Shown one piece after another: positions 1 through 64,000 of a stretch of DNA of 64,000 nt; within the stretch, counting starts at the first letter, position 1; each line of letters opens with the position of its first letter. The notes below the pieces were generated by a model. That model saw nothing but the letters and a program-made list of their open reading frames with translations, was not told where the DNA came from and did no database searches. The stretch is from Pseudoxanthobacter soli DSM 19599 (lineage in GTDB: Bacteria > Pseudomonadota > Alphaproteobacteria > Rhizobiales > Segnochrobactraceae): positions 1 to 64,000 of the forward strand of contig NZ_FRXO01000001.1 in NCBI RefSeq assembly GCF_900148505.1, written 5' to 3'. The translations under genes and the position numbers were made by a program.

Positions 1-363
1 ATCGGCGCGCTCTTGCGCGGCACGAAGCGCGAGGACGTGGAGCGCGGCCAGGTGCTGTGCAAGCCCGGCACCGTGACCCCGCACACGGAGTTCGAGGCCG
101 AGGCCTACATCCTGACGAAGGAAGAAGGCGGCCGCCACACCCCGTTCTTCACGAACTACCGTCCGCAGTTCTACTTCCGCACCACGGACGTGACCGGCAT
201 CGTGACGCTGCCGGAAGGCACCGAGATGGTGATGCCGGGCGACAACGTGAAGGTGAAGGTCACCCTCATCGTCCCGATCGCGATGGAAGAGCGCCTGCGC
301 TTCGCCATCCGTGAAGGCGGCCGGACCGTCGGCGCCGGCGTCGTCGCCAAGATCATCAAGTGA
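1..363 (+). CDS. tuf: Elongation factor Tu, C-terminal 120 residues (5' end outside window)
   Basis: EF-Tu delivers aminoacyl-tRNA to the ribosome as a GTP-bound ternary complex. The visible part is the end of domain II and all of domain III, with the family-typical stretches [20 protein letters not shown] and [11 protein letters not shown] and a conserved end ([10 protein letters not shown], then TGA). The GTPase domain lies upstream of the window. The gene is followed directly by a hairpin terminator and a convergent gene, so it is the last gene of its transcript. Neither rpsJ nor tRNA-Trp/secE follows it, although one of these is the usual neighbour of an alphaproteobacterial tuf copy. The identification is secure; which tuf paralogue this is cannot be decided. 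Confidence 0.97.
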
Positions 364-456
364 TCTGAATTTCGTTCGATCCCGCCGGCCGCGCCCCGTC
401 GAACGGGCGCGGCCGGTGTGCCGTTCGCCCGGCCATAGGGCAGGGCGGCACAAAAG

Positions 457-490
457 AAAAAGGCGCGCCCCGCAAGGGACGCGCCTTTTT
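457..490. terminator. Bidirectional intrinsic terminator between tuf and the convergent secreted-protein gene
   Basis: The arms AAAAAGGCGCG and CGCGCCTTTTT are perfect inverted repeats around a 12-base loop. The stem is flanked by an A-run on one side and a T-run on the other, so it can terminate transcription from both strands. Confidence 0.85.
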
Positions 491-516
491 CTTTGCCTGA
501 GTACAGGACCGGACGA

Positions 517-957
517 CTACTTCTTCCGCTTGAAGGTGGTCTCGCCGGCGACCGTGATGTGGGTCGGCTCGGAGCCCGGCTGCGTATAGATCAGGTCGAT
601 GGTGTCGGCATCGACCACCGTGCCGCTGAACACGCCGTCGCTGTTGGCGCCGTGGATCTGCTTGCCGTCGTTGGAAACGACGAACACGATCGGCTCGGCG
701 AAGTCCGCGCTCTTGAGCTTGCCCCAAACGCGCTGGCCCTTCTGGCCGACGATGTCGAGCACAAATTCCTTCTCGGACAGGAAGGGCGCTTCGGCGGTTC
801 CGGTCGAATCGGAGAAGTGCGTGCCGGCACCGATCACGACGCTCGACGACGTGCCGGTCCATTCACCGACGAAGTTGATGTCCGCGGCCATCGCCGCGCT
901 TGCGGCCAGCCCGGCCGCGAATGCGCAGCCCGCTGCCAGCGACTTGAATGTGTTCAT
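517..957 (-). CDS. Hypothetical secreted protein, 146 aa
   Basis: The family is not recognised. Residues 1-24 form a clear Sec signal peptide (positive start, Ala-rich core, cleavage after AMA). The mature part begins with a lipocalin-like GEWTGTSSS stretch and is rich in alternating hydrophobic residues, suggesting a small beta-barrel or beta-sandwich; this is inference. It ends in the basic tail KRKK. The ATG is preceded by GGGAGA at good distance, which fixes the start. The gene is convergent with tuf and shares its terminator. A periplasmic or exported location is likely, with unknown function. Confidence 0.75.
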   Translation of the reverse strand: MNTFKSLAAGCAFAAGLAASAAMAADINFVGEWTGTSSSVVIGAGTHFSDSTGTAEAPFLSEKEFVLDIVGQKGQRVWGKLKSADFAEPIVFVVSNDGKQIHGANSDGVFSGTVVDADTIDLIYTQPGSEPTHITVAGETTFKRKK

Positions 958-1017
958 GAGGTTCTCCCAGCCAGGCGAGATATTTCGGCCCGCTCGGCAG
1001 AAGCATAGGCCAAGATT

Positions 1018-1100
1018 CGGGCGGCAGGAACAGGCCGCTAGGAACCGGGCGGCATGAACTGTCCGGCAGGAACGGCCGGCGGGAACCGGCCGGCGGACCG
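1018..1100. repeat. Degenerate short tandem repeats (GGAAC/CCGG-rich)
   Basis: Five or six imperfect copies of a 13-18 base unit of the type (c/g)GG(c/a)GGAACnGGCCGG follow one another in the gap between two minus-strand genes. No function is visible. It may be replication slippage or a degenerate protein-binding array. Confidence 0.4.
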
Positions 1101-1151
1101 GATGTCTGTCGCCGGCTGTCTACGGCCCTGCGGTGTTCGGGCGAGCGGGTC

Positions 1152-1400
1152 TCAGAACAGGCCGAGTTCTTCGGGAATGCGGCCGGCGCTGAACAGGATT
1201 TCCGTCCGCATCTCGCTGCCGGCATCGCGGAAGTCGCCGTGCATGGAGATCGCCATGACGCCCGCCTTGGTGCCGGCGAGGATCTCGGCGCCGCGGCGCG
1301 CCGCGCGTTCGGAAATGCAGCGGATCGGGGCATCGGACAGCAGGCGGCCGCGCGTGCTCTCGCTGAAGGCCTGGATCAGATAGAGGGTCTGCTCGACCAT
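1152..1400 (-). CDS. Small conserved-looking hypothetical protein, 82 aa
   Basis: A soluble protein of 82 residues without signal peptide or membrane segment; no family is recognised. It has an amphipathic N-terminal helix (VEQTLYLIQAFSEST) and a central basic stretch, and ends EELGLF. An AGGTG sequence eight bases before the ATG at 1400 supports this start over a GTG two codons upstream. Codon use is like that of the neighbouring real genes. It is divergent from cfa across a 355-base spacer. Function unknown. Confidence 0.6.
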   Translation of the reverse strand: MVEQTLYLIQAFSESTRGRLLSDAPIRCISERAARRGAEILAGTKAGVMAISMHGDFRDAGSEMRTEILFSAGRIPEELGLF

Positions 1401-1755
1401 TGTCACAACACCTGCATTGTACGCCGGGCGTCCGCCCGATTAGCCAGCCAGACCGATCGGGTCGGCGAGCGCTTTGAATGCGCGCCCCCCGGTTCGGCGC
1501 TGTACCCAAGCCTGTTTTAGCCGGAGCCCGTTACGGAAGCGTCGACGCGATCGAGAAAAATGTGCCGATCGATGCTTTGCCGGGCGTTCCGTGGGCCACG
1601 GCCGCCTGCGACAAAGCCGCACGGGCGCGCCGCCGCGGCCCGGCCGGTCGATTGCGACGCGACATCTGGCATCCGGCGAGCGCCTCGCTTAACGTGCGCG
1701 CAAATTTCGGGGCGCCGTCAGGCGCCGTCGATGCCGATTCGGGAGATGCACGCGC
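1401..1755. other. Divergent intergenic region upstream of cfa
   Basis: About 355 bases with no convincing gene. A short inverted repeat (GGGCG-TC-CGCCC, 1426-1437) lies close to the minus-strand start. The region must hold both divergent promoters, but no clear -35/-10 pair can be named by eye. Confidence 0.4.
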
Positions 1756-3069
1756 GTGACGAAGGACGACAGGCTGCTGAAGGCGGCGCGGACCGCGATC
1801 AACCACATCGCGGGCGAGCTGCGGGCCGACCTGGTGGTGACGCTGTGGAATGGCGAGACCATTCCGCTCGGGCCGAATGCCAGGGGCGATCTCGGCTTCG
1901 TGATCCGCACGCCGGTGGCGATCACCCGCCTGCTGCGCGGCCGGCGCCTCACCACGCTGGTGGAGCTGATGGCGGCGGGCGACATCGACATCGTCGGCGG
2001 CACGCTGCTCGACGTTGCCGCGCGCCGGGGTGAGATCGGCTCGAAGGGGCTCGTCAAGCGCCTCAACAAGTGGCTGCTGCTGCGCTCGCTGCTGCCGTTC
2101 CTGTTCGCCTCCACCAAGGAGGCGTCGGCGCCTGCCGCCGGCCATGCCTATCAGGGCGATCAGGCCGCCCGCGACGAGCAGGGGCGCGACAACAAGGCCC
2201 TCGTGCAGTTCCACTACGACCTGTCGAACGCGTTCTACGGCCTCTTCCTCGATCCGGAGATGCAATATTCCTGCGCCTATTTCCCGCGCTGGGATGCCGG
2301 CATCGAGGAAGCGCAGATCGCCAAGCTCGACATGATCTGCCGCAAGCTGCGGCTGAAGCCGGGCGAAAAGTTCCTCGATATCGGCTGCGGCTGGGGCGGG
2401 CTCGTCTGCCACGCCGCGCGCAACTACGGCGTCGATGCCCACGGCGTGACGCTGTCCCAGGCGCAATATGATTTCGTGCAGGAAAAGATCGCGCGCCTCG
2501 GCCTGCAGGGCAAGGTGCACGTCGAGCTGAAGGACTATCGCGCCGTCGAGGGCACGTTCGACAAGATCGCGTCCATCGGCATGTTCGAGCATGTCGGGCT
2601 AGACAACCAGACCGCCTATTTCACCAAGATGCGCGAGCTGCTGCGTCCGCGCGGCCTGCTGCTCAACCACGCTATCACCCGGCCCGCCAAGAAGACCGAA
2701 GAGGCCTTCCGCAAGAAGCGGCCGGAATACGCCGCCATCGTGAACTACATCTTCCCCGGCAGCGAGCTCGACCATATCGGCCACTCCGTGTCCGCCATCG
2801 AACGGCACGGCTTCGAGATCCACGACGTGGAAGGCTGGCGGGAGCATTATGCCCGCACCACCAAGCTCTGGTGCGAACGGCTCTATGCCAATCGCGACAG
2901 GGCGATCGCGGAGGTGGGCGAGGCGAAGACGCGGCTGTGGCTGCTCTATCTCGCCGGCGTCTCGCTCGGGTTCGAGCGCGGCACCATCGGCATCTTCCAG
3001 ACGCTGGGCTCGCGCCGCGCCAAGGGCCTGTCCGGCCTGCCGCCGACCCGCGCCGATCTCTACCGGTAA
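1756..3069 (+). CDS. cfa: Cyclopropane-fatty-acyl-phospholipid synthase
   Basis: Transfers a methylene group from S-adenosylmethionine to the double bond of unsaturated acyl chains in membrane phospholipids, stiffening the membrane in stationary phase or acid. The 437-residue length fits the family. Residues 1-120 are the N-terminal accessory domain. The catalytic domain follows, with the family block QFHYDLSNAFYGLFLD (about 151-166), YSCAYF (171-176) and the SAM-binding glycine motif FLDIGCGWGGL (206-216). The GTG start follows a short GC-rich leader; an ATG start was not available near the conserved N terminus. The gene is monocistronic and ends in a hairpin terminator. Confidence 0.93.
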   Translation: MTKDDRLLKAARTAINHIAGELRADLVVTLWNGETIPLGPNARGDLGFVIRTPVAITRLLRGRRLTTLVELMAAGDIDIVGGTLLDVAARRGEIGSKGLVKRLNKWLLLRSLLPFLFASTKEASAPAAGHAYQGDQAARDEQGRDNKALVQFHYDLSNAFYGLFLDPEMQYSCAYFPRWDAGIEEAQIAKLDMICRKLRLKPGEKFLDIGCGWGGLVCHAARNYGVDAHGVTLSQAQYDFVQEKIARLGLQGKVHVELKDYRAVEGTFDKIASIGMFEHVGLDNQTAYFTKMRELLRPRGLLLNHAITRPAKKTEEAFRKKRPEYAAIVNYIFPGSELDHIGHSVSAIERHGFEIHDVEGWREHYARTTKLWCERLYANRDRAIAEVGEAKTRLWLLYLAGVSLGFERGTIGIFQTLGSRRAKGLSGLPPTRADLYR

Positions 3070-3088
3070 CAACGGCTCAAAAACAACG

Positions 3089-3112
3089 ACGGCCCGCGCA
3101 CCGGCGGGCCGT
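3089..3112. terminator. Hairpin between cfa and a convergent small gene
   Basis: Perfect nine-base arms (ACGGCCCGC / GCGGGCCGT) with a six-base loop lie 20 bases after the cfa stop. No strong T-run follows on the plus strand, so it may act as a stability hairpin or a weak bidirectional terminator. Confidence 0.6.
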
Positions 3113-3141
3113 TCACAAAACTCGTTGGGACGAGCACGGGC

Positions 3142-3339
3142 TCAGCCGCCCGCCGGATCGACGTCCTTGCGCTCGTCGTCGGAAGAGACGTCCGGGAGCA
3201 TTCCCGAGCCGGGCGTCGACATCGGATTGGTCAGGTGTGGCTTGGCGTGAGGTCCCGCCGGATGCGCCTGTTCCGTCGGCGTCTCCGGCGTCGTTCCGGT
3301 GTCGCGCGGGCCGGCTGTGCCGGGTTCATGGAAAACCAT
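3142..3339 (-). CDS. Small hydrophilic hypothetical protein, 65 aa
   Basis: Reading from the ATG at 3339 gives 65 residues rich in Pro, Thr, Gly and Asp, with no hydrophobic stretch: MVFHEPGTAG at the start and an acidic end (LPDVSSDDERKDVDPAGG). It is probably intrinsically disordered. The ATG is preceded by a perfect AGGAGG eight bases upstream, which argues for a real gene and against the longer upstream-extended reading. It is convergent with cfa. Function unknown; similar short Pro/Asp-rich proteins occur in this order. Confidence 0.6.
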   Translation of the reverse strand: MVFHEPGTAGPRDTGTTPETPTEQAHPAGPHAKPHLTNPMSTPGSGMLPDVSSDDERKDVDPAGG

Positions 3340-3687
3340 CGTCGGGCCTCCTGCATCGGGCATGGCGGCATGCCTGCCCACCCTATCAACGCGCGCCCGA
3401 AATCCCGGTTCCGGCCCGCTCCGCGCCCTCGCGGCTGCCATCGCAGACCGCCGCATCTGCCGTAAGCGGCACCGCGCCAGCCGGAGATCTCCCGCGCGCT
3501 TCACCTCCATCAAGCCTCATCGCGCCGTCGGCGCCTTGATGCGCCGCAAGGGCCGCGGGCCATGGCGGCCCCGTCCGGGGAGGCGGGGCAGGAGGGCAGG
3601 GCAGGAGGACAGCGCAGAAGGAAAGGGCAGGACGACCGGGCGGATATCCCTGTTGTCCAGATCTGTTCGATCTGAACGGGCCGCACT
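3340..3687. other. Intergenic region with purine-rich low-complexity tract and partial dispersed repeat
   Basis: No gene is seen in about 350 bases. Positions 3577-3640 are a G/A-rich tract with repeated GGGCAGG and GGAGG units. From 3641 a partial copy of the dispersed repeat begins and runs into the stop codon of the next gene. Confidence 0.5.
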
Positions 3688-3691
3688 CTAG
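3641..3691 (+). repeat. Dispersed intergenic repeat, partial copy (right half)
   Basis: Matches the right half of the full element at 57123-57242: a GGATATCC segment, the inverted arms AGATC/GATCT, the CTGAACGGG block and the terminal CTCTAG. The terminal CTAG contains the TAG stop of the minus-strand dehydratase gene. Confidence 0.7.
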
Positions 3692-5745
3692 CGGCGCTGC
3701 GCCGGTGCGAACGAGACCGGGACGACGTTGATCTCCGCCACGCCCGTACCTCCTCCCACGCCCGTGCCGCTCGTGGCCTTGTCCGCGCGCTCGCCAGCCT
3801 TGCCGTCCGTCGCCGGCCGGTGGGTGGCGACGATGTCGACGGTCGCCGCGATCGGCCGGTATTCCGGCACGGCGCGGCAGAGCAGGCCGATGGCGGCCGC
3901 CACGTCGGTGTTCTCGACCGCGGCGCGCAGGCCCGCGAGCAGGTCGGCGAGTTCCGCCGCGTCGACGCCGTTCTCGCGGCTGCGCATGATCTTCGGATGC
4001 TGGGTCGGCATCGGATTGTCGCCGATCAGCAGTTCCTCATAGAGCTTCTCGCCCGGCCTGAGGCCGGTATAGACGATGTCGACATCGCCGTCGGGCGTCG
4101 CCGCGTCGCGCACCTTGAGGCCGTGCAGCTCGATCATCCGCCGGGCGAGATCGTCGATGCGCACCGGCTCGCCCATGTCGAGCAGGAAAACCTCGCCGCC
4201 GCTCGCCATCGCGCCCGCCTGCACCACGAGCTGGGCGGCTTCCGGGATCGTCATGAAGAAGCGGGTGACGTCGGGATGCGTCACCGTCACCGGGCCACCG
4301 CGCTTGATCTGCCGCTCGAACAGCGGCACCACCGAGCCGGACGAGCCGAGCACGTTGCCGAACCGCACCATGGAGAACACGGTGCCGGTGGAGCGGGTCT
4401 GCGCGTCCTGGCAGACGAGTTCCGCCCACCGCTTGGTCGCGCCCATCACGTTGGTCGGGCGCACCGCCTTGTCGGTCGAGACCAGCGTGAACCGCTCGAC
4501 GCCATGGCGCATTGCCTCCCGTACCACGGCGTCGGTGCCGAGCACGTTGTTGGCAAGGCCGCCGAGCACGTTCTGCTCCACCAGGGGCACGTGCTTGTAG
4601 GCGGCGGCGTGATAGACGGTCTCGATGCCGAACGCCTCGATCACCTCGCCGACGCGCTTGCCGTCGCAGACATTGCCGAGCACGGGATAGATTGCCGGCA
4701 CCGCCATGTCGTCCCGCTCGGCGACCGCGAGCGCGATGTCGCGCAGTTCCTCGTCGATGGAATAGAGCGCGAATTCGCTGATCTCGTAGAGCACGATCAG
4801 GCGCGGCCCGAGCGCGACGATCTGGCGGCAGAGCTGCGAGCCGATCGAGCCGCCCGCGCCCGTCACCATCACCGCCTTGCCGCGGATCGAGGGCGACAGC
4901 AGGTCGATGTGGGGATCGACACTCGCCCGCTCCAGCAGATCCTCGGGCGTCACCGGCCGAAGCGCGTCGATCCGCGCCATGCCGGTCAGAAGCTCCGGCG
5001 TGGATGGCACCGTCTGCACCATCACGTCGAGGTCGGACAGCCGCTTCACCAGCGCCTGCCGGCGCCGAAGCGGGATCGAGGGCATGGCGAGCAGCAGCCG
5101 CTTGACGCCGTGGCGGTCGATCAGCGCCTGCAGTTCGCCCGGCGGATAGACCCGCCGCCCGCTGATGTGCGTGCCCTGCAGCGTATGGTCGTCGTCGACG
5201 AACGCCACCACTTCGTATTCGCGGCCGGCATCGAGCGCCATGTGGAGTTGCAGTCCGGCCCGTCCGGCGCCGTAGACGATCACCGGCTCCAGGTCGTGCA
5301 GCCGGCGGGTCAGCCAGAAGAAATAGGACTGCCCGGCGAGCCGGCTGCCCCACGTCATCAGGAAATAGAGAATGCCGAAGATCACCGGCACCGAACGCGG
5401 CACCATCAGGTGCGGCGCGAGATAGGCGAGCACATAGAGCCCGATCACGAGCCCAACCACGCCGCGCGCGATGATGAAGGCGGCGGTGCGGTCGGAGGAG
5501 CGCACCAGAATGCGGTAGACGCCGCTCCACCAGAACAGCGCCACCGCCACGAACGGGGCGACGGCGAACACCGGCAGGCCCGGCGTCAGGATCCACCATT
5601 CCCAGAAATCGGCGAGGCGAAGTCCATAGGCGCACCACAGCGCGATCGGCGCCAGCAGCGCGTCGATCGCCGCGAACGAGAGCCGGCGCGTCAGGCGCGG
5701 CACCTCGTAGAGCCGGCGGTGGAGGCGGTCCCACAACGTCTTCAT
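3688..5745 (-). CDS. FlaA1/CapD/PglF-type membrane-bound nucleotide-sugar 4,6-dehydratase
   Basis: Probably converts UDP-GlcNAc to a 4-keto-6-deoxy sugar used for capsule, O-antigen or glycan initiation. From the ATG at 5745 it has 685 residues: about four membrane helices (20-140), a first Rossmann-like domain with GAGRAG (159-164), then an extended SDR domain with TGAGGSIG (295-302), YKHVPLVE, STDKA (423-427) and MGATKR. In the last motif Met replaces the catalytic Tyr of ordinary SDR enzymes, as is typical of this subfamily. The upstream-extended reading adds 18 low-complexity residues and is not preferred; the ribosome site is weak. The gene lies downstream of an O-antigen-ligase-like gene on the same strand. 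Confidence 0.9.
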   Translation of the reverse strand: MKTLWDRLHRRLYEVPRLTRRLSFAAIDALLAPIALWCAYGLRLADFWEWWILTPGLPVFAVAPFVAVALFWWSGVYRILVRSSDRTAAFIIARGVVGLVIGLYVLAYLAPHLMVPRSVPVIFGILYFLMTWGSRLAGQSYFFWLTRRLHDLEPVIVYGAGRAGLQLHMALDAGREYEVVAFVDDDHTLQGTHISGRRVYPPGELQALIDRHGVKRLLLAMPSIPLRRRQALVKRLSDLDVMVQTVPSTPELLTGMARIDALRPVTPEDLLERASVDPHIDLLSPSIRGKAVMVTGAGGSIGSQLCRQIVALGPRLIVLYEISEFALYSIDEELRDIALAVAERDDMAVPAIYPVLGNVCDGKRVGEVIEAFGIETVYHAAAYKHVPLVEQNVLGGLANNVLGTDAVVREAMRHGVERFTLVSTDKAVRPTNVMGATKRWAELVCQDAQTRSTGTVFSMVRFGNVLGSSGSVVPLFERQIKRGGPVTVTHPDVTRFFMTIPEAAQLVVQAGAMASGGEVFLLDMGEPVRIDDLARRMIELHGLKVRDAATPDGDVDIVYTGLRPGEKLYEELLIGDNPMPTQHPKIMRSRENGVDAAELADLLAGLRAAVENTDVAAAIGLLCRAVPEYRPIAATVDIVATHRPATDGKAGERADKATSGTGVGGGTGVAEINVVPVSFAPAQRR

Positions 5746-5977
5746 CACGACCGTGCGTTCCGGGCGGCCGCGGCCGGCGCAGCATGGTGCCTGCCGCACG
5801 CAGCGCGGGCGGGGCAGGGCGGCGCTGTCGGCGCGGGCGGCATCGGGCTTTGCGTCACTTCCATCGTCCCGGTTCGGCGCAGGCGGTTCCGGGCGCGATC
5901 GCGGCCGGCGCGGCGCTCGATCCGTGGCCGCCTGATCTCGAAACTATCATATCGGCGCGCATATTAGCGCCCCTTCT

Positions 5978-7255
5978 TCACGCAGGCGAACGCCGCGGCA
6001 TCCCCGGTGGGCCGTCCGGCATCTCCTCGCGCGGCCAGCCGACGGCGAGCGCCAGCGGCAACCAGAGATAAAGATAGACCGAATTGATGAACGAAACCGG
6101 ATTGGCGAGATCGGTCGCCATGAACACCGTCGCGAACACGATCACCCACAGCGACATCATCCGCAGTGGCGTGGCTGGCCGCGTCAGGCAGGCATGGAGG
6201 GCGTTCAGGATCAGCGCGATGTAGGCGAGCGCGCAGGGAATGCCGTAATAGAACGCCATCGACAGATAGCCGTTGTGGGGATGCTGGCCGAACGGATGCT
6301 TCACCAGCGTTCCCGGTCCGGCCCCGAACAGCGGGTGCGCCGCGATCTCGGTGCCGACGACCCGCCAGATGCTCAGCCGGTGCGACGTGCGGCAGAGGTC
6401 CGTCGCGCTTGCCGTCAGCGTGTTCTCCTCCTGCAGCCGGTCGCTGCAGCCGGTCTGGTCGAGATAGGGTTCGGCGACGACGAGGCCGATGGGAATCGCG
6501 ATGGCGCCGGCGATCATCACTGCTGCCACGGCGATGCGCAGCCGCCCGACCGGCAGCCGCCACAGCACCAGCGCGATGAGCGTGCTCAGCAGGAACGCCA
6601 TCCACGGGCCACGGCTATAGGTCAGGAACAGCCCGGCGAGGTTGAGGGCGAGCGCGGCAAGCGCCAGCAGGCGCAAGCCACCGCGGCCGGCGAAGACGGC
6701 GACCGCCGCCGCGGCCGAGCCGAATGCCAGGATGGCGGCGGAGGGAACCGGGTTGTCGCCCGTCCCGTAGAGCCGCAGCCGCGGAAACAACACCCACAGA
6801 TCGTGCTCGATGAAGATGCGGCCGACGATGGCCTCCAGCGCGCCGAGCGCGACCAGCACGCCCGCGACCAGCGGCAGCGCCCGCGCCAGCCCCGCGTCCC
6901 GCCGCGTCGCCGCGATCACCGTCACCGCGAACAGGAACACCGGCACGATGTTCCATGTCGCCGACCACGTGCGCCCGGAGGCGAACTGGCCTCGCCCGAC
7001 GACGCCGACCGCCATCCAGACCGCCATGAAGGCGAAGATCAGGGCCATCCGCCGCAGCGTGGCGTCGCGGAAGATGGCGGTCCTCAGTCCGGAATCGGTT
7101 GAGAGCGCCCAGGCACCGGCCAGTGTCCACGCCAGATAGGTCGCGAGCCAGAAGGGATGCAGCGGCACCGCCGCGACGCCGAAGATCGTCGCGTAGACGA
7201 TGATCGTGAACGGGTCGCGGGGGCGGTGCGCGACAGCGCCGGCAGGGTGTGGCAT
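5978..7255 (-). CDS. O-antigen ligase/polymerase (Wzy/WaaL-like) family membrane protein
   Basis: An integral membrane protein of 425 residues with ten or more hydrophobic segments from residue 15 on. The large periplasmic loop contains HPFGQHPHNGYL, the type of His-rich motif found in Wzy_C ligases and polymerases, and TYSRGPWMAFL precedes it. Such proteins join undecaprenyl-linked glycans to lipid A-core or to each other, or to protein. Ligase and polymerase cannot be told apart here. The ATG at 7255 (MPHPAGAVAHRPRD) is chosen because the longer reading adds a basic, atypical leader. It lies 232 bases upstream of the dehydratase gene, same strand, and is divergent from the sugar transferase. 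Confidence 0.85.
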   Translation of the reverse strand: MPHPAGAVAHRPRDPFTIIVYATIFGVAAVPLHPFWLATYLAWTLAGAWALSTDSGLRTAIFRDATLRRMALIFAFMAVWMAVGVVGRGQFASGRTWSATWNIVPVFLFAVTVIAATRRDAGLARALPLVAGVLVALGALEAIVGRIFIEHDLWVLFPRLRLYGTGDNPVPSAAILAFGSAAAAVAVFAGRGGLRLLALAALALNLAGLFLTYSRGPWMAFLLSTLIALVLWRLPVGRLRIAVAAVMIAGAIAIPIGLVVAEPYLDQTGCSDRLQEENTLTASATDLCRTSHRLSIWRVVGTEIAAHPLFGAGPGTLVKHPFGQHPHNGYLSMAFYYGIPCALAYIALILNALHACLTRPATPLRMMSLWVIVFATVFMATDLANPVSFINSVYLYLWLPLALAVGWPREEMPDGPPGMPRRSPA

Positions 7256-7458
7256 CGCGGTGGCTTTCGTGGGAAACAGAGGCCGCATGGTCCGGGCGGG
7301 CCGCTCACATCGCACGTCCCTCGTTGCCGGCGGGCGGCCGGGCCGGCTGCGGGCGGAACCCCGCCCGGGACATATCGGGTGAAAACGGCTTTGTCTCGCG
7401 CATCCGCAGCGTTAATCACCAAAACGTGGCGCGATCCGGGACGGCGGCAACGGGACCG

Positions 7459-7490
7459 GGGACAAACTTGCTAGGGCTGGGACAAACTTG
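7459..7490 (+). repeat. Direct repeat GGGACAAACTTG with 20-base period at a TTG start
   Basis: Two exact 12-base copies (7459-7470, 7479-7490). The second contains the TTG start codon of the sugar transferase; the first contains a TTG that opens a seven-codon frame ending in a TGA that overlaps that start. It may be a translational-coupling leader, a regulator site or a simple duplication. Confidence 0.5.
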
Positions 7491-8066
7491 AAACGGGCTT
7501 TCGATCTCCTCGCCTCGGCGGCCGGCTTCGTGGTGCTTCTTCCGGTGCTGGCGGTGTGCCTCGTGCTGATCCGCCTCGATTCGCCGGGCAATCCGCTGTT
7601 CGTGCAGACGCGGGTCGGGCGCGGCGAGAAGCCGTTCCGCTGCTACAAGCTCAGAACGATGAAGATCGACACCCCGAACGTGGCGTCCCACCATGTCGGT
7701 ACGGCCGCCATCACCGGCCTCGGCCATTTCCTGCGCCGCACCAAGCTCGACGAACTGCCGCAGCTCTGGAACGTCATCACCGGGGAGATGAGCCTCGTCG
7801 GCCCGCGCCCGTGCCTGCCGAGCCAGAAGGAGCTGATCGAGGCGCGCCGCCGTCGCGGCGTCTACCGGCTCCGGCCTGGAATCACCGGCCTCGCGCAGAT
7901 CCGCGACATCGACATGTCCGTGCCCGAGCGCCTCGCGGTGGTCGACGCGGAATATCTCGAAACCCGCAGCTTCCTCGGCGATCTCGCGATCATCCTTGCG
8001 ACGGCGCGGGGCGGCGGGCAGGGCGACGCCGCGCGTGGGCGCCGCAAGCCGCCTGAAGGGCGCTGA
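7488..8066 (+). CDS. PglC/WbaP-type polyprenol-phosphate sugar-1-phosphate transferase
   Basis: Transfers a sugar phosphate from a nucleotide sugar to undecaprenyl phosphate, the first membrane step in building a glycan. At 192 residues it is the minimal (PglC-like) monotopic form: one re-entrant membrane helix (about 7-27), then KLRTMK, the catalytic Asp-Glu pair in [24 protein letters not shown] and YRLRPGITG. The start is TTG, because the conserved N terminus ([12 protein letters not shown]) begins directly after it and no ATG or GTG is available. It is divergent from the ligase-like gene; together with the PglF-type dehydratase these form a small glycan locus. The Gly/Arg-rich tail ends in a 26-base tandem duplication. 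Confidence 0.88.
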
Positions 8067-8097
8067 TCGCGAAGCCGCCTGAAGAGCGCTGATCGCG
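8046..8097 (+). repeat. 26-base tandem duplication spanning the stop codon
   Basis: Positions 8046-8071 and 8072-8097 are identical except for one base. The TGA stop of the sugar transferase (8064-8066) lies in the first unit, so the second unit carries an untranslated copy of the last codons. Confidence 0.85.
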
Positions 8098-8214
8098 CCG
8101 CGACGCCGCTCCGGCAACGGGGCCGGGGAGCCGCGCGGAAACACACGCGCCCGCCGGCCGGGATCGCTGATCCGGCAGGCAGGCGCCGTTGAAGTGCTGC
8201 GAAGTCGGGCGGCC

Positions 8215-8550
8215 TCAGGCCGCGTCGTGCACCGCCACGCCGCGGTCCTTCATCAGGTCCTGCAGTTCGCCGGCCTGGAACATCTCGCGCACGATATCGC
8301 AACCGCCGACGAACTCGCCCTTCACGTAGAGCTGGGGAATGGTCGGCCAGTTGGAATAGTCCTTGATGCCCTGACGCAGCTCGGCCGATTCCAGCACGTT
8401 GATGCCCTTGTAGGGCACGCCGAGATAATCGAGGATCTGCACCACCTGGCCGGAGAAGCCGCACTGCGGGAAGGTGGGGGTGCCCTTCATGAACAGCACC
8501 ACGTCGGTGCCCTTCACTTCCGAATCGATGAAGTCGTTGATCGCGGTCAT
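8215..8550 (-). CDS. grxD: Monothiol glutaredoxin (Grx4/GrxD family)
   Basis: Binds a [2Fe-2S] cluster with glutathione and BolA and hands clusters on in the cytoplasm. The 111 residues have the single-cysteine active site CGFS (FPQCGFSGQ), the WPTIPQLYV block with cis-Pro and the GGCDIV glutathione-binding motif. The ATG at 8550 is preceded by AGGAAAG; the upstream-extended start adds eight residues and lacks such a site. The partner gene bolA lies upstream on the same strand, as in many alphaproteobacteria. Confidence 0.95.
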
Positions 8551-8970
8551 GTCGTCTTTCCTGTCCGAAGGCATCCGGCGCGTACCGGCTCATCAGGCTC
8601 CCGGGCGTCCCACGATCCGACGGATGCGGCCGGTCGGTTCGCGGTCCCCGGTTATCGGAAGCTCCAGCCCGTTCCGCCCTCCGGCGTTCGCCCGGGTGAA
8701 ACAACGCTTGAGCCACAATCGCCGCGAAACGGCCCGGTGTCGAGCAGGACCGTCCGCAGGCGTCGTTCGTTCAGACACATTCCTCTGAACGGCGGTCGTC
8801 CCTCTGAACGGCGGTCGCGTCTGCCGCATCGCTGCGGGCCGCGGCCGCGCCGTGTCGTGGTCTGTTGGTGTCGTCCATTGCAGATACGGGCGTCGAGAGG
8901 CGCCCGCACCCAAGCCGGCATGACAAGCGACGGCCGTCACAAGCTTAAGTGATCGCGCGGTGGGCGCTGT
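8551..8970. other. 420-base intergenic region with a 17-base direct repeat
   Basis: No gene with usable start, ribosome site and normal codon use is visible. Positions 8782-8798 and 8801-8817 are an exact 17-base direct repeat (CCTCTGAACGGCGGTCG). The region probably holds a separate grxD promoter, since the gap to bolA is unusually long for this pair. Confidence 0.5.
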
Positions 8971-9207
8971 TCAAGCCTCAGGCGCGGATGTTTGCAGCGC
9001 AAGCGCGTGAAGCTGGCCGCCCATGGAGCCCTTCAGCGCCTCATACACCATCTGGTGCTGCTGCACGCGGCTCTTGCCGCGGAACGCCGCCGACACCACG
9101 ACCGCGGCATAGTGATCGCCGTCGCCGGCAAGATCGCGGATCTCGATCTGCGCGTCCGGCAGGGCCGCTCGGATCAGCGCCTCGATTTCGCGGGCATCCA
9201 TCGCCAT
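8971..9207 (-). CDS. bolA: BolA family protein
   Basis: A small cluster-trafficking partner of monothiol glutaredoxin. The 78 residues have the BolA fold signature: an N-terminal helix (IEALIRAALPDAQIEI), the DHYAAVVVS strand, FRGKSRVQQHQMVYEAL with the conserved His, and LHALAL. Two in-frame ATGs two codons apart are possible starts. It follows purL by 68 bases on the same strand and probably shares its transcript. Confidence 0.94.
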   Translation of the reverse strand: MAMDAREIEALIRAALPDAQIEIRDLAGDGDHYAAVVVSAAFRGKSRVQQHQMVYEALKGSMGGQLHALALQTSAPEA

Positions 9208-9275
9208 CGGTCTTCAATCCTCTCCGGCTGCGCCTTGCGGCGCGGCCGTTCAGCCTGCCATCGATCGTTCGCCGC

Positions 9276-11471
<2,196 letters not shown>

Positions 11472-11758
11472 GAGGATCTCCGGCTCGGCCGCCGGCTTTC
11501 CCGGAGGGTCGGGACTTGCTCGGGCGCGTGCCCGCGGGGATATCGGTGCGGGCGCGCGCCGTCAACGCCCGCGGCGGGCCGGGGTGGGTTGCGACGCGGG
11601 AATGTCGCGCCGAATCCCCGGATCGCGCGCGGGCGGATGCGAGGCATCGCGCCCCGTTGCGCAACCGGTGCGGCTCGTCCAGCATGGCGCGGGCGCCGCC
11701 TCGCTCCCGCCCGCCGGGGGCGGGGAATGCGAGGGCGCGCGACGGGGACGTGCGGACG

Positions 11759-14230
11759 ATGACGGGCGGGCAGGGGCGGGGTTCCAGAGCGGCAGGGCGG
11801 GCGGCGCCGGTGACGGCGGCGCGGGCGCGGCCAGGCCCGGCACGGGCCTCGCTTTCGGCGTGCCTCCTGCCGGTTCTGGCCGCCGTCGTGCTGGCGCTCG
11901 TGTCCGCGTTTCTGGTCGCCCCGCCGGTGCGGGCGGCGGAAGGCGGCCTGCTCTCCACCAAGCACGGCAGCGAGCCCCAGAGCGAGGACAAGGCCCTTCA
12001 GCGTCTGATCGAGGCGGCCAAGGCCAACGGTTCCACCATCATGGTGATCGCCCCGCCCGCCGCGGCGCCCTCAGCGCCGCCGGCCACGATGGGGCAGAGC
12101 GCCCTCCTGCTGCTGCTGCACCTGCGGACCGCCGTCGCCGAGCTGGCGGAGGATATCCCGGCCCATATCCGGACCCTGCCGCAGGGCATCCAGCATCTGC
12201 GCGATCGCGGCGTGCTGGAGCGGACGGCCTGGGCCGCGCAGGTGGCGCTGATCGCCAACATCATCGGGGTGTTCTGCATCTGGCTCTACAGCCTGTGGAG
12301 CCGCCATGCCTTCCGCCGGCTTTCCGGCGGCAATCCGGCTCATCGGGCCGACCGGATCGCCGTCGCGCTCGGCCGGCTCAGCCTGCTGCTCGGCGGCGTG
12401 GCGGTGTTCGCGGTGTCGGGTGCGACGGCGGCGGTCGCCATGGCCCAGAGCTTCGGCGAGACCGAGCGCCTTTTCCGCATCTTCCAGCTTCCGTTCGCGG
12501 AATTGCTGCTGGCCTCCATCGCCGTGCTCACCGTGCTGGCGCCGCGATCGCCGAATTCCCGCCTGGTGCCGCTCGGCGATGACGATGCGAGGCGGGTCTC
12601 GATCCAGTTGATCGCCATCGCGGCCTTCGCGGCGCTGTCCGGCGGCTTCATCGCGTGGGTGGAAATCGCCGGGCTGCCGCGCTCGCTGATGCGCTTCAGC
12701 ATCATCGCCGCCCTCAATATCAGCTGTCTGGCGCTGCTTCTCGTCGCGTTGTCGCTGAGCGGGCGGGCCGTCGTCCGGCGGGCGCCGCCGCAGCCGGTGG
12801 AAACCGTGCCCGACGAGCGGACCGCCGAGGCGCTGGAGGAAGCCGTCGCTCTCGAACGCAAGGCCGAGCGCGAGGCGACCCACATCCCCGCCTCGCGCTT
12901 CTTCCTCCGCCACTGGCACCAGCTCGTCGTGCTCGCGGTCATCATCGCCGCGACGATCGGAACGGGCCGGGCGCTGCTCGATCATCCCCGGCCGATCGCG
13001 CCGATCATCGGGCCGTTCGTGGTGATCGCCGGCGGCGTGCTCGCCTATGCGGTGATGGTGTTCATCATCGACAGTCTGTTCGCCCGCGCGGTGCAGGAAA
13101 AGCGGGTGGACACGAAGGAGCGGCGCGGGCGGGAACGCCGGGTGCTCGCGAGCCGGCGCAACATCGTCCGCGCGCTGTTCGAGCATGCGGCCCTCATCAC
13201 CGCCATCGCGGTGACGCTGACCGGCATCCTCACCACCTGGGGCGTCGACGTGACCGACCCGGAGGGACCGTTCGCCCGCTTCGCCGGGCTGATCCTCGTC
13301 GTGTTCGTCTCGATCATGGCCTATCGCGCGGTGAAGCTCTGGCTCGACGAGGAGATCGCCATCGAGCGCTATGTGGCGGCCGACGAGAGCGCCCACGGCG
13401 AAAGCACCTCGATCGTGGGCGCCACCACGCGGCTCGGCACGCTCCTGATGATCGTGCGTAATTTCCTGCTGGCGAGCATCGTGGTCGTGGCGCTGATGAT
13501 CGCGCTCGACGAACTCGGCGTGAACATCGCCCCGCTGTTCGCCGGCGCGGGCGTCATCGGCATCGCCATCGGTTTCGGCGCGCAGTCGCTGATCAAGGAC
13601 ATGTTCTCCGGCATGTTCTACCTGATCGACGATGCCTTCCGGACCGGCGAATATATCGACATCGGCGTGGTGAAGGGTACGGTGGAGAAAATCTCGATCC
13701 GCTCGTTCCAGTTGCGCCACCAGAACGGGCCGCTGAACACCGTGCCGTTCGGCGAGATCAAGAAGCTGACGAACTATTCGCGCGACTGGGTGATCGTGAA
13801 GCTTCCGATCCGCGTCACCTACGATACGCCCGTTTCCAAGATCAACCAGATCGTCAAGAAGATCAGCAAGGAACTCCTCGAGGACGAGGACGTCGGCCAC
13901 CTCTTTCTCCAGCCGCTGAAGTCGCAGGGCGTCTACGAGATGGAGGACTCGGCGATGGTGGTGCGCGTGAAGTTCATGACCAAGCCGAACGAACAGTTCG
14001 TCGTCCAGCGCATGGTCTACGCCAAGATCCGCGAGGAATTCACCGCGGCCGGCATCAAGTTCGCGCACCGCAACGTCACGGTCTATGTCGCCAACCCCGA
14101 CGGCTCGCCGGTCACCGATCCCGCCCGTGCGGCGGCCGCGGCGGGCTCGGCCATCGCCCCGATCCTCGATGCCGAAGCGGCTGCCGCCGAAGCCGAGGAG
14201 GAGGAAGCCTCCGAGGGCAAGAACGAATAG
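11759..14230 (+). CDS. MscS-family mechanosensitive ion channel with long N-terminal region
   Basis: Likely a tension-gated efflux channel of the inner membrane. From the ATG at 11759 it has 823 residues: a cleavable signal-like hydrophobic segment (about 33-60, ending VRAAEGG), many membrane helices, then the MscS core from about residue 560 with a Gly/Ala-rich pore helix (FAGAGVIGIAIGFGAQSLIKD), the beta domain (EYIDIGVVKGTVEKISIRSF) and a cytoplasmic alpha/beta domain. The tail is acidic (AEEEEASEGKNE). The start is chosen because it precedes the signal region; a reading back to 11516 adds 81 atypical Arg/Pro-rich residues. It lies between purQ and purL but on the opposite strand. Confidence 0.88.
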   Translation: MTGGQGRGSRAAGRAAPVTAARARPGPARASLSACLLPVLAAVVLALVSAFLVAPPVRAAEGGLLSTKHGSEPQSEDKALQRLIEAAKANGSTIMVIAPPAAAPSAPPATMGQSALLLLLHLRTAVAELAEDIPAHIRTLPQGIQHLRDRGVLERTAWAAQVALIANIIGVFCIWLYSLWSRHAFRRLSGGNPAHRADRIAVALGRLSLLLGGVAVFAVSGATAAVAMAQSFGETERLFRIFQLPFAELLLASIAVLTVLAPRSPNSRLVPLGDDDARRVSIQLIAIAAFAALSGGFIAWVEIAGLPRSLMRFSIIAALNISCLALLLVALSLSGRAVVRRAPPQPVETVPDERTAEALEEAVALERKAEREATHIPASRFFLRHWHQLVVLAVIIAATIGTGRALLDHPRPIAPIIGPFVVIAGGVLAYAVMVFIIDSLFARAVQEKRVDTKERRGRERRVLASRRNIVRALFEHAALITAIAVTLTGILTTWGVDVTDPEGPFARFAGLILVVFVSIMAYRAVKLWLDEEIAIERYVAADESAHGESTSIVGATTRLGTLLMIVRNFLLASIVVVALMIALDELGVNIAPLFAGAGVIGIAIGFGAQSLIKDMFSGMFYLIDDAFRTGEYIDIGVVKGTVEKISIRSFQLRHQNGPLNTVPFGEIKKLTNYSRDWVIVKLPIRVTYDTPVSKINQIVKKISKELLEDEDVGHLFLQPLKSQGVYEMEDSAMVVRVKFMTKPNEQFVVQRMVYAKIREEFTAAGIKFAHRNVTVYVANPDGSPVTDPARAAAAAGSAIAPILDAEAAAAEAEEEEASEGKNE

Positions 14231-14249
14231 CAAGACCGAATAGCAAGAC
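14224..14249 (+). repeat. 13-base tandem duplication spanning the channel-gene stop codon
   Basis: CGAATAGCAAGAC occurs twice head to tail. The first copy contains the TAG stop, the second a spare in-register TAG. Confidence 0.85.
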
Positions 14250-14285
14250 CGAACAGGGGCGGCGGCTTTCGCCGCACCAACGAAA

Positions 14286-14314
14286 ACGGCCCGCGTGGCG
14301 TCCACGCGGGCCGT
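14286..14314. terminator. Hairpin terminator between the channel gene and purQ
   Basis: Thirteen-base arms (ACGGCCCGCGTGG and its complement) with a three-base loop lie in a convergent gap. On the minus strand it is followed by TTTTCG, so it mainly serves purQ. Confidence 0.7.
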
Positions 14315-14336
14315 CGAAATCGGGTCTGAGCGGGCC

Positions 14337-15002
14337 TCAGGCTGCGGCGGCGAGGCTTTCGAACAGCGGCCGGCCGTCCAGCCCGCCCTGCAGCGGCTCG
14401 ATCAGGTTTTCCGGATGCGGCATCATGCCGAGCACGCGGCGGTTCTCGCTGAGAATGCCGGCGATGTCGTTGATCGAGCCGTTCGGATTGGTGCCCTCCG
14501 CATAGCGGAAGGCGACGCGGTTCTCGCCTTCGAGGCGGGCGAGGGTGTCGGCGTCGGCGAAATAGTTGCCATCGTGGTGGGCGACGGGGCAGCGCAGCAC
14601 CTGGCCCTGTTCATAGAGCCGGGTGAAGGGCGTGTCGGTCGCCGCCACCTGCAGCTTCACCTCGCGGCAGACGAACTTCAGGCCGGCATTGCGCATCAGC
14701 GCGCCGGGAAGCAGCCCCGCTTCGGTGAGGATCTGGAAGCCGTTGCAGATGCCGATGACGAGGCCGCCGCGCTCGACGTGGGCCTTCACCGCGGCCATGA
14801 TCGGCGCGCGGGCGGCGATGGCGCCCGACCGCAGATAATCCCCGTAGGAGAACCCGCCCGGCAGCACCACGAGGTCGACGTCCGGCAGCGTGGTGTCGGC
14901 GTGCCAGACGGCGACGGGCGCGGCGCCGGACACGGCCCCGAGCGCCTTCATGACGTCGCGTTCGCGATTCGATCCGGGGAAGACGACGACGGCGGACTTC
15001 AT
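14337..15002 (-). CDS. purQ: Phosphoribosylformylglycinamidine synthase subunit PurQ (glutaminase)
   Basis: Class I glutamine amidotransferase that supplies ammonia to PurL. The 221 residues show the N-terminal [21 protein letters not shown] (oxyanion region), the nucleophile cysteine in GICNGFQ, the family block HHDGNYF, and the catalytic His/Glu in MMPHPE. The ATG at 15002 is preceded by GAGGAG, which excludes the start five codons upstream. It is transcribed after purS, but a dispersed repeat occupies most of the 159-base gap. Confidence 0.96.
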
Positions 15003-15021
15003 CTCGGCTCTCCTCAATCGG

Positions 15022-15138
15022 CTGGAGCGTGTCCCGTTCGGATCGAAGCCATCCGGCCCGACGGGGGGACAAGCCCGGAACGTGCAATCTGGAGCGCGAC
15101 CTTCGATCCGGCGGTGCCGTCCGGTCGGAAGCGCTCCG
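15022..15138 (-). repeat. Dispersed intergenic repeat, copy inside the purS-purQ gap
   Basis: Aligns in reverse orientation with the element at 57123-57242: GGAGCGTGTCCCGTTCGGATCG at one end, the central AATCTGGAGCG block, and GTCGGAAGCGCTCC at the other. It is diverged but keeps the block order. It lies between two genes of one operon. Confidence 0.7.
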
Positions 15139-15161
15139 TCAGGCGGGGGCTGGCCCCGCCC

Positions 15162-15404
15162 TCAGCCGGCGATATCGATGGCGTAGCTTTCGATCACGGT
15201 GTTGGCGAGCAGCGCCTCGCACATCTCGGCGATCTTCGCCCGGGCGGCGGCCGGGTCGGATTCGGCGAGGTCCAGGTCGATCACGCGGCCCTGGCGCACG
15301 CTGTCGACGCCGGAAAAGCCGAGCGCGCCGAGCGCGCCCTGGATCGCCTTGCCCTGGGGATCGAGAACCCCGTTCTTCAGAGTGACGGTGACGCGCGCTT
15401 TCAT
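15162..15404 (-). CDS. purS: Phosphoribosylformylglycinamidine synthase subunit PurS
   Basis: Small structural subunit that couples PurQ and PurL in the FGAM synthase complex. At 80 residues it has the usual length and the family features MKARVTVTLKNGVLDPQGKA, SVRQGRVIDLDL and the end NTVIESYAIDIAG. The ATG at 15404 begins the conserved N terminus; a longer reading would add unrelated Arg-rich sequence. It is flanked by purC (116 bases upstream) and purQ on the same strand. Confidence 0.95.
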   Translation of the reverse strand: MKARVTVTLKNGVLDPQGKAIQGALGALGFSGVDSVRQGRVIDLDLAESDPAAARAKIAEMCEALLANTVIESYAIDIAG

Positions 15405-15520
15405 GACGTTTCCGCTGTTTGGCAGGGTCTGGAACGCTTCGCCGCGGCGCAGGGCACGCCCGGAACGCGCCACCCGCCCGGAAGCGGATGGCGCCGGATG
15501 CCGCGCTGCGGCGAAGCCGG

Positions 15521-16285
15521 TCACTTCACCAGGGTCGGGCCTGTCGACGACGTGCGGTCGTTGTCGTTGAGGATGCCGAGCCGGCGGGCAACTTCCTGGT
15601 AGGCTTCCAGCATCCCGCCCATGTCGCGGCGGAAGCGGTCCTTGTCCAGCTTGTCGTTGGTGGCGATGTCCCACAGACGGCAGGAATCCGGGGAAATCTC
15701 GTCGGCGACGACGATGCGCATCATGTCGCCTTCCCACAGCCGTCCGCACTCCATCTTAAAGTCGACGAGACGGATGCCGACGCCGAGGAACAGGCCGGCG
15801 AGGAAGTCGTTGACGCGGATGGCGAGCGCCATCACGTCGTCGATCTCCTGCGGCGTCGCCCAGCCGAACGCGGTGATGTGCTCTTCCGAGACGATCGGAT
15901 CGCCGAGCTTGTCGTTCTTGTAATAGAACTCGATGATCGAGCGCGGCAGCTGCGTGCCTTCCTCGATGCCGAGGCGCGTCGAGAGCGATCCGGCGGCGAC
16001 GTTGCGCACCACCACCTCGAGCGGGATGATCTCCACCTCGCGGATCAACTGCTCGCGCATGTTGAGCCGGCGGATGAAGTGCGTCGGAATCCCCATGTTG
16101 TTGAGATGGGTGAAGATGTACTCGGAAATCCTGTTGTTCAGGACGCCCTTGCCATCGACGATCTCATGCTTCTTGGCATTGAAGGCCGTCGCGTCATCCT
16201 TGAAGTGCTGGATGAGCGTTCCGGGCTCCGGGCCTTCATAGAGAATCTTAGCCTTGCCTTCATAAATGCGGCGGCGACGGTTCAT
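15521..16285 (-). CDS. purC: Phosphoribosylaminoimidazole-succinocarboxamide synthase (SAICAR synthase)
   Basis: Joins aspartate to CAIR with ATP in purine synthesis. From the ATG at 16285 it has 254 residues, the usual length, beginning [20 protein letters not shown]. Other blocks are [35 protein letters not shown] and [15 protein letters not shown]. Two further in-frame ATGs upstream (16318, 16420) would add unconserved residues and are not preferred. It heads the purC-purS-purQ operon. Confidence 0.96.
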
Positions 16286-16684
16286 GGGGATGTACCGTGA
16301 GTGCTTGAGGAAATCCATGTCGAGCCGCAAGTCTCCATTGACGGGCCTCGGCCGGCCGGCGGACATGCCGGAAAGCCTGGCGACGTTCGGCGAGGCACCG
16401 AGCACATACCGCCGCGGCAACGACGAATGCGCGGGAAACCGCCCTTTTCATGACGGTACCCACGTTTTGACGGCGGGACCCTACTCGATCCTTTGGGCGA
16501 GCACAATTGATGCGTTGCCGCAATCCGCCGCCGCCGGATGTTTTTCCGGCGCCTCTCCTGCGATTTCGACGGCCGCCGGTCGCTGTGTCTCGGTTTCGCC
16601 GCGCCGTCATGCAACAACCCTCCCGCCCGTCGCGTTGGGCGGGATGGATCGCAGTGTCCGTCCTTCTTTCGGGAGCGCCCTGTC
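16286..16684. other. Divergent region between purC and a lipoprotein gene
   Basis: About 400 bases without a convincing gene. It contains a possible purC promoter (16478-16506, minus) and an imperfect hairpin (TCCCGCC / GGGCGGGA, about 16620-16643) ahead of the plus-strand gene. No purine riboswitch fold was recognised. Confidence 0.45.
16478..16506 (-). promoter_or_regulatory. Possible purC promoter
   Basis: On the minus strand TTGTGC and TAGGGT are spaced by 17 bases, an acceptable but weak housekeeping-sigma pattern about 190 bases before the purC start. Eye inspection only. Confidence 0.2.
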
Positions 16685-17146
16685 ATGAAGCATGAAAGCG
16701 TCCTGCTTTCCCTCCCGCCGGTTCGCGGCGCCCCGTCCGGCCGCCGGCCCGGCGTGCGTCTCGTCATCGCCCTCTGCGGGCTCGGCCTCCTTGCCGGATG
16801 CGCCTCCCCGCCCGGACAGGCGGTGCTGGTTCCCTCGCCGGGGCCGCAGAAGAGCCAGCGCCAGTTCGCCCGCGACGCCCAGGCCTGCCGTGCCCAGAGC
16901 ACGACAATCCCGCCGGGCGCGGTGGTGTCGCAGGCCGATATCAGCGCGGCCTACGTGCAGTGCATGGCCGCGCGCGGCAACACCATTTCCGCGCTTCCCG
17001 TGCAGCCCCCGCCGCAGCCGGCCTATGTCTATCCGTCCTACGGCTACTATGGCGTCGGCGCCTATCCGGCGGTCTATAGCGGTTGGGGCTGGAGCCGGGG
17101 GTGGGGCTGGGGCGTCGGCGTCGGAACCGGGTGGGGCTGGCCCTGA
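16685..17146 (+). CDS. Hypothetical lipoprotein with Gly/Trp/Tyr-rich tail, 153 aa
   Basis: A lipoprotein signal with lipobox LLAGC places the modified cysteine near residue 38, after a basic, rather long leader; GGGAG precedes the ATG at 16685. The mature part has a helical stretch with two cysteines (QACRAQSTT..., YVQCMAARG), then PPPQPAYVYPSYGYYG and a low-complexity tail of SGWGWSRGWGWGVGVG type. It is probably anchored in the outer membrane or periplasm, with unknown function. A perfect GC palindrome (17153-17169) follows the stop and may help end transcription. Confidence 0.75.
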   Translation: MKHESVLLSLPPVRGAPSGRRPGVRLVIALCGLGLLAGCASPPGQAVLVPSPGPQKSQRQFARDAQACRAQSTTIPPGAVVSQADISAAYVQCMAARGNTISALPVQPPPQPAYVYPSYGYYGVGAYPAVYSGWGWSRGWGWGVGVGTGWGWP

Positions 17147-17273
17147 TCCACGCGGGCGGCCGCCGCCCGACTGCCGGCTTTGACTGTTCCCCGGACCTTC
17201 ACAGGGTATATGGTCGCCTCGCGCCCGGCCGCAGAGTCGGGCGCAGAGGAAAACGGAAACCTGGAGAGAAGAC

Positions 17274-18095
17274 GTGGATCGTCTGGCGAGGCCCTATGAT
17301 CTGGCGGTGCGGCTGCGTGGCGGCGAGGTTGTTCTGACGGCGTGGTCGACCGCCTTCACCGCTCCCGGCGTGATGGCGGAACTCGCCGCGGCCGGCTATC
17401 CGGCGATCACGTTCGACATGCAGCACGGCATCCACAACATCGCGACGCTCGCCGATGCGATTCCCCGCGTCGTCGCCCACGGCACGGCGCCCATCGTGCG
17501 CGTGCCGGTCGGCGACTTCGCCTCCGCCAGCCGCGCGGTGGACTACGGCGCCACCGCCGTGATCGCGCCGATGATCGATTCGGCCGAGGACGCCCGCCGC
17601 TTCGTCTCCCATGTGAAATATCTGCCGCTCGGCCAGCGCAGCTGGGGCCCCGCGGCCAGCATGCGTCTTGCCGGCGTCAGCGATCCCGCCGCCTGGCTTG
17701 CCGGCGCCAACGACGCGACGCTCGCCTTCGCGATGATCGAAAGCCGCCCGGCGCTCGACGCGCTCGACGACATCCTGCGCGTTCCCGGCCTCGACGGCGT
17801 GTTCATCGGCCCGGCCGATCTGTCGATCGCGCTGACCAACGGCGCGCGGTTCGCGCCCTCGGCCGAGGAGACCCAGGAGACGGCGGCCCGCGTCGCCGCC
17901 AAGGCCGTCGCGGCCGGCAAGCTCGCTGGAGCGTTCGCGGTCAGCACGGCGGATGCGAAACGCGCCGCGGCGGCCGGCTTCCGGCTGATCGCGCTCGGCG
18001 TCGATTTCGCGCTGCTGCACGAAGCCGCCCGCGCGACGCTGGCCTCGTTCGCGAGCGACGGCACGGCGGCGAAGGGCGGGCGCGGCGGCTACTGA
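17274..18095 (+). CDS. HpcH/HpaI family class II aldolase
   Basis: A pyruvate-type aldolase of the 2-keto-3-deoxy sugar-acid / 4-hydroxy-2-oxo acid group. The 273 residues form the expected TIM barrel: FDMQHGIHN (catalytic His), PIVRVP with the conserved Arg, the metal-binding Glu in MIESRPALD and Asp in GPADLS. The exact substrate cannot be read from the sequence. The start is GTG, preceded by GGAGAGAAG. The gene stands alone and ends in a strong terminator. Confidence 0.85.
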   Translation: MDRLARPYDLAVRLRGGEVVLTAWSTAFTAPGVMAELAAAGYPAITFDMQHGIHNIATLADAIPRVVAHGTAPIVRVPVGDFASASRAVDYGATAVIAPMIDSAEDARRFVSHVKYLPLGQRSWGPAASMRLAGVSDPAAWLAGANDATLAFAMIESRPALDALDDILRVPGLDGVFIGPADLSIALTNGARFAPSAEETQETAARVAAKAVAAGKLAGAFAVSTADAKRAAAAGFRLIALGVDFALLHEAARATLASFASDGTAAKGGRGGY

Positions 18096-18122
18096 GCCCG
18101 TCTGCCTCGGCAAAAAACGGAC

Positions 18123-18156
18123 AGGCGGCGGCGGTCGTTACCGCGGCCGCCTTTTT
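18123..18156 (+). terminator. Intrinsic terminator after the aldolase gene
   Basis: AGGCGGC/GCCGCCT outer arms and GCGGT/ACCGC inner arms close a CGTT loop, followed by TTTTTC. It lies 27 bases after the stop codon. Confidence 0.85.
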
Positions 18157-18209
18157 CATGACGGTCGCGGCTGCGAAGCCGCATCGAACCGGCGCAGGCT
18201 GCCGCCCGC

Positions 18210-19250
18210 TCAGTGGGCGCGGGCGATGGAGAAACCGATCACGTCGATGAGGGCGTCGCGCTGGGGCGTCTGCGGCAGGCCGGCGAGCGCCTCGCGGGCC
18301 GCGTCGCCATAATGATGGGCGCGGGCAACGGTGGCGGCGATGGCGCCGTGCTTTTCGATCAGGCCGAAGGCGCGCTCGAGATCGCCGTCGCGGATCTCGC
18401 CGCCCTCGATGCAGCGGCGCCAGAACGCGCGCTCCTCGTCGTTGCCGGCGCTGAACGCGTGGATCACCGGCAGCGTGATCTTGCCCTCGCGGAAGTCGTC
18501 GCCGACATTCTTGCCGAGCGCGCCGGACGAGCCGCCATAGTCGAGCGCGTCGTCGACGAGCTGGAAGGCGAGGCCGAGATTGAGGCCGTACAGCCGGAAC
18601 GCCTCGCGCTCGGCGGCCGACGCCCCGGCGATCACCGGGCCGACCTCGGCCGCCGCCGCGAACAGCGCGGCCGTCTTGGCTTCGATCACCTGCAGGTAGG
18701 TCGATTCTTCGGTGTCGAGGTCCTTGGCGGCGGCGAGCTGCATCACCTCGCCCTCGGCGATCACCGCTGCGGCGTTCGACAGGATCGCGAGGCATTCGAG
18801 CGAGCCGGTCTCCACCATCATCTTGAAGGCCTGGCCGAGCAGGAAGTCGCCGACGAGCACGCTCGCCTGGTTGCCCCACACCATCCGCGCGGCCGGCTTG
18901 CCGCGCCTGAGGTCGCTCTCGTCCACCACGTCGTCATGCAGCAGCGTCGCCGTGTGCATGAACTCCACGCTGGCGGCGAGCTTGACGTGCCCTTCGCCCG
19001 GATAGCCGAAATGCGCGGCGGCGGCGAGCGTCAGCATCGGCCGCAGCCGCTTTCCGCCCGAGCTGATCAGGTGGTTGGCGACTTCCGGGATCATCTGGAC
19101 GTCGGATCCCGTGCGCGACAGGATCGTGGCGTTGACCCGTTCCATGTCCGCGGCGACCAGCCCGACGAGCGCGTCGATCCCGCCGGCACGGGACGTGCCG
19201 CGAGGTGACGGCGAATTCGGTTGAGTCTGGACCGCACTGAAAGAGGCCAC
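18210..19250 (-). CDS. Long-chain (octaprenyl/decaprenyl-type) trans-polyprenyl diphosphate synthase
   Basis: Makes the isoprenoid side chain of ubiquinone by successive addition of IPP (IspB/DdsA group; chain length not readable here, ten units being usual in this order). The start is GTG at 19250 with AGGAG upstream, giving 346 residues. The first Asp-rich motif is LLHDDVVDESDLRRG, the second FQLVDDALDYGG; GGKRLRPML and the GKNVGDDFREGKITLPVI block are also present. It is divergent from the DUF2007 gene. Confidence 0.92.
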   Translation of the reverse strand: MASFSAVQTQPNSPSPRGTSRAGGIDALVGLVAADMERVNATILSRTGSDVQMIPEVANHLISSGGKRLRPMLTLAAAAHFGYPGEGHVKLAASVEFMHTATLLHDDVVDESDLRRGKPAARMVWGNQASVLVGDFLLGQAFKMMVETGSLECLAILSNAAAVIAEGEVMQLAAAKDLDTEESTYLQVIEAKTAALFAAAAEVGPVIAGASAAEREAFRLYGLNLGLAFQLVDDALDYGGSSGALGKNVGDDFREGKITLPVIHAFSAGNDEERAFWRRCIEGGEIRDGDLERAFGLIEKHGAIAATVARAHHYGDAAREALAGLPQTPQRDALIDVIGFSIARAH

Positions 19251-19448
19251 GCGGGCATTCTCCTGATAATGTCCCGAACCGGCCGAACGATGCCGGCCCG
19301 GTTTCGGCGGCGAGGATAGGGAGCCTTGCCGATCCGGGCAAGGCCGCGGGCGAGGCCTGGAGCGGGGCCGAACGTCGCCGGCCCGCCTCGGTCCGCCGCC
19401 ATCGTCTCCGGCGCCAGCACGGCGCCCGCTCGAACGCACGGTTGCAAG

Positions 19449-19682
19449 ATGATCGAACTGCTCAGAACCAACGACCCGGTGACGCTGAATTTCATCGAGG
19501 TGTCATTGCGCGATGCGGGCATCGCACACCTCGTGCTCGACCGCAACATGAGCGTGATCGAAGGCTCCATCGGCATCCTGCCGAGGCGGGTGATGGTCCA
19601 GGCGGACGATCTCGACGAGGCGCGCGACATCATGCGCGATGCCGGCCTCGCGGCGGAACTGCCGGAACGGAAACCGTCGTGA
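19449..19682 (+). CDS. DUF2007 family protein, 77 aa
   Basis: A small soluble alpha/beta protein of the DUF2007 (putative signal-transducing) family: ELLRTNDPVTLNFIEVSLRDAGI, LDRNMSVIEGSIGILPRRVMV, DDLDEARDIM. The family is widespread in proteobacteria but its function is not established. The last codon and stop overlap the GTG start of the methyltransferase gene (GTGA), which implies translational coupling. It is divergent from the prenyl synthase gene, a common arrangement in this order. Confidence 0.85.
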   Translation: MIELLRTNDPVTLNFIEVSLRDAGIAHLVLDRNMSVIEGSIGILPRRVMVQADDLDEARDIMRDAGLAAELPERKPS

Positions 19683-20578
19683 GCGGAGAGGCCGGAGCGG
19701 CGCCCGGCGTGGAGCCGTCAAGCACGGCCGCGCGCGAGGGAACCGCGGACGTGACCGCGGCCTGCGCAGCCGGGGAGAGTACGGCCTCTGCCGACGCCAC
19801 CGGCGACGCCTTCCTCGGCGGCCGGTTCCGCGTGCTCCAGCCGCCGCGCGGGCGGCACCGGTCCGGGCATGACGCCCTCCTGCTCGCCGCCTCCGTGCCT
19901 GAAGGCGCCACCGGGCGCTGTCTCGATCTCGGCGCCGGCGTCGGTGTCGCCGGCCTCGCCGTGGCGGTTCGCTGCCCCGGCCTGTCGGTCGATCTCGTCG
20001 AGATCGATTCGGAAGCGGCGGCGCTCGCACGCCGGTCGCTGGCGCTGCCCGCCAACGCCGCCCTCGGCGGCCGGGTCCGCGTCATCGAGGCCGATATCAC
20101 CGTGCCGTCCGCGCTCGCCGCCGCCGGCCTCGAGCCGCACGCCGCCGATATCGTGGTGATGAATCCGCCTTTTTACGCCGCCGGCCGCGTGCGTGCCTCG
20201 CCCGATGCCCGCCGCGCCACGGCCCATGTTCTCGGCGAGGCGGGGCTCGATCCGTGGCTGCGCGCCGCCGCGCGCCTCCTGCGTCCCGGCGGCCTCGTGT
20301 CGATCATCTTTCCGGCATCGGGGCTCGACGAGGTGCTGGAGGGCTGTCGCGGCCGATTCGGCGCCGCCGTGGTGGTGCCGGTCCATGCCCGCGCCGATGC
20401 ACCGGCGCTGCGGGTGATCGTGCGCGCCGTCGCCGGCTCGCGCGGGCCGATGACGCTGGCGCCGGGGCTGGTGCTGCACGACGGAACCGGCCCGCAGCCT
20501 TCCAATGCCGCGCGCGCCGTGCTCGAACAGGCCGCGCCGCTTCCCGGCCTGCCTGCGGTCGCGAACAAGGCCCGCTGA
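19679..20578 (+). CDS. SAM-dependent methyltransferase of the TrmN6/YfiC type
   Basis: Predicted adenine-N6 methyltransferase acting on tRNA or another RNA, by family resemblance; the substrate is unproven. From the GTG at 19679 it has 299 residues. A variable 40-residue leader is followed by FRVLQPPRGRHRSGHDALLLAA, SAM motif I LDLGAGVGVAGLAVA, VEIDSEA and the catalytic NPPF motif (VVMNPPFYAAGR). The start overlaps the stop of the DUF2007 gene. It is convergent with ispE; a 16-base palindrome (20587-20602) lies just after the stop. Confidence 0.85.
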   Translation: MSGEAGAAPGVEPSSTAAREGTADVTAACAAGESTASADATGDAFLGGRFRVLQPPRGRHRSGHDALLLAASVPEGATGRCLDLGAGVGVAGLAVAVRCPGLSVDLVEIDSEAAALARRSLALPANAALGGRVRVIEADITVPSALAAAGLEPHAADIVVMNPPFYAAGRVRASPDARRATAHVLGEAGLDPWLRAAARLLRPGGLVSIIFPASGLDEVLEGCRGRFGAAVVVPVHARADAPALRVIVRAVAGSRGPMTLAPGLVLHDGTGPQPSNAARAVLEQAAPLPGLPAVANKAR

Positions 20579-20586
20579 CGACATCC

Positions 20587-20602
20587 GTGCGGCCGGCCGC
20601 AC
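20587..20602. terminator. Perfect GC palindrome between convergent genes
   Basis: GTGCGGCCGGCCGCAC is a perfect 16-base palindrome directly after the methyltransferase stop. It has no T-run, so terminator function is only possible. Confidence 0.35.
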
Positions 20603-20676
20603 GCGGCCGTCGTCGTGTCGTGAAATCCGGTGATCGTCCGGCCCACCGGTCCTGCAAGGCCGAAACGAACCGCCTC

Positions 20677-21585
20677 TCAGCCGCTGAGCGGCGCGCTCTC
20701 CACCCACCACTCAGGACGGGCGTCGGCAATCTTCGCCGCGGCGTGCCGTGCCTCGCCGAGATCGGCGAACACCGCGAAGCACGTCGCGCCGGACCCCGAA
20801 AGCCGCGCGAGCAGCGCGCCGGGCATCGCGTTCAGCGCGGCGAGCACGCCGTCGATCGACGGTTCCAGTCGCCGGGCGGGCGGTTCGAGGTCGTTGCGGG
20901 TTTCCATCAGCCACGCGGCGAGATCAGCCGCGTCGCGCCAGGCGAAGCTGTGGTCCGGCACGGCGCGGGCCTCGTCCCGGTCGCCGGCGGCGAGCCCCAG
21001 CGTGCGGAACACCGCCGGCGTCGCGAGCATCGCGCGGGAATTGACCAGCACCACGGCGGCATCGGGCAGCGCCGGCAGGCGCTCGATGTCGTGGCCGGTG
21101 CCGCGGGCGCGCAGCGGCTCGGAATGCAGGCACATCGGCACATCGGCGCCGAGCGGGCCGGCGATCGCCGAAAGCGCCTCGTCCTCCAGATCGAGGTTCC
21201 ACAGCCGCGTGAGCATCCGCAGCGCCGCCGCCGCGTCCGCCGAGCCGCCGCCGATGCCGGACGCCACCGGCAGCCGCTTCACGAGCCGGATCGCGGCGCC
21301 CTCGCGGCAGCCCGTCGCGGCGCGCAGCGCCTCCGCGGCGCGGATCACCAGATTGTCCGCGCCCGCGTCGAGGGCCGCGGCGAACGGACCCTCCACCTCC
21401 AGCGACAGCGTGCGCGACGGCTCCGCCGACAGCGTGTCGCTGACGGTCGGGAACGCCACCACGGTGTCGAGGTCGTGATAGCCGTCGTGACGGCGGCCGA
21501 CGACGTGCAGCGCGAGATTGAGCTTCGCGCGCGCGGTCTCCGTCAGGAGGCCGATATTGGCGACGGCGTCCATGGTGGCGTTCAT
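20677..21585 (-). CDS. ispE: 4-diphosphocytidyl-2-C-methyl-D-erythritol kinase
   Basis: Phosphorylates CDP-methylerythritol in the non-mevalonate isoprenoid pathway. A GHMP kinase of 302 residues from the ATG at 21585: N-terminal ARAKLNLALHVVGRRHDGYHDL, the ATP-binding Gly-rich loop VASGIGGGSADAAAALR, GADVPMCL and LSGSGATCFAVF. A second ATG four codons in is also possible; no strong ribosome site is seen for either. It follows the TPR gene by 40 bases and is probably co-transcribed with it. Confidence 0.95.
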   Translation of the reverse strand: MNATMDAVANIGLLTETARAKLNLALHVVGRRHDGYHDLDTVVAFPTVSDTLSAEPSRTLSLEVEGPFAAALDAGADNLVIRAAEALRAATGCREGAAIRLVKRLPVASGIGGGSADAAAALRMLTRLWNLDLEDEALSAIAGPLGADVPMCLHSEPLRARGTGHDIERLPALPDAAVVLVNSRAMLATPAVFRTLGLAAGDRDEARAVPDHSFAWRDAADLAAWLMETRNDLEPPARRLEPSIDGVLAALNAMPGALLARLSGSGATCFAVFADLGEARHAAAKIADARPEWWVESAPLSG

Positions 21586-21625
21586 TCTGGCGTTCGTGCC
21601 GGCCGCAAACCGGCGCCGGCCGTCG

Positions 21626-23593
21626 TCACGGCGTCGCCGGCGGTGCGGCCGGGGCTGGGGCAGGGCTTTCCGCCGGTGCCTTCCCGGGCGCGTCGGGCGT
21701 GTCGGCGGGTGCCTTCGGCGTTTCCGGAACGGCCTTCGGGGCGGCATCATCAGCCACCGGCGGCGCCTTGGGGTCGACGTCCGGCTTGGTCTTGGCCGAC
21801 TGGGTCGGTTCGGGGCCGAGCGGCGGCAGGCCGGATTTCAGCTTCTGCTCGATCTGCGGGGCGAGTTCCTTCGGGGGCTTCATGTCGCGGGCATGGGCCC
21901 ACTGGAAGCGCGCCTCCACCGTGCGGCCGACGCGCCAGTAGGCGTCGCCGAGATGGTCGTTGAGGGTCGGGTCGTCCGGCATCAGGTCGACCGCCCGCTC
22001 CAGATAGGTCACGGCCTCGTCGAACTTGCCATGGCGGTAGAGCGCCCAGCCGAGGCTGTCGACGATCGCGCCGTCGGAGGGGCGCAGATCCACCGCCTTG
22101 CGGATCATCGCCAGCGCCTTGTCGAGGTGCACGCCCTGATCGGCCCAGGTGTAGCCGAGATAGTTCAGCACTTCCGGCTGGTCCGGGGAAAGCTTCAGCG
22201 CCTCCTCGAAGTCGGGCTCCGCCTTGTCCCACTGCTTGGTGCGCTCGTAGCTGATGCCGCGATTGTAGAACAGCAGCCAGTCGGCGGGCTCGGGATTCTT
22301 GATGAGCGCGATGCGGTCGCCGTAGACCTTGGCCGCGTCGGCGAACATGTCGTGACTGCGCAGCACCGCGCCCAGCGCCAGAACCGCGCCGGTATCGGTC
22401 GGGTCGCCGGCGATCACCTTCTCGAGCTGCTTGCGGGCGTCGTCGACCTTGTCGAGGGCGTTGAGGTTGAGGCCGATTTGGATCTGGCCTTCCCGGTAGA
22501 ACGCCGAGGAGGGATCGAGCGCGCTGTAATAGCGGATCGCGTCCTTCGGCTTGTTCATCCGTTCATAGAGTTCGGCCAGCGCCACGGTGCCGAACTCGTT
22601 CTTCGGGTCGAGATGAAGCGCGAGGTGCAGATAGGCCGAGGCGAGCTCCGCGCTGCCTTCGCGCCCGATGGTGGCGCCGAGCGCGGCCAGCGCCGTCGCC
22701 GCGCCCGATTTCGCGTTCGGCACGATCGGCGGGCCGTTCTTGCCTTCCGCCACCTGCCGTTCGAGGCCCTGCACCAGCGGGCCGTCGTGCACGCCGTCGG
22801 CGAAGCGGTCGACCACCGAGTCCGCCTCGTTGCGGTCGCCGGCCCGTGCCAGCGCGCGCGCATAGGCCACGACCACGCGCGGCAGGCCTGGATCGCCGGC
22901 ATAGGCGTCGCCGAGCCGCACCACGGCTTCGTGATGGTCGCCGAGCAGGTCGGCGATCAGGCCGCCGTTGTAGGTGGTGAAGGCCGCGAACATCTCCGCG
23001 TTGCTCAGCGCGTCGAGCGCCTCTAGCGCGGCCTTCTCGTTGCCGTCGGCCGCGTAGGTCCAGGCGATCACGAGCGCGTTGGTCAGCTCGATCAGCGGGC
23101 TGCGTGATTTTGCCGCGAGCGTTTTGCGGGCTTCCGCGGTCTTGCCCGCCTCGAAGGCGTCGACAGCCACCGTCAGGCGTCCGAGCCGGTTCACGTCCGT
23201 GGTCGGGCGCAGGTCCGGGGCGAGGGCGATGGCGGCATCCACGTCGCCGCTCGCGAGCGACAGCGTGAAGGTGCGTTCGATCAGGAGCGGGTTGGTCGGG
23301 TCTTCCGCGAGTGCGGAGCGGTAGAACGCCGCCGCGGCGGCGAGGTCCTGCTCGTCACCGGCCAGCCGCGCCGCCAGATAGTTGCCGGCCAGCGAATTGA
23401 GGCCGCCGAGCTCGGGCGGCAGGTCCGCCGCCGGCGCGACCTCGGCGAAGGCCGGGTGGATCGCCCCCGCGGGAACGGCGAGGAACGCGGTCGCCATCAG
23501 AAGCGCGGCGAGGCGGCGCCGGGACCGGGTTCGCCGGGCATCGGCGGACGGTGCGCGGGCGGACGGGCCGTGAACAGGAAACAGCGGCTTCAT
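21626..23593 (-). CDS. Secreted TPR-repeat protein, 655 aa
   Basis: The signal region (residues about 25-50; TAFLAVPAGAIHPAFAEV) precedes a long array of helical TPR repeats; the clearest units are KAEPDFEEALKLSPDQPEVL, DKALAMIRKAVDLRPSDGAI and EAVTYLERAVDLMPDDPTLN (last third). The tail is Pro/Ala/Lys-rich. It is probably a periplasmic scaffold, perhaps lipid-anchored or membrane-tethered. The ATG at 23593 is chosen because it begins a normal signal; the reading from 23674 adds 27 atypical residues. It is linked to ispE, a pairing often seen in this order, with no known functional reason. Confidence 0.88.
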   Translation of the reverse strand: MKPLFPVHGPSARAPSADARRTRSRRRLAALLMATAFLAVPAGAIHPAFAEVAPAADLPPELGGLNSLAGNYLAARLAGDEQDLAAAAAFYRSALAEDPTNPLLIERTFTLSLASGDVDAAIALAPDLRPTTDVNRLGRLTVAVDAFEAGKTAEARKTLAAKSRSPLIELTNALVIAWTYAADGNEKAALEALDALSNAEMFAAFTTYNGGLIADLLGDHHEAVVRLGDAYAGDPGLPRVVVAYARALARAGDRNEADSVVDRFADGVHDGPLVQGLERQVAEGKNGPPIVPNAKSGAATALAALGATIGREGSAELASAYLHLALHLDPKNEFGTVALAELYERMNKPKDAIRYYSALDPSSAFYREGQIQIGLNLNALDKVDDARKQLEKVIAGDPTDTGAVLALGAVLRSHDMFADAAKVYGDRIALIKNPEPADWLLFYNRGISYERTKQWDKAEPDFEEALKLSPDQPEVLNYLGYTWADQGVHLDKALAMIRKAVDLRPSDGAIVDSLGWALYRHGKFDEAVTYLERAVDLMPDDPTLNDHLGDAYWRVGRTVEARFQWAHARDMKPPKELAPQIEQKLKSGLPPLGPEPTQSAKTKPDVDPKAPPVADDAAPKAVPETPKAPADTPDAPGKAPAESPAPAPAAPPATP

Positions 23594-23801
23594 ATCGGCG
23601 ATATCTCGGGCGACACCTGGTGCATCCCTATAGGATGGCCCGCCGCGCGCCCCGCCGCAAGCCGGCCGATGCAATGCGAGGCGGCCGGAACATCACGGCT
23701 GCGGCACGGTCGCGTCACGCAAACGGCCGGTAGGGCTTGCCTTCGCAGGCGCGAAGTTGCATTCGCAAGCGCAACGAACACGATGTCTGGGAGACGTTCG
23801 G

Positions 23802-26468
<2,667 letters not shown>

Positions 26469-26484
26469 GGGTTTTCAACGTTCG

Positions 26485-26511
26485 CACCGGCGGCCCGTGA
26501 GGCCGCCGGTG
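26485..26511 (+). terminator. Hairpin after ppdK
   Basis: Eleven-base perfect arms CACCGGCGGCC / GGCCGCCGGTG around CGTGA lie 16 bases after the stop. Only a weak T content follows. Confidence 0.65.
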
Positions 26512-26663
26512 TGATTCAATCCGTCGCAGGATGCCGGATATCCCGCCGCGGCGATCCCATGCGAGCATGTCCGGGATTTCTTTGCGAACCGGCGGTTTCA
26601 TCCGCCCGCAACGCGCTCGTCGCACTGTATCCTCGTGCGATCAGCCCGCCCTGGAAGGCCTTC

Positions 26664-27215
26664 ATGATCCTGACCGACCGCGAGATCCGTCACTCCATCG
26701 AAACCGGCGCCATCGAGATCGTGCCGCGTCCGCCGGAGGAGGCGTTCGCGCCGACCAGCGTCGACCTCACGCTCTACAAGCGCGTGAAGGTGTTCCGTCC
26801 CCCGGCGGAAGATGAACCGGCGCCGATCGATCCGGCCGCGCCGGGCTACGTGTTCGCCGAAACCATTGACGCCATCAGCATCGGCGTGGAGATCGGCCCG
26901 GAAGGCTTCGTCATCCAGCCGCAGCAGCTCGTGCTGGCCTGGACCGCCGAGGCGGTGCTGCTGGTCCCGAGCGCCCGCATTGTCGGCCGCCTCGAGGGCA
27001 AGAGCGCGCTGGCGCGGCTTGGCCTCGCGGTCCACGTCACCGCGCCCACCATCCACGCGGGATCGAGCGGCCAGATCCAGCTCGAGATCGTCAATCACGG
27101 CCCGCGCCCCATCGTGCTCCGCGCCGGGATGCGGGTTTGCCAGCTCATCCTGGAACAGACCCTCGGCGTGCCCGAGCGCGGCTATGGCGGCCAGTTCCGC
27201 GGCCAGATCGGCTGA
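26664..27215 (+). CDS. dcd: dCTP deaminase
   Basis: Deaminates dCTP to dUTP for thymidylate synthesis. The 183 residues have the trimeric dUTPase-like fold: MILTDREIRHSIETG, SVDLTL, VGRLEGKSALARLGLAVHVTAP and the catalytic Glu region GQIQLEIVNHG, then QLILEQTLGVPERGYGGQF. The family's usual DPGFxG is changed to HAGSSG here, which differs from E. coli Dcd but keeps the position. GGAAGG precedes the ATG. A dUMP-forming bifunctional enzyme cannot be ruled out. Confidence 0.9.
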   Translation: MILTDREIRHSIETGAIEIVPRPPEEAFAPTSVDLTLYKRVKVFRPPAEDEPAPIDPAAPGYVFAETIDAISIGVEIGPEGFVIQPQQLVLAWTAEAVLLVPSARIVGRLEGKSALARLGLAVHVTAPTIHAGSSGQIQLEIVNHGPRPIVLRAGMRVCQLILEQTLGVPERGYGGQFRGQIG

Positions 27216-27524
27216 TCGGCATCCTCGGACCGCGCGTTGTTTAGCCCGCAACGAAAGCCGGAAAGGTTCCCCGCACGGCCACCCCGGTCGCAAACAGACA
27301 CAATCCGGGCGATCCGGTTAACTCCCCGTCAAGGTTAATATCAGCATTCTCGCCGGCAGGACGGATCGCGCGCTGGGCGCGGATTCGCCGGAGCCCGTTC
27401 CTTCGGATCGAAACGGTCCGACCGACGGGGCAGGCTCAAGCTTTTGAATCCGGAGCCGTTTTCCTCCCGGACGGGCGATGCCGTCCGGCCGGGAAGCGCT
27501 CCGGGCTTGCCGGGAGTTCTGCCG
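27216..27524. other. Intergenic region containing a dispersed repeat copy
   Basis: About 310 bases without a gene. The second half is the repeat at 27390-27503. The first half contains GGTTAACTCCCCGTCAAGGTTAATAT (27317-27342), AT-richer than its surroundings and a plausible promoter or operator site for the hydrolase gene. Confidence 0.45.
27390..27503 (-). repeat. Dispersed intergenic repeat, nearly full copy
   Basis: Reverse-orientation copy of the element at 57123-57242. It shares an exact central block (GGCTCAAGCTTTTGAATC, compare GCTCAAGCTTTTGAATC in the reverse of the type copy), the outer GGAAGCGCTCC and the paired arms in each half. Substitutions in the two stems are largely compensated. 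Confidence 0.8.
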
Positions 27525-28802
27525 ATGGAGTGGGTCGCCGCCCGTCCCGTGCTTGAGTTGACGGGTTCCCGGCATCATTGGTCGCGGCTTCATGTGCCGC
27601 GCCGCTCACCGAAGGCCCCGCTCGTCGCGCGCGGGCTCGCCACGGCGTCGGGCGTGGCCAAGCGCGTCCTTCTCGTCGCTCTCGCCCTGATGGCGCTGAC
27701 CACGGAAGTCGCGATGCAGGACATCCGCGGTCTCGTCGCGGAAGCCGAGGCCGGCGAACCGCGCTGGGCGGCCCGCATCGTCGCCGCGCCCGCCGGCAGC
27801 ACCCAGGCACCGACCTTCGCCTATGCCGACATGAACGGCCGCTCCCCGGCGGACCTCGCCATGGTGTCCGACCGGCGCGACGCCCCGGTCGCCGTCGCCG
27901 GGCTCGACGCCTTCGCCGGCCGCCTCGACAACGACGAACACGTCCAGCGCGTCGCCAAGGGCGCCCGCCTGATCACGCTCGCCGCCCGTGCCGACGACGG
28001 CGAGCCGGCCGCCGGCACCATCTTCCGGCCCGCGAGCTATTATGGCGAGATCGGCAACGAGGCGATGCCGCGCGTCGCCTTCGTGCGCACCCCGCCGCTG
28101 GCGCCGGAGGATCCGAAGGCGATGCTGGCGCTGCGGGAGCAGGAAAAGGGCGACCTTTCGATCACCGCCATCGACCGCGAGAAGCAGATCGCTGCGCGCA
28201 CCGTCGCCGCCGCCAGCGCCTCCGTTGTCTCCGCCTTCGCCGCGTCGAGCGGCTTCGATGTCGAGGCGCCGTTCCGCGTTCTGCTCGGCGACAACGGCAT
28301 CGAAATCCCCGACGAGGAAGAGGTCACGCCGGAGGAACTCGCCGTCGATCCCCATGCCTGGGCCGGCAAGCCGCTGCCGTTCGAGGTGGTGAAACCGGCC
28401 GAGCAGCAGTGCCTTGCCGAGGCCGTCTATTTCGAGGCCCGCGGCGAGCCGTTCGACGGGCAGGTGGCGGTCGCCGAGGTCGTGCTGAACCGGGTGCGCA
28501 ATCCGGCCTATCCGAACACCATCTGCGGCGTCGTCTACCAGAACAAGAACCTCTACAACCGCTGCCAGTTCTCGTTCGCCTGCGATTTCATCCCCGACCG
28601 CGTGATACCCGGCCCGGCCTGGGATCAGGCGCAGCTCATCGCCCGCGAGACGACCGCCGGCCGGCTCTCGGTCCCCGGCCTCACCACCGCGACCCACTAT
28701 CACGCCACCTATGTCCGGCCGCGCTGGGCGAGCCTGTTCAAGCGCGAGAAGCAGATCGGGCTGCACGTGTTCTATTCGACGTGGGGCGGCGGCTGGAGCT
28801 GA
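27525..28802 (+). CDS. SleB-type cell wall hydrolase, membrane-anchored
   Basis: Predicted peptidoglycan hydrolase (lytic transglycosylase-like Hydrolase_2 domain). From the ATG at 27525 (GGGAG upstream) it has 425 residues: an N-terminal basic stretch, a hydrophobic anchor (about 45-65, VAKRVLLVALALMALTTEVAM), a variable 250-residue middle, and the catalytic domain from about 310 with CLAEAVYFEARGEPFDGQVAVAEVVLNRV (catalytic Glu), CGVVYQN, QFSFACD and the end THYHATYVRPRW. In non-sporing alphaproteobacteria such proteins act in wall growth or division. The cysteines in the last part are family-conserved. Confidence 0.88.
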   Translation: MEWVAARPVLELTGSRHHWSRLHVPRRSPKAPLVARGLATASGVAKRVLLVALALMALTTEVAMQDIRGLVAEAEAGEPRWAARIVAAPAGSTQAPTFAYADMNGRSPADLAMVSDRRDAPVAVAGLDAFAGRLDNDEHVQRVAKGARLITLAARADDGEPAAGTIFRPASYYGEIGNEAMPRVAFVRTPPLAPEDPKAMLALREQEKGDLSITAIDREKQIAARTVAAASASVVSAFAASSGFDVEAPFRVLLGDNGIEIPDEEEVTPEELAVDPHAWAGKPLPFEVVKPAEQQCLAEAVYFEARGEPFDGQVAVAEVVLNRVRNPAYPNTICGVVYQNKNLYNRCQFSFACDFIPDRVIPGPAWDQAQLIARETTAGRLSVPGLTTATHYHATYVRPRWASLFKREKQIGLHVFYSTWGGGWS

Positions 28803-28844
28803 TCGCCCGCCGCCGGCCGGACGTGTCCGCTGAGATACGCTCCG

Positions 28845-29348
28845 TCAGAGTTCCAGCTTGAACGGATGCCCCTCGAAGGCGTCGCGGCCCCTGCCGATGG
28901 CGGCGACCGCAGTCGACATCCGCCCGCCGCGGCCGAGCTGCGCGTCGGCGATCGCGACCAGCCGGCTGTTGGGCGTGGCCGAAGGCGAGGCCGCCCGCAG
29001 CGCCAGCGCGATCTCGCGCTCGTCGCGGGTCGGATTCAGAGCGCAGGCGGAAATGAACGCCGCGGCGGTCGAGCGGCTGATGCCGGCAAAGCAGTGGATC
29101 ACCAGCGGCGCCTCGCGCGGCCAGCGCCCGACGAAATCGAGCAGCGCCTCGACGTGCTCCGCCCCGGGCGGCGTCATGCCCTCCGCCGGCGAGACGATGT
29201 CGTTGAACCCCAGGAACAGGTGATCCCCGGCGGCGATCGTCTTCGGCCGCACCACTTCCGTCTCGGCGTTGATCAGGGTGACGATGTGTCGGGCGCCCGT
29301 CGTCTCCACGACGTGATGGAGACGGGACAGCGAGCAGACATAGATCAT
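28845..29348 (-). CDS. Tyrosine-phosphatase-like protein (CX5R family)
   Basis: A 167-residue cytoplasmic protein with a complete phosphatase loop HCFAGISRST (Cys86, Arg92) and a candidate general-acid region FNDI (about 48-51) before it. The family is the short DSP/PTP-like group often annotated as protein tyrosine phosphatase in this order; substrate unknown. GAGAG precedes the ATG. It lies 116 bases downstream of the tonB-like gene on the same strand, so it might be co-transcribed. Confidence 0.8.
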   Translation of the reverse strand: MIYVCSLSRLHHVVETTGARHIVTLINAETEVVRPKTIAAGDHLFLGFNDIVSPAEGMTPPGAEHVEALLDFVGRWPREAPLVIHCFAGISRSTAAAFISACALNPTRDEREIALALRAASPSATPNSRLVAIADAQLGRGGRMSTAVAAIGRGRDAFEGHPFKLEL

Positions 29349-29464
29349 GGCGACTTCTCTCGGCGCACGCCGGCGGCGCGGCCGGCGGGCGAGAGATAGT
29401 CCGCTTTGCGCCCGGTGGAAATGGACGTCCGCGCGAACCCGCGCGCCCCGCCATGCCGCAGGTT

Positions 29465-30466
29465 TCAGTGGCGGAAATTGATCGGCACGGTGATGGTGAG
29501 CTGCGCGTTGTCCATCTCGGCCGGGATGGGCGGGATCGAGGCCGAGCGAACCGCGCCGAGCGCGGCGGCGTCGAGGTCGGGATGTCCGGCCGAGCGCACC
29601 ACGCTCGCGCTCAGCACGGTGCCCGAACGGTCGATGGTGAAGCGCACGGACGCCACGCCGCCGCTGGCGACGCCGGACGGGAACCGCTTCCGCCGCTCGA
29701 TGGCGGCGCGCACCCGCGAGCCGAAATCCCGTGCCGCCGCGGCCGAAGCGGTGCGCGCGACCTGACTTGCCTCGCCCGCCGCCGCTTCGGAGTTGGCCGA
29801 GGCCCGGGGCGCCACGGTCTTGGTGGAGACGCGCGCGTCTGCGATGGCGCGCGGCTTTTCCTTCGCCGGCGGCTTGCGCACGGGCTCCGGCGGTTTTTCT
29901 TCCGGCATGGGCCGCGCCGGCATTTCCGGCGGCAGCGGCACGGCGGCGACCTCGGCCGTGTCGGCGGCGACCGCCGCCGGGTCGATCGCCTCGGTCTCCG
30001 TCACCGGTTCGGTCTCTACCGGCGTCGCCTCGGATGTCTCCGCCGTTTCCGCGTCGACGGCGGCCACGGTGTCCGGCGGAACGTCCGCCGTCGCCGTCGG
30101 GTCGACCGGCGCGGCGACCGTCTCGGCCTCCACCGCCTCGGACACCTCCTCGGGCGGCGTGATCTCCGAGACCGTGTCGAGGGTCTCGGAAGGACCGGCC
30201 GACTGGGCGGCGTCGGCGGACTCCAGCGCCTCGGCCTGTTCCATCGGCAGCGGCGGCAGTTCCATGGCGATGGCGGCCGCCGTCTCGCCGGCCGTCGGCG
30301 GCGGGGCAGGGCGCAGCAGCAGCGCGACGAGCGCCGCCGCATGGATCGCGAGCACCACGAGCCCGCACGCAAGCCAGCCGCGCACGCTCGACCGCCGCGA
30401 AAGCGTGCCGGCGAGCGCGGCGATATCGAGCGTGCCGTAGGGCCTGCCGGCATCGAGCGCGGCCAT
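29465..30466 (-). CDS. TonB family energy transducer
   Basis: Carries proton-motive energy from ExbB/ExbD across the periplasm to outer-membrane partners. From the ATG at 30466 (GGGGA upstream) it has 333 residues: a single membrane helix (about 30-51), a long Pro/Glu/Thr/Val-rich spacer, a basic PPEPVRKPPAKEKPRA stretch, and a C-terminal TonB domain (from about 240; FPSGVASGGVASVRFTIDRSGTV, ASIPPIP). Longer readings from 30541 or 30619 would start within or translate the dispersed repeat and are less likely. It is the last of exbB-exbD-tonB. Confidence 0.87.
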   Translation of the reverse strand: MAALDAGRPYGTLDIAALAGTLSRRSSVRGWLACGLVVLAIHAAALVALLLRPAPPPTAGETAAAIAMELPPLPMEQAEALESADAAQSAGPSETLDTVSEITPPEEVSEAVEAETVAAPVDPTATADVPPDTVAAVDAETAETSEATPVETEPVTETEAIDPAAVAADTAEVAAVPLPPEMPARPMPEEKPPEPVRKPPAKEKPRAIADARVSTKTVAPRASANSEAAAGEASQVARTASAAAARDFGSRVRAAIERRKRFPSGVASGGVASVRFTIDRSGTVLSASVVRSAGHPDLDAAALGAVRSASIPPIPAEMDNAQLTITVPINFRH

Positions 30467-30520
30467 GGCATCGTTCCCCGTCGGTTGTTGAAGCAGGGGC
30501 CGCTTTGCAGCGGTCGCCGC

Positions 30521-30636
30521 CGGAGCGCTGTCCGAACTCATGGGATCATCAGATCCACCGGAAATCGCTCCGGATTCAAAAGCCTGAGCATATCCTTGCC
30601 GTTCAGATCGGTTCGACATGAACGGAATTGGCTCGG
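30521..30636 (+). repeat. Dispersed intergenic repeat, copy between exbD and tonB
   Basis: Same orientation as the type copy at 57123-57242: GGAGCGCTGTCCG, GGATCATCAGATC, GAAATCGCTCCGGATTCAAAAG, TGAGCATATCCTTG, CGTTCAGATCGGTTCGACATGAACGG. It fills most of the gap between two genes of one operon and makes the tonB start ambiguous. Confidence 0.8.
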
Positions 30637-30702
30637 GCCTCGGCCGGCTGGCATCGTCGCCCGGCACAACGCCGGGCCGGCGCGCCCGCAGCGTTCCGGA
30701 TG

Positions 30703-31125
30703 TCACGGCTGCGGCACGCTTTCGAGGCCGACGAGCGCGATCTTCAGATAGCCGGCCGCGCGAAGGGCGTTCATCGCCTCCATCAGGTCGCCGTAGGCGA
30801 GCGCCTTGTCGGCGCGCACGAACACCCGCGTCGTGCGGTCTCCCGCCGTGATCGCATCGAGCGCGCCGGCGAGCGCGCCCGCCGCCACGGTGTCCTCGCC
30901 GAGGTGGATCGCCCTGTCGGCGGTCACCGACAGGAAGATCGGCTTCTCCGGCCGCTGCGCCTGCGGTGCGTTGGAGGCGGGCAGATCCACCTCCACATCC
31001 ACCGTCGAAAGCGGCGCGGCGACCATGAAGATGATCAGCAGCACCAGAATCACGTCGATGAACGGCGTGACGTTGATCTCGTGGGTTTCGGTGAGTTCGT
31101 CGTCTTCGCGGATGCGCGCGGCCAT
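30703..31125 (-). CDS. exbD: ExbD/TolR family biopolymer transporter
   Basis: Proton-channel subunit that works with ExbB to energise TonB. The 140 residues have a cytoplasmic N terminus, one membrane helix containing the essential Asp (INVTPFIDVILVLLIIFMVAAP) and a periplasmic domain ending YLKIALVGLESVP. GGAGAGG precedes the ATG. Placement between exbB and tonB favours ExbD over TolR. Confidence 0.93.
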   Translation of the reverse strand: MAARIREDDELTETHEINVTPFIDVILVLLIIFMVAAPLSTVDVEVDLPASNAPQAQRPEKPIFLSVTADRAIHLGEDTVAAGALAGALDAITAGDRTTRVFVRADKALAYGDLMEAMNALRAAGYLKIALVGLESVPQP

Positions 31126-31160
31126 GATCCTCTCCCCGAATGTTCCTCGCCCCGAACGCT

Positions 31161-32192
31161 CTACTCGGCCGCGGCGCCGAGCGAATGGCTGCGGCGGCTC
31201 ATGGGCTCGGCTTCCATGCGGTCGAGATCGCGGCTCAGCAGGCGTCCGAGGGCGGCGGAGGCGTCCGCGAGTTCCGCCTTGTAGCCGCCGATGGCGCGGG
31301 CGAAGTGATTGTAGATCACCACTGCGGGGATGGCCGCGACGAGGCCGATGGCGGTGGCGAGCAGCGCTTCCGCGATGCCCGGCGCCACCACGGCGAGGTT
31401 GGTGGTGTGCGCGTCGGCGATGCCGATGAAGGCGTTCATGATGCCCCACACCGTGCCGAACAGGCCGACGAACGGGGCGACGGAGCCGACGGTCGCGAGA
31501 ATGCCGGTGCCGGCACCGATCCGGCGGGCCTCGCCGGCTTCGAGGCGGGCGAGCGCGCTGTCCACCCGTTCCTTGATGCCGGCGGCCGGCAGGCGTCCCG
31601 AAACGCGCATTTCCGCCACGGCGGCGGCACCGAGCAGCGCGGTCACGCCGGTGCCGTCGAGCGATTGCGCCGCGGCGGCGAGCGAGGGCGCGGCCGCGAT
31701 CTGGCGCAGCCCGACCCGGACGCGCCGCCGCGCCCGCCGGAGCTCCACGCCCTTGTAGAGCGCGATGGTCCACGTGATGACCGAGGCCAGCGCAAGCCCG
31801 ATCATCACCGCCTTCACCAACACGTCGGCGGCGAGGAACATCCCGATGGGCGAAAGGTCGTGCGGCAGCAGCACCGCCGGCCCCATCGGGTCCAGCGCGG
31901 CCGCGGACGGGGCGACGGCGGACGGGTCGAGCCCGTTCGCGGCGTGGGGCATCAGGGCGTCCACGCCCTGCGGCACGGCACCGTGGGGAAGTGCGCCCGG
32001 CGCGGCCGGCACCGCCTCGACCGGCATCGCGGTGCCCGCGCCGGCCGGCGTCGCCGCCCCGGCTCCGGTCGGCATCTGGCCGATGACCGAACCGCCCGGA
32101 ACCGTCCCCGCCGCATCCGCGGACCCGGCCGCGGGGAGGGCGGGCACGGCCGCGGTCGGTGAGGAAGTGGCTGCCGTCGGTTCCATCAGCAT
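31161..32192 (-). CDS. exbB: ExbB family proton channel with long N-terminal extension
   Basis: Pentameric inner-membrane channel subunit of the TonB system. The 343 residues include an unusual Ala/Pro/Gly-rich extension of about 110 residues, then three membrane helices: [50 protein letters not shown] (with the conserved [20 protein letters not shown]) and [19 protein letters not shown]. The extension is probably periplasmic. A second ATG two codons in is an equal start candidate. It is 35 bases upstream of exbD. Confidence 0.92.
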
Positions 32193-32297
32193 TCATCCAT
32201 CGGTTCTGGCCGGGCCGCCGGCCCTGTGCGCGTGCCGGACGGGCGTCGCCGCGAAGTCACGTCGCGCCGGGCGGGGAGTGTCCCGGCATCGCGTCCG

Positions 32298-32885
32298 TCA
32301 TTTGCCGAACGGCACGTCCGCCTTCGACGACACGTCGATCCGGTCGAGACAGGAAAGCGCGGCACCGTCGGCGGCCGTGCAGGAGATCACGTCGTTGAGC
32401 AGCACCCTGCCGAACGAGCCGCATTCGACGCCGGCGACGTCGAACAGCTTCACCATGGTCTTGCCGGAGGCGATGGGCGCGGCTTCGACTGCCATCCGCT
32501 TGCCGACGACGCCCTTGTCGTCGAGCACGAACAGGTCGAGCTTCAGCGAGCGCAGCGACGGCCCCTTGCCGTTCTCGATCAGGAAATAGACCCGGCACGC
32601 GCCGCCCGAGGTCGGCTCCAGTTTGTTGAGTTCGAGCCGGATCGGCGCCGGCGTAGCGGCGGGCGCGTCCGTTGCCGCCTCTTGCTTGGCCGCCTCTTGC
32701 GTGACCGTGTCCTGCGCCGCCGCCGGCCCCGTCATCGCCGCCGCGGCGGCGAAGGCGAAGCCGGCGAGCACGGTTCGAAGCCGGCGAATCGTTGCCGCAC
32801 CCCGGTCCACGGGGCACAGGCCCCCGGCCTGACGCACGGAACCGTCGCATTTGGACGAAGAGATTTCGGTGGATGCACGCGCCAT
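32298..32885 (-). CDS. Conserved-looking secreted protein upstream of exbB, 195 aa
   Basis: The family is not recognised with confidence. From the ATG at 32885 (GAGAG upstream) a 30-residue basic leader precedes a signal segment (RRLRTVLAGFAFAAAAAMTGPAAAQ). The mature part has a Gln/Ala/Thr linker and a compact beta-rich domain: IRLELNKLEPTSGGACRVYFLIEN, LKLDLFVLDDKG, VECGSFGRVLLNDVISCTA, with four cysteines that could form two disulfides. It resembles hypothetical proteins seen next to exbB in related genomes. Its position first in the exbB-exbD-tonB operon suggests a role in the same envelope process. Confidence 0.75.
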   Translation of the reverse strand: MARASTEISSSKCDGSVRQAGGLCPVDRGAATIRRLRTVLAGFAFAAAAAMTGPAAAQDTVTQEAAKQEAATDAPAATPAPIRLELNKLEPTSGGACRVYFLIENGKGPSLRSLKLDLFVLDDKGVVGKRMAVEAAPIASGKTMVKLFDVAGVECGSFGRVLLNDVISCTAADGAALSCLDRIDVSSKADVPFGK

Positions 32886-33461
32886 CGGGTCGTTCTCTCG
32901 CCATGGATCCGGCTGCGCCACCGGGAGCCCTCACACGGACGTCGGCGACCGGGAGAACGGGCAGGGCGGTCCTGGGAAATGGATCGGCCGGGGCGCTCTC
33001 GCGGGATCGAGGCGGCGTCCAGGACCGAATATCGCCGGCCCGAGCGACCGAGCTTCAGCGTTGCCTGCCGGGACACTGTATAGAGGAAAGTAGTTTGTCA
33101 ACTACGGTGGCCGATAACGGCGCAAAAACGTACAAAGGGCGTCTAATCTATAATTAGAAGTATTTTACTTTAAAGATCGGAGCCACGCGATCGGGTTGCT
33201 TCGAGTCTGGTTTTGCTTCCGGAGGGCAGCGTGTCGACACACCGCCATGGCCGCGCGAAACCGGCCGCGGCGCGAGGGCGTCGGGCGTGGACGAAAATTT
33301 TTTCTGGCGGATGCAATTCCGCAACGCTATCCAATGGTCGGGCGATACGGTAAACGCTTTTTAACGGTTCGGCGTGTATCGAACGTTGCGGGGGTTTCAC
33401 GATGTCTCGATCCCGGGTTTCCCGCCGGGAAGGCGCATCGTAGGGATACGGTACTGCAATA
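32886..33461. other. 576-base divergent regulatory region with an AT-rich core
   Basis: No gene is seen between the exbB operon and the DUF882 gene. Positions 33075-33180 are much richer in A/T than the rest of the window and include the inverted repeat at 33090-33105 and CTAATCTATAATTAGAAG. This is the most likely place for regulated divergent promoters. No clear RirA, Irr or Fur consensus was found by eye. Confidence 0.55.
33090..33105. promoter_or_regulatory. Inverted repeat, possible operator
   Basis: GTAGTT-TGTC-AACTAC is a perfect six-base inverted repeat in the AT-rich core of the exbB/DUF882 divergent region. The regulator is unknown. Confidence 0.4.
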
Positions 33462-35558
33462 GTGACAGAGAACGCACGACGGAACCAAACGGGCGCCGAC
33501 GCCCTTAGCTCCGCCCGCCGGCAGCCGCTTCAGGCCGCCAGCGTGTCCGGTCAGACCGATTCCCTTCCTTCCCGCAGCGGCCGGGATCCGGATACACAAC
33601 GCTCAGGCGCGGGCTTCGGTTTCAGCTTCGGCTCCCGGCTGTTCGGTTCGCGCTGTGCGGCGCTGTTCCTGCGCGGCGTCAGGGCCGCAGGTGCCTGCGC
33701 GGTGACCACGCTCGTCGCCGGCACCGTGTTCGCGGGCGCGCTCGCCGCGACGGCGAAGCCGGCCAAGGCCGAGACGCGCACGCTCAACCTCTATTATACG
33801 CACACCGGCGAATCCGCTCAGATCACGTTCAAGAGGGACGGCAAGTTCATTCCGTCGGGCCTGCGCCAGCTCAACCAGTTCCTGCGTGACTGGCGGCGCA
33901 ACGAAGCCACCCGCATGGATCCCGCCCTGTTCGACCTCATCTGGGAGGTCTACCAGAAGACCGGGTCGCACTCGCCCATCCGCATCGTTTCCGCCTACCG
34001 GTCTCCGGCCACCAACAACATGCTGCGGCGTCGTACGCGCGGCGTGGCCAAGAACAGCCAGCACACCTACGGCAAGGCGATGGACTTCTACCTCGCCGAC
34101 GTGCCGATTTCGAAGATCCGCGAGATCGGCCTCAGGATGCAGGTCGGTGGCGTCGGCTTCTACCCGACCGCCAACACCCCGTTCGTCCATCTCGACACCG
34201 GCAGCGTTCGCCACTGGCCGCGCATGACGCGCGAGCAGCTCGTCCGCGTGTTCCCGAACGGCCACACGCTGCACGTGCCGAGCGACGGCAAGCCGCTGCC
34301 CGGCTTCGAGGAAGCGCTTGCCGATTATGAGGCGCGCAAGAACGGCGAACGCCGCGCGATCGCCGCGATCGACAACAGCAAGGGCGGTTCGGGCGGCGGG
34401 TTCTTCGCGGCCTTCACCGGAAAGCAGCAGACCGACGACAGCCAGATGGTCCGGCCCGCACCGGGCAAGGGCAAGTTCTTCCTCGCCGCCCTGTTCGGCG
34501 GCGGCGCGGACGAGGAGGAAGACAACGCCTCCGCAGCGGCGGGAGACGACGAGGGCGGCGCTCCGGCGCCGGTCGCGGCTCCCGCGCCCGCCAAGGCGCC
34601 GGCCGCTCCGGCCGCAGCCGCGGTCGCCGCCTCCGACGCCGCGCTGCCGGGCGTGCGCAACGCGCTGCCGGGCACCTCGCTTGAGGCCGCGCCCGCCAAG
34701 GCCGCGCCGGCCGCCCAGTCCGACGATGACGAGACGCCGGCCGCCGTGCCGCCGCCGGCCCGTCCGGCGGCCCCGGGCTCAGATTCCATCGGCACCTTCG
34801 TCGCCGGAGCCCAAGGCATTCCGCAGCCGTCCGACGAGGAGCCGTCTCAGCGTCCGGTCGCCGTCGTTCCGATCCTGAAGCCGGCCGATGCGCCCGCCGC
34901 GCCCGCCGTCGCCGAGGCGGTGATGATCGCGGCCGCGCAGATGCCGGTTCCGCGTCCGCAGGACGCTCCGGCCGCGGCCGATGCCGCCGCTCCGGCCGAT
35001 CAGGAAGCCGATCCCGCCGTGCAGGTCGCCGCCGCCTATGGCAACGTGCTGCCCGAGCCGCGTCCGGCCGGCGAGCCGGCCCCGGTGACGGCGCTTGGCT
35101 ATGCCGGAAGCGCCGTCACCCCGCCGCCGACAGGCGACGGCGACGTGCTTGCGGAAACGGCGCGCGCGGTGCTGCGCGGCAGCCGCATCACCAGCCGCGT
35201 TCCGGCCGCCCTGCCGCCGGCCTCGCTGCCGCCCGTTCATGCGCCGCTCGGTGCGGCGCCGGCCGTCGCCGGACTTGCCGGCGGTACCGACGATCCGCTC
35301 GCCTTCCTTGGCGGTTCGGCCGGCGTTCCGTCGAAGACCGACCCGCGCCTCCTGTCCAACCAGGTCTCGGTGCGCTCCCAGACGTTCGCGCAGCTATCGA
35401 AGCCGGATTATCGCAGCCTGAACGCGCTTCTGGCGCCGCCGGCCTCGCCGATCGCCGCCGCCGCCATCGTGGCGTCCGACACGTTTGTCGTCGCCAACGC
35501 CCCGGCCGTCGATCACTTCTCCGGCGCCGCCGATCAGCCCATGACCGCGTCGCGCTGA
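33462..35558 (+). CDS. DUF882 / M15-type peptidase-like secreted protein with 400-residue low-complexity tail
   Basis: The GTG start gives 698 residues. A hydrophobic export segment (about 75-97) follows a 70-residue charged leader. The DUF882 domain (about 105-285) has the zinc-peptidase pattern of the VanY/M15 group: SAYRSPATNNMLRRRTRG, SQHTYGKAMDFYLADV (His201, Asp208) and FVHLDTGSVRHWP (His243). It probably cleaves or binds peptidoglycan stem peptides. The rest is Ala/Pro-rich with acidic patches and no recognised domain. No ATG is available near the conserved region and the ribosome site is weak. It is divergent from the exbB operon; a strong terminator follows. Confidence 0.87.
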   Translation: MTENARRNQTGADALSSARRQPLQAASVSGQTDSLPSRSGRDPDTQRSGAGFGFSFGSRLFGSRCAALFLRGVRAAGACAVTTLVAGTVFAGALAATAKPAKAETRTLNLYYTHTGESAQITFKRDGKFIPSGLRQLNQFLRDWRRNEATRMDPALFDLIWEVYQKTGSHSPIRIVSAYRSPATNNMLRRRTRGVAKNSQHTYGKAMDFYLADVPISKIREIGLRMQVGGVGFYPTANTPFVHLDTGSVRHWPRMTREQLVRVFPNGHTLHVPSDGKPLPGFEEALADYEARKNGERRAIAAIDNSKGGSGGGFFAAFTGKQQTDDSQMVRPAPGKGKFFLAALFGGGADEEEDNASAAAGDDEGGAPAPVAAPAPAKAPAAPAAAAVAASDAALPGVRNALPGTSLEAAPAKAAPAAQSDDDETPAAVPPPARPAAPGSDSIGTFVAGAQGIPQPSDEEPSQRPVAVVPILKPADAPAAPAVAEAVMIAAAQMPVPRPQDAPAAADAAAPADQEADPAVQVAAAYGNVLPEPRPAGEPAPVTALGYAGSAVTPPPTGDGDVLAETARAVLRGSRITSRVPAALPPASLPPVHAPLGAAPAVAGLAGGTDDPLAFLGGSAGVPSKTDPRLLSNQVSVRSQTFAQLSKPDYRSLNALLAPPASPIAAAAIVASDTFVVANAPAVDHFSGAADQPMTASR

Positions 35559-35607
35559 CGGCCTCGCGCTGACCACGCCGCCCGAGCCGATCCGTATCGG
35601 ACAGAAG

Positions 35608-35641
35608 AAAGCCCCGGCCTCTCGCGAGGCCGGGGCTTTTT
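35608..35641 (+). terminator. Strong intrinsic terminator after the DUF882 gene
   Basis: AAAGCCCCGGCCTC and its perfect complement flank a TCGC loop, followed by a T-run. Confidence 0.92.
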
Positions 35642-35706
35642 CGTGTGTCCGGTTTTGCGCGAATCCGCTCTTGCGCGTGTCCGGTTTCGCGACCGCCGGG
35701 CGGGTT

Positions 35707-37053
35707 TCAGGCCCGCGGCTGGCCCGGCTGCTGCGTCGCCTCGAACCGCACCGGCCGGCCGAGCGGCGGGGAGGTCAGCTCGCCCTCCCACATCGCGAAG
35801 CCGCCGCGCACGACGGTGCCGACGGGCCAGCCGGTCACCCGGCGGCCGTTATAGGGCGTCCAGCCCGCGCGCGAGGCGATCCAGCGGTCCTCGATCTCCA
35901 CGCTGCGCTTCAGGTCGACGATGGTGAAGTCGGCGTCGTAGCCGAGCGCGATGCGGCCCTTGGCCTCGATGCCGAACAGGCGCGCCGGACCGGCGCTCGT
36001 CAGGTCGACGAAGCGGGCGAGGCTCAGGCGGCCCTGGGCGACGTGATCGAGCATGATCGGCACCAGCGTCTGCACCCCCGTCATGCCCGAGGGCGACTGC
36101 GGGTAGGGCTTCGCCTTCTCCTCCAGCGTGTGCGGCGCGTGGTCGGAGCCGAGCACGTCGACCAGAGCGCCGTCGAGCGCCCGCCACAGCGCCGCCCGCA
36201 CCGCGCTGTCGCGCACCGGCGGGTTCATCTGCAGGCGGGTGCCGAGGCTCGCACCGTGCTCGTCGGTCGCCAGCGTCAGGTGGTGCGGCGTCACCTCGAT
36301 GGAGGCGACATCCTTGTGGTCGACGAGGAAGGCCATCTCCTCGGCGGTGGAGATGTGCAGCACGTGGACGCGCGCGCCCACCGCCCGCGCGGTGGTCACC
36401 AGCCGGCGCGTGGCGATCAGCGCGGCCTCCGGGTCGCGCCACACGGGGTGCGACAGCGGATCGCCCTCCACGCGCAGCGGCTTGCGGGCTTCGAGCCGGG
36501 GCTCGTCCTCGGCATGCACCGCCACCCGGCGACGTGTCTTCGACAGCACCCGCGCCAGCGTCTCGTCGTCGGCGACGAGCAGGTCGCCGGTGGACGAGCC
36601 CATGAAGATCTTGATGCCCGCCGCGCCCGGCAGCCGTTCCAGCTCCGGCAGGTCGTCGACATTGCCGGCGGTCGCGCCCACCCAGAAGGCGAAGTCGCAG
36701 TGCATCCGCCCGGTGGCGCGGGCGACCTTGTCGGCGAGCGTCTCGGCGCTCGTGGTCAGCGGCTTGGTGTTCGGCATCTCGAACACGGCGGTCACGCCGC
36801 CCATCACGGCGGCGCGCGAGCCGGTGGCGAGGTCTTCCTTGTGCTCCAGACCCGGCTCGCGGAAGTGCACCTGGCTGTCGATCACGCCGGGCAGCACGGT
36901 CAGGCCCGTGCAGTCGCGGGTCTCGATCGCGGCACCTTCGACGGCGCCCAGCGCCACGATTCGCCCGTCGCGCACGCCGATATCGGCGGCGACGAGCCCG
37001 GCCGGCGTCGCGACCGTGCCGCCTTTCAGGACGAGATCGAAATGGGAGGGCAT
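35707..37053 (-). CDS. pyrC: Dihydroorotase (class I, PyrC type)
   Basis: Binuclear zinc amidohydrolase, predicted to close carbamoyl-aspartate to dihydroorotate in pyrimidine synthesis. The 448 residues have the metal motif VIDSQVHFREPG, EMPNTKP, the carboxylated lysine region GIKIFMGSSTG, HAEDEPR, HVLHISTAEEM and the Asp in GSDHAPHTLEEK. These fit dihydroorotase better than allantoinase or hydantoinase, although the groups are close and no other pyr gene is near. It is divergent from ygfZ across 176 bases. Confidence 0.85.
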   Translation of the reverse strand: MPSHFDLVLKGGTVATPAGLVAADIGVRDGRIVALGAVEGAAIETRDCTGLTVLPGVIDSQVHFREPGLEHKEDLATGSRAAVMGGVTAVFEMPNTKPLTTSAETLADKVARATGRMHCDFAFWVGATAGNVDDLPELERLPGAAGIKIFMGSSTGDLLVADDETLARVLSKTRRRVAVHAEDEPRLEARKPLRVEGDPLSHPVWRDPEAALIATRRLVTTARAVGARVHVLHISTAEEMAFLVDHKDVASIEVTPHHLTLATDEHGASLGTRLQMNPPVRDSAVRAALWRALDGALVDVLGSDHAPHTLEEKAKPYPQSPSGMTGVQTLVPIMLDHVAQGRLSLARFVDLTSAGPARLFGIEAKGRIALGYDADFTIVDLKRSVEIEDRWIASRAGWTPYNGRRVTGWPVGTVVRGGFAMWEGELTSPPLGRPVRFEATQQPGQPRA

Positions 37054-37229
37054 CCGCCGTCTCTCCTCTGCTGATGGTCGCGGCGCTTATAGCCCAAGCC
37101 CGCCGCGCGCGCGACCATGGCCGGTGCATCGGCCGGCGGCGGCTTGTCGTGGGCGTTCTTCTCGCGCGCCTTGCCCCTCCGCATCGCCTCGCTTATCTCC
37201 AGAAGGCAATTTCGGGGAGCAGCGAGCCC

Positions 37230-38147
37230 ATGGGCGTCACCTCATTCTGCGTGCTTCGCGACCGGGCGGTCGTGCGCGTCGCCGGCGCCGATGCGCACCA
37301 CTTCCTGCAATCCCTCGTCACCAGCGATCTCGATGTCGTGCGCCCGGCCGAACCGGGAACGCCGGGGCGGGCGGCCTTCGCGGCCCTGCTGACGCCGCAG
37401 GGCAAGATCCTGTTCGATTTTCTCGTCGCGGCCGAGCCCGGCGGCTGCCTCCTCGTCGATATCGCCGCCGCCTCGGTCGCCGCCTTCGTCAAGCGCCTCG
37501 CGATGTATCGCCTGCGCGCCAAGGTCGAGATCGCCGCCCTCGGCGACGGCATGGCCGTCGTCGCGGCGTGGGGCGGCCCGCCGCCGGACGAGGGCGTCGT
37601 GTTCGCCGATCCGCGCCTCGCCGACCTCGGCTTCCGCGCGCTGGTGGCGCCGGATCGCGTCCCCGCATTGGCGGCGGCAGGCGCCGAGGACGTCGGCGAA
37701 GACGCCTACCACGCCCACCGCATCGCCCTCGGCGTGCCGGAAGGCGGGCGCGACTTCGCCTTCGGCGACGTCTTCCCCCACGATGTCGACATGGACTGCC
37801 TGTCCGGGGTCGATTTCGCCAAGGGCTGCTATGTCGGCCAGGAAGTGGTGTCGCGGATGCAGCATCGCGGCACCGCGCGGCGGCGCTTCGTGCAGGCCGC
37901 TGCGGCCGGGGCGGCGAGCCTCCCTCCGGCCGGCACCGAGCTATCCGCCGCAGGCCGGTCCATCGGCATCCTCGGCTCATCGGCCGGTCCGCGCGGTCTC
38001 GCCCTCGTCCGGCTGGACCGCGCCGCGGAGGCGATGGCGGCCGGCGAGCCCATCCTCGCCGGAGATGCGGCCGTGGCGCTCGCGCTGCCGGCCTTCGCCC
38101 GGTTCGAATGGCCGCCGGTGGCGTCCGCGTCCGCCGGGGAAGGCTGA
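37230..38147 (+). CDS. ygfZ: Folate-binding Fe-S cluster assembly protein YgfZ
   Basis: Tetrahydrofolate-dependent helper in assembly or repair of some [4Fe-4S] enzymes. From the ATG at 37230 (GGGGAG upstream) it has 305 residues: the GcvT-like core with HHFLQSLVTSDL and LLTPQGKILFDFLV, and the family signature KGCYVGQEVVSRMQHRG with its conserved cysteine. Only three bases separate it from the HD hydrolase gene, so the two form an operon. Confidence 0.93.
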   Translation: MGVTSFCVLRDRAVVRVAGADAHHFLQSLVTSDLDVVRPAEPGTPGRAAFAALLTPQGKILFDFLVAAEPGGCLLVDIAAASVAAFVKRLAMYRLRAKVEIAALGDGMAVVAAWGGPPPDEGVVFADPRLADLGFRALVAPDRVPALAAAGAEDVGEDAYHAHRIALGVPEGGRDFAFGDVFPHDVDMDCLSGVDFAKGCYVGQEVVSRMQHRGTARRRFVQAAAAGAASLPPAGTELSAAGRSIGILGSSAGPRGLALVRLDRAAEAMAAGEPILAGDAAVALALPAFARFEWPPVASASAGEG

Positions 38148-38150
38148 GAC

Positions 38151-38768
38151 GTGGCCGACCGCCCCGGGGCGGCCCCGCGCGCGTGGCAGCGGATGCTGTC
38201 GGGCCGACGGCTCGATCTGGTCGATCCGTCGCCGCTCGATATCGAGATCGCCGACATCGCCCACGGGCTTGCCCGCGTCGCGCGCTGGAACGGCCAGACG
38301 GTGGGCGACCACGCCTTCTCCGTCGCGCAGCACGCGCTTCTGGTCGAGGTGCTGGTGCGGCGGATGCGGCCGGGCTGCGACCGGCGCACCCTGATGGGTG
38401 CGCTGCTGCACGATGCGCCCGAATATGTCATCGGCGACATGATCTCGCCGTTCAAGGCGGTGCTCGGCTCCGGCTACAAGCAGGTGGAGCACCGGCTGCT
38501 GGCGGCGGTGCACCTGCGCTTCGGTCTGCCGGCGGAACTGCCGGTGGCCGTGACGCGGCTGATCAAGCGCGCCGATCTCGCCTCGGCCTATCTGGAGGCG
38601 ACCCGTCTCGCCGGCTTCGCGGAGCCGGAGGCACGCACGCTGTTCGGCGTGCCGCGCGGCATCGACCCCGATCTGCCGGAGATCGCCGGGCTGCTGGTGC
38701 CCTGTCCCGCCGGCGAGGTGCAGACCCGCTTCCTCGCCCGCTTCGCGGAACTCGACGCCGTCGGCTGA
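38151..38768 (+). CDS. HD-domain hydrolase (YfbR/5'-nucleotidase-like)
   Basis: A 205-residue soluble metal-dependent phosphohydrolase. HD motif residues are in VGDHAFSVAQHALLV, LLHDAPEYVIGDMISP and KRADLASAYLEA. Family members with this spacing hydrolyse nucleoside monophosphates; the substrate here is not established. GTG start with GGGGAAGG eight bases upstream. Second gene of the ygfZ operon. Confidence 0.85.
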   Translation: MADRPGAAPRAWQRMLSGRRLDLVDPSPLDIEIADIAHGLARVARWNGQTVGDHAFSVAQHALLVEVLVRRMRPGCDRRTLMGALLHDAPEYVIGDMISPFKAVLGSGYKQVEHRLLAAVHLRFGLPAELPVAVTRLIKRADLASAYLEATRLAGFAEPEARTLFGVPRGIDPDLPEIAGLLVPCPAGEVQTRFLARFAELDAVG

Positions 38769-38978
38769 GTCTCGCCCCCGCCTGAATAACCCGGCGGTCC
38801 TCATGTGGCCGCATGCCGCTTTCCAGTGGAGCAATCGGCCGAGCCAAGTCACATCTTCGTAATGCGGCCGCCCCGCCGGGGATTCGGGTTTGCCCCGGCA
38901 GGCGACGATGGAAGATTATTCCCGACCGGTCTTCCGGGATTATTTCGGAGGACGCTCCGCACGGTCGGGAGTTGGCGT

Positions 38979-40580
38979 GTGAGGTTTGCAGCGGGAATTG
39001 TCGTTGGCCTTTGTCTGGCGGGTCTTTCTGCCGCGCAGGCGCAACCGACGACAAAGGGAACGACGGCGGTGGCGCTGCCCAACGATCTCGGCACGCGCGA
39101 GAACACGATCTCGCTCGAGAGCGTGCGGCTGACGTGGGAGTTCGGCATCCACCTCGGTGAGCCGGTCTACGGCGTCACGGGCCAGTACCGGATGCCCGCG
39201 GCATCCGCGCCGGGATATGCCACCATCACCAACGCATCGGTCTGCGCGGGGAACGGCGGCATCATGCCGGGCTCGAAACCGGCGCGGCTTTCGCCCGCGG
39301 ATCTGTCCCCGGCCGCGTGGGCACAGGCGATGCGGGGTGTCGAGCTCCTGTCCTCGTCCGTGTTTCGCGTCGTGCTCGTCAACAACACCGGCGGGCCCAA
39401 CACCCGCGTCTATCTCGACGTGAGTCCGGACAGTCTCGTTCAGGAAACCGGCTCGGAAACGGCGCTCAGCGTTCCCGCAAGCCCGTCATGGGACAGGCTC
39501 TTCCGCGTCTCCTCCGGGTCCCCGTCCGCCTCCGACCCCTGGCTCTCCGCCGCGCAGGCCAAGGCCATCTTCCAGCAAGGCGTGCATGTCCGGGAGGTGC
39601 GGCTGATCAGGCCCGAATTCGATCTGTCGGCGCTGCGCGGCGCCTACGATGCCCACCTGCGCGAGACCTGCACCGGCCCGGTGGCCGCCGCGCCCACGGA
39701 CCGGAAAGAGAAAGGCGGCAAGGAAGCGGCCGCACCACGCAAGGCGGCATCCGCCCCGGCGCAGCAGCAGAACGCCGGCCCGAAATCGGCCGCCGCGCCG
39801 CCGCCGCTCGACATGAGCCTCTTCGGTCAGGGCAAGGCGGTTGCGTCCGGCGACACGGCCGGCAACACGGCCGTCGCGTCCGCCTCGTCATCGGCGCCGT
39901 CGGCGTCTTCCTCAGGCAGAGGCAAGGCGACCGCGAGCATGCTGCTGTTGATCGATGCCTCCGGCAGCATGCAGGGGAACCGCCTCGTCGAGGCCAAGCG
40001 TGCGGCGCGCGACGCCATCAAGCGTGCGGCGAGCGTCTCCGGCACGGAGTTTTCCGTCGCGAGCTTCTCGGGCGAATGTGCCAACCCGCGGATTTCGGTT
40101 CTGCCCTTCACCCGTGACGTGCGCGCGGCCGACCGTTTCATCCAGTCGATCGCCGCCAGCGGCGGAACCCCGCTCGGACCGGCGGTCTCCCACGTCAACC
40201 GCTTCATGGACGCCAGCCGGTCGAAGGATTCGAAGACGCAGATCATCATCCTGCTCGCGGATGGAGCGGATAGCTGCAACGACGTCGGCGAGCAGGTCGC
40301 CCGGCTGAAGCGCGAGGGCATCCTGTTCCGTCATGAAACCATCGGCCTTGAAACCGATGCCACGACATCGGAGCAGCTCCGGCAGGTCGCCGCCGCGTCC
40401 GGCGGCAGCTATCACCACGCCGACAGCGCGGAGAAGCTGGCCCAATCCTTCAAGGCCGCGACCGAAAACAGCCGGCTTCTCGACATGCTCGGCGGCTTCG
40501 GAAAGACGGATACGAAGCGCTCCGGCACATCGGGCCAGGGCAGTGTGAACTGGGATATTCTGAGCGGAACGTCGCAATGA
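38979..40580 (+). CDS. Secreted von Willebrand factor A (VWA) domain protein, 533 aa
   Basis: The start is GTG at 38979 with GGGAG upstream, which puts a clean signal peptide first (1-22, cleavage after AQA). Residues 23-230 form an unrecognised domain with two cysteines (90 and 231) that could pair; 232-318 is an Ala/Pro/Ser/Lys-rich linker; 319 onward is a VWA domain with an intact MIDAS: DASGS (326-330), Thr397 in GGTPLG and Asp428 in LLADGADS. VWA domains bind protein ligands through a divalent metal. The stop overlaps the Sel1-protein start (ATGA), so the two are translationally coupled. No AAA/MoxR ATPase gene, the usual VWA partner, is nearby. Confidence 0.85.
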   Translation: MRFAAGIVVGLCLAGLSAAQAQPTTKGTTAVALPNDLGTRENTISLESVRLTWEFGIHLGEPVYGVTGQYRMPAASAPGYATITNASVCAGNGGIMPGSKPARLSPADLSPAAWAQAMRGVELLSSSVFRVVLVNNTGGPNTRVYLDVSPDSLVQETGSETALSVPASPSWDRLFRVSSGSPSASDPWLSAAQAKAIFQQGVHVREVRLIRPEFDLSALRGAYDAHLRETCTGPVAAAPTDRKEKGGKEAAAPRKAASAPAQQQNAGPKSAAAPPPLDMSLFGQGKAVASGDTAGNTAVASASSSAPSASSSGRGKATASMLLLIDASGSMQGNRLVEAKRAARDAIKRAASVSGTEFSVASFSGECANPRISVLPFTRDVRAADRFIQSIAASGGTPLGPAVSHVNRFMDASRSKDSKTQIIILLADGADSCNDVGEQVARLKREGILFRHETIGLETDATTSEQLRQVAAASGGSYHHADSAEKLAQSFKAATENSRLLDMLGGFGKTDTKRSGTSGQGSVNWDILSGTSQ

Positions 40581-41536
40581 GCTTTCGGAAAATCATGGCA
40601 CCGGTGCTGTTCGGCGCCGTTCTCGTGGGCCTGTCCGCCACGGGCCCGGCCCGTGCCCAGCTCCCGCCCGAGGTCGAGGCCGACCGGCTGCTTCTCATCG
40701 CGCGGGACAGCATGGAGGCACAGGACTGGGCCAAGGCCCGCGATGCGTTCGAGGGCATCCTGGCACTCGGCATCGCGGTGCCGCCGGACTTTCACTATCA
40801 CTATGCCCGCGCCCTCAGCCAGAGCGGCAGGCCCGTTCAGGCGAAGGAGGAACTCACCCTCTATCTCGGCAAGGCCGATCGCGGCAGCGAGACCTATCGC
40901 GATGCGCTCGCCTTGTTCAACACGGTCGATGCAGCGGCCAGGCGCATGGAAGAGGCCGAACGGAAGGAGGCGGCTGCCGCGGCGAGGAAGACAGAGGACG
41001 CGCGCAAGACCACGGCCCGGATCGCCGAGGCCGAGGCTGGCGATGTCGATGCGCAGGAAGTCGTCGGCACCTGGTACATGTACGGCACCAACGGGGTGAA
41101 GCGTGACTATGCGCAGGCCCGCAAGTGGCTTGAGCGTGCGGCGGCCCAGGAACAGGACATGGCGCTCGCCGGGCTCGCGTTCCTGTATGTGAACGGCTGG
41201 GGTGTGCCCAAGGATTTCGCCAAGGCACATGGCTACTATATCCGTGCCGCGCGCAAGAATAACGTTCATGCGCTGCATGGGCTCGGCGTCATGTATGCGA
41301 ACGGTCACGGCGTCCGGAAGGATCCGGTCGTGGCGGCGCAATGGTATCGCAAGGGCGCGGAAGCCGGATCGACAGAGTCCATGAACAATCTGGCCGGCTT
41401 GTACATGAAGGGTGAAGGCGTGCCCCTGAACCGGGACGTCGCCTACGAACTTTATCTGAAGGCCGGCAAGCTGGGCCACAAAGGGGCGCAGAAGAATATC
41501 CAGACCCTGTTTGGCGGCTTCCACAACTGGAATTGA
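40577..41536 (+). CDS. Secreted Sel1-repeat (TPR-like) protein, 319 aa
   Basis: A signal peptide (1-27, ending GPARA) leads into a TPR-like helical pair (30-115), a charged coiled-coil-like segment rich in Ala/Glu/Lys (115-150) and at least four Sel1 repeats (150-310), for example AQARKWLERAAAQEQDMALA and AHGYYIRAARKNNVHALHGL. Sel1 arrays act as periplasmic or secreted scaffolds. It overlaps the VWA gene by four bases, so the two products are probably partners. Confidence 0.9.
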   Translation: MSFRKIMAPVLFGAVLVGLSATGPARAQLPPEVEADRLLLIARDSMEAQDWAKARDAFEGILALGIAVPPDFHYHYARALSQSGRPVQAKEELTLYLGKADRGSETYRDALALFNTVDAAARRMEEAERKEAAAAARKTEDARKTTARIAEAEAGDVDAQEVVGTWYMYGTNGVKRDYAQARKWLERAAAQEQDMALAGLAFLYVNGWGVPKDFAKAHGYYIRAARKNNVHALHGLGVMYANGHGVRKDPVVAAQWYRKGAEAGSTESMNNLAGLYMKGEGVPLNRDVAYELYLKAGKLGHKGAQKNIQTLFGGFHNWN

Positions 41537-41781
41537 GGTGTCGCACGCCTTCCGGCGGAGGGGCTTCTCCGATCGACGGCAGACAGCAGATCCGAGGCGC
41601 GTCAGCGTCTGCCCGCACGCCTGGACGTCTCGGAGCAGACCGGTTCTCCCCGGGCGCCTGAGCGGCCGGGGAGACGTCCGGGCCGGCCGGACGGCCACGC
41701 CCCCGAAGGCCGCGCACGGGGCGTCCGCCGCCCGGTCCTTGCAGCCCGGTTTTGGCCGCCCGGTTCTGGTCGCGGACGCGC

Positions 41782-42171
41782 TTACTGCAGCGAGCCGTTG
41801 TCGTTCTTGTCGGCGGCTTTGAAGTCGGCGTTGGCCTGGTTCATGAATTCCGGCTTGGAAATCTTGCCGTCGCCGTTGGTGTCGACCTTCTTGAACATCT
41901 CGGGCGACATCACGTTCTTCGTCTCTTTCGGCGAGAGAGAGCCGTTCTTGTTGGTGTCGAGTTCGCCGAAGGCGGCCGACATGAAGTCGCCGAACTCGGT
42001 CTTGGAAACCGAGCCGTCGCCGTTCTTGTCGAAGGCAGACTTCTCCTCGGTGTTCATGGGGGCGGTCGCCGCCGGCGGGGCCGCGGGCGCGGTTTGCGCG
42101 TAGGCGGCGGCGGAGAAGCCGGAAACCGCGACGCCGCAGGCCAGGAGGGTGGAGAGGATCGTGCGTGCCAT
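41782..42171 (-). CDS. Secreted EF-hand calcium-binding protein, 129 aa
   Basis: A signal peptide (1-25, ending AAYAQ) precedes four EF-hand loops: DKNGDGSVSKTE, DTNKNGSLSPKE, DTNGDGKISKPE and a last DKNDNGSLQ that stops before the loop's final Glu position. Three sites look competent for calcium and the fourth is truncated by the stop. GGGGGGAT precedes the ATG. It lies 20 bases downstream of the glycine-zipper lipoprotein gene, same strand; the two are probably co-transcribed. Confidence 0.9.
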   Translation of the reverse strand: MARTILSTLLACGVAVSGFSAAAYAQTAPAAPPAATAPMNTEEKSAFDKNGDGSVSKTEFGDFMSAAFGELDTNKNGSLSPKETKNVMSPEMFKKVDTNGDGKISKPEFMNQANADFKAADKNDNGSLQ

Positions 42172-42191
42172 GTCTTTATCCCCCCGCCGGA

Positions 42192-42431
42192 TCAGTTGCA
42201 GGTCAACTGGTGGCCGACGAAGCCGCCGCCCGCGACGCCCAGGCCCGCGCCGATCAGCTTGCCGGTGCCGCCGCCGAAGGCGCTTCCGATCAGGCCGCCC
42301 GCGACAGCGCCCGTCATGGTGCCGGCAAGGCAGCCGAATTCGCTCTTCTGCGTGCTGGAGGTGGACGACGACTGGCAACCGGCGACTAGCACCGCCATCG
42401 CGACCGCTGCCGTGATTCCCTTGTATTTCAT
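42192..42431 (-). CDS. Glycine-zipper lipoprotein, 79 aa
   Basis: Lipoprotein signal with lipobox LVAGC (Cys near 20), a Ser/Thr-rich linker, then a glycine-zipper pair of membrane-like segments (GTMTGAVAGGLIGSAFGGG, GAGLGVAGGGFVG) and a C-terminal Cys. It resembles OmpA/SmpA-type 17-kDa surface antigens in miniature. AGGGAGA precedes the ATG at 42431, which excludes the longer upstream reading. First gene of a pair with the EF-hand gene. Confidence 0.85.
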   Translation of the reverse strand: MKYKGITAAVAMAVLVAGCQSSSTSSTQKSEFGCLAGTMTGAVAGGLIGSAFGGGTGKLIGAGLGVAGGGFVGHQLTCN

Positions 42432-42757
42432 GGAAAATCTCCCTGTCGGATCCGCCGAACGAATCCTGCGACGGCGATTTTGCGACTGCACGGGGCATTC
42501 GTCCATGACCGATCGGCCATGGCATCGCCGCCAATTCGACATGAAGCGGTTCAAGCGAGGCGCGCAGGCGCGCCGGTCATGCGGGCTGCGGTTGCGGTGA
42601 TAATGCGGTGCAGCATAATCCGGCGGTTAATCGGGCTTGCATATGCTGCATAGCAGCGATGACGAGCTATCATTACACCTTTGTAATCAGATGCCGTAGG
42701 GTGTCTTTGGAAACGTCGAGATGGGCTCCACATGAAAACCATTCAGAGGAGCATGTC
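42432..42757. other. AT-richer divergent region upstream of the DUF3563 gene
   Basis: 326 bases with no supported gene. Positions 42600-42720 are AT-richer than the surroundings and include the perfect inverted repeat at 42672-42687. Confidence 0.5.
42672..42687. promoter_or_regulatory. Inverted repeat ATTACA-CCTT-TGTAAT
   Basis: A perfect six-base inverted repeat about 70 bases before the DUF3563 start. It may be an operator. Confidence 0.4.
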
Positions 42758-42925
42758 ATGTTCAAGCCGATCGCAAGCAAAATCACCAGCGCGCTGAAGC
42801 GTATGCGCGAGTACGACCCGGAACTCGAGTATCTGAACGACGCCCAGGACATCTATGACCTCGAGCGCCGTCACATGGATATCGATCGCGGTCGCTTCCG
42901 TCGCCGCTATCCTTACTATCTGTAA
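42758..42925 (+). CDS. DUF3563 family microprotein, 55 aa
   Basis: A small, highly charged protein (MFKPIASKITSALKRMREYD...), with alternating acidic and basic residues and the end RRRYPYYL. This matches the short DUF3563 family of alpha- and betaproteobacteria, whose function is unknown. AGAGGAG precedes the ATG at good distance. A hairpin follows the stop at once. Confidence 0.85.
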   Translation: MFKPIASKITSALKRMREYDPELEYLNDAQDIYDLERRHMDIDRGRFRRRYPYYL

Positions 42926-42952
42926 GAAGCATCTGCTTTCGCAAGATGCTTC
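42926..42952 (+). terminator. Hairpin directly after the DUF3563 gene
   Basis: Nine-base perfect arms GAAGCATCT / AGATGCTTC with a nine-base loop begin at the base after the stop codon. No T-run follows, so it may protect the mRNA rather than terminate. Confidence 0.55.
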
Positions 42953-43303
42953 CTGCGGGTATCCCGCCGAGCGGAGCGGCTGCACAGCCATAGACCATTG
43001 TGCAGTGCGTATGTCCTCCGGTGGGCGCCCGTCATAAATCGACTTCGTCCCGGGCGAACGAGTGGCCGTGGCCTGCGGCTTTCCGCTGCGCCCGCTGCCT
43101 TGCCCGGGACAGCCACCTCTCCAACGGATCGTCTCCCGTCCCCGCCCGTGAACCGAGGCGGGGATAATTTTGTCCCGGGCGTCGAAACGGGCTGGGGACA
43201 AGCAAGACAGCCGCTTGCACTCCCCCGCGACCTATGGCACAAGGCCGGCGCACCAGAAACGGCGGGCGCGCACGACGCGGTCGGGTTTCGCAAGGTGAAG
43301 AAC
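42953..43303. other. Gap before tRNA-Thr
   Basis: About 350 bases with no supported protein gene. The tRNA promoter must lie in its last part, but no convincing -35/-10 pair was found. Confidence 0.4.
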
Positions 43304-43378
<75 letters not shown>

Positions 43379-43575
43379 TTCGAAAGACTATCCCCCAGGA
43401 TCAGAGTTTCGCGCATCGCCAATACGGGGCGATGGTCGTGCTAAATCCGTGCATCTGCCTGATGTGCTGGGTAACGGCGCCGGATACGTGTCTTGGGCGA
43501 AGCGCCATGCGACGCTTTACACGGTTAGCGATTATATCTTGACGTTTTCCCGGATCACTTGTCTCCTGATGCCCG

Positions 43576-43588
43576 CCCAATATTTGGG
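43576..43588. promoter_or_regulatory. Small inverted repeat CCCAA-TAT-TTGGG
   Basis: Perfect five-base arms 24 bases before the start of the low-GC secreted-protein gene. It could be an operator or fold in the leader mRNA. Confidence 0.3.
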
Positions 43589-43611
43589 TGGAAGGGCTAA
43601 GGGTCTACAAT

Positions 43612-43944
43612 ATGAAAATCGGCCTTTTAACCGGCGCCATCGGCGCCCTGGCATTGACTTGCGGCGCGGCACAGGCGGAAGATTTGACGTTCACGTTGAA
43701 GAACGGAACAAATTCTGTTCTGACAAACTTCTACACGTCACCTGTTGGTGTGGGTGAATGGGAAGACGACGTGTTAGGCAATCAGGTCCTCAATCCCGGC
43801 GAGAGCATGAAAATCACGATCGCGGACGGCCGCGACGTCTGCAAATACGATATGCGCTTCGAGTTCGAGGACGGCTCCGACCTCGATACCACCGAAGACG
43901 TGCAGGACCTTTGTTCGATCGGCACCTATACCATCCACGAGTGA
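43612..43944 (+). CDS. Secreted small protein, 110 aa
   Basis: A signal peptide (1-22, ending GAAQA) leads into a beta-rich domain: DLTFTLKNGTNSVLTNFYTSPVGVGEWEDDVLG, LNPGESMKITIADGRDVCKYDMRFEFEDGSD and LCSIGTYTIHE, with two cysteines likely paired. Homologues with this pattern exist in Rhodobacterales and Hyphomicrobiales and are sometimes mislabelled argininosuccinate lyase; there is no enzyme motif here. GC is lower than in neighbours from the tRNA up to mid-gene. AAGGG precedes the ATG. Likely periplasmic; function unknown. Confidence 0.82.
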   Translation: MKIGLLTGAIGALALTCGAAQAEDLTFTLKNGTNSVLTNFYTSPVGVGEWEDDVLGNQVLNPGESMKITIADGRDVCKYDMRFEFEDGSDLDTTEDVQDLCSIGTYTIHE

Positions 43945-44113
43945 CGCGGATCGGGCCGCCTCTCCCCGGGGGGGCGGCCGTCCATGGCTGTCCGCCGTGC
44001 GGTTCCGTTCGGCGGCGCCTGACGGGACAGCGCGGCTCGTCACGAAAGCGCTTCACAGCCTCGGGGCCGATGCTCTAAAGCTGCGGCAAAGTCCGGCTTT
44101 CAGGGACGGGGCG

Positions 44114-44365
44114 ATGCGGCCCCGGTCGTCGACCATGAAGGATGAGGAAGAGCCTTCGGGCACTGCGGCGCCGGCTGCCCGCGACGGCGGCCGCCGCGAG
44201 GACGACGGACGCCGCGAGGATGACAGACGCCGCGAGGATGGCCGGCAGCAGCGCGACGAGCGGCTGGCGGAAGCGCTCCGCGCCAACCTGCGCCGCCGCA
44301 AGGAGCAGGGCCGGCCCCGGCCGGCGGCGTCGCGCACCCTTTTGGACGGCGGCTTCGAGGACTGA
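44114..44365 (+). CDS. Small charged protein with Arg-Glu-Asp repeats, 83 aa
   Basis: From the ATG at 44114 (GGGACGGGG upstream) it encodes a highly charged chain with three repeats of the GRREDD type and the basic helix ERLAEALRANLRRRKEQGR. The latter resembles the end of many short rhizobial proteins. An internal ATG at 44135 is an alternative start. It lies 39 bases upstream of prmA and may be co-transcribed. Function unknown; probably partly disordered. Confidence 0.55.
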   Translation: MRPRSSTMKDEEEPSGTAAPAARDGGRREDDGRREDDRRREDGRQQRDERLAEALRANLRRRKEQGRPRPAASRTLLDGGFED

Positions 44366-44404
44366 GGTGCCGCCGCCGAAGCGGGCATTGATCCAGGAGA
44401 CAGA

Positions 44405-45271
44405 ATGACCACCTTGCGCGTCCGCGTCACCGCCCCGGAGGCGACGGCCAACCGTCTGTTCCGCCTCGCCGACAAGGCCTTCGAGGACGAGGGACTGCCC
44501 GTCACCCTGTTCGAGACCGTCGACAGCGGCCCGTGGACCGTGGAAGTCCTGTTCTTCGAGGAGGACGAGGGGACCGCTGTCGCGCGCCTCGCCGACGCGC
44601 TCGGCGGGGAGGGCGAGGGGCTTGCGATCTCCGTCGAGCCGGTGGGCGAGCACAACTGGGTCGAAGAGAGCCTGAAGGGCCTCGCCCCGGTGTCGGTCGG
44701 CCGCTTCGTCGTTCACGGCGCCCACGACCGCGGCCACGCGGCCGGAACGGTGCCCATCGAGATCGACGCCGGGCTGGCGTTCGGCACCGGCCATCATGAG
44801 ACCACCGTCGGCTGCCTCGCCGCCATCGAGGCCCGGCTGAAGCGCGGTCCGGTGCGCCGGCCGCTCGATCTCGGCACCGGCACCGGCGTGCTGGCGATCG
44901 CCATCGCCAAGCTCTGTCCGGCTCGCGTCGTCGCGACCGACATCGATCCGGTCGCCGTGAAGATCACGGTGGAGAACGCGCGCCTCAACGGGGTCGGTCC
45001 GCGCATCGTGGCCTTCCGCGCGACCGGCATGTCGGACCCGCGTCTTGCGAAGGGCGGCTTCGATTTCGTCGTCGCCAACATCCTCGCCCGCCCGCTCGTC
45101 CGCCTCGCTCCGGCGATCGTCCGGGCGCTCGCGCCGAAGGCGACGGTGGTGCTGTCGGGCCTCCGCCTCGACGACGGACCGAGGATCGTCTCGGCCTATT
45201 GCGCGCAGGGCCTGAAGCTCGTGCACCGCGATCCGCGCGGCCGCTGGCTGACGCTGACCTTCGTGCGCTGA
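44405..45271 (+). CDS. prmA: Ribosomal protein L11 methyltransferase
   Basis: Trimethylates lysines and the N terminus of ribosomal protein L11. The 288 residues comprise an N-terminal substrate-binding domain (1-100), then FGTGHHETTVGCL, SAM motif I LDLGTGTGVLAIAIAKL, ATDIDPVAV, the NIL catalytic-loop motif (VVANILARPL) and LSGLR. AGGAGA precedes the ATG. Clear family assignment. Confidence 0.95.
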   Translation: MTTLRVRVTAPEATANRLFRLADKAFEDEGLPVTLFETVDSGPWTVEVLFFEEDEGTAVARLADALGGEGEGLAISVEPVGEHNWVEESLKGLAPVSVGRFVVHGAHDRGHAAGTVPIEIDAGLAFGTGHHETTVGCLAAIEARLKRGPVRRPLDLGTGTGVLAIAIAKLCPARVVATDIDPVAVKITVENARLNGVGPRIVAFRATGMSDPRLAKGGFDFVVANILARPLVRLAPAIVRALAPKATVVLSGLRLDDGPRIVSAYCAQGLKLVHRDPRGRWLTLTFVR

Positions 45272-45360
45272 GAGAGCCGTACACCGGTCCTGAGGCGCGC
45301 ATGGACGCTCGTCAGGCGCTCATGCGCGCGGTCTGAACCGCGCATCGACCGCACATCGTC

Positions 45361-45460
45361 CATCGCGAAAAACGAAACCGCCCGGTCCTTTCGAACCGGC
45401 AAGTCGAATCGGCAAGCCGCGCATCGCGAAAAACGAAACCGCCCGGTCCTTTCGAACCGG
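45361..45460 (-). repeat. 39-base direct repeat: duplicated terminator
   Basis: Positions 45361-45399 and 45422-45460 are identical (period 61). The second copy continues into GCGGCGC and so completes the arms CCGCCCGGT/ACCGGGCGG; the first lacks the last arm bases and is a truncated copy. Confidence 0.9.
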
Positions 45461-45463
45461 GCG
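45437..45463 (-). terminator. Intrinsic terminator of the SH3-domain gene
   Basis: On the minus strand CCGCCCGGT and ACCGGGCGG pair around TCGAAAGGA, followed by TTTCGTTTTT. It begins 10 bases after the gene's stop. Confidence 0.8.
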
Positions 45464-45472
45464 GCGCATTTC

Positions 45473-46366
45473 CTATTGCTGATTCTCGGGCACGAGGAAC
45501 TTCGGCAGCTTGTTCTTCGGCGCGTTCGTCGTCCCCTGGTTCTGGGGCGACGCACCGCTCGGCGGCGGGATCCGGCGCACCTGAGGCGGCGGCGGAGCAG
45601 CCGGACGCGGCGGCACCATGGCCTGCGGCGGGCGCGGCGGCACGGGCGCCGCTGCCGGCGGCCGCGGAGCGCCGGGCGGGTTGTTCCACGCCGGGTTGTT
45701 CGGCCGCGGGCCGCCGGGGTTGTTCCAGCCGGGATTGTTCCATCCACCGGGAGGCGGGGGAGGCGGAGGAGGCGGGCGGTTCCAGCCGCCGGGAGGCGGC
45801 GGCGGAGGCCCGCCGGGATTGTTCCAGCCCGGATTGTTCCATCCACCGGGAGGCGGGGGTGGCGGAGGCGGCGGACGGTTCCAGCCACCCGGAGGCGGCG
45901 GTCCGCCCGGACCGTACCCACCACCCGGCGGGCGCCAGTTTGGCGGGGGCGGGCGGTTCGGATTGTTCATCCACCAGGCGCGCTCTCCGTACCAAGGCTC
46001 GGTCCGATAATAGTTGTCCCAGTAGTTTCCGACGCTGAAACCGATGATCGGCAAGCCGAGGGCGGTCGCATAGGATGGGATCTCGACCATCTGGTTCTGG
46101 TAGGAGGCCTGCAGATACTTGCCGGACATCCACCCGCGACTGCCGCCCCACGCGACATCGCACCAAACATAGCCGCTGACGCAACCGAAGATCGCGAGGC
46201 GCGCGTTCTTCTGCACCATGCCGACGGCGGGATATTGCGTGCCCGGACCCGCGCGCAGGTAGACATTGCCGGTGGAATACCCTGCCGTCTGCGCCGAAGC
46301 GGCGGTCGGCGCCAGTGCGAACGCGGCGGCCACCAGGGCACCGGCGGCCCAATGCCGTGTTGTCAT
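45473..46366 (-). CDS. Secreted SH3-domain protein with proline/glycine/tryptophan repeats, 297 aa
   Basis: AGGAGG precedes the ATG at 46366. A signal peptide (1-25) is followed by a bacterial SH3 domain (25-90: STGNVYLRAGPGTQYPAVGMV, VWCDVAWGGSRGWMSGKYL), then a short Trp/Tyr-rich region and a 160-residue low-complexity tail in which a 33-residue unit (GGWNRPPPPP...GGWNNPGWNNPGG) occurs twice. The last 25 residues are basic and unrelated (KNKLPKFLVPENQQ). SH3b domains bind wall or peptide ligands. It is convergent with prmA. Confidence 0.85.
   Translation of the reverse strand: MTTRHWAAGALVAAAFALAPTAASAQTAGYSTGNVYLRAGPGTQYPAVGMVQKNARLAIFGCVSGYVWCDVAWGGSRGWMSGKYLQASYQNQMVEIPSYATALGLPIIGFSVGNYWDNYYRTEPWYGERAWWMNNPNRPPPPNWRPPGGGYGPGGPPPPGGWNRPPPPPPPPPGGWNNPGWNNPGGPPPPPPGGWNRPPPPPPPPPGGWNNPGWNNPGGPRPNNPAWNNPPGAPRPPAAAPVPPRPPQAMVPPRPAAPPPPQVRRIPPPSGASPQNQGTTNAPKNKLPKFLVPENQQ
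45714..45910 (-). repeat. 99-base in-frame tandem repeat in the proline-rich tail
   Basis: Two near-identical units of about 99 bases encode the 33-residue Pro/Gly/Trp/Asn unit. They differ at a few third positions; boundaries are approximate. Confidence 0.65.
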
Positions 46367-46599
46367 CGTCTCCTCCTGCAGGCGCTCTCGTCTGGCCCGC
46401 TCAGCCCGGCCGGGCGGTCGCCTTTCGTCCGGCACGGGCGTCATCCGCTTCGCAAAGCGGTCCGGTGCCTCCGGACAAGCATAAGTACGCAGGAGCACCC
46501 CAATCGGTTCGATTCCGTGGCAATCGGGCCACGATTATTCCGCCCCGGAGTGCGAGATCGGCAGTCACCGCGTCGCTCCGGCCATCCGGCAGATCGCCC

Positions 46600-46824
46600 T
46601 CAGGCCAGAAGCAGCCCACGGCTCCACGGCTCGGCGTGGCTGCTGCGGTGCAGGTGGCGGTGGGCCGGCGTCGAGGCGCCGTCGCGCGTGAGATCGGCGC
46701 CATAGACGAAGCGATGCGTCTGCGGGCCGCGATCGTTCATCATCCTGTCCATCGGCCGGCCGTGCAGGCCGCGCCGGGCCGCGATCACGAGGCCGAACAG
46801 GGCGGGCGAGACGATATGAGCCAT
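46600..46824 (-). CDS. Small hypothetical protein, 74 aa, with perfect ribosome site
   Basis: The ATG at 46824 is preceded by AAGGAGGTG, a full complement of the 16S rRNA tail, seven bases upstream. The product begins with a hydrophobic segment (AHIVSPALFGLVIAARRG) and continues Arg/His-rich without a recognised domain. It could be a small membrane-associated protein. The ribosome site is the main reason to accept it. Confidence 0.5.
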   Translation of the reverse strand: MAHIVSPALFGLVIAARRGLHGRPMDRMMNDRGPQTHRFVYGADLTRDGASTPAHRHLHRSSHAEPWSRGLLLA

Positions 46825-47119
46825 GACCCACCTCCTTCTTCAACACTGTGGTCCGGTCCGCCGACCATGTCCGAAGCGTCCCGCTTCCGCCACGGCTCCG
46901 GCGGCATGGCGGTTATGCGCAAAACTCATGCAGCCGTTGACGAGTCGTTAGCCGTCACCGGGGTTTGGGTCCGCATATCTGCCTTCTCTGCGGGCATCTG
47001 CCTGTGAACGAGGCAAGTCCCGGATTGGGCATGGCGCGCGCGTTCGCAGCCGCTCAGGCGATCGGCGCGCTACTCGGCCCGGCATTGAAGCGCGGCGGGC
47101 GACGGCGTAAAACCGCGGC

Positions 47120-48943
47120 ATGTTCCAGACATTCGACGATATCGCTGATCCCACCCTCGGTGCCGGCCGCCTCGCCCGGCTGCGCACGCGCCTCGCGGCC
47201 GATGGCCTCGACGGCTTCCTCGTGCCGCGGTCGGACGAGCATCAGGGCGAATATGTCGCCCGGTCGTCGGAGCGCTTGGCATGGCTCACGGGCTTCACCG
47301 GTTCGGCCGGCATGGCCGTGGTGCTGCCGGAAGTCGCCGCGATCTTCGTCGATGGGCGCTACACTCTGCAGGTGCGCGATCAGGTCGACATCGCCGCGTT
47401 CGAGCCGCGGCATCTGATCGAGGAGCCGCCGCCGCAGTGGCTTGCGCGTCACCTGAAGCCCGGCATGCGCATCGGCTATGACGGCATGCTCCATACTGTT
47501 GCCGGCGTTCGACGCTTCAAGGCCGCCTGCGAGGCCGCCGGGGCGACGCTGGTGGCCGTTGAGGCCAATCCGCTCGACGCGGTGTGGACGGACCGGCCCG
47601 CGCCACCGCAGGGCGCCGTCATCCTTCAACCCATCGAGCTTGCGGGCGAAACAGCCGCCGCCAAGCTCGAGAAGATCGAGGCGCTCGTCGCCGAGGCCGG
47701 AGCCGACAGCGCGGTTCTGACGCTGCCGGATTCCGTCGCATGGCTCTTCAACATCCGCGGTGCCGACATCGAGCACAATCCCGTGCCGCTGTCGTTCGCG
47801 GTGGTGCGCCGGGGTGCCCGGCCGCAGCTCTTCATCGACGGGCGCAAGCTCTCCAATGCGGTCCGCGCCGCGCTGGAGGACGTGGCGGAGATCGGCGAGC
47901 CCGATGCGTTCATGCCGGCCCTCGACGAGGCCGGCCGCGGCGGTGCCCGCGTTCTGCTCGACCCGGACTGGGTCGCGGAGGCGATCCGCGTGCGTCTCGC
48001 CACCGTCGGCGCGAAGATCGTCGAGGGCCGCGACCCGGTGCTGCTGCCGAAGGCGGTGAAGAACGCCGCGGAGATCGTCGGCACGCGCACCGCGCATCTG
48101 CGCGACGGCGTCGCCGTGGCGCGCTACCTCGCGTGGCTGGACCGCACCACCGCGGCAGGCGATCTCGATGAGATCGGCGCCGTCGAAGCGCTGGAGCGTT
48201 TCCGCGCGGAAGGCGGCCTTCTCCGGGATATCTCCTTTCCCAGCATTTCGGGCGCGGGGCCGAATGGCGCCATCGTGCATTACCGCGTCAGCCGGGCCAC
48301 GAACCGGGCGCTTCGGCGCGGCGAACTGTTCCTGATCGATTCCGGCGCCCAGTACCAGGACGGCACCACGGACATCACCCGCACCGTGCCGGTCGGGGAG
48401 CCCACCGCCGAGATGCGCGATCGCTACACCCGCGTGCTGGCGGGCCACGTCGCGGTGGCGACGGCGCGGTTCCCGGTCGGCACCACCGGTGCCCAGCTCG
48501 ATCCCCTGGCCCGGCTGCCGTTGTGGCAGGCGGGGCTCGATTTCGACCATGGCACCGGCCATGGCGTCGGCGTCTACCTGTCGGTGCATGAAGGCCCGCA
48601 GCGCATCGCCAAGGCCGGCAGCGCCACCCCGCTCGAACCCGGCATGATCGTCTCCGACGAGCCGGGCTACTACAAGACCGGCGCCTATGGCATCCGCATC
48701 GAGAACCTGCTGCTCGTGACACCTGCCGAGGTGCCCGCGGGCGGCGAACGGCCCATGCTCGCCTTCGAGACGCTCACGCTCGCGCCCTACGACCGGCGCC
48801 TGATCGAGCCGTCGCTTCTATCGCCCGCCGCGCTTCAGTGGATCGATGCCTACCACGCCCGGGTGCGCGACGCGCTGTCACCGTTTCTCGCGGGTGACGA
48901 CCTCGCCTGGCTCGTCGCGGCGACGGAGCCGTTCGGCGGCTAG
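47120..48943 (+). CDS. pepP: Aminopeptidase P (Xaa-Pro aminopeptidase), long form
   Basis: Cuts N-terminal residues that precede proline. At 607 residues it is the three-domain long form, with two creatinase-like N-terminal domains (1-310) and the catalytic pita-bread domain. Metal ligands are in DSGAQYQDGTTDITR (two Asp), GTGHGVG (His), VSDEPGYY (Glu) and AFETLTLAPYD (Glu). It is probably cytoplasmic (no signal). The TAG stop lies in the terminal CTAG of a dispersed repeat. Confidence 0.93.
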   Translation: MFQTFDDIADPTLGAGRLARLRTRLAADGLDGFLVPRSDEHQGEYVARSSERLAWLTGFTGSAGMAVVLPEVAAIFVDGRYTLQVRDQVDIAAFEPRHLIEEPPPQWLARHLKPGMRIGYDGMLHTVAGVRRFKAACEAAGATLVAVEANPLDAVWTDRPAPPQGAVILQPIELAGETAAAKLEKIEALVAEAGADSAVLTLPDSVAWLFNIRGADIEHNPVPLSFAVVRRGARPQLFIDGRKLSNAVRAALEDVAEIGEPDAFMPALDEAGRGGARVLLDPDWVAEAIRVRLATVGAKIVEGRDPVLLPKAVKNAAEIVGTRTAHLRDGVAVARYLAWLDRTTAAGDLDEIGAVEALERFRAEGGLLRDISFPSISGAGPNGAIVHYRVSRATNRALRRGELFLIDSGAQYQDGTTDITRTVPVGEPTAEMRDRYTRVLAGHVAVATARFPVGTTGAQLDPLARLPLWQAGLDFDHGTGHGVGVYLSVHEGPQRIAKAGSATPLEPGMIVSDEPGYYKTGAYGIRIENLLLVTPAEVPAGGERPMLAFETLTLAPYDRRLIEPSLLSPAALQWIDAYHARVRDALSPFLAGDDLAWLVAATEPFGG

Positions 48944-49034
48944 AACCTCTCCCGGTCGGATCGAACCGATCCGAAGGACGGGCTCACGAACCCGCAGCGC
49001 TTTCCCACTCGATCGGATGATTTCATGCGATCGC
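48940..49034 (-). repeat. Dispersed intergenic repeat, copy after pepP
   Basis: Reverse-orientation copy of the element at 57123-57242: CTAGAACC-TCTCCCGGTCGGATCG, paired arms CGGATCG/CGATCCG, AGCGCTTTCC, GATCGGATGATTTCATGCGATCG and a terminal GAGCGCTCC. Its first CTAG overlaps the pepP stop. Confidence 0.7.
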
Positions 49035-49142
49035 CGAGCGCTCCGGACCCCGTCCGACATGATCGCCGGGAACCGACTTGGCCGTTGCGTGGTTTTCCTT
49101 CCGGATGCCCCAAGGGGGCGCAAGGAAGGAAAGGGCGACATC

Positions 49143-49217
49143 ATGCGCGGAATCCTGCTCTGGCTCGTCGGCGTGCCGATCCCGGTCATCATTCTGATCT
49201 ATCTGCTGTTCCGATAG
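49143..49217 (+). CDS. 24-residue single-helix membrane microprotein
   Basis: The peptide MRGILLWLVGVPIPVIILIY followed by LLFR is almost entirely one membrane helix with a Pro-x-Pro kink. AAGGAAAGGG lies upstream of the ATG and a TAG ends it. Very similar 23-26-residue hydrophobic proteins are widespread in rhizobia as unnamed genes. It may regulate a membrane enzyme; function unknown. Confidence 0.6.
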   Translation: MRGILLWLVGVPIPVIILIYLLFR

Positions 49218-49351
49218 TCTTGTCCGTTGCTGCCCGGGGGCACCGAGGCATGCCGGCCTCCGAAGCCCGCGGTCCGGAGGCCGTCCTGGAGACGGGAGGG
49301 CGGTTAGCCCATCGCAAGTCGGCGGAAGCGCGTCCGACGATGAGGGAATCG

Positions 49352-49657
49352 TCAGCCGGCAACGTGCCGGCCGACGGCCGCGACGGCCACGCCGATGGCG
49401 ACCACTGCCAGAATCGGCAGGCGGGCGAACGCGGCAAGACCGGCGGCGGCGGCCGCGATCGCGTCCGCCGGCCCGCCTGTCAGGGCCGGCGGTGCGGCCA
49501 ACGCCGCCAGAACGGCCGGTGGCACCGCTTCGAAGGCACGCTTCATCCGCCCTCGCGCCGCGAAATTCCGCGGCACGATCAGACCGGCAAGCCGGGTCGC
49601 CATCGTGGCGACGGCCATGGCGAGAATGGCGAGAAAGGCAGCCGGATCGAGTGTCAT
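49352..49657 (-). CDS. azlD: AzlD family branched-chain amino acid exporter subunit
   Basis: The small partner of AzlC in branched-chain amino acid (or analogue) efflux. The 101 residues contain about four hydrophobic helices and the family pattern AVATMATRLAGLIVPRNFA...RMKRAFEAVPPAVLAALAAP. Its start overlaps the azlC stop by four bases, so translation is coupled. Confidence 0.9.
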   Translation of the reverse strand: MTLDPAAFLAILAMAVATMATRLAGLIVPRNFAARGRMKRAFEAVPPAVLAALAAPPALTGGPADAIAAAAAGLAAFARLPILAVVAIGVAVAAVGRHVAG

Positions 49658-50454
49658 GTCGGCGTCTCCGCTGTGCTGTCGTCCCGACCGGACAGGAACG
49701 CGGCGGTGACGCCCGCCACGGCGCCGGCCGCGATCGAAGCCGGGCCCGGCAGAACGATGTGAACGGCGACAGCGGCAATGACCGATGCCAGCACCGCCGG
49801 AAGGAAACCCGGCCGCGAGCGGAACCCGGCGAGAAGACCGATGAAGGTGGCGGCGAACGCGAAATCGAAGCCGTAGGCCGCTGGATCGCCGATCAGGGCG
49901 CCGACGAGGCAGCCCCCCACCGTGAACATCAGCCATCCGACATAAAGGGTAACGCCGAGCCCGGCATAATAGGCCGGTGTCAGTGTCGTGCGCGCGGCGC
50001 GTTCCTCCGCGAACGCCCAGATCTCGTCCGCCAGCACCAGCAGCGCGGCGATCTTTCCCCACATCGGAAAGCGGTCCATCCGACGTTGGATCGACGCGCC
50101 CATCAGCACATGGCGCAGGTTCACGATCAGCACCGCGAATCCGAGCGTCAGCCAGGGCGCTGGCGTTCGCCAGAGGTCGAGCGCGACGAACTGGGCCCCG
50201 CCGGCGAACACCAGCCCCGACATCAGCCCGACTTCGAGCGGTGAAAGTCCCTTCGCTGCTCCGAGCGCGCCGAGCAGGAGCCCGAACGGCGAGGCCGCGA
50301 CCAGCACCGGCAGGATTGCCGCCGCGCCCGCCAGAAACTCCGCGCGCGGCCCGGCGTCCGGGGCCGATTCGCCTCGGCCGGCGAAATAGGCGGTGCGGTC
50401 TTCTTTGCCGTCGCGCAGCGGCGTCGGCTTTTTTCCTTCGGCAGGCACGATCAT
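49654..50454 (-). CDS. azlC: AzlC family branched-chain amino acid exporter subunit
   Basis: The large membrane subunit of the AzlCD exporter. The 266 residues have a 35-residue hydrophilic leader, then helices with the family stretches AASPFGLLLGALGAAKGLSPLEVGLMSGLVFAGGAQFVAL and LIVNLRHVLMGASI...WGKIAALLVLADEIWAF. GAGGA precedes the ATG. The AraC-type gene upstream on the same strand is the probable local regulator. Confidence 0.93.
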   Translation of the reverse strand: MIVPAEGKKPTPLRDGKEDRTAYFAGRGESAPDAGPRAEFLAGAAAILPVLVAASPFGLLLGALGAAKGLSPLEVGLMSGLVFAGGAQFVALDLWRTPAPWLTLGFAVLIVNLRHVLMGASIQRRMDRFPMWGKIAALLVLADEIWAFAEERAARTTLTPAYYAGLGVTLYVGWLMFTVGGCLVGALIGDPAAYGFDFAFAATFIGLLAGFRSRPGFLPAVLASVIAAVAVHIVLPGPASIAAGAVAGVTAAFLSGRDDSTAETPT

Positions 50455-50566
50455 CGTCCTCGGCGTCAGCGGTCCCGACCTTCTGGCAGTGGGGCGGCGA
50501 GGCGTCTTGGACGAAAGTGACGGACGAACGAGACCTATGCGCGCGCAAAGGCGCCGCCTGCCGGTA

Positions 50567-51475
50567 TCACCTGGCGCGGGCAGCGGCGCGGAACGATCCC
50601 GGTGCCACGCCGACCCGCGCCTTGAAGGCGCGGTTGAGGTGGCTCTGGTCGCAGAACCCGCAGGTCAGGGCGGCCTCGGCCGGGGGCGTGCCGTCGAGCA
50701 GCATCCTGCGGGCGGCGCGCACCCGCCGGTCGGTCAGCCAAGCGTGGGGCGTGAGGCCGGTTTCGCGCGCCATGGCGCGGATCAGCCGGGTGCGGGGGAT
50801 GCCGGCGACGCCGGCAAGCCGGGCAAGGTCGATATCCTCGGCGAAATGGGCGTCGAGAAAAGCGAGGGCGCGGGCAACGGGGCCGCGCTCGGCCGGCGGA
50901 TCGCGGTCGAGCCTGCCGCGGACGGCACCGTCGCGGCCATGCCGGGCAAACAGTTTCACGAACGCGACATGGAGGCGCTGGTCGGTCTCGAGGGCCGGGG
51001 CGCCGGCGTCCGCCGCCCGATGGGCCCGGGCGATCTCGGCGGCAAGCGCGGGATCGTGCATCAGGATGCCGGAGAAAACTGGCGGCTCCCGGGAGCGCCC
51101 TTCCGTCGCGTCCTCCGCGACGGCCTGCATCAGCCCCAGGGATGGGTAGGTCATGCGGTAGGCATAGCCCGAAACGCCATAGGGCTCGCCGTCGTGGACC
51201 ACCTCCGGCGGCACCACGCAGACATCGCCGGGTCCGGCATAAAGTTGGGTGCCGTTGACGCGGAACGTCTCGCAGCCGGCCTCGATGATGCCGACCACGT
51301 AGGTGTCGTGCGTGTGCGGCGCATAGACGTGGGTGCGGAATGTCGCCGTCAGACATTCGAGCCCGTGGTGTCGCTCGGACACGAAGAAGCGGGCACGCTC
51401 ATGCGCATCGAGCGGCGTCCGGGCGAGGGCGCTGCTCTGGGTCTGCGGTGCGGTGTTCCTGCCGGCATTTGCCAT
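50567..51475 (-). CDS. AraC family transcriptional regulator
   Basis: A 302-residue one-component regulator: an N-terminal cupin ligand-binding domain (about 30-150; HVYAPHTHDTYVVGIIEAG, GPGDVCVVPPEVVHDG), a linker, and a C-terminal double helix-turn-helix (about 200-300; LARLAGVAGIPRTRLIRAMARETGLTPHAWLTDRRV, EAALTCGFCDQSHLNRAFKARVGVAPGSFR). It lies 112 bases upstream of azlC on the same strand and likely controls amino acid export. No clear ribosome site is seen, so the exact start is uncertain. Confidence 0.92.
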   Translation of the reverse strand: MANAGRNTAPQTQSSALARTPLDAHERARFFVSERHHGLECLTATFRTHVYAPHTHDTYVVGIIEAGCETFRVNGTQLYAGPGDVCVVPPEVVHDGEPYGVSGYAYRMTYPSLGLMQAVAEDATEGRSREPPVFSGILMHDPALAAEIARAHRAADAGAPALETDQRLHVAFVKLFARHGRDGAVRGRLDRDPPAERGPVARALAFLDAHFAEDIDLARLAGVAGIPRTRLIRAMARETGLTPHAWLTDRRVRAARRMLLDGTPPAEAALTCGFCDQSHLNRAFKARVGVAPGSFRAAARAR

Positions 51476-51633
51476 GCGCCATCATGGCACGGCGGCCGGC
51501 GGCGCGCGAGCGCGGCAGCGGAAAGCGGCGCCGGGCCGAGGCCGCCGACGGCTTGCCGTGGCCACTGGGCCTTTGGCGAGCGCGCCGCAGTTTGCTAGGT
51601 TGCGCGAGGATTGTTCAAGGGAGTCGCAGACCG

Positions 51634-53115
51634 ATGCCTAGCCCATTCGCCGGACCGGGCGCGAGCGACGGTGCCACCGTTGCGCCGGAGCGTGACGAGG
51701 CTGCCGTCGCGCGCGCGATCGCAGCGCTCGCCCCGGTGTTCGGCGACCGGCTGACCACCAATTCGGTCATCCGCCGGCAGCACGGCCAGACCACCACGTG
51801 GCTCGCCAACGAGCCGCCGGATGCGGTGATCTTCGCGCTGACGACGGAAGAGGTCTCGACCATTGTCAGAACCTGCGCCGCGGAGGGCGTGCCCGTGATC
51901 GCCCATGGCGCCGGCACGTCCCTTGAAGGTCACGTCAACGCGCCGTTCGGCGGCATCTCGGTCAATCTCAGCCGCATGAACCGCATCCTTGCGGTGCGGC
52001 CGGAGGATCTCGACTGCACCGTCGAGCCGGGCGTGACACGTCGCCAGCTCAACGAGCACCTGCGCGACCAGGGCCTGTTCTTTCCGATCGATCCGGGGGC
52101 GGATGCCAGCATCGGCGGCATGGCGGCGACGCGCGCCTCCGGCACCAATGCGGTGCGCTACGGCACCATGCGCGAGAACGTGGTCGCGCTCGAGGTGGTG
52201 CTCGCCGACGGCTCGGTGATCGAGACCACCCACCGTGCCCGCAAGAGCGCCGCCGGCTACGACCTCACCCGGCTGATGGTCGGCTCGGAAGGCACGCTCG
52301 GCATCGTCACGGCCATCACGCTGAAGCTGCACGGCATTCCGGAATCGATTCTGGCCGGCGTCTGCCCGTTCCCGAGTGTCGAAGCCGCCTGCCAGGCGGT
52401 CATCACCACCATCCAGTGTGGCGTTCCCATCGCGCGGATCGAACTCTTGGATGCCCTGGCCATCAAGGGCGTGAACGCGCATTCGGGGCTGACGCTGCCC
52501 GAACAGCCGCACCTGTTCGCGGAATTCCACGGCTCCGCAGCCAGCGTCGCCGAGCAGGCGGAGCTTTTCGGCGCCATCGTCGCCGACCATGGCGGCGGCA
52601 CGCTGGAAGTGGCGGAACGGCCGGAGGATCGCAGCCGTCTGTGGCACGCGCGCCATGAGTTCTATTTCGCCGCGCGTGCCCTGCGGCCCGGTGCGGACGC
52701 GCTCGCGACCGATGTCTGCGTGCCGATCTCCCGTCTTGCCGAGTGCATCGGCGAATCTCTGGAAGACCTGAAACAGACCGGCCTGATCGCCCCTCTCGCC
52801 GGCCATGTCGGCGACGGCAACTTCCATCTGCAGGTCATGGTCGACCAGTCGTCGCCCGAGGAAGTGGCGGCGGTGAAGGGTTTCCTGAAGCGGCTTTCCC
52901 ACCGCGCCATCGCCATGGACGGCACCTGTACCGGCGAGCACGGCATCGGCCAGGGCAAGATGGGCTATCTCGACGAAGAACTCGGCGGCGGCGTCGCGGT
53001 GATGCGGGCGATCAAGCATGCGCTGGATCCGGCCGGCATCCTCAATCCGGGCAAGATTCTCGGGGCCTCCCGCTGGATCCATCCCGGCGAGGCGGTGCCG
53101 CTCGCGGCGGAATGA
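51634..53115 (+). CDS. FAD-binding oxidoreductase, D-lactate dehydrogenase / GlcD type
   Basis: The 493 residues comprise a PCMH-type FAD domain (60-230; GVPVIAHGAGTSLEGHVNAPFGG, PIDPGADASIGGMAATRASGTNAVRYGTMRENVVALE, GSEGTLGIVT) and a C-terminal cap/oxidase domain with the catalytic-histidine block GHVGDGNFHL and MDGTCTGEHGIGQGK. These fit the quinone- or cytochrome-linked D-2-hydroxyacid dehydrogenase group (Dld/GlcD). Lactate is the most likely substrate, but glycolate or other acids cannot be excluded. AAGGGAG precedes the ATG. Divergent from the AraC gene. Confidence 0.9.
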   Translation: MPSPFAGPGASDGATVAPERDEAAVARAIAALAPVFGDRLTTNSVIRRQHGQTTTWLANEPPDAVIFALTTEEVSTIVRTCAAEGVPVIAHGAGTSLEGHVNAPFGGISVNLSRMNRILAVRPEDLDCTVEPGVTRRQLNEHLRDQGLFFPIDPGADASIGGMAATRASGTNAVRYGTMRENVVALEVVLADGSVIETTHRARKSAAGYDLTRLMVGSEGTLGIVTAITLKLHGIPESILAGVCPFPSVEAACQAVITTIQCGVPIARIELLDALAIKGVNAHSGLTLPEQPHLFAEFHGSAASVAEQAELFGAIVADHGGGTLEVAERPEDRSRLWHARHEFYFAARALRPGADALATDVCVPISRLAECIGESLEDLKQTGLIAPLAGHVGDGNFHLQVMVDQSSPEEVAAVKGFLKRLSHRAIAMDGTCTGEHGIGQGKMGYLDEELGGGVAVMRAIKHALDPAGILNPGKILGASRWIHPGEAVPLAAE

Positions 53116-53191
53116 GAGCGGCGGCGCTGGCGCTGCACAAGAGTGTGATCGAACATTGCCGCCGCAGACCGGCGGCAGACGGAGGCCGACC

Positions 53192-56100
53192 CTGAACGCC
53201 TTGTTCATGTCCGCGGGCGTCGCCGTGATCCTGGCGTTCCTGGCGGCTTTCATCGGCCCCTATTTCGTCGACTGGACGGCGTATCGCCCGGCGATCGAGG
53301 CGGAAGCGGCGCGCCTGCTCGGCGTGCGCGTCCGCGTGCTCGGCTCGGCGGAGGTGCGCCTGCTGCCGACGCCGTCGATGACGCTCGACGACGTGCGCGT
53401 CGGCGCGGTCGAGGCGCCCATCGTCACCGCGGAACATGTGGCGGCCGAAATCGACCTGCCGTCGCTGCTGCGCGGCAGCGTGCGCGTCACCGGGCTGACG
53501 CTCAACCGGCCGGAGTTCCATCTCTCGATCGACGAGAGCGGCGACATGGCGCTCGCTCCCGGCGATGCCCGCCCGGGCGCGCTGCAGCCGGGCGACGTGG
53601 CGCTCGAGGGCGTCACCTTCAAGGACGGCGCCATCGAGATCGCCGACGCGCGCACCGGGCTTCAGCGGCGGCTGACCGACGTCAACGGCCACCTCGATGC
53701 GCGCTCGCTCGCCGGGCCCTACCGCATCGAGGGCAATGTGCGTTTCGGGGCGGTGCCCATCGCCTTCACCGTGGCGAGCGGCATCCGCGAGAACGACAGC
53801 ATCAAGCTCAAGACCGACCTGACGCCCGGCAACGGCGTCGGCACGATCACGGCCGACGGTGTGCTGAACTTCGGCGGCGACGCCCCGGTCTATGACGGCC
53901 GGTTCACCGCGCAGCGCCATGCGCAGGCCGAAGGCGACGGCGCGCCCTCCACGCCCGCCGCCGGGTTCAACCGGCTCGAAGGCACGTTCGCCTTCGATCC
54001 GGACGGGCTGACGGTGACCGGCCTTACCGCCGGCTACGGAGCCGGCGCCAACACGGTGGCGCTGGACGGAAAGGCCGTTCTCTCGATCTCGCCCGAGCCG
54101 CGGTTCGATGCCGATCTCTCGGCGAAACAGCTCGATCTCGATTCCATCGCCGGTTCCACTGCGGACCATGTGATGACGCCCGCCGAGGCTGTGGCGGTGA
54201 TCGGCGCCGGTCTTCCGGCGCTGCCGCTGCCGGCGATCCCGGGGCGGGTGCGCATCGCCGCCGATTCCATGGTAATGGCCGGCGGCATCGTTCAGAACGG
54301 CGAACTCGACGCCTCGACCGCCGCCGACGGCTGGTCGATCGCATCCCTGAAGGCGCTCGCCCCGGGTCGGACGAATTTCTCCCTGTCGGGGGATGTGGTG
54401 TCCGGCCGGTCGCCGCGCCTCGAAGGGCGCCTGACCGCGTCTTCCGAGCAGCCCGGCACGTTCGGCGCCTGGCTGCGCGGCGCGAGCCGGGTTCCGACCG
54501 GCCTGCAGCCCGTTTCGCTTTCGGCCGGGTTCACGATCGACGCCACCGGCCTGAAGGTGTCGGACTATGCGCTCAAGCTCGATGCCGACACGGTGGAAGG
54601 CGCGCTGCAATGGCGCCCCCGCGAGGGCGACGTGCCGGCGGGGCTCGACCTTTCCGCCTCCGCCCGCCGGCTCGATCTCGACCGCATCGCGGAACTCGGC
54701 CGCGCCTTGTCCACCGGCGGCGTCGGCAGCCTGATCGCGGAGGTCGCCGGCGACGTTTCGCTGCGCGTTTCCGCCGATCGCGCCGTCGTCGGCGGCGTGA
54801 ACGGCCGTAGCGTCGACGTCGAAGCGATGTTTACCGGCGGCAATCTCGATGTCCGGCGTCTCGATATCGAGGACCTCGCCGGCGCGCGCATCGTCGCGAC
54901 CGGCAAGGTGGAGGCCATCGGCACCGCGCCGAGGGGGACGCTGGAGGCCTCGATCACCGCCAGCCGGTTCGATGGGCTGAGCGCGCTGGCGCAGGCGATG
55001 GCGCCGGATGCGCCTGCCGTCGTCGCCTTCGCGCGCGCCGCGCCGCTGTTGGCGCCGGCGAACCTCACCGGACGGTTCGAAGCCGGCGCCGCGGGGCCTG
55101 CGACATCCGTCAAGCTGACGCTCGACGGCGATGTCGGCGGCTCTCAGATCGAGGCGAAGGGTTCGTTCACGGGCACCTTCACGGATTGGCGGCAGGGTCT
55201 GCTCGGCCTCAGCGTCGATGCTCGCGGGCCGGACGGCGCGAAGCTCATCGGGCAGTTCGGCGTGCCGGTGGTGCCCGTGAAGGGCGCCGGGCCGGGCGAG
55301 ATCGCGCTGTCGCTCGCCGGCCGTCCCGCGGGCGAGCTGAAGGCGACGCTCGCTGCCGACGTCGCCGGCTCCAGCCTCGATCTCGACGGCAGCCTCACCG
55401 CGCCCGGCCACACCGACAGCACGGGCCGGTTCGACGTGAAGCTCGACAGCCGGGACATCGCACCCGCGGCGCTGGCGCTCGGCTGGCTGGCGCCTGGGCT
55501 CGCCGGCGCGCTGCCCGCCGCCCTCTCGGCTCACATCGAAACCGTGGGCGAGAAGGCGACGGTGTCGCAACTTTCCGGCAGCTTCGCCGGTACGCAGGTG
55601 GCGGGGCAGGGCACCGTCGATATCGGTCCGGCGCGTCCGCGCGTTTCGGGCAGCCTCGATATCGCGTCGGTGGACATGGTCGCTCTCGGCGAACTCGCGC
55701 TCGGGTCCGGTGCGTGGTCGCTGACCACGGCCGAGGACAGCGTGTGGCCGGACGGTGCGTTCGGGCCGTCGCTGATTTCCGGGCTCGACCTATCGCTCGG
55801 GCTCAAAGCGAGCAAGGTGCTGATCGGCGACAGCGAACTCGACGCCGCCTCGGCAAAGCTGTCGAGCAACGCGCAAGCCATCGACGTGTCCGAGATCGCA
55901 GGCCGCCTCGCCGGCGGTGCGCTGTCGGGGCGCCTCGGCGTGGTGCGCGGCGAGCGCGGCGAGATGACGGTGCGCGGCGGGCTGAAGCTCGCCGGTGCCG
56001 ATCTCGCTGGGCTGGTGCCCTCGCCCGGACTGACGGGACGGCTGGATGCCGCCTTCGAGGGCGATGCGAAGGGCCGCTCCATCGCGGGCCTCGTCGCGAC

Positions 56101-56941
56101 GCTGTCGGCGACGGGCACCCTGAGTGCCACCAATGTCTCGGTTCCCTCGCTCAGTCCCGGCGCGTTTGCGGTGGTGACGCACGAGGCGGATGCGGGCACA
56201 CTCGCCCTGGAGGATGGCCCCGTTTCTGCGGCGCTTGAGCAGACTTTCGCCGCCGGGCCGCTTTCGGTGGGCGATCTGTCGGCCACCGTCACGGTAGGAA
56301 GCGGCATCCTGCGGCTGACCGACACCTCGGTCGCGCTCCAATCCGGAACCTTGCGCGGCTCGGCCGTGCTCGATCTCGGGCGCTGGCAGACCGATGCGTC
56401 CTGGACGCTGTCCGTCCCGGCTCCTGCCGACGATGAGGACGCGGTTCCGAAGGCGACGCCGTCTGCGACGGTGCGTTATGGCGGCTCCATCGATGCACCG
56501 ATGCGGACCATCGACGGCGCGGCCTTCGCGGCCTACCTCAATCTGCGGGCGATCGGCCGGGAGTCGCGCCGGGTCGAGGAACTGCAACGGCAGGTGCTCG
56601 AGTCCCAGCGGCTCGCCCGCGAGCGTCGCCGCGCCGAGGAAGAGGCGGCGCGCCGCAAGCGCGAGGCGGAAGAGGCCGCCCGCGCCGCCGCCGAGGCGGA
56701 CGCCCGCGCCAAGGCGGAAGACGAACTCAAGAGCTTCCGCGACCAGATGCAGCAACTGATCGACCGGGAGGGCGGCGGCATTCCTCCCTTGCCGAATCTC
56801 GGCACGACCCCTGCGCCTGCGGCGCCCGGGGGAGGGACGGCAGGTGAAGCGCCGCAGCCGGCGCAGCCACCGGCAACAATTCCGCCGGTTCCGAGCACCG
56901 GGGCTGCGCCGACCCAGACGGCACCGGCAACCACCCCCTGA
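53192..56941 (+). CDS. AsmA-like inner-membrane/periplasmic protein, about 1249 aa, apparent CTG start
   Basis: A member of the AsmA/TamB-related group thought to affect phospholipid or outer-membrane homeostasis. An N-terminal anchor (LFMSAGVAVILAFLAAFIGPYFVDWTAY) is followed by a large repetitive beta-rich periplasmic region, a charged coiled-coil (about 1110-1180; RRAEEEAARRKREAEEAARA) and a Pro/Ala/Thr-rich tail. The best ribosome site (GGAGG, 53181-53185) sits six bases before CTG at 53192, while TTG 53201 and ATG 53207 are 15 and 21 bases away. The NALF stretch after CTG fits the start of similar proteins in this order. A hairpin follows the stop. Confidence 0.85.
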   Translation: MNALFMSAGVAVILAFLAAFIGPYFVDWTAYRPAIEAEAARLLGVRVRVLGSAEVRLLPTPSMTLDDVRVGAVEAPIVTAEHVAAEIDLPSLLRGSVRVTGLTLNRPEFHLSIDESGDMALAPGDARPGALQPGDVALEGVTFKDGAIEIADARTGLQRRLTDVNGHLDARSLAGPYRIEGNVRFGAVPIAFTVASGIRENDSIKLKTDLTPGNGVGTITADGVLNFGGDAPVYDGRFTAQRHAQAEGDGAPSTPAAGFNRLEGTFAFDPDGLTVTGLTAGYGAGANTVALDGKAVLSISPEPRFDADLSAKQLDLDSIAGSTADHVMTPAEAVAVIGAGLPALPLPAIPGRVRIAADSMVMAGGIVQNGELDASTAADGWSIASLKALAPGRTNFSLSGDVVSGRSPRLEGRLTASSEQPGTFGAWLRGASRVPTGLQPVSLSAGFTIDATGLKVSDYALKLDADTVEGALQWRPREGDVPAGLDLSASARRLDLDRIAELGRALSTGGVGSLIAEVAGDVSLRVSADRAVVGGVNGRSVDVEAMFTGGNLDVRRLDIEDLAGARIVATGKVEAIGTAPRGTLEASITASRFDGLSALAQAMAPDAPAVVAFARAAPLLAPANLTGRFEAGAAGPATSVKLTLDGDVGGSQIEAKGSFTGTFTDWRQGLLGLSVDARGPDGAKLIGQFGVPVVPVKGAGPGEIALSLAGRPAGELKATLAADVAGSSLDLDGSLTAPGHTDSTGRFDVKLDSRDIAPAALALGWLAPGLAGALPAALSAHIETVGEKATVSQLSGSFAGTQVAGQGTVDIGPARPRVSGSLDIASVDMVALGELALGSGAWSLTTAEDSVWPDGAFGPSLISGLDLSLGLKASKVLIGDSELDAASAKLSSNAQAIDVSEIAGRLAGGALSGRLGVVRGERGEMTVRGGLKLAGADLAGLVPSPGLTGRLDAAFEGDAKGRSIAGLVATLSATGTLSATNVSVPSLSPGAFAVVTHEADAGTLALEDGPVSAALEQTFAAGPLSVGDLSATVTVGSGILRLTDTSVALQSGTLRGSAVLDLGRWQTDASWTLSVPAPADDEDAVPKATPSATVRYGGSIDAPMRTIDGAAFAAYLNLRAIGRESRRVEELQRQVLESQRLARERRRAEEEAARRKREAEEAARAAAEADARAKAEDELKSFRDQMQQLIDREGGGIPPLPNLGTTPAPAAPGGGTAGEAPQPAQPPATIPPVPSTGAAPTQTAPATTP

Positions 56942-56950
56942 GACCGGAAT

Positions 56951-56978
56951 GACGGGCGAGGCCGGGACCTCGCCCGTC
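56951..56978 (+). terminator. Hairpin after the AsmA-like gene
   Basis: Eleven-base perfect arms GACGGGCGAGG / CCTCGCCCGTC lie ten bases after the stop; no T-run follows. Confidence 0.65.
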
Positions 56979-57122
56979 GCACGGACGCGCCATTGCGTTG
57001 CCGGCTGGATTACGGCAGATTGAACAAAACAGGAACGTCGTTCGGCCTGTCCCGGTGCTGGCGTTGGCAGCTTCCGCCCGGCAGCAAGCGTCGGGGTTAA
57101 GCGGCGACCGGGCCACGATGGT

Positions 57123-57242
57123 CTAGAGCGCTTTCCGATCTGATGGAATCATCAGATCGACCAGAAATCGCTCCAGATTCAAAAGCTTGAGCATATATCC
57201 TTGTCGTTCAGATCGATCCGATCTGAACGGGATATGCTCTAG
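57123..57242 (+). repeat. Dispersed intergenic repeat, type copy (120 bp, two hairpins, CTAG ends)
   Basis: Ends are CTAGAGC and GCTCTAG, perfect inverted termini. The left hairpin is GATCTGATG-GAAT-CATCAGATC; the right hairpin CGTTCAGATCG-ATC-CGATCTGAACG; a central AGATTCAAAAGCTTGAGCATAT joins them and GGATATGCTC closes the whole. Five other copies occur at 3641, 15022, 27390, 30521 and 48940. It codes for nothing. The layout recalls rhizobial intergenic mosaic/palindromic elements. Confidence 0.9.
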
Positions 57243-57288
57243 CGAAGACCCACCTCACAAGCGGGATGGGTTTGGAAATGCAGGCACG

Positions 57289-57792
57289 ATGATCGAGAAT
57301 CTACGCCCCGCGACCATCCTCAGCGGCCGCGATCCGCTGATCGACGGGCGGCAGTCGGAGACGGCGCTTCGCGTCCAGCGCGGCGTCGGACGGCTGCTGC
57401 GTGCCCGCGGCCTCGCGATGGTGACGGAACTCGGGCTCGCCTCGGGACGCCGTGCCGACATCACGGCGATCGGCGCGGGCGGTGAAATCTGGATCGTGGA
57501 GATCAAGTCCTCCGTGGCCGACTTCCGGTCCGACAGCAAGTGGCCGGACTATCGCCGCTACTGCGACCGGCTGTTCTTCGCGACCGTCGCGGAAGTGCCG
57601 GCCGTCATCTTCCCCGAAGACGCCGGCCTCATCGTCACCGACGGCTACGGCGCGGAGATCCTGCGCGAGGCGCCCGTCCATCCGCTCGCGGGCGGCACGC
57701 GAAAGGCGCTGCTGCTGCGGTTCGCTCATGCGGCGGCACGCCGGCTGCACGACCTCGCCGATCCCGGTGCCGCCGCGTTCGAGGGACCGTGA
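57289..57792 (+). CDS. mmcB: MmcB family DNA repair protein
   Basis: A 167-residue PD-(D/E)XK nuclease-like protein of the MmcB (DUF1052) family, known in Caulobacter as damage-inducible. The start ENLRPATILSGRDPLIDGRQSETALRVQRGV, MVTELGLASGRRADI and the catalytic core EIWIVEIKSSVADFRSDSKWPDYR fit. The ATG at 57289 is chosen because it begins the conserved region. No LexA box was recognised upstream, where a dispersed repeat lies instead. Convergent with mbfA. Confidence 0.9.
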   Translation: MIENLRPATILSGRDPLIDGRQSETALRVQRGVGRLLRARGLAMVTELGLASGRRADITAIGAGGEIWIVEIKSSVADFRSDSKWPDYRRYCDRLFFATVAEVPAVIFPEDAGLIVTDGYGAEILREAPVHPLAGGTRKALLLRFAHAAARRLHDLADPGAAAFEGP

Positions 57793-57887
57793 CCGCCCGG
57801 GCAATCGATCCGTGAAGGAGCCGCGCGTCGAGATTCGCGGGTTCCGGCGAACATCCGGGTGAGACATGCCGGCCGGTACGCGGCGGC

Positions 57888-58883
57888 TCAGCCCGAGCCG
57901 ATCAGAATCCCCGCCGCGAACACGAGCACGCCGCCGACTACCACCTGGAACACCGCCGAGAGAAGCGGCGTATCCATGTAGCGCATCCGGATATAGGCGA
58001 TGACCGCGAGTTCGATGGCGACGACTACGATGGCGAGTAGGGTCGCCGTCAGGAAGTGCGGCACCAGATAGGGCAGGGTATGGCCCAGGCCGCCGATGGT
58101 GGTCATGGCGCCGCACACGACGCCGCGCAACCAAGGACTGCCACGGCCCGAAAGCTGGCCGTCGTCCGACAGCGCCTCGGCGAAGCCCATGGAGATGCCG
58201 GCACCCACGGCGGCGGCGAGGCCGACCACGAAGGTCGAGTGGGTGTCGTGGGTGGCGAACGCGGCGGCGAACAGCGGCGCCAGCGTCGAGACCGAGCCGT
58301 CCATCAGGCCGGCAAGACCCGGCTGCACCATCTGCAGCACGAAGGTGCGTCGTGCCGCCTCGGTTTCCGCCGACTTCGCCTCAGGCGTCAGCAGCAGATC
58401 GCGCAGGCTCTCGGCGCGGTCCTGATGCCGCGTTTCCTCCTGGGCGAGGCGTGTCAGCAACTCGCGGATCGCCGGATCGCCGGCCCGCGCCGCCGCTGTC
58501 TTGTAGAACCGTTCCGACTGTTCCTCCATCGCGGCGACCTGATGGCGCACGACGTCGATGCCGAGCGGCTTCGACAGCCACAGCGGCCGCCGCCACGGCA
58601 GGCCCTGCACGTCCTCCCGGCGGATCATCGGCAGGGTATCGCCGAACTTCTCGTGCGCCATCGCCTTCAGGCGGTCGCGGTGACCGGCTTCCTCGGCCGC
58701 CATGCGGGAGAACATCTCCGCGGTCGCGGGATATTCGTCTTTCAGCGCCTGCGTATAGGCGAGATAGATGCGGTTGTCCTCGTCTTCGCTGGCGATCGCC
58801 ACGGCGAGCACTTCGGCCTCGCTCAGGCTGTCCAGCCGGCGCTTGGCGTGGTGCGGCAGTCTGAGTTCGGACAGCAAGCTCAT
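57888..58883 (-). CDS. mbfA: Membrane-bound ferritin MbfA (ferritin-like + VIT1/CCC1 domains)
   Basis: Iron/manganese-handling exporter known from Bradyrhizobium and Agrobacterium. The 331 residues comprise a ferritin-like diiron domain (20-170; ASEDEDNRIYLAYTQAL, EEAGHRDRL, EEQSERFYKTAA, EETRHQDRAESL, supplying Glu and His ligands) and a VIT1/CCC1 membrane domain (175-331; MVQPGLAGLMDGSVSTLAPLFAAAFATHDTHSTFVVGLAAAVGAGISMGFAEALSDDG shortened here as LAGLMDGSVSTLAP). In relatives it is repressed by Irr through an ICE motif; none was recognised by eye upstream. Convergent with mmcB, downstream of the atp operon. Confidence 0.93.
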   Translation of the reverse strand: MSLLSELRLPHHAKRRLDSLSEAEVLAVAIASEDEDNRIYLAYTQALKDEYPATAEMFSRMAAEEAGHRDRLKAMAHEKFGDTLPMIRREDVQGLPWRRPLWLSKPLGIDVVRHQVAAMEEQSERFYKTAAARAGDPAIRELLTRLAQEETRHQDRAESLRDLLLTPEAKSAETEAARRTFVLQMVQPGLAGLMDGSVSTLAPLFAAAFATHDTHSTFVVGLAAAVGAGISMGFAEALSDDGQLSGRGSPWLRGVVCGAMTTIGGLGHTLPYLVPHFLTATLLAIVVVAIELAVIAYIRMRYMDTPLLSAVFQVVVGGVLVFAAGILIGSG

Positions 58884-59032
58884 GTCGGCCCCCGGGTTGA
58901 TCCCGAAGAGAAGCCTATCGCGAAATCAGGACGATGACATTGCCCGCGCACGGGAATCTCGCTTCTTGTGCAGTCGCGAAACGTCGCGTCCAGCGTCGTC
59001 GGACAAACGCGAACGGCGCCACCGCCAAAGAA

Positions 59033-59056
59033 AAAGGCCGCCCGGAGGCGGCCTTT
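59033..59056 (-). terminator. Intrinsic terminator of the atp operon
   Basis: Ten-base arms AAAGGCCGCC/GGCGGCCTTT with a four-base loop, followed on the minus strand by TTTTTCTTT. It lies 24 bases after the atpC stop. Confidence 0.9.
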
Positions 59057-59079
59057 CGAAACCGGCTCTGCACGCTGGA

Positions 59080-59481
59080 TCAGCTGATCTGCGCCTCGAC
59101 CTCGCGAAGCTGCGCGATCATGGTCTCGGCCCGGTAGCGGCTCTCGTCGCTGTGGGCGTGGGACAGCGCGTCCTGGAAGCTCGCGATCGAGGCTTCGAGG
59201 GTCTCGCGCTTCAGGCTCTCGGCCGGAATGGCGGACTCGGCCAGAATGGTGAGGCCGACCGGGCCGGCATCGGCGAAACCGCCCTGCACGAACAGGCTGC
59301 GGGTTTCACCGGAGGCGAGCTTCGCCTTGACGAAGCCAGGGCGCAGCGTCGACAGGAAAGGCGCATGGCCCTTCAGGATCTCGAATTCCCCCGCGGCGCC
59401 CGGCGCGATCACCGAGACGACCTCGCCGGAGAACAGCAGGCGCTCGGGCGAGACGAGCTCGAAGGTGAAGGTCTCGGCCAT
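59080..59481 (-). CDS. atpC: F1F0 ATP synthase subunit epsilon
   Basis: Rotor stalk subunit. The 133 residues begin MAETFTFELVSPERLLFSGEV and include GEFEILKGHAPFLSTLRPG and the C-terminal helical hairpin. GGAG precedes the ATG. Last gene of the atpHAGDC operon; its gap to atpD (139 bases) is the longest in the cluster. Confidence 0.96.
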   Translation of the reverse strand: MAETFTFELVSPERLLFSGEVVSVIAPGAAGEFEILKGHAPFLSTLRPGFVKAKLASGETRSLFVQGGFADAGPVGLTILAESAIPAESLKRETLEASIASFQDALSHAHSDESRYRAETMIAQLREVEAQIS

Positions 59482-59620
59482 GTGTCGGCTCCGTCAGGTC
59501 CACTCGGCGATCAATGCGCCCGCCGCGATCTCGTTCCGGCAGGCAGGCCGCGGGCGGATCGTCCGCGGCCCGATGGTGTCCGTCTCCGCCCGGAACGCTC
59601 CGGGGCGGGGCCAACCTGGA

Positions 59621-62033
<2,413 letters not shown>

Positions 62034-62091
62034 CTCGGTTCCTCGTCGGCTCGTCCGGGTCGGCGGGTTCGCGTCTCGACTTCGCGGCCGG

Positions 62092-63623
<1,532 letters not shown>

Positions 63624-63624
<1 letters not shown>

Positions 63625-64000
63625 CAGCCGACCTCTTTCATCGCAAGCTTGAGAGAATTGAGCTTGGTGCGCAGGGAGGTGTCGATCATGCGCGAACCAA
63701 GCTTGACGACGAGCCCGCCGATGAGCGCCGGATCAACACTGGTCTCCAGGATGATCTTGCGTCCGGTGGCCTCGCCGAGAGCGGCCTTCAGCGCCTCGAC
63801 ATGGGAAGACGAGAGCGGCTCGGCGGAAGTCACTTCCGCCACCGTCTCGCCGCGAGCGGCGGCCGTCAGCGCGCGATAGGCACGCACCATCGACGGCGCC
63901 AGGAACAGTCGCCGGTTACGGGCGACGAGCTTGATGAAGTTCGCGGCGATCCCGCCGATGCCGGCCGCGCCGAGCACTGCCGTCACGCCGGCCACCTGCT
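63624..64000 (-). CDS. atpH: F1F0 ATP synthase subunit delta (5' end outside window)
   Basis: Peripheral stalk subunit linking F1 to F0. About 125 C-terminal residues are visible of a usual 180-190, with [25 protein letters not shown] and the C-terminal [25 protein letters not shown] motif of OSCP/delta. The gene continues past the window end; the ATG at 63995 is internal. The stop overlaps the atpA start by one base. Confidence 0.95.

Follow-up and report, generated by a model that had tools for sequence, protein, structure and literature searches.

A dispersed two-hairpin repeat of Pseudoxanthobacter soli as a probable MITE-like mobile element

Taken together, our analyses argue that the two-hairpin repeat dispersed through the genome of Pseudoxanthobacter soli DSM 19599 is probably a MITE-like mobile element of 112 bp, gene-less and non-autonomous. 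The repeat is short (112-118 bp), contains no gene, is present in many dispersed copies (at least 150) and ends in terminal inverted repeats. In our model, a candidate transposase acting in trans would cut at YTAR and duplicate the central dinucleotide, usually TA, and the hairpins would act as DNA, most likely in a single-stranded or cruciform form used by the enzyme or by replication.

The repeat in its window and across the order

The family was found in a window of 64,000 nucleotides (positions 1 to 64,000 of contig NZ_FRXO01000001.1), by which we mean the whole stretch of DNA analysed. The 120-bp type copy has, as in the preliminary description, the terminal inverted repeats CTAGAGC/GCTCTAG and two hairpins; the terminal repeat is perfect over these 7 nt only, and its outer CTA is counted as flank in the reading that we prefer. 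The features of the type copy and the further copies in the window are as follows.

57123..57242, plus strand: type copy, full element including the flanking YTAR 4-mers (134.6 bits with covariance model R1)
57124..57125, no strand: left TA, putative target duplication, within the left 4-mer CTAG at 57123-57126 (junction statistics)
57126..57173, plus strand: hairpin 1, GAGCG...CGCTC (hairpin and covariation analysis)
57160..57163, plus strand: 4-nt bulge on the 3' side of hairpin 1, ACCA in the type copy, consensus ACAA (copy alignment)
57174..57188, plus strand: linker CAGATTCAAAAGCTT (copy alignment)
57189..57239, plus strand: hairpin 2, GAGC...GCTC (hairpin and covariation analysis)
57201..57204, plus strand: 4-nt bulge TTGT on the 5' side of hairpin 2, mirroring hairpin 1 (copy alignment)
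57240..57241, no strand: right TA, putative target duplication, within the right 4-mer CTAG at 57239-57242 (junction statistics)
30520..30637, plus strand: diverged full copy (96.7 bits, R1)
27388..27504, minus strand: diverged full copy (81.3 bits, R1)
15022..15139, minus strand: diverged full copy (52.0 bits, R1)
48940..49046, minus strand: strongly diverged full copy (43.5 bits, E 1.7e-9, R1)
3641..3691, plus strand: half copy, hairpin 2 (78% identity with the type copy over 50 nt; R1 15.6 bits, E 0.035)

Four of the 33 copies on which R1 was built come from the window, namely the type copy and those at 30520, 27389 and 15022, and therefore match it by construction; the copy at 48940 was absent from the training set and was still matched (43.5 bits, E 1.7e-9). 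Of the six window copies originally proposed, five stand as full elements under R1 and the half copy is weak (E 0.035), though over 3644-3693 its identity with the type copy is 78%. The copy first delimited as 48940-49034 is present, but the real element is 12 bp longer, and the initial estimate of 20-40% divergence is roughly right for the window copies, but the one at 30520 shares 89% identity with the type copy over 71 nt. At the Rfam gathering threshold, one tRNA was matched in the window and no curated family covers the repeat. The window also holds a 39-nt perfect direct repeat with starts 61 nt apart (45361-45460; R1 12.8 bits, E 0.19) and a 99-nt tandem repeat (45701-45898), both of unconvincing kinship to the element.

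As first described, the family is dispersed and its copies are mostly intergenic. In the P. soli genome (5.16 Mb, 27 contigs), blastn placed at least 43 sites, the type copy included, at 92-100% identity to most of the type copy (best 40 of 263 candidates scored), and R1 gave at least 150 matches (best 150 of 4151 candidates). The exact 14-nt left end occurs 79 times, against one occurrence of the same pattern read backwards. The early expectation of hundreds of copies per genome is therefore borne out as far as well over a hundred, while a figure of about 400 is an extrapolation from the window, since the 150 matches are the best of 4151 candidates and include two of the five full window copies.

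Matches at E 1e-4 were found in eight of 61 genomes, P. soli included, and a sample of the order, scored under strict filters with 12 candidates per genome, gave matches at E 1e-5 in 50 of 297 genomes (P. soli again included) and 34 of 122 genera. All three species of one genus carry the element; Methylocapsa palsarum has at least 150 matches and Methylocella tundrae 93 (150 candidates scored), and two other genomes of the P. soli family have one weak match (G001) and three (G002). Phages gave no match to the element at E 0.01, and the two plasmid records that carry it both belong to M. tundrae strain T4. The two deposited sequences of that plasmid copy (L085 3001-3111, L086 3001-3108) differ by 3 bp in length inside the hairpin element, by sequencing error or real change. 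Such patchy occurrence, together with near-identical copies within one genome, fits mobility.

The statistics below draw on 102 places in P. soli (from 150 alignment rows, the best 150 of 206 matches) and 71 in other genomes (from 134 rows), with second-strand and duplicate matches dropped. About 100 of the best 150 P. soli copies were retrieved, top scores first, so the copy statistics lean to young copies.

Ends, target site and insertion into genes

Junctions were compared in 138 of 172 copies; the other 34 were dropped because they lacked inner ends resembling AGC and GCT, and a further copy, from an initial 173, lay too near the end of its locus. Information amounts to 0.94-1.72 bits across the left 4-mer and 0.92-1.48 bits across the right one, and to at most 0.11 bits at each of 24 positions outside. 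The outer base is C or T at the left in 136 of these 138 copies and G or A at the right in 135, and the consensus base is kept at 267 of 276 inner places (G, C) against 215 of 276 outer ones (Fisher p 8e-12). The simplest reading of these sequences is an element of 112 bp, GAGC...GCTC, that would sit in a YTAR target in which the central dinucleotide is duplicated, although the outer base could alternatively be a decaying base of the element itself, changing from C to T. Where both 4-mers depart from CTAG, they agree in seven copies against 3.1 expected (p 0.026), and where both dinucleotides are other than TA, left equals right in seven of 23 against 3.6 expected, a weak excess (p 0.053). With this weak dinucleotide agreement, and with exact YTAR (TA flanked by Y and R) at both ends in 61 of 138 copies, the case for target duplication rests above all on the in-gene site L122.

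This site belongs to an FAD oxidase gene of P. soli, one of four genes that carry the element in frame, the others being a second P. soli gene, treZ (L113), and genes for a heparinase II/III (L087, protein P0001) and a NiCoT transporter (L088, P0002). In all four, relatives align before and after the insert, and protein alignment to them shows a net gain of 38 residues, or 114 bp, as one gap. A single 38-residue gap was obtained with three of three target loci for L122; with five of five for L087, two pairs of which overlap within one gene and so represent three genomes; with one of four for L088; and with one of two for L113, where the other relative (L207) splits the gap as 30 + 8. Protein alignment was used for L087 because the raw DNA alignment to L096 and L097 was uninformative, and at L100-L102 the protein alignment gave no clean gap. 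At L122, CGAG stands at both junctions, and the relatives have a single CGAG (L209, L210) or CGAA (L208); as the empty-site relatives are other species or genera, their target bases may have changed. Since 112 + 2 = 114 bp, or 38 codons, some in-gene insertions stay in frame, and the element is thereby a source of 38-residue protein inserts. Copies inside called genes number 7-8 of 102 in P. soli, of which L113 and L122 were compared with relatives, and 3-5 of 71 elsewhere. In the genome G043, a GNAT acetyltransferase gene (L190 581-1267) contains an in-frame, element-derived stretch of about 40 residues.

A bias of location towards gene ends, raised at the outset as a point to check, is evident. 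In P. soli, 49 sites lie between co-directional genes, 34 between convergent and 7 between divergent genes, with 7 inside genes and 5 undetermined, whereas the window gaps overall are 17 co-directional, 10 convergent and 8 divergent; gene context comes from a rough caller based on G+C by codon position, which missed the L087 gene in one run. Counting as gene-end sides those where a coding-like frame ends within -90 to +60 of the element, the stop codon coincides exactly with the junction (TA + G) on 34 of 95 sides in P. soli and 27 of 60 in other genomes, and the next commonest offset accounts for 7 and 2, respectively. Because random insertion into gene tails should spread the stops over three frames, this one-frame excess points to the stop codon itself as the insertion site, the element then restoring it: as the element begins with G, a stop codon used as target would stay TAG, and insertion there would be harmless.

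Compensated pairing and the mobilising enzyme

GAGC...GCTC forms the conserved foot of both hairpins. The two are mirror images, in that the 4-nt bulge of hairpin 1, ACAA, is on its 3' side and that of hairpin 2, TTGT, on its 5' side; across copies the linker stays near the sequence of the type copy, and the apical stems vary by lineage yet remain paired. The proposal that stem changes are compensated is confirmed by a covariation test on 47 diverse copies of our own choosing (alignment A4): in 265 cells both sides had changed with the pair kept, against 76.4 after shuffling (265 was reached in 0 of 500 shuffles) and no more than 85 in the slid controls. Of all cells, 89.4% were paired (77.0% shuffled, at most 44.4% slid), two-sided change occurred at 33 of 44 pairs against 23.9 shuffled, and of 27 pairs predicted by RNAalifold 25 had two-sided changes. 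The signal was weaker in the 33 closer copies, with 13 two-sided cells against 2.4 shuffled and with further pair types not above the shuffles (256/500).

The preliminary description had ascribed this compensation to selection on RNA or DNA structure, and of the two the RNA part is not supported. Selection on RNA would be expected to spare G·U more often than A·C, but the two mismatches are about equally common (91 versus 95 in the 102 P. soli copies, 118 versus 104 in the 71 others), as counted in alignments fitted to the model structure, a fit that should favour neither type. The strand relative to co-directional genes is likewise unbiased (23 versus 26 in P. soli; 21 versus 12 elsewhere, p 0.16). 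This parity and random orientation indicate that pairing is maintained as a property of the DNA, either through a constraint or through copying templated by the hairpin, two causes that our comparisons do not separate. A structured RNA conserved for transcript function, be it a terminator, an mRNA stabiliser or a small RNA, would account for the covarying stems, the stops exactly at the junction and the 3'-end bias of 34 convergent against 7 divergent sites (10 against 8 among the window gaps). We consider it improbable, however, given the mismatch parity, the lack of a significant strand bias, the patchy presence in the order and the copies within open reading frames, and the 3' bias can also stem from the YTAR target combined with selection against damage.

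It is a distinct possibility, short of probable, that the compensated stems are unselected products of quasi-palindrome correction, in which one arm is rewritten from the other when replication switches template. Whole apical stems have been exchanged as blocks in L088, L181 and L182 of alignment A4, and the strand symmetry is also as this process would have it; between families, however, the apical stems have diverged further than the feet and the bulge region, a difference not expected from correction alone. Correction is compatible with a mobile element, and the odds of the two do not compete: in our model, the complementarity of the arms would be maintained either by the need for a DNA form or by such copying. 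One further copy, L223 (about 1424-1513), is a single-hairpin chimera that joins the left foot of hairpin 1 to the right foot of hairpin 2, possibly because the two bulge regions recombined or the stretch between them was deleted.

Among the 79 exact left ends of the P. soli genome, the 16 outside the best-150 list were all read, and no autonomous relative was recognised among them, which weighs against the reading we prefer; each proved to be a short fragment of an end or a copy that is diverged, partial or reduced to a single hairpin. An R1 match starts at that end in nine (L212, L213, L214, L217, L218, L220, L221, L223, L224), and L225 has a weak match on the opposite strand only. R1 gave no match at L215, L216, L219 and L226, nor at the tandem neighbours C2:323030 and C5:439125, one of which is a degenerate copy; the remaining unmatched ends are short, and the long frames beside unmatched ends resemble, as judged by eye, ordinary genes. 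The IS427-group insertion sequences of P. soli (PF13340, five matches) were considered as a parent and set aside, their visible ends AGGCTTGTGGGGATT being unlike those of the element. At L003 (1-95, start of contig C10; IS end AATCCCCACAAGCCT), an insertion sequence of this group abuts an element copy precisely at the TA of the latter, a single case that could be due to chance. Contigs C15 and C16 each have another copy of the same insertion sequence at their start (L193, L194).

Tandem copies overlap by 4-6 nt at six junctions in P. soli, seven in M. palsarum and one in G307, counted by reading the matches listed, and all 14 of the junctions so listed run head to tail. A palindromic target should permit both directions, so that this is a point against the reading we prefer, although the bias may reflect the instability of long perfect palindromes. 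The neighbours compared (L006/L024, L017/L021) differ in sequence and are thus not fresh duplications. Head-to-tail tandems would also suit a REPIN- or BIME-like unit, that is, two inverted REP-type hairpins moved via single strands by a RAYT (a Y1 HUH transposase) with no target duplication, as would the inverted hairpin pair, the asymmetric bulges, the tetranucleotide at the foot and the DNA-level pairing. Such a unit is nevertheless unlikely, as Y1_Tnp (PF01797) is missing from 14 of 15 element-rich genomes, P. soli among them, and is present in five of 14 controls, and as the L122 site carries a duplicated 4-mer. RAYT/Y1 transposition is accordingly disfavoured, with Y1 in one of the 15 element-rich genomes and none in P. 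soli itself.

Relation to known repeats

The layout was initially likened to rhizobial palindromic and mosaic elements, and the likeness holds for a two-palindrome repeat of Rhizobium and Sinorhizobium plasmids, which we found at 1699 places in 396 plasmid records. This repeat is about 117 bp long and has CTAG-like ends, two hairpins and bulges of 4 nt and 3 nt at mirrored places, and its terminal TAG coincides with the end of a gene in four of nine loci; its arm sequences differ from those of the present element. R1 matches it over full length in five of the nine loci (37.8-40.9 bits, E 4e-9 to 2.6e-8) and at 24 bits (1e-4) in one, with no match in three, and by model score it is a distant relative. 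It may be RIME1; RIME, attributed to Osteras 1995, is reportedly a rhizobial element of about 108 bp with two large palindromes. The present element behaves like the rhizobial mosaic repeats and may belong with them; classing it as a RIME is not yet justified.

REP, BIME and REPIN sequences are inverted hairpin pairs that occur in high copy number outside genes, and Y1 transposases move REPINs. The present element shares the paired hairpins, the copy number and the extragenic location and differs in lacking Y1/RAYT in 14 of 15 carriers and in its putative target duplication at YTAR. Rickettsia palindromic elements (RPE) insert in frame within protein genes. Likened by description rather than by sequence, they resemble our element in that habit (38 net residues in four genes) and in size, given as 95-136 bp (PMC2267715); they differ in their distant hosts and in that the present element is mostly intergenic. 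Likewise by description, Bru-RS1 and Bru-RS2 of Brucella are similar in size and palindromes, being palindromic repeats of 103-105 bp that serve as insertion sites of IS711 (PMC3163539, PMC2266754, PMC2267715). When it inserts into Bru-RS repeats, IS711 targets YTAR and doubles the TA (PMC3163539, PMC2266754), a likeness to the IS427-group insertion sequence at the TA of L003. Br-REP1 and Br-REP2 of Bradyrhizobium are palindromic, lie at 3' gene ends and come from a related host group, and the consensus printed there differs from ours (PMC5082802). The literature matches listed, a weak guide because subscription papers are thinly covered, contained no description of the present family.

We tentatively propose that the present family, the rhizobial mosaic repeats and perhaps Bru-RS form one order-wide superfamily of DNA-hairpin MITEs, which would be mobilised in trans by a transposase of IS5/IS427 type that cuts at YTAR and duplicates TA, and would have evolved for harmless insertion, with TAG stops rebuilt and whole codons added within genes. 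The strand test favours DNA over RNA as the acting form, and the ends, the target rule and the empty sites make mobilisation directly testable. Finally, we note that rhizobial intergenic repeats have so far figured as "intergenic sequences of unknown function" (PMC2573895); one family of this type now has exact ends, a target rule, empty sites and a reason for its placement at stop codons.
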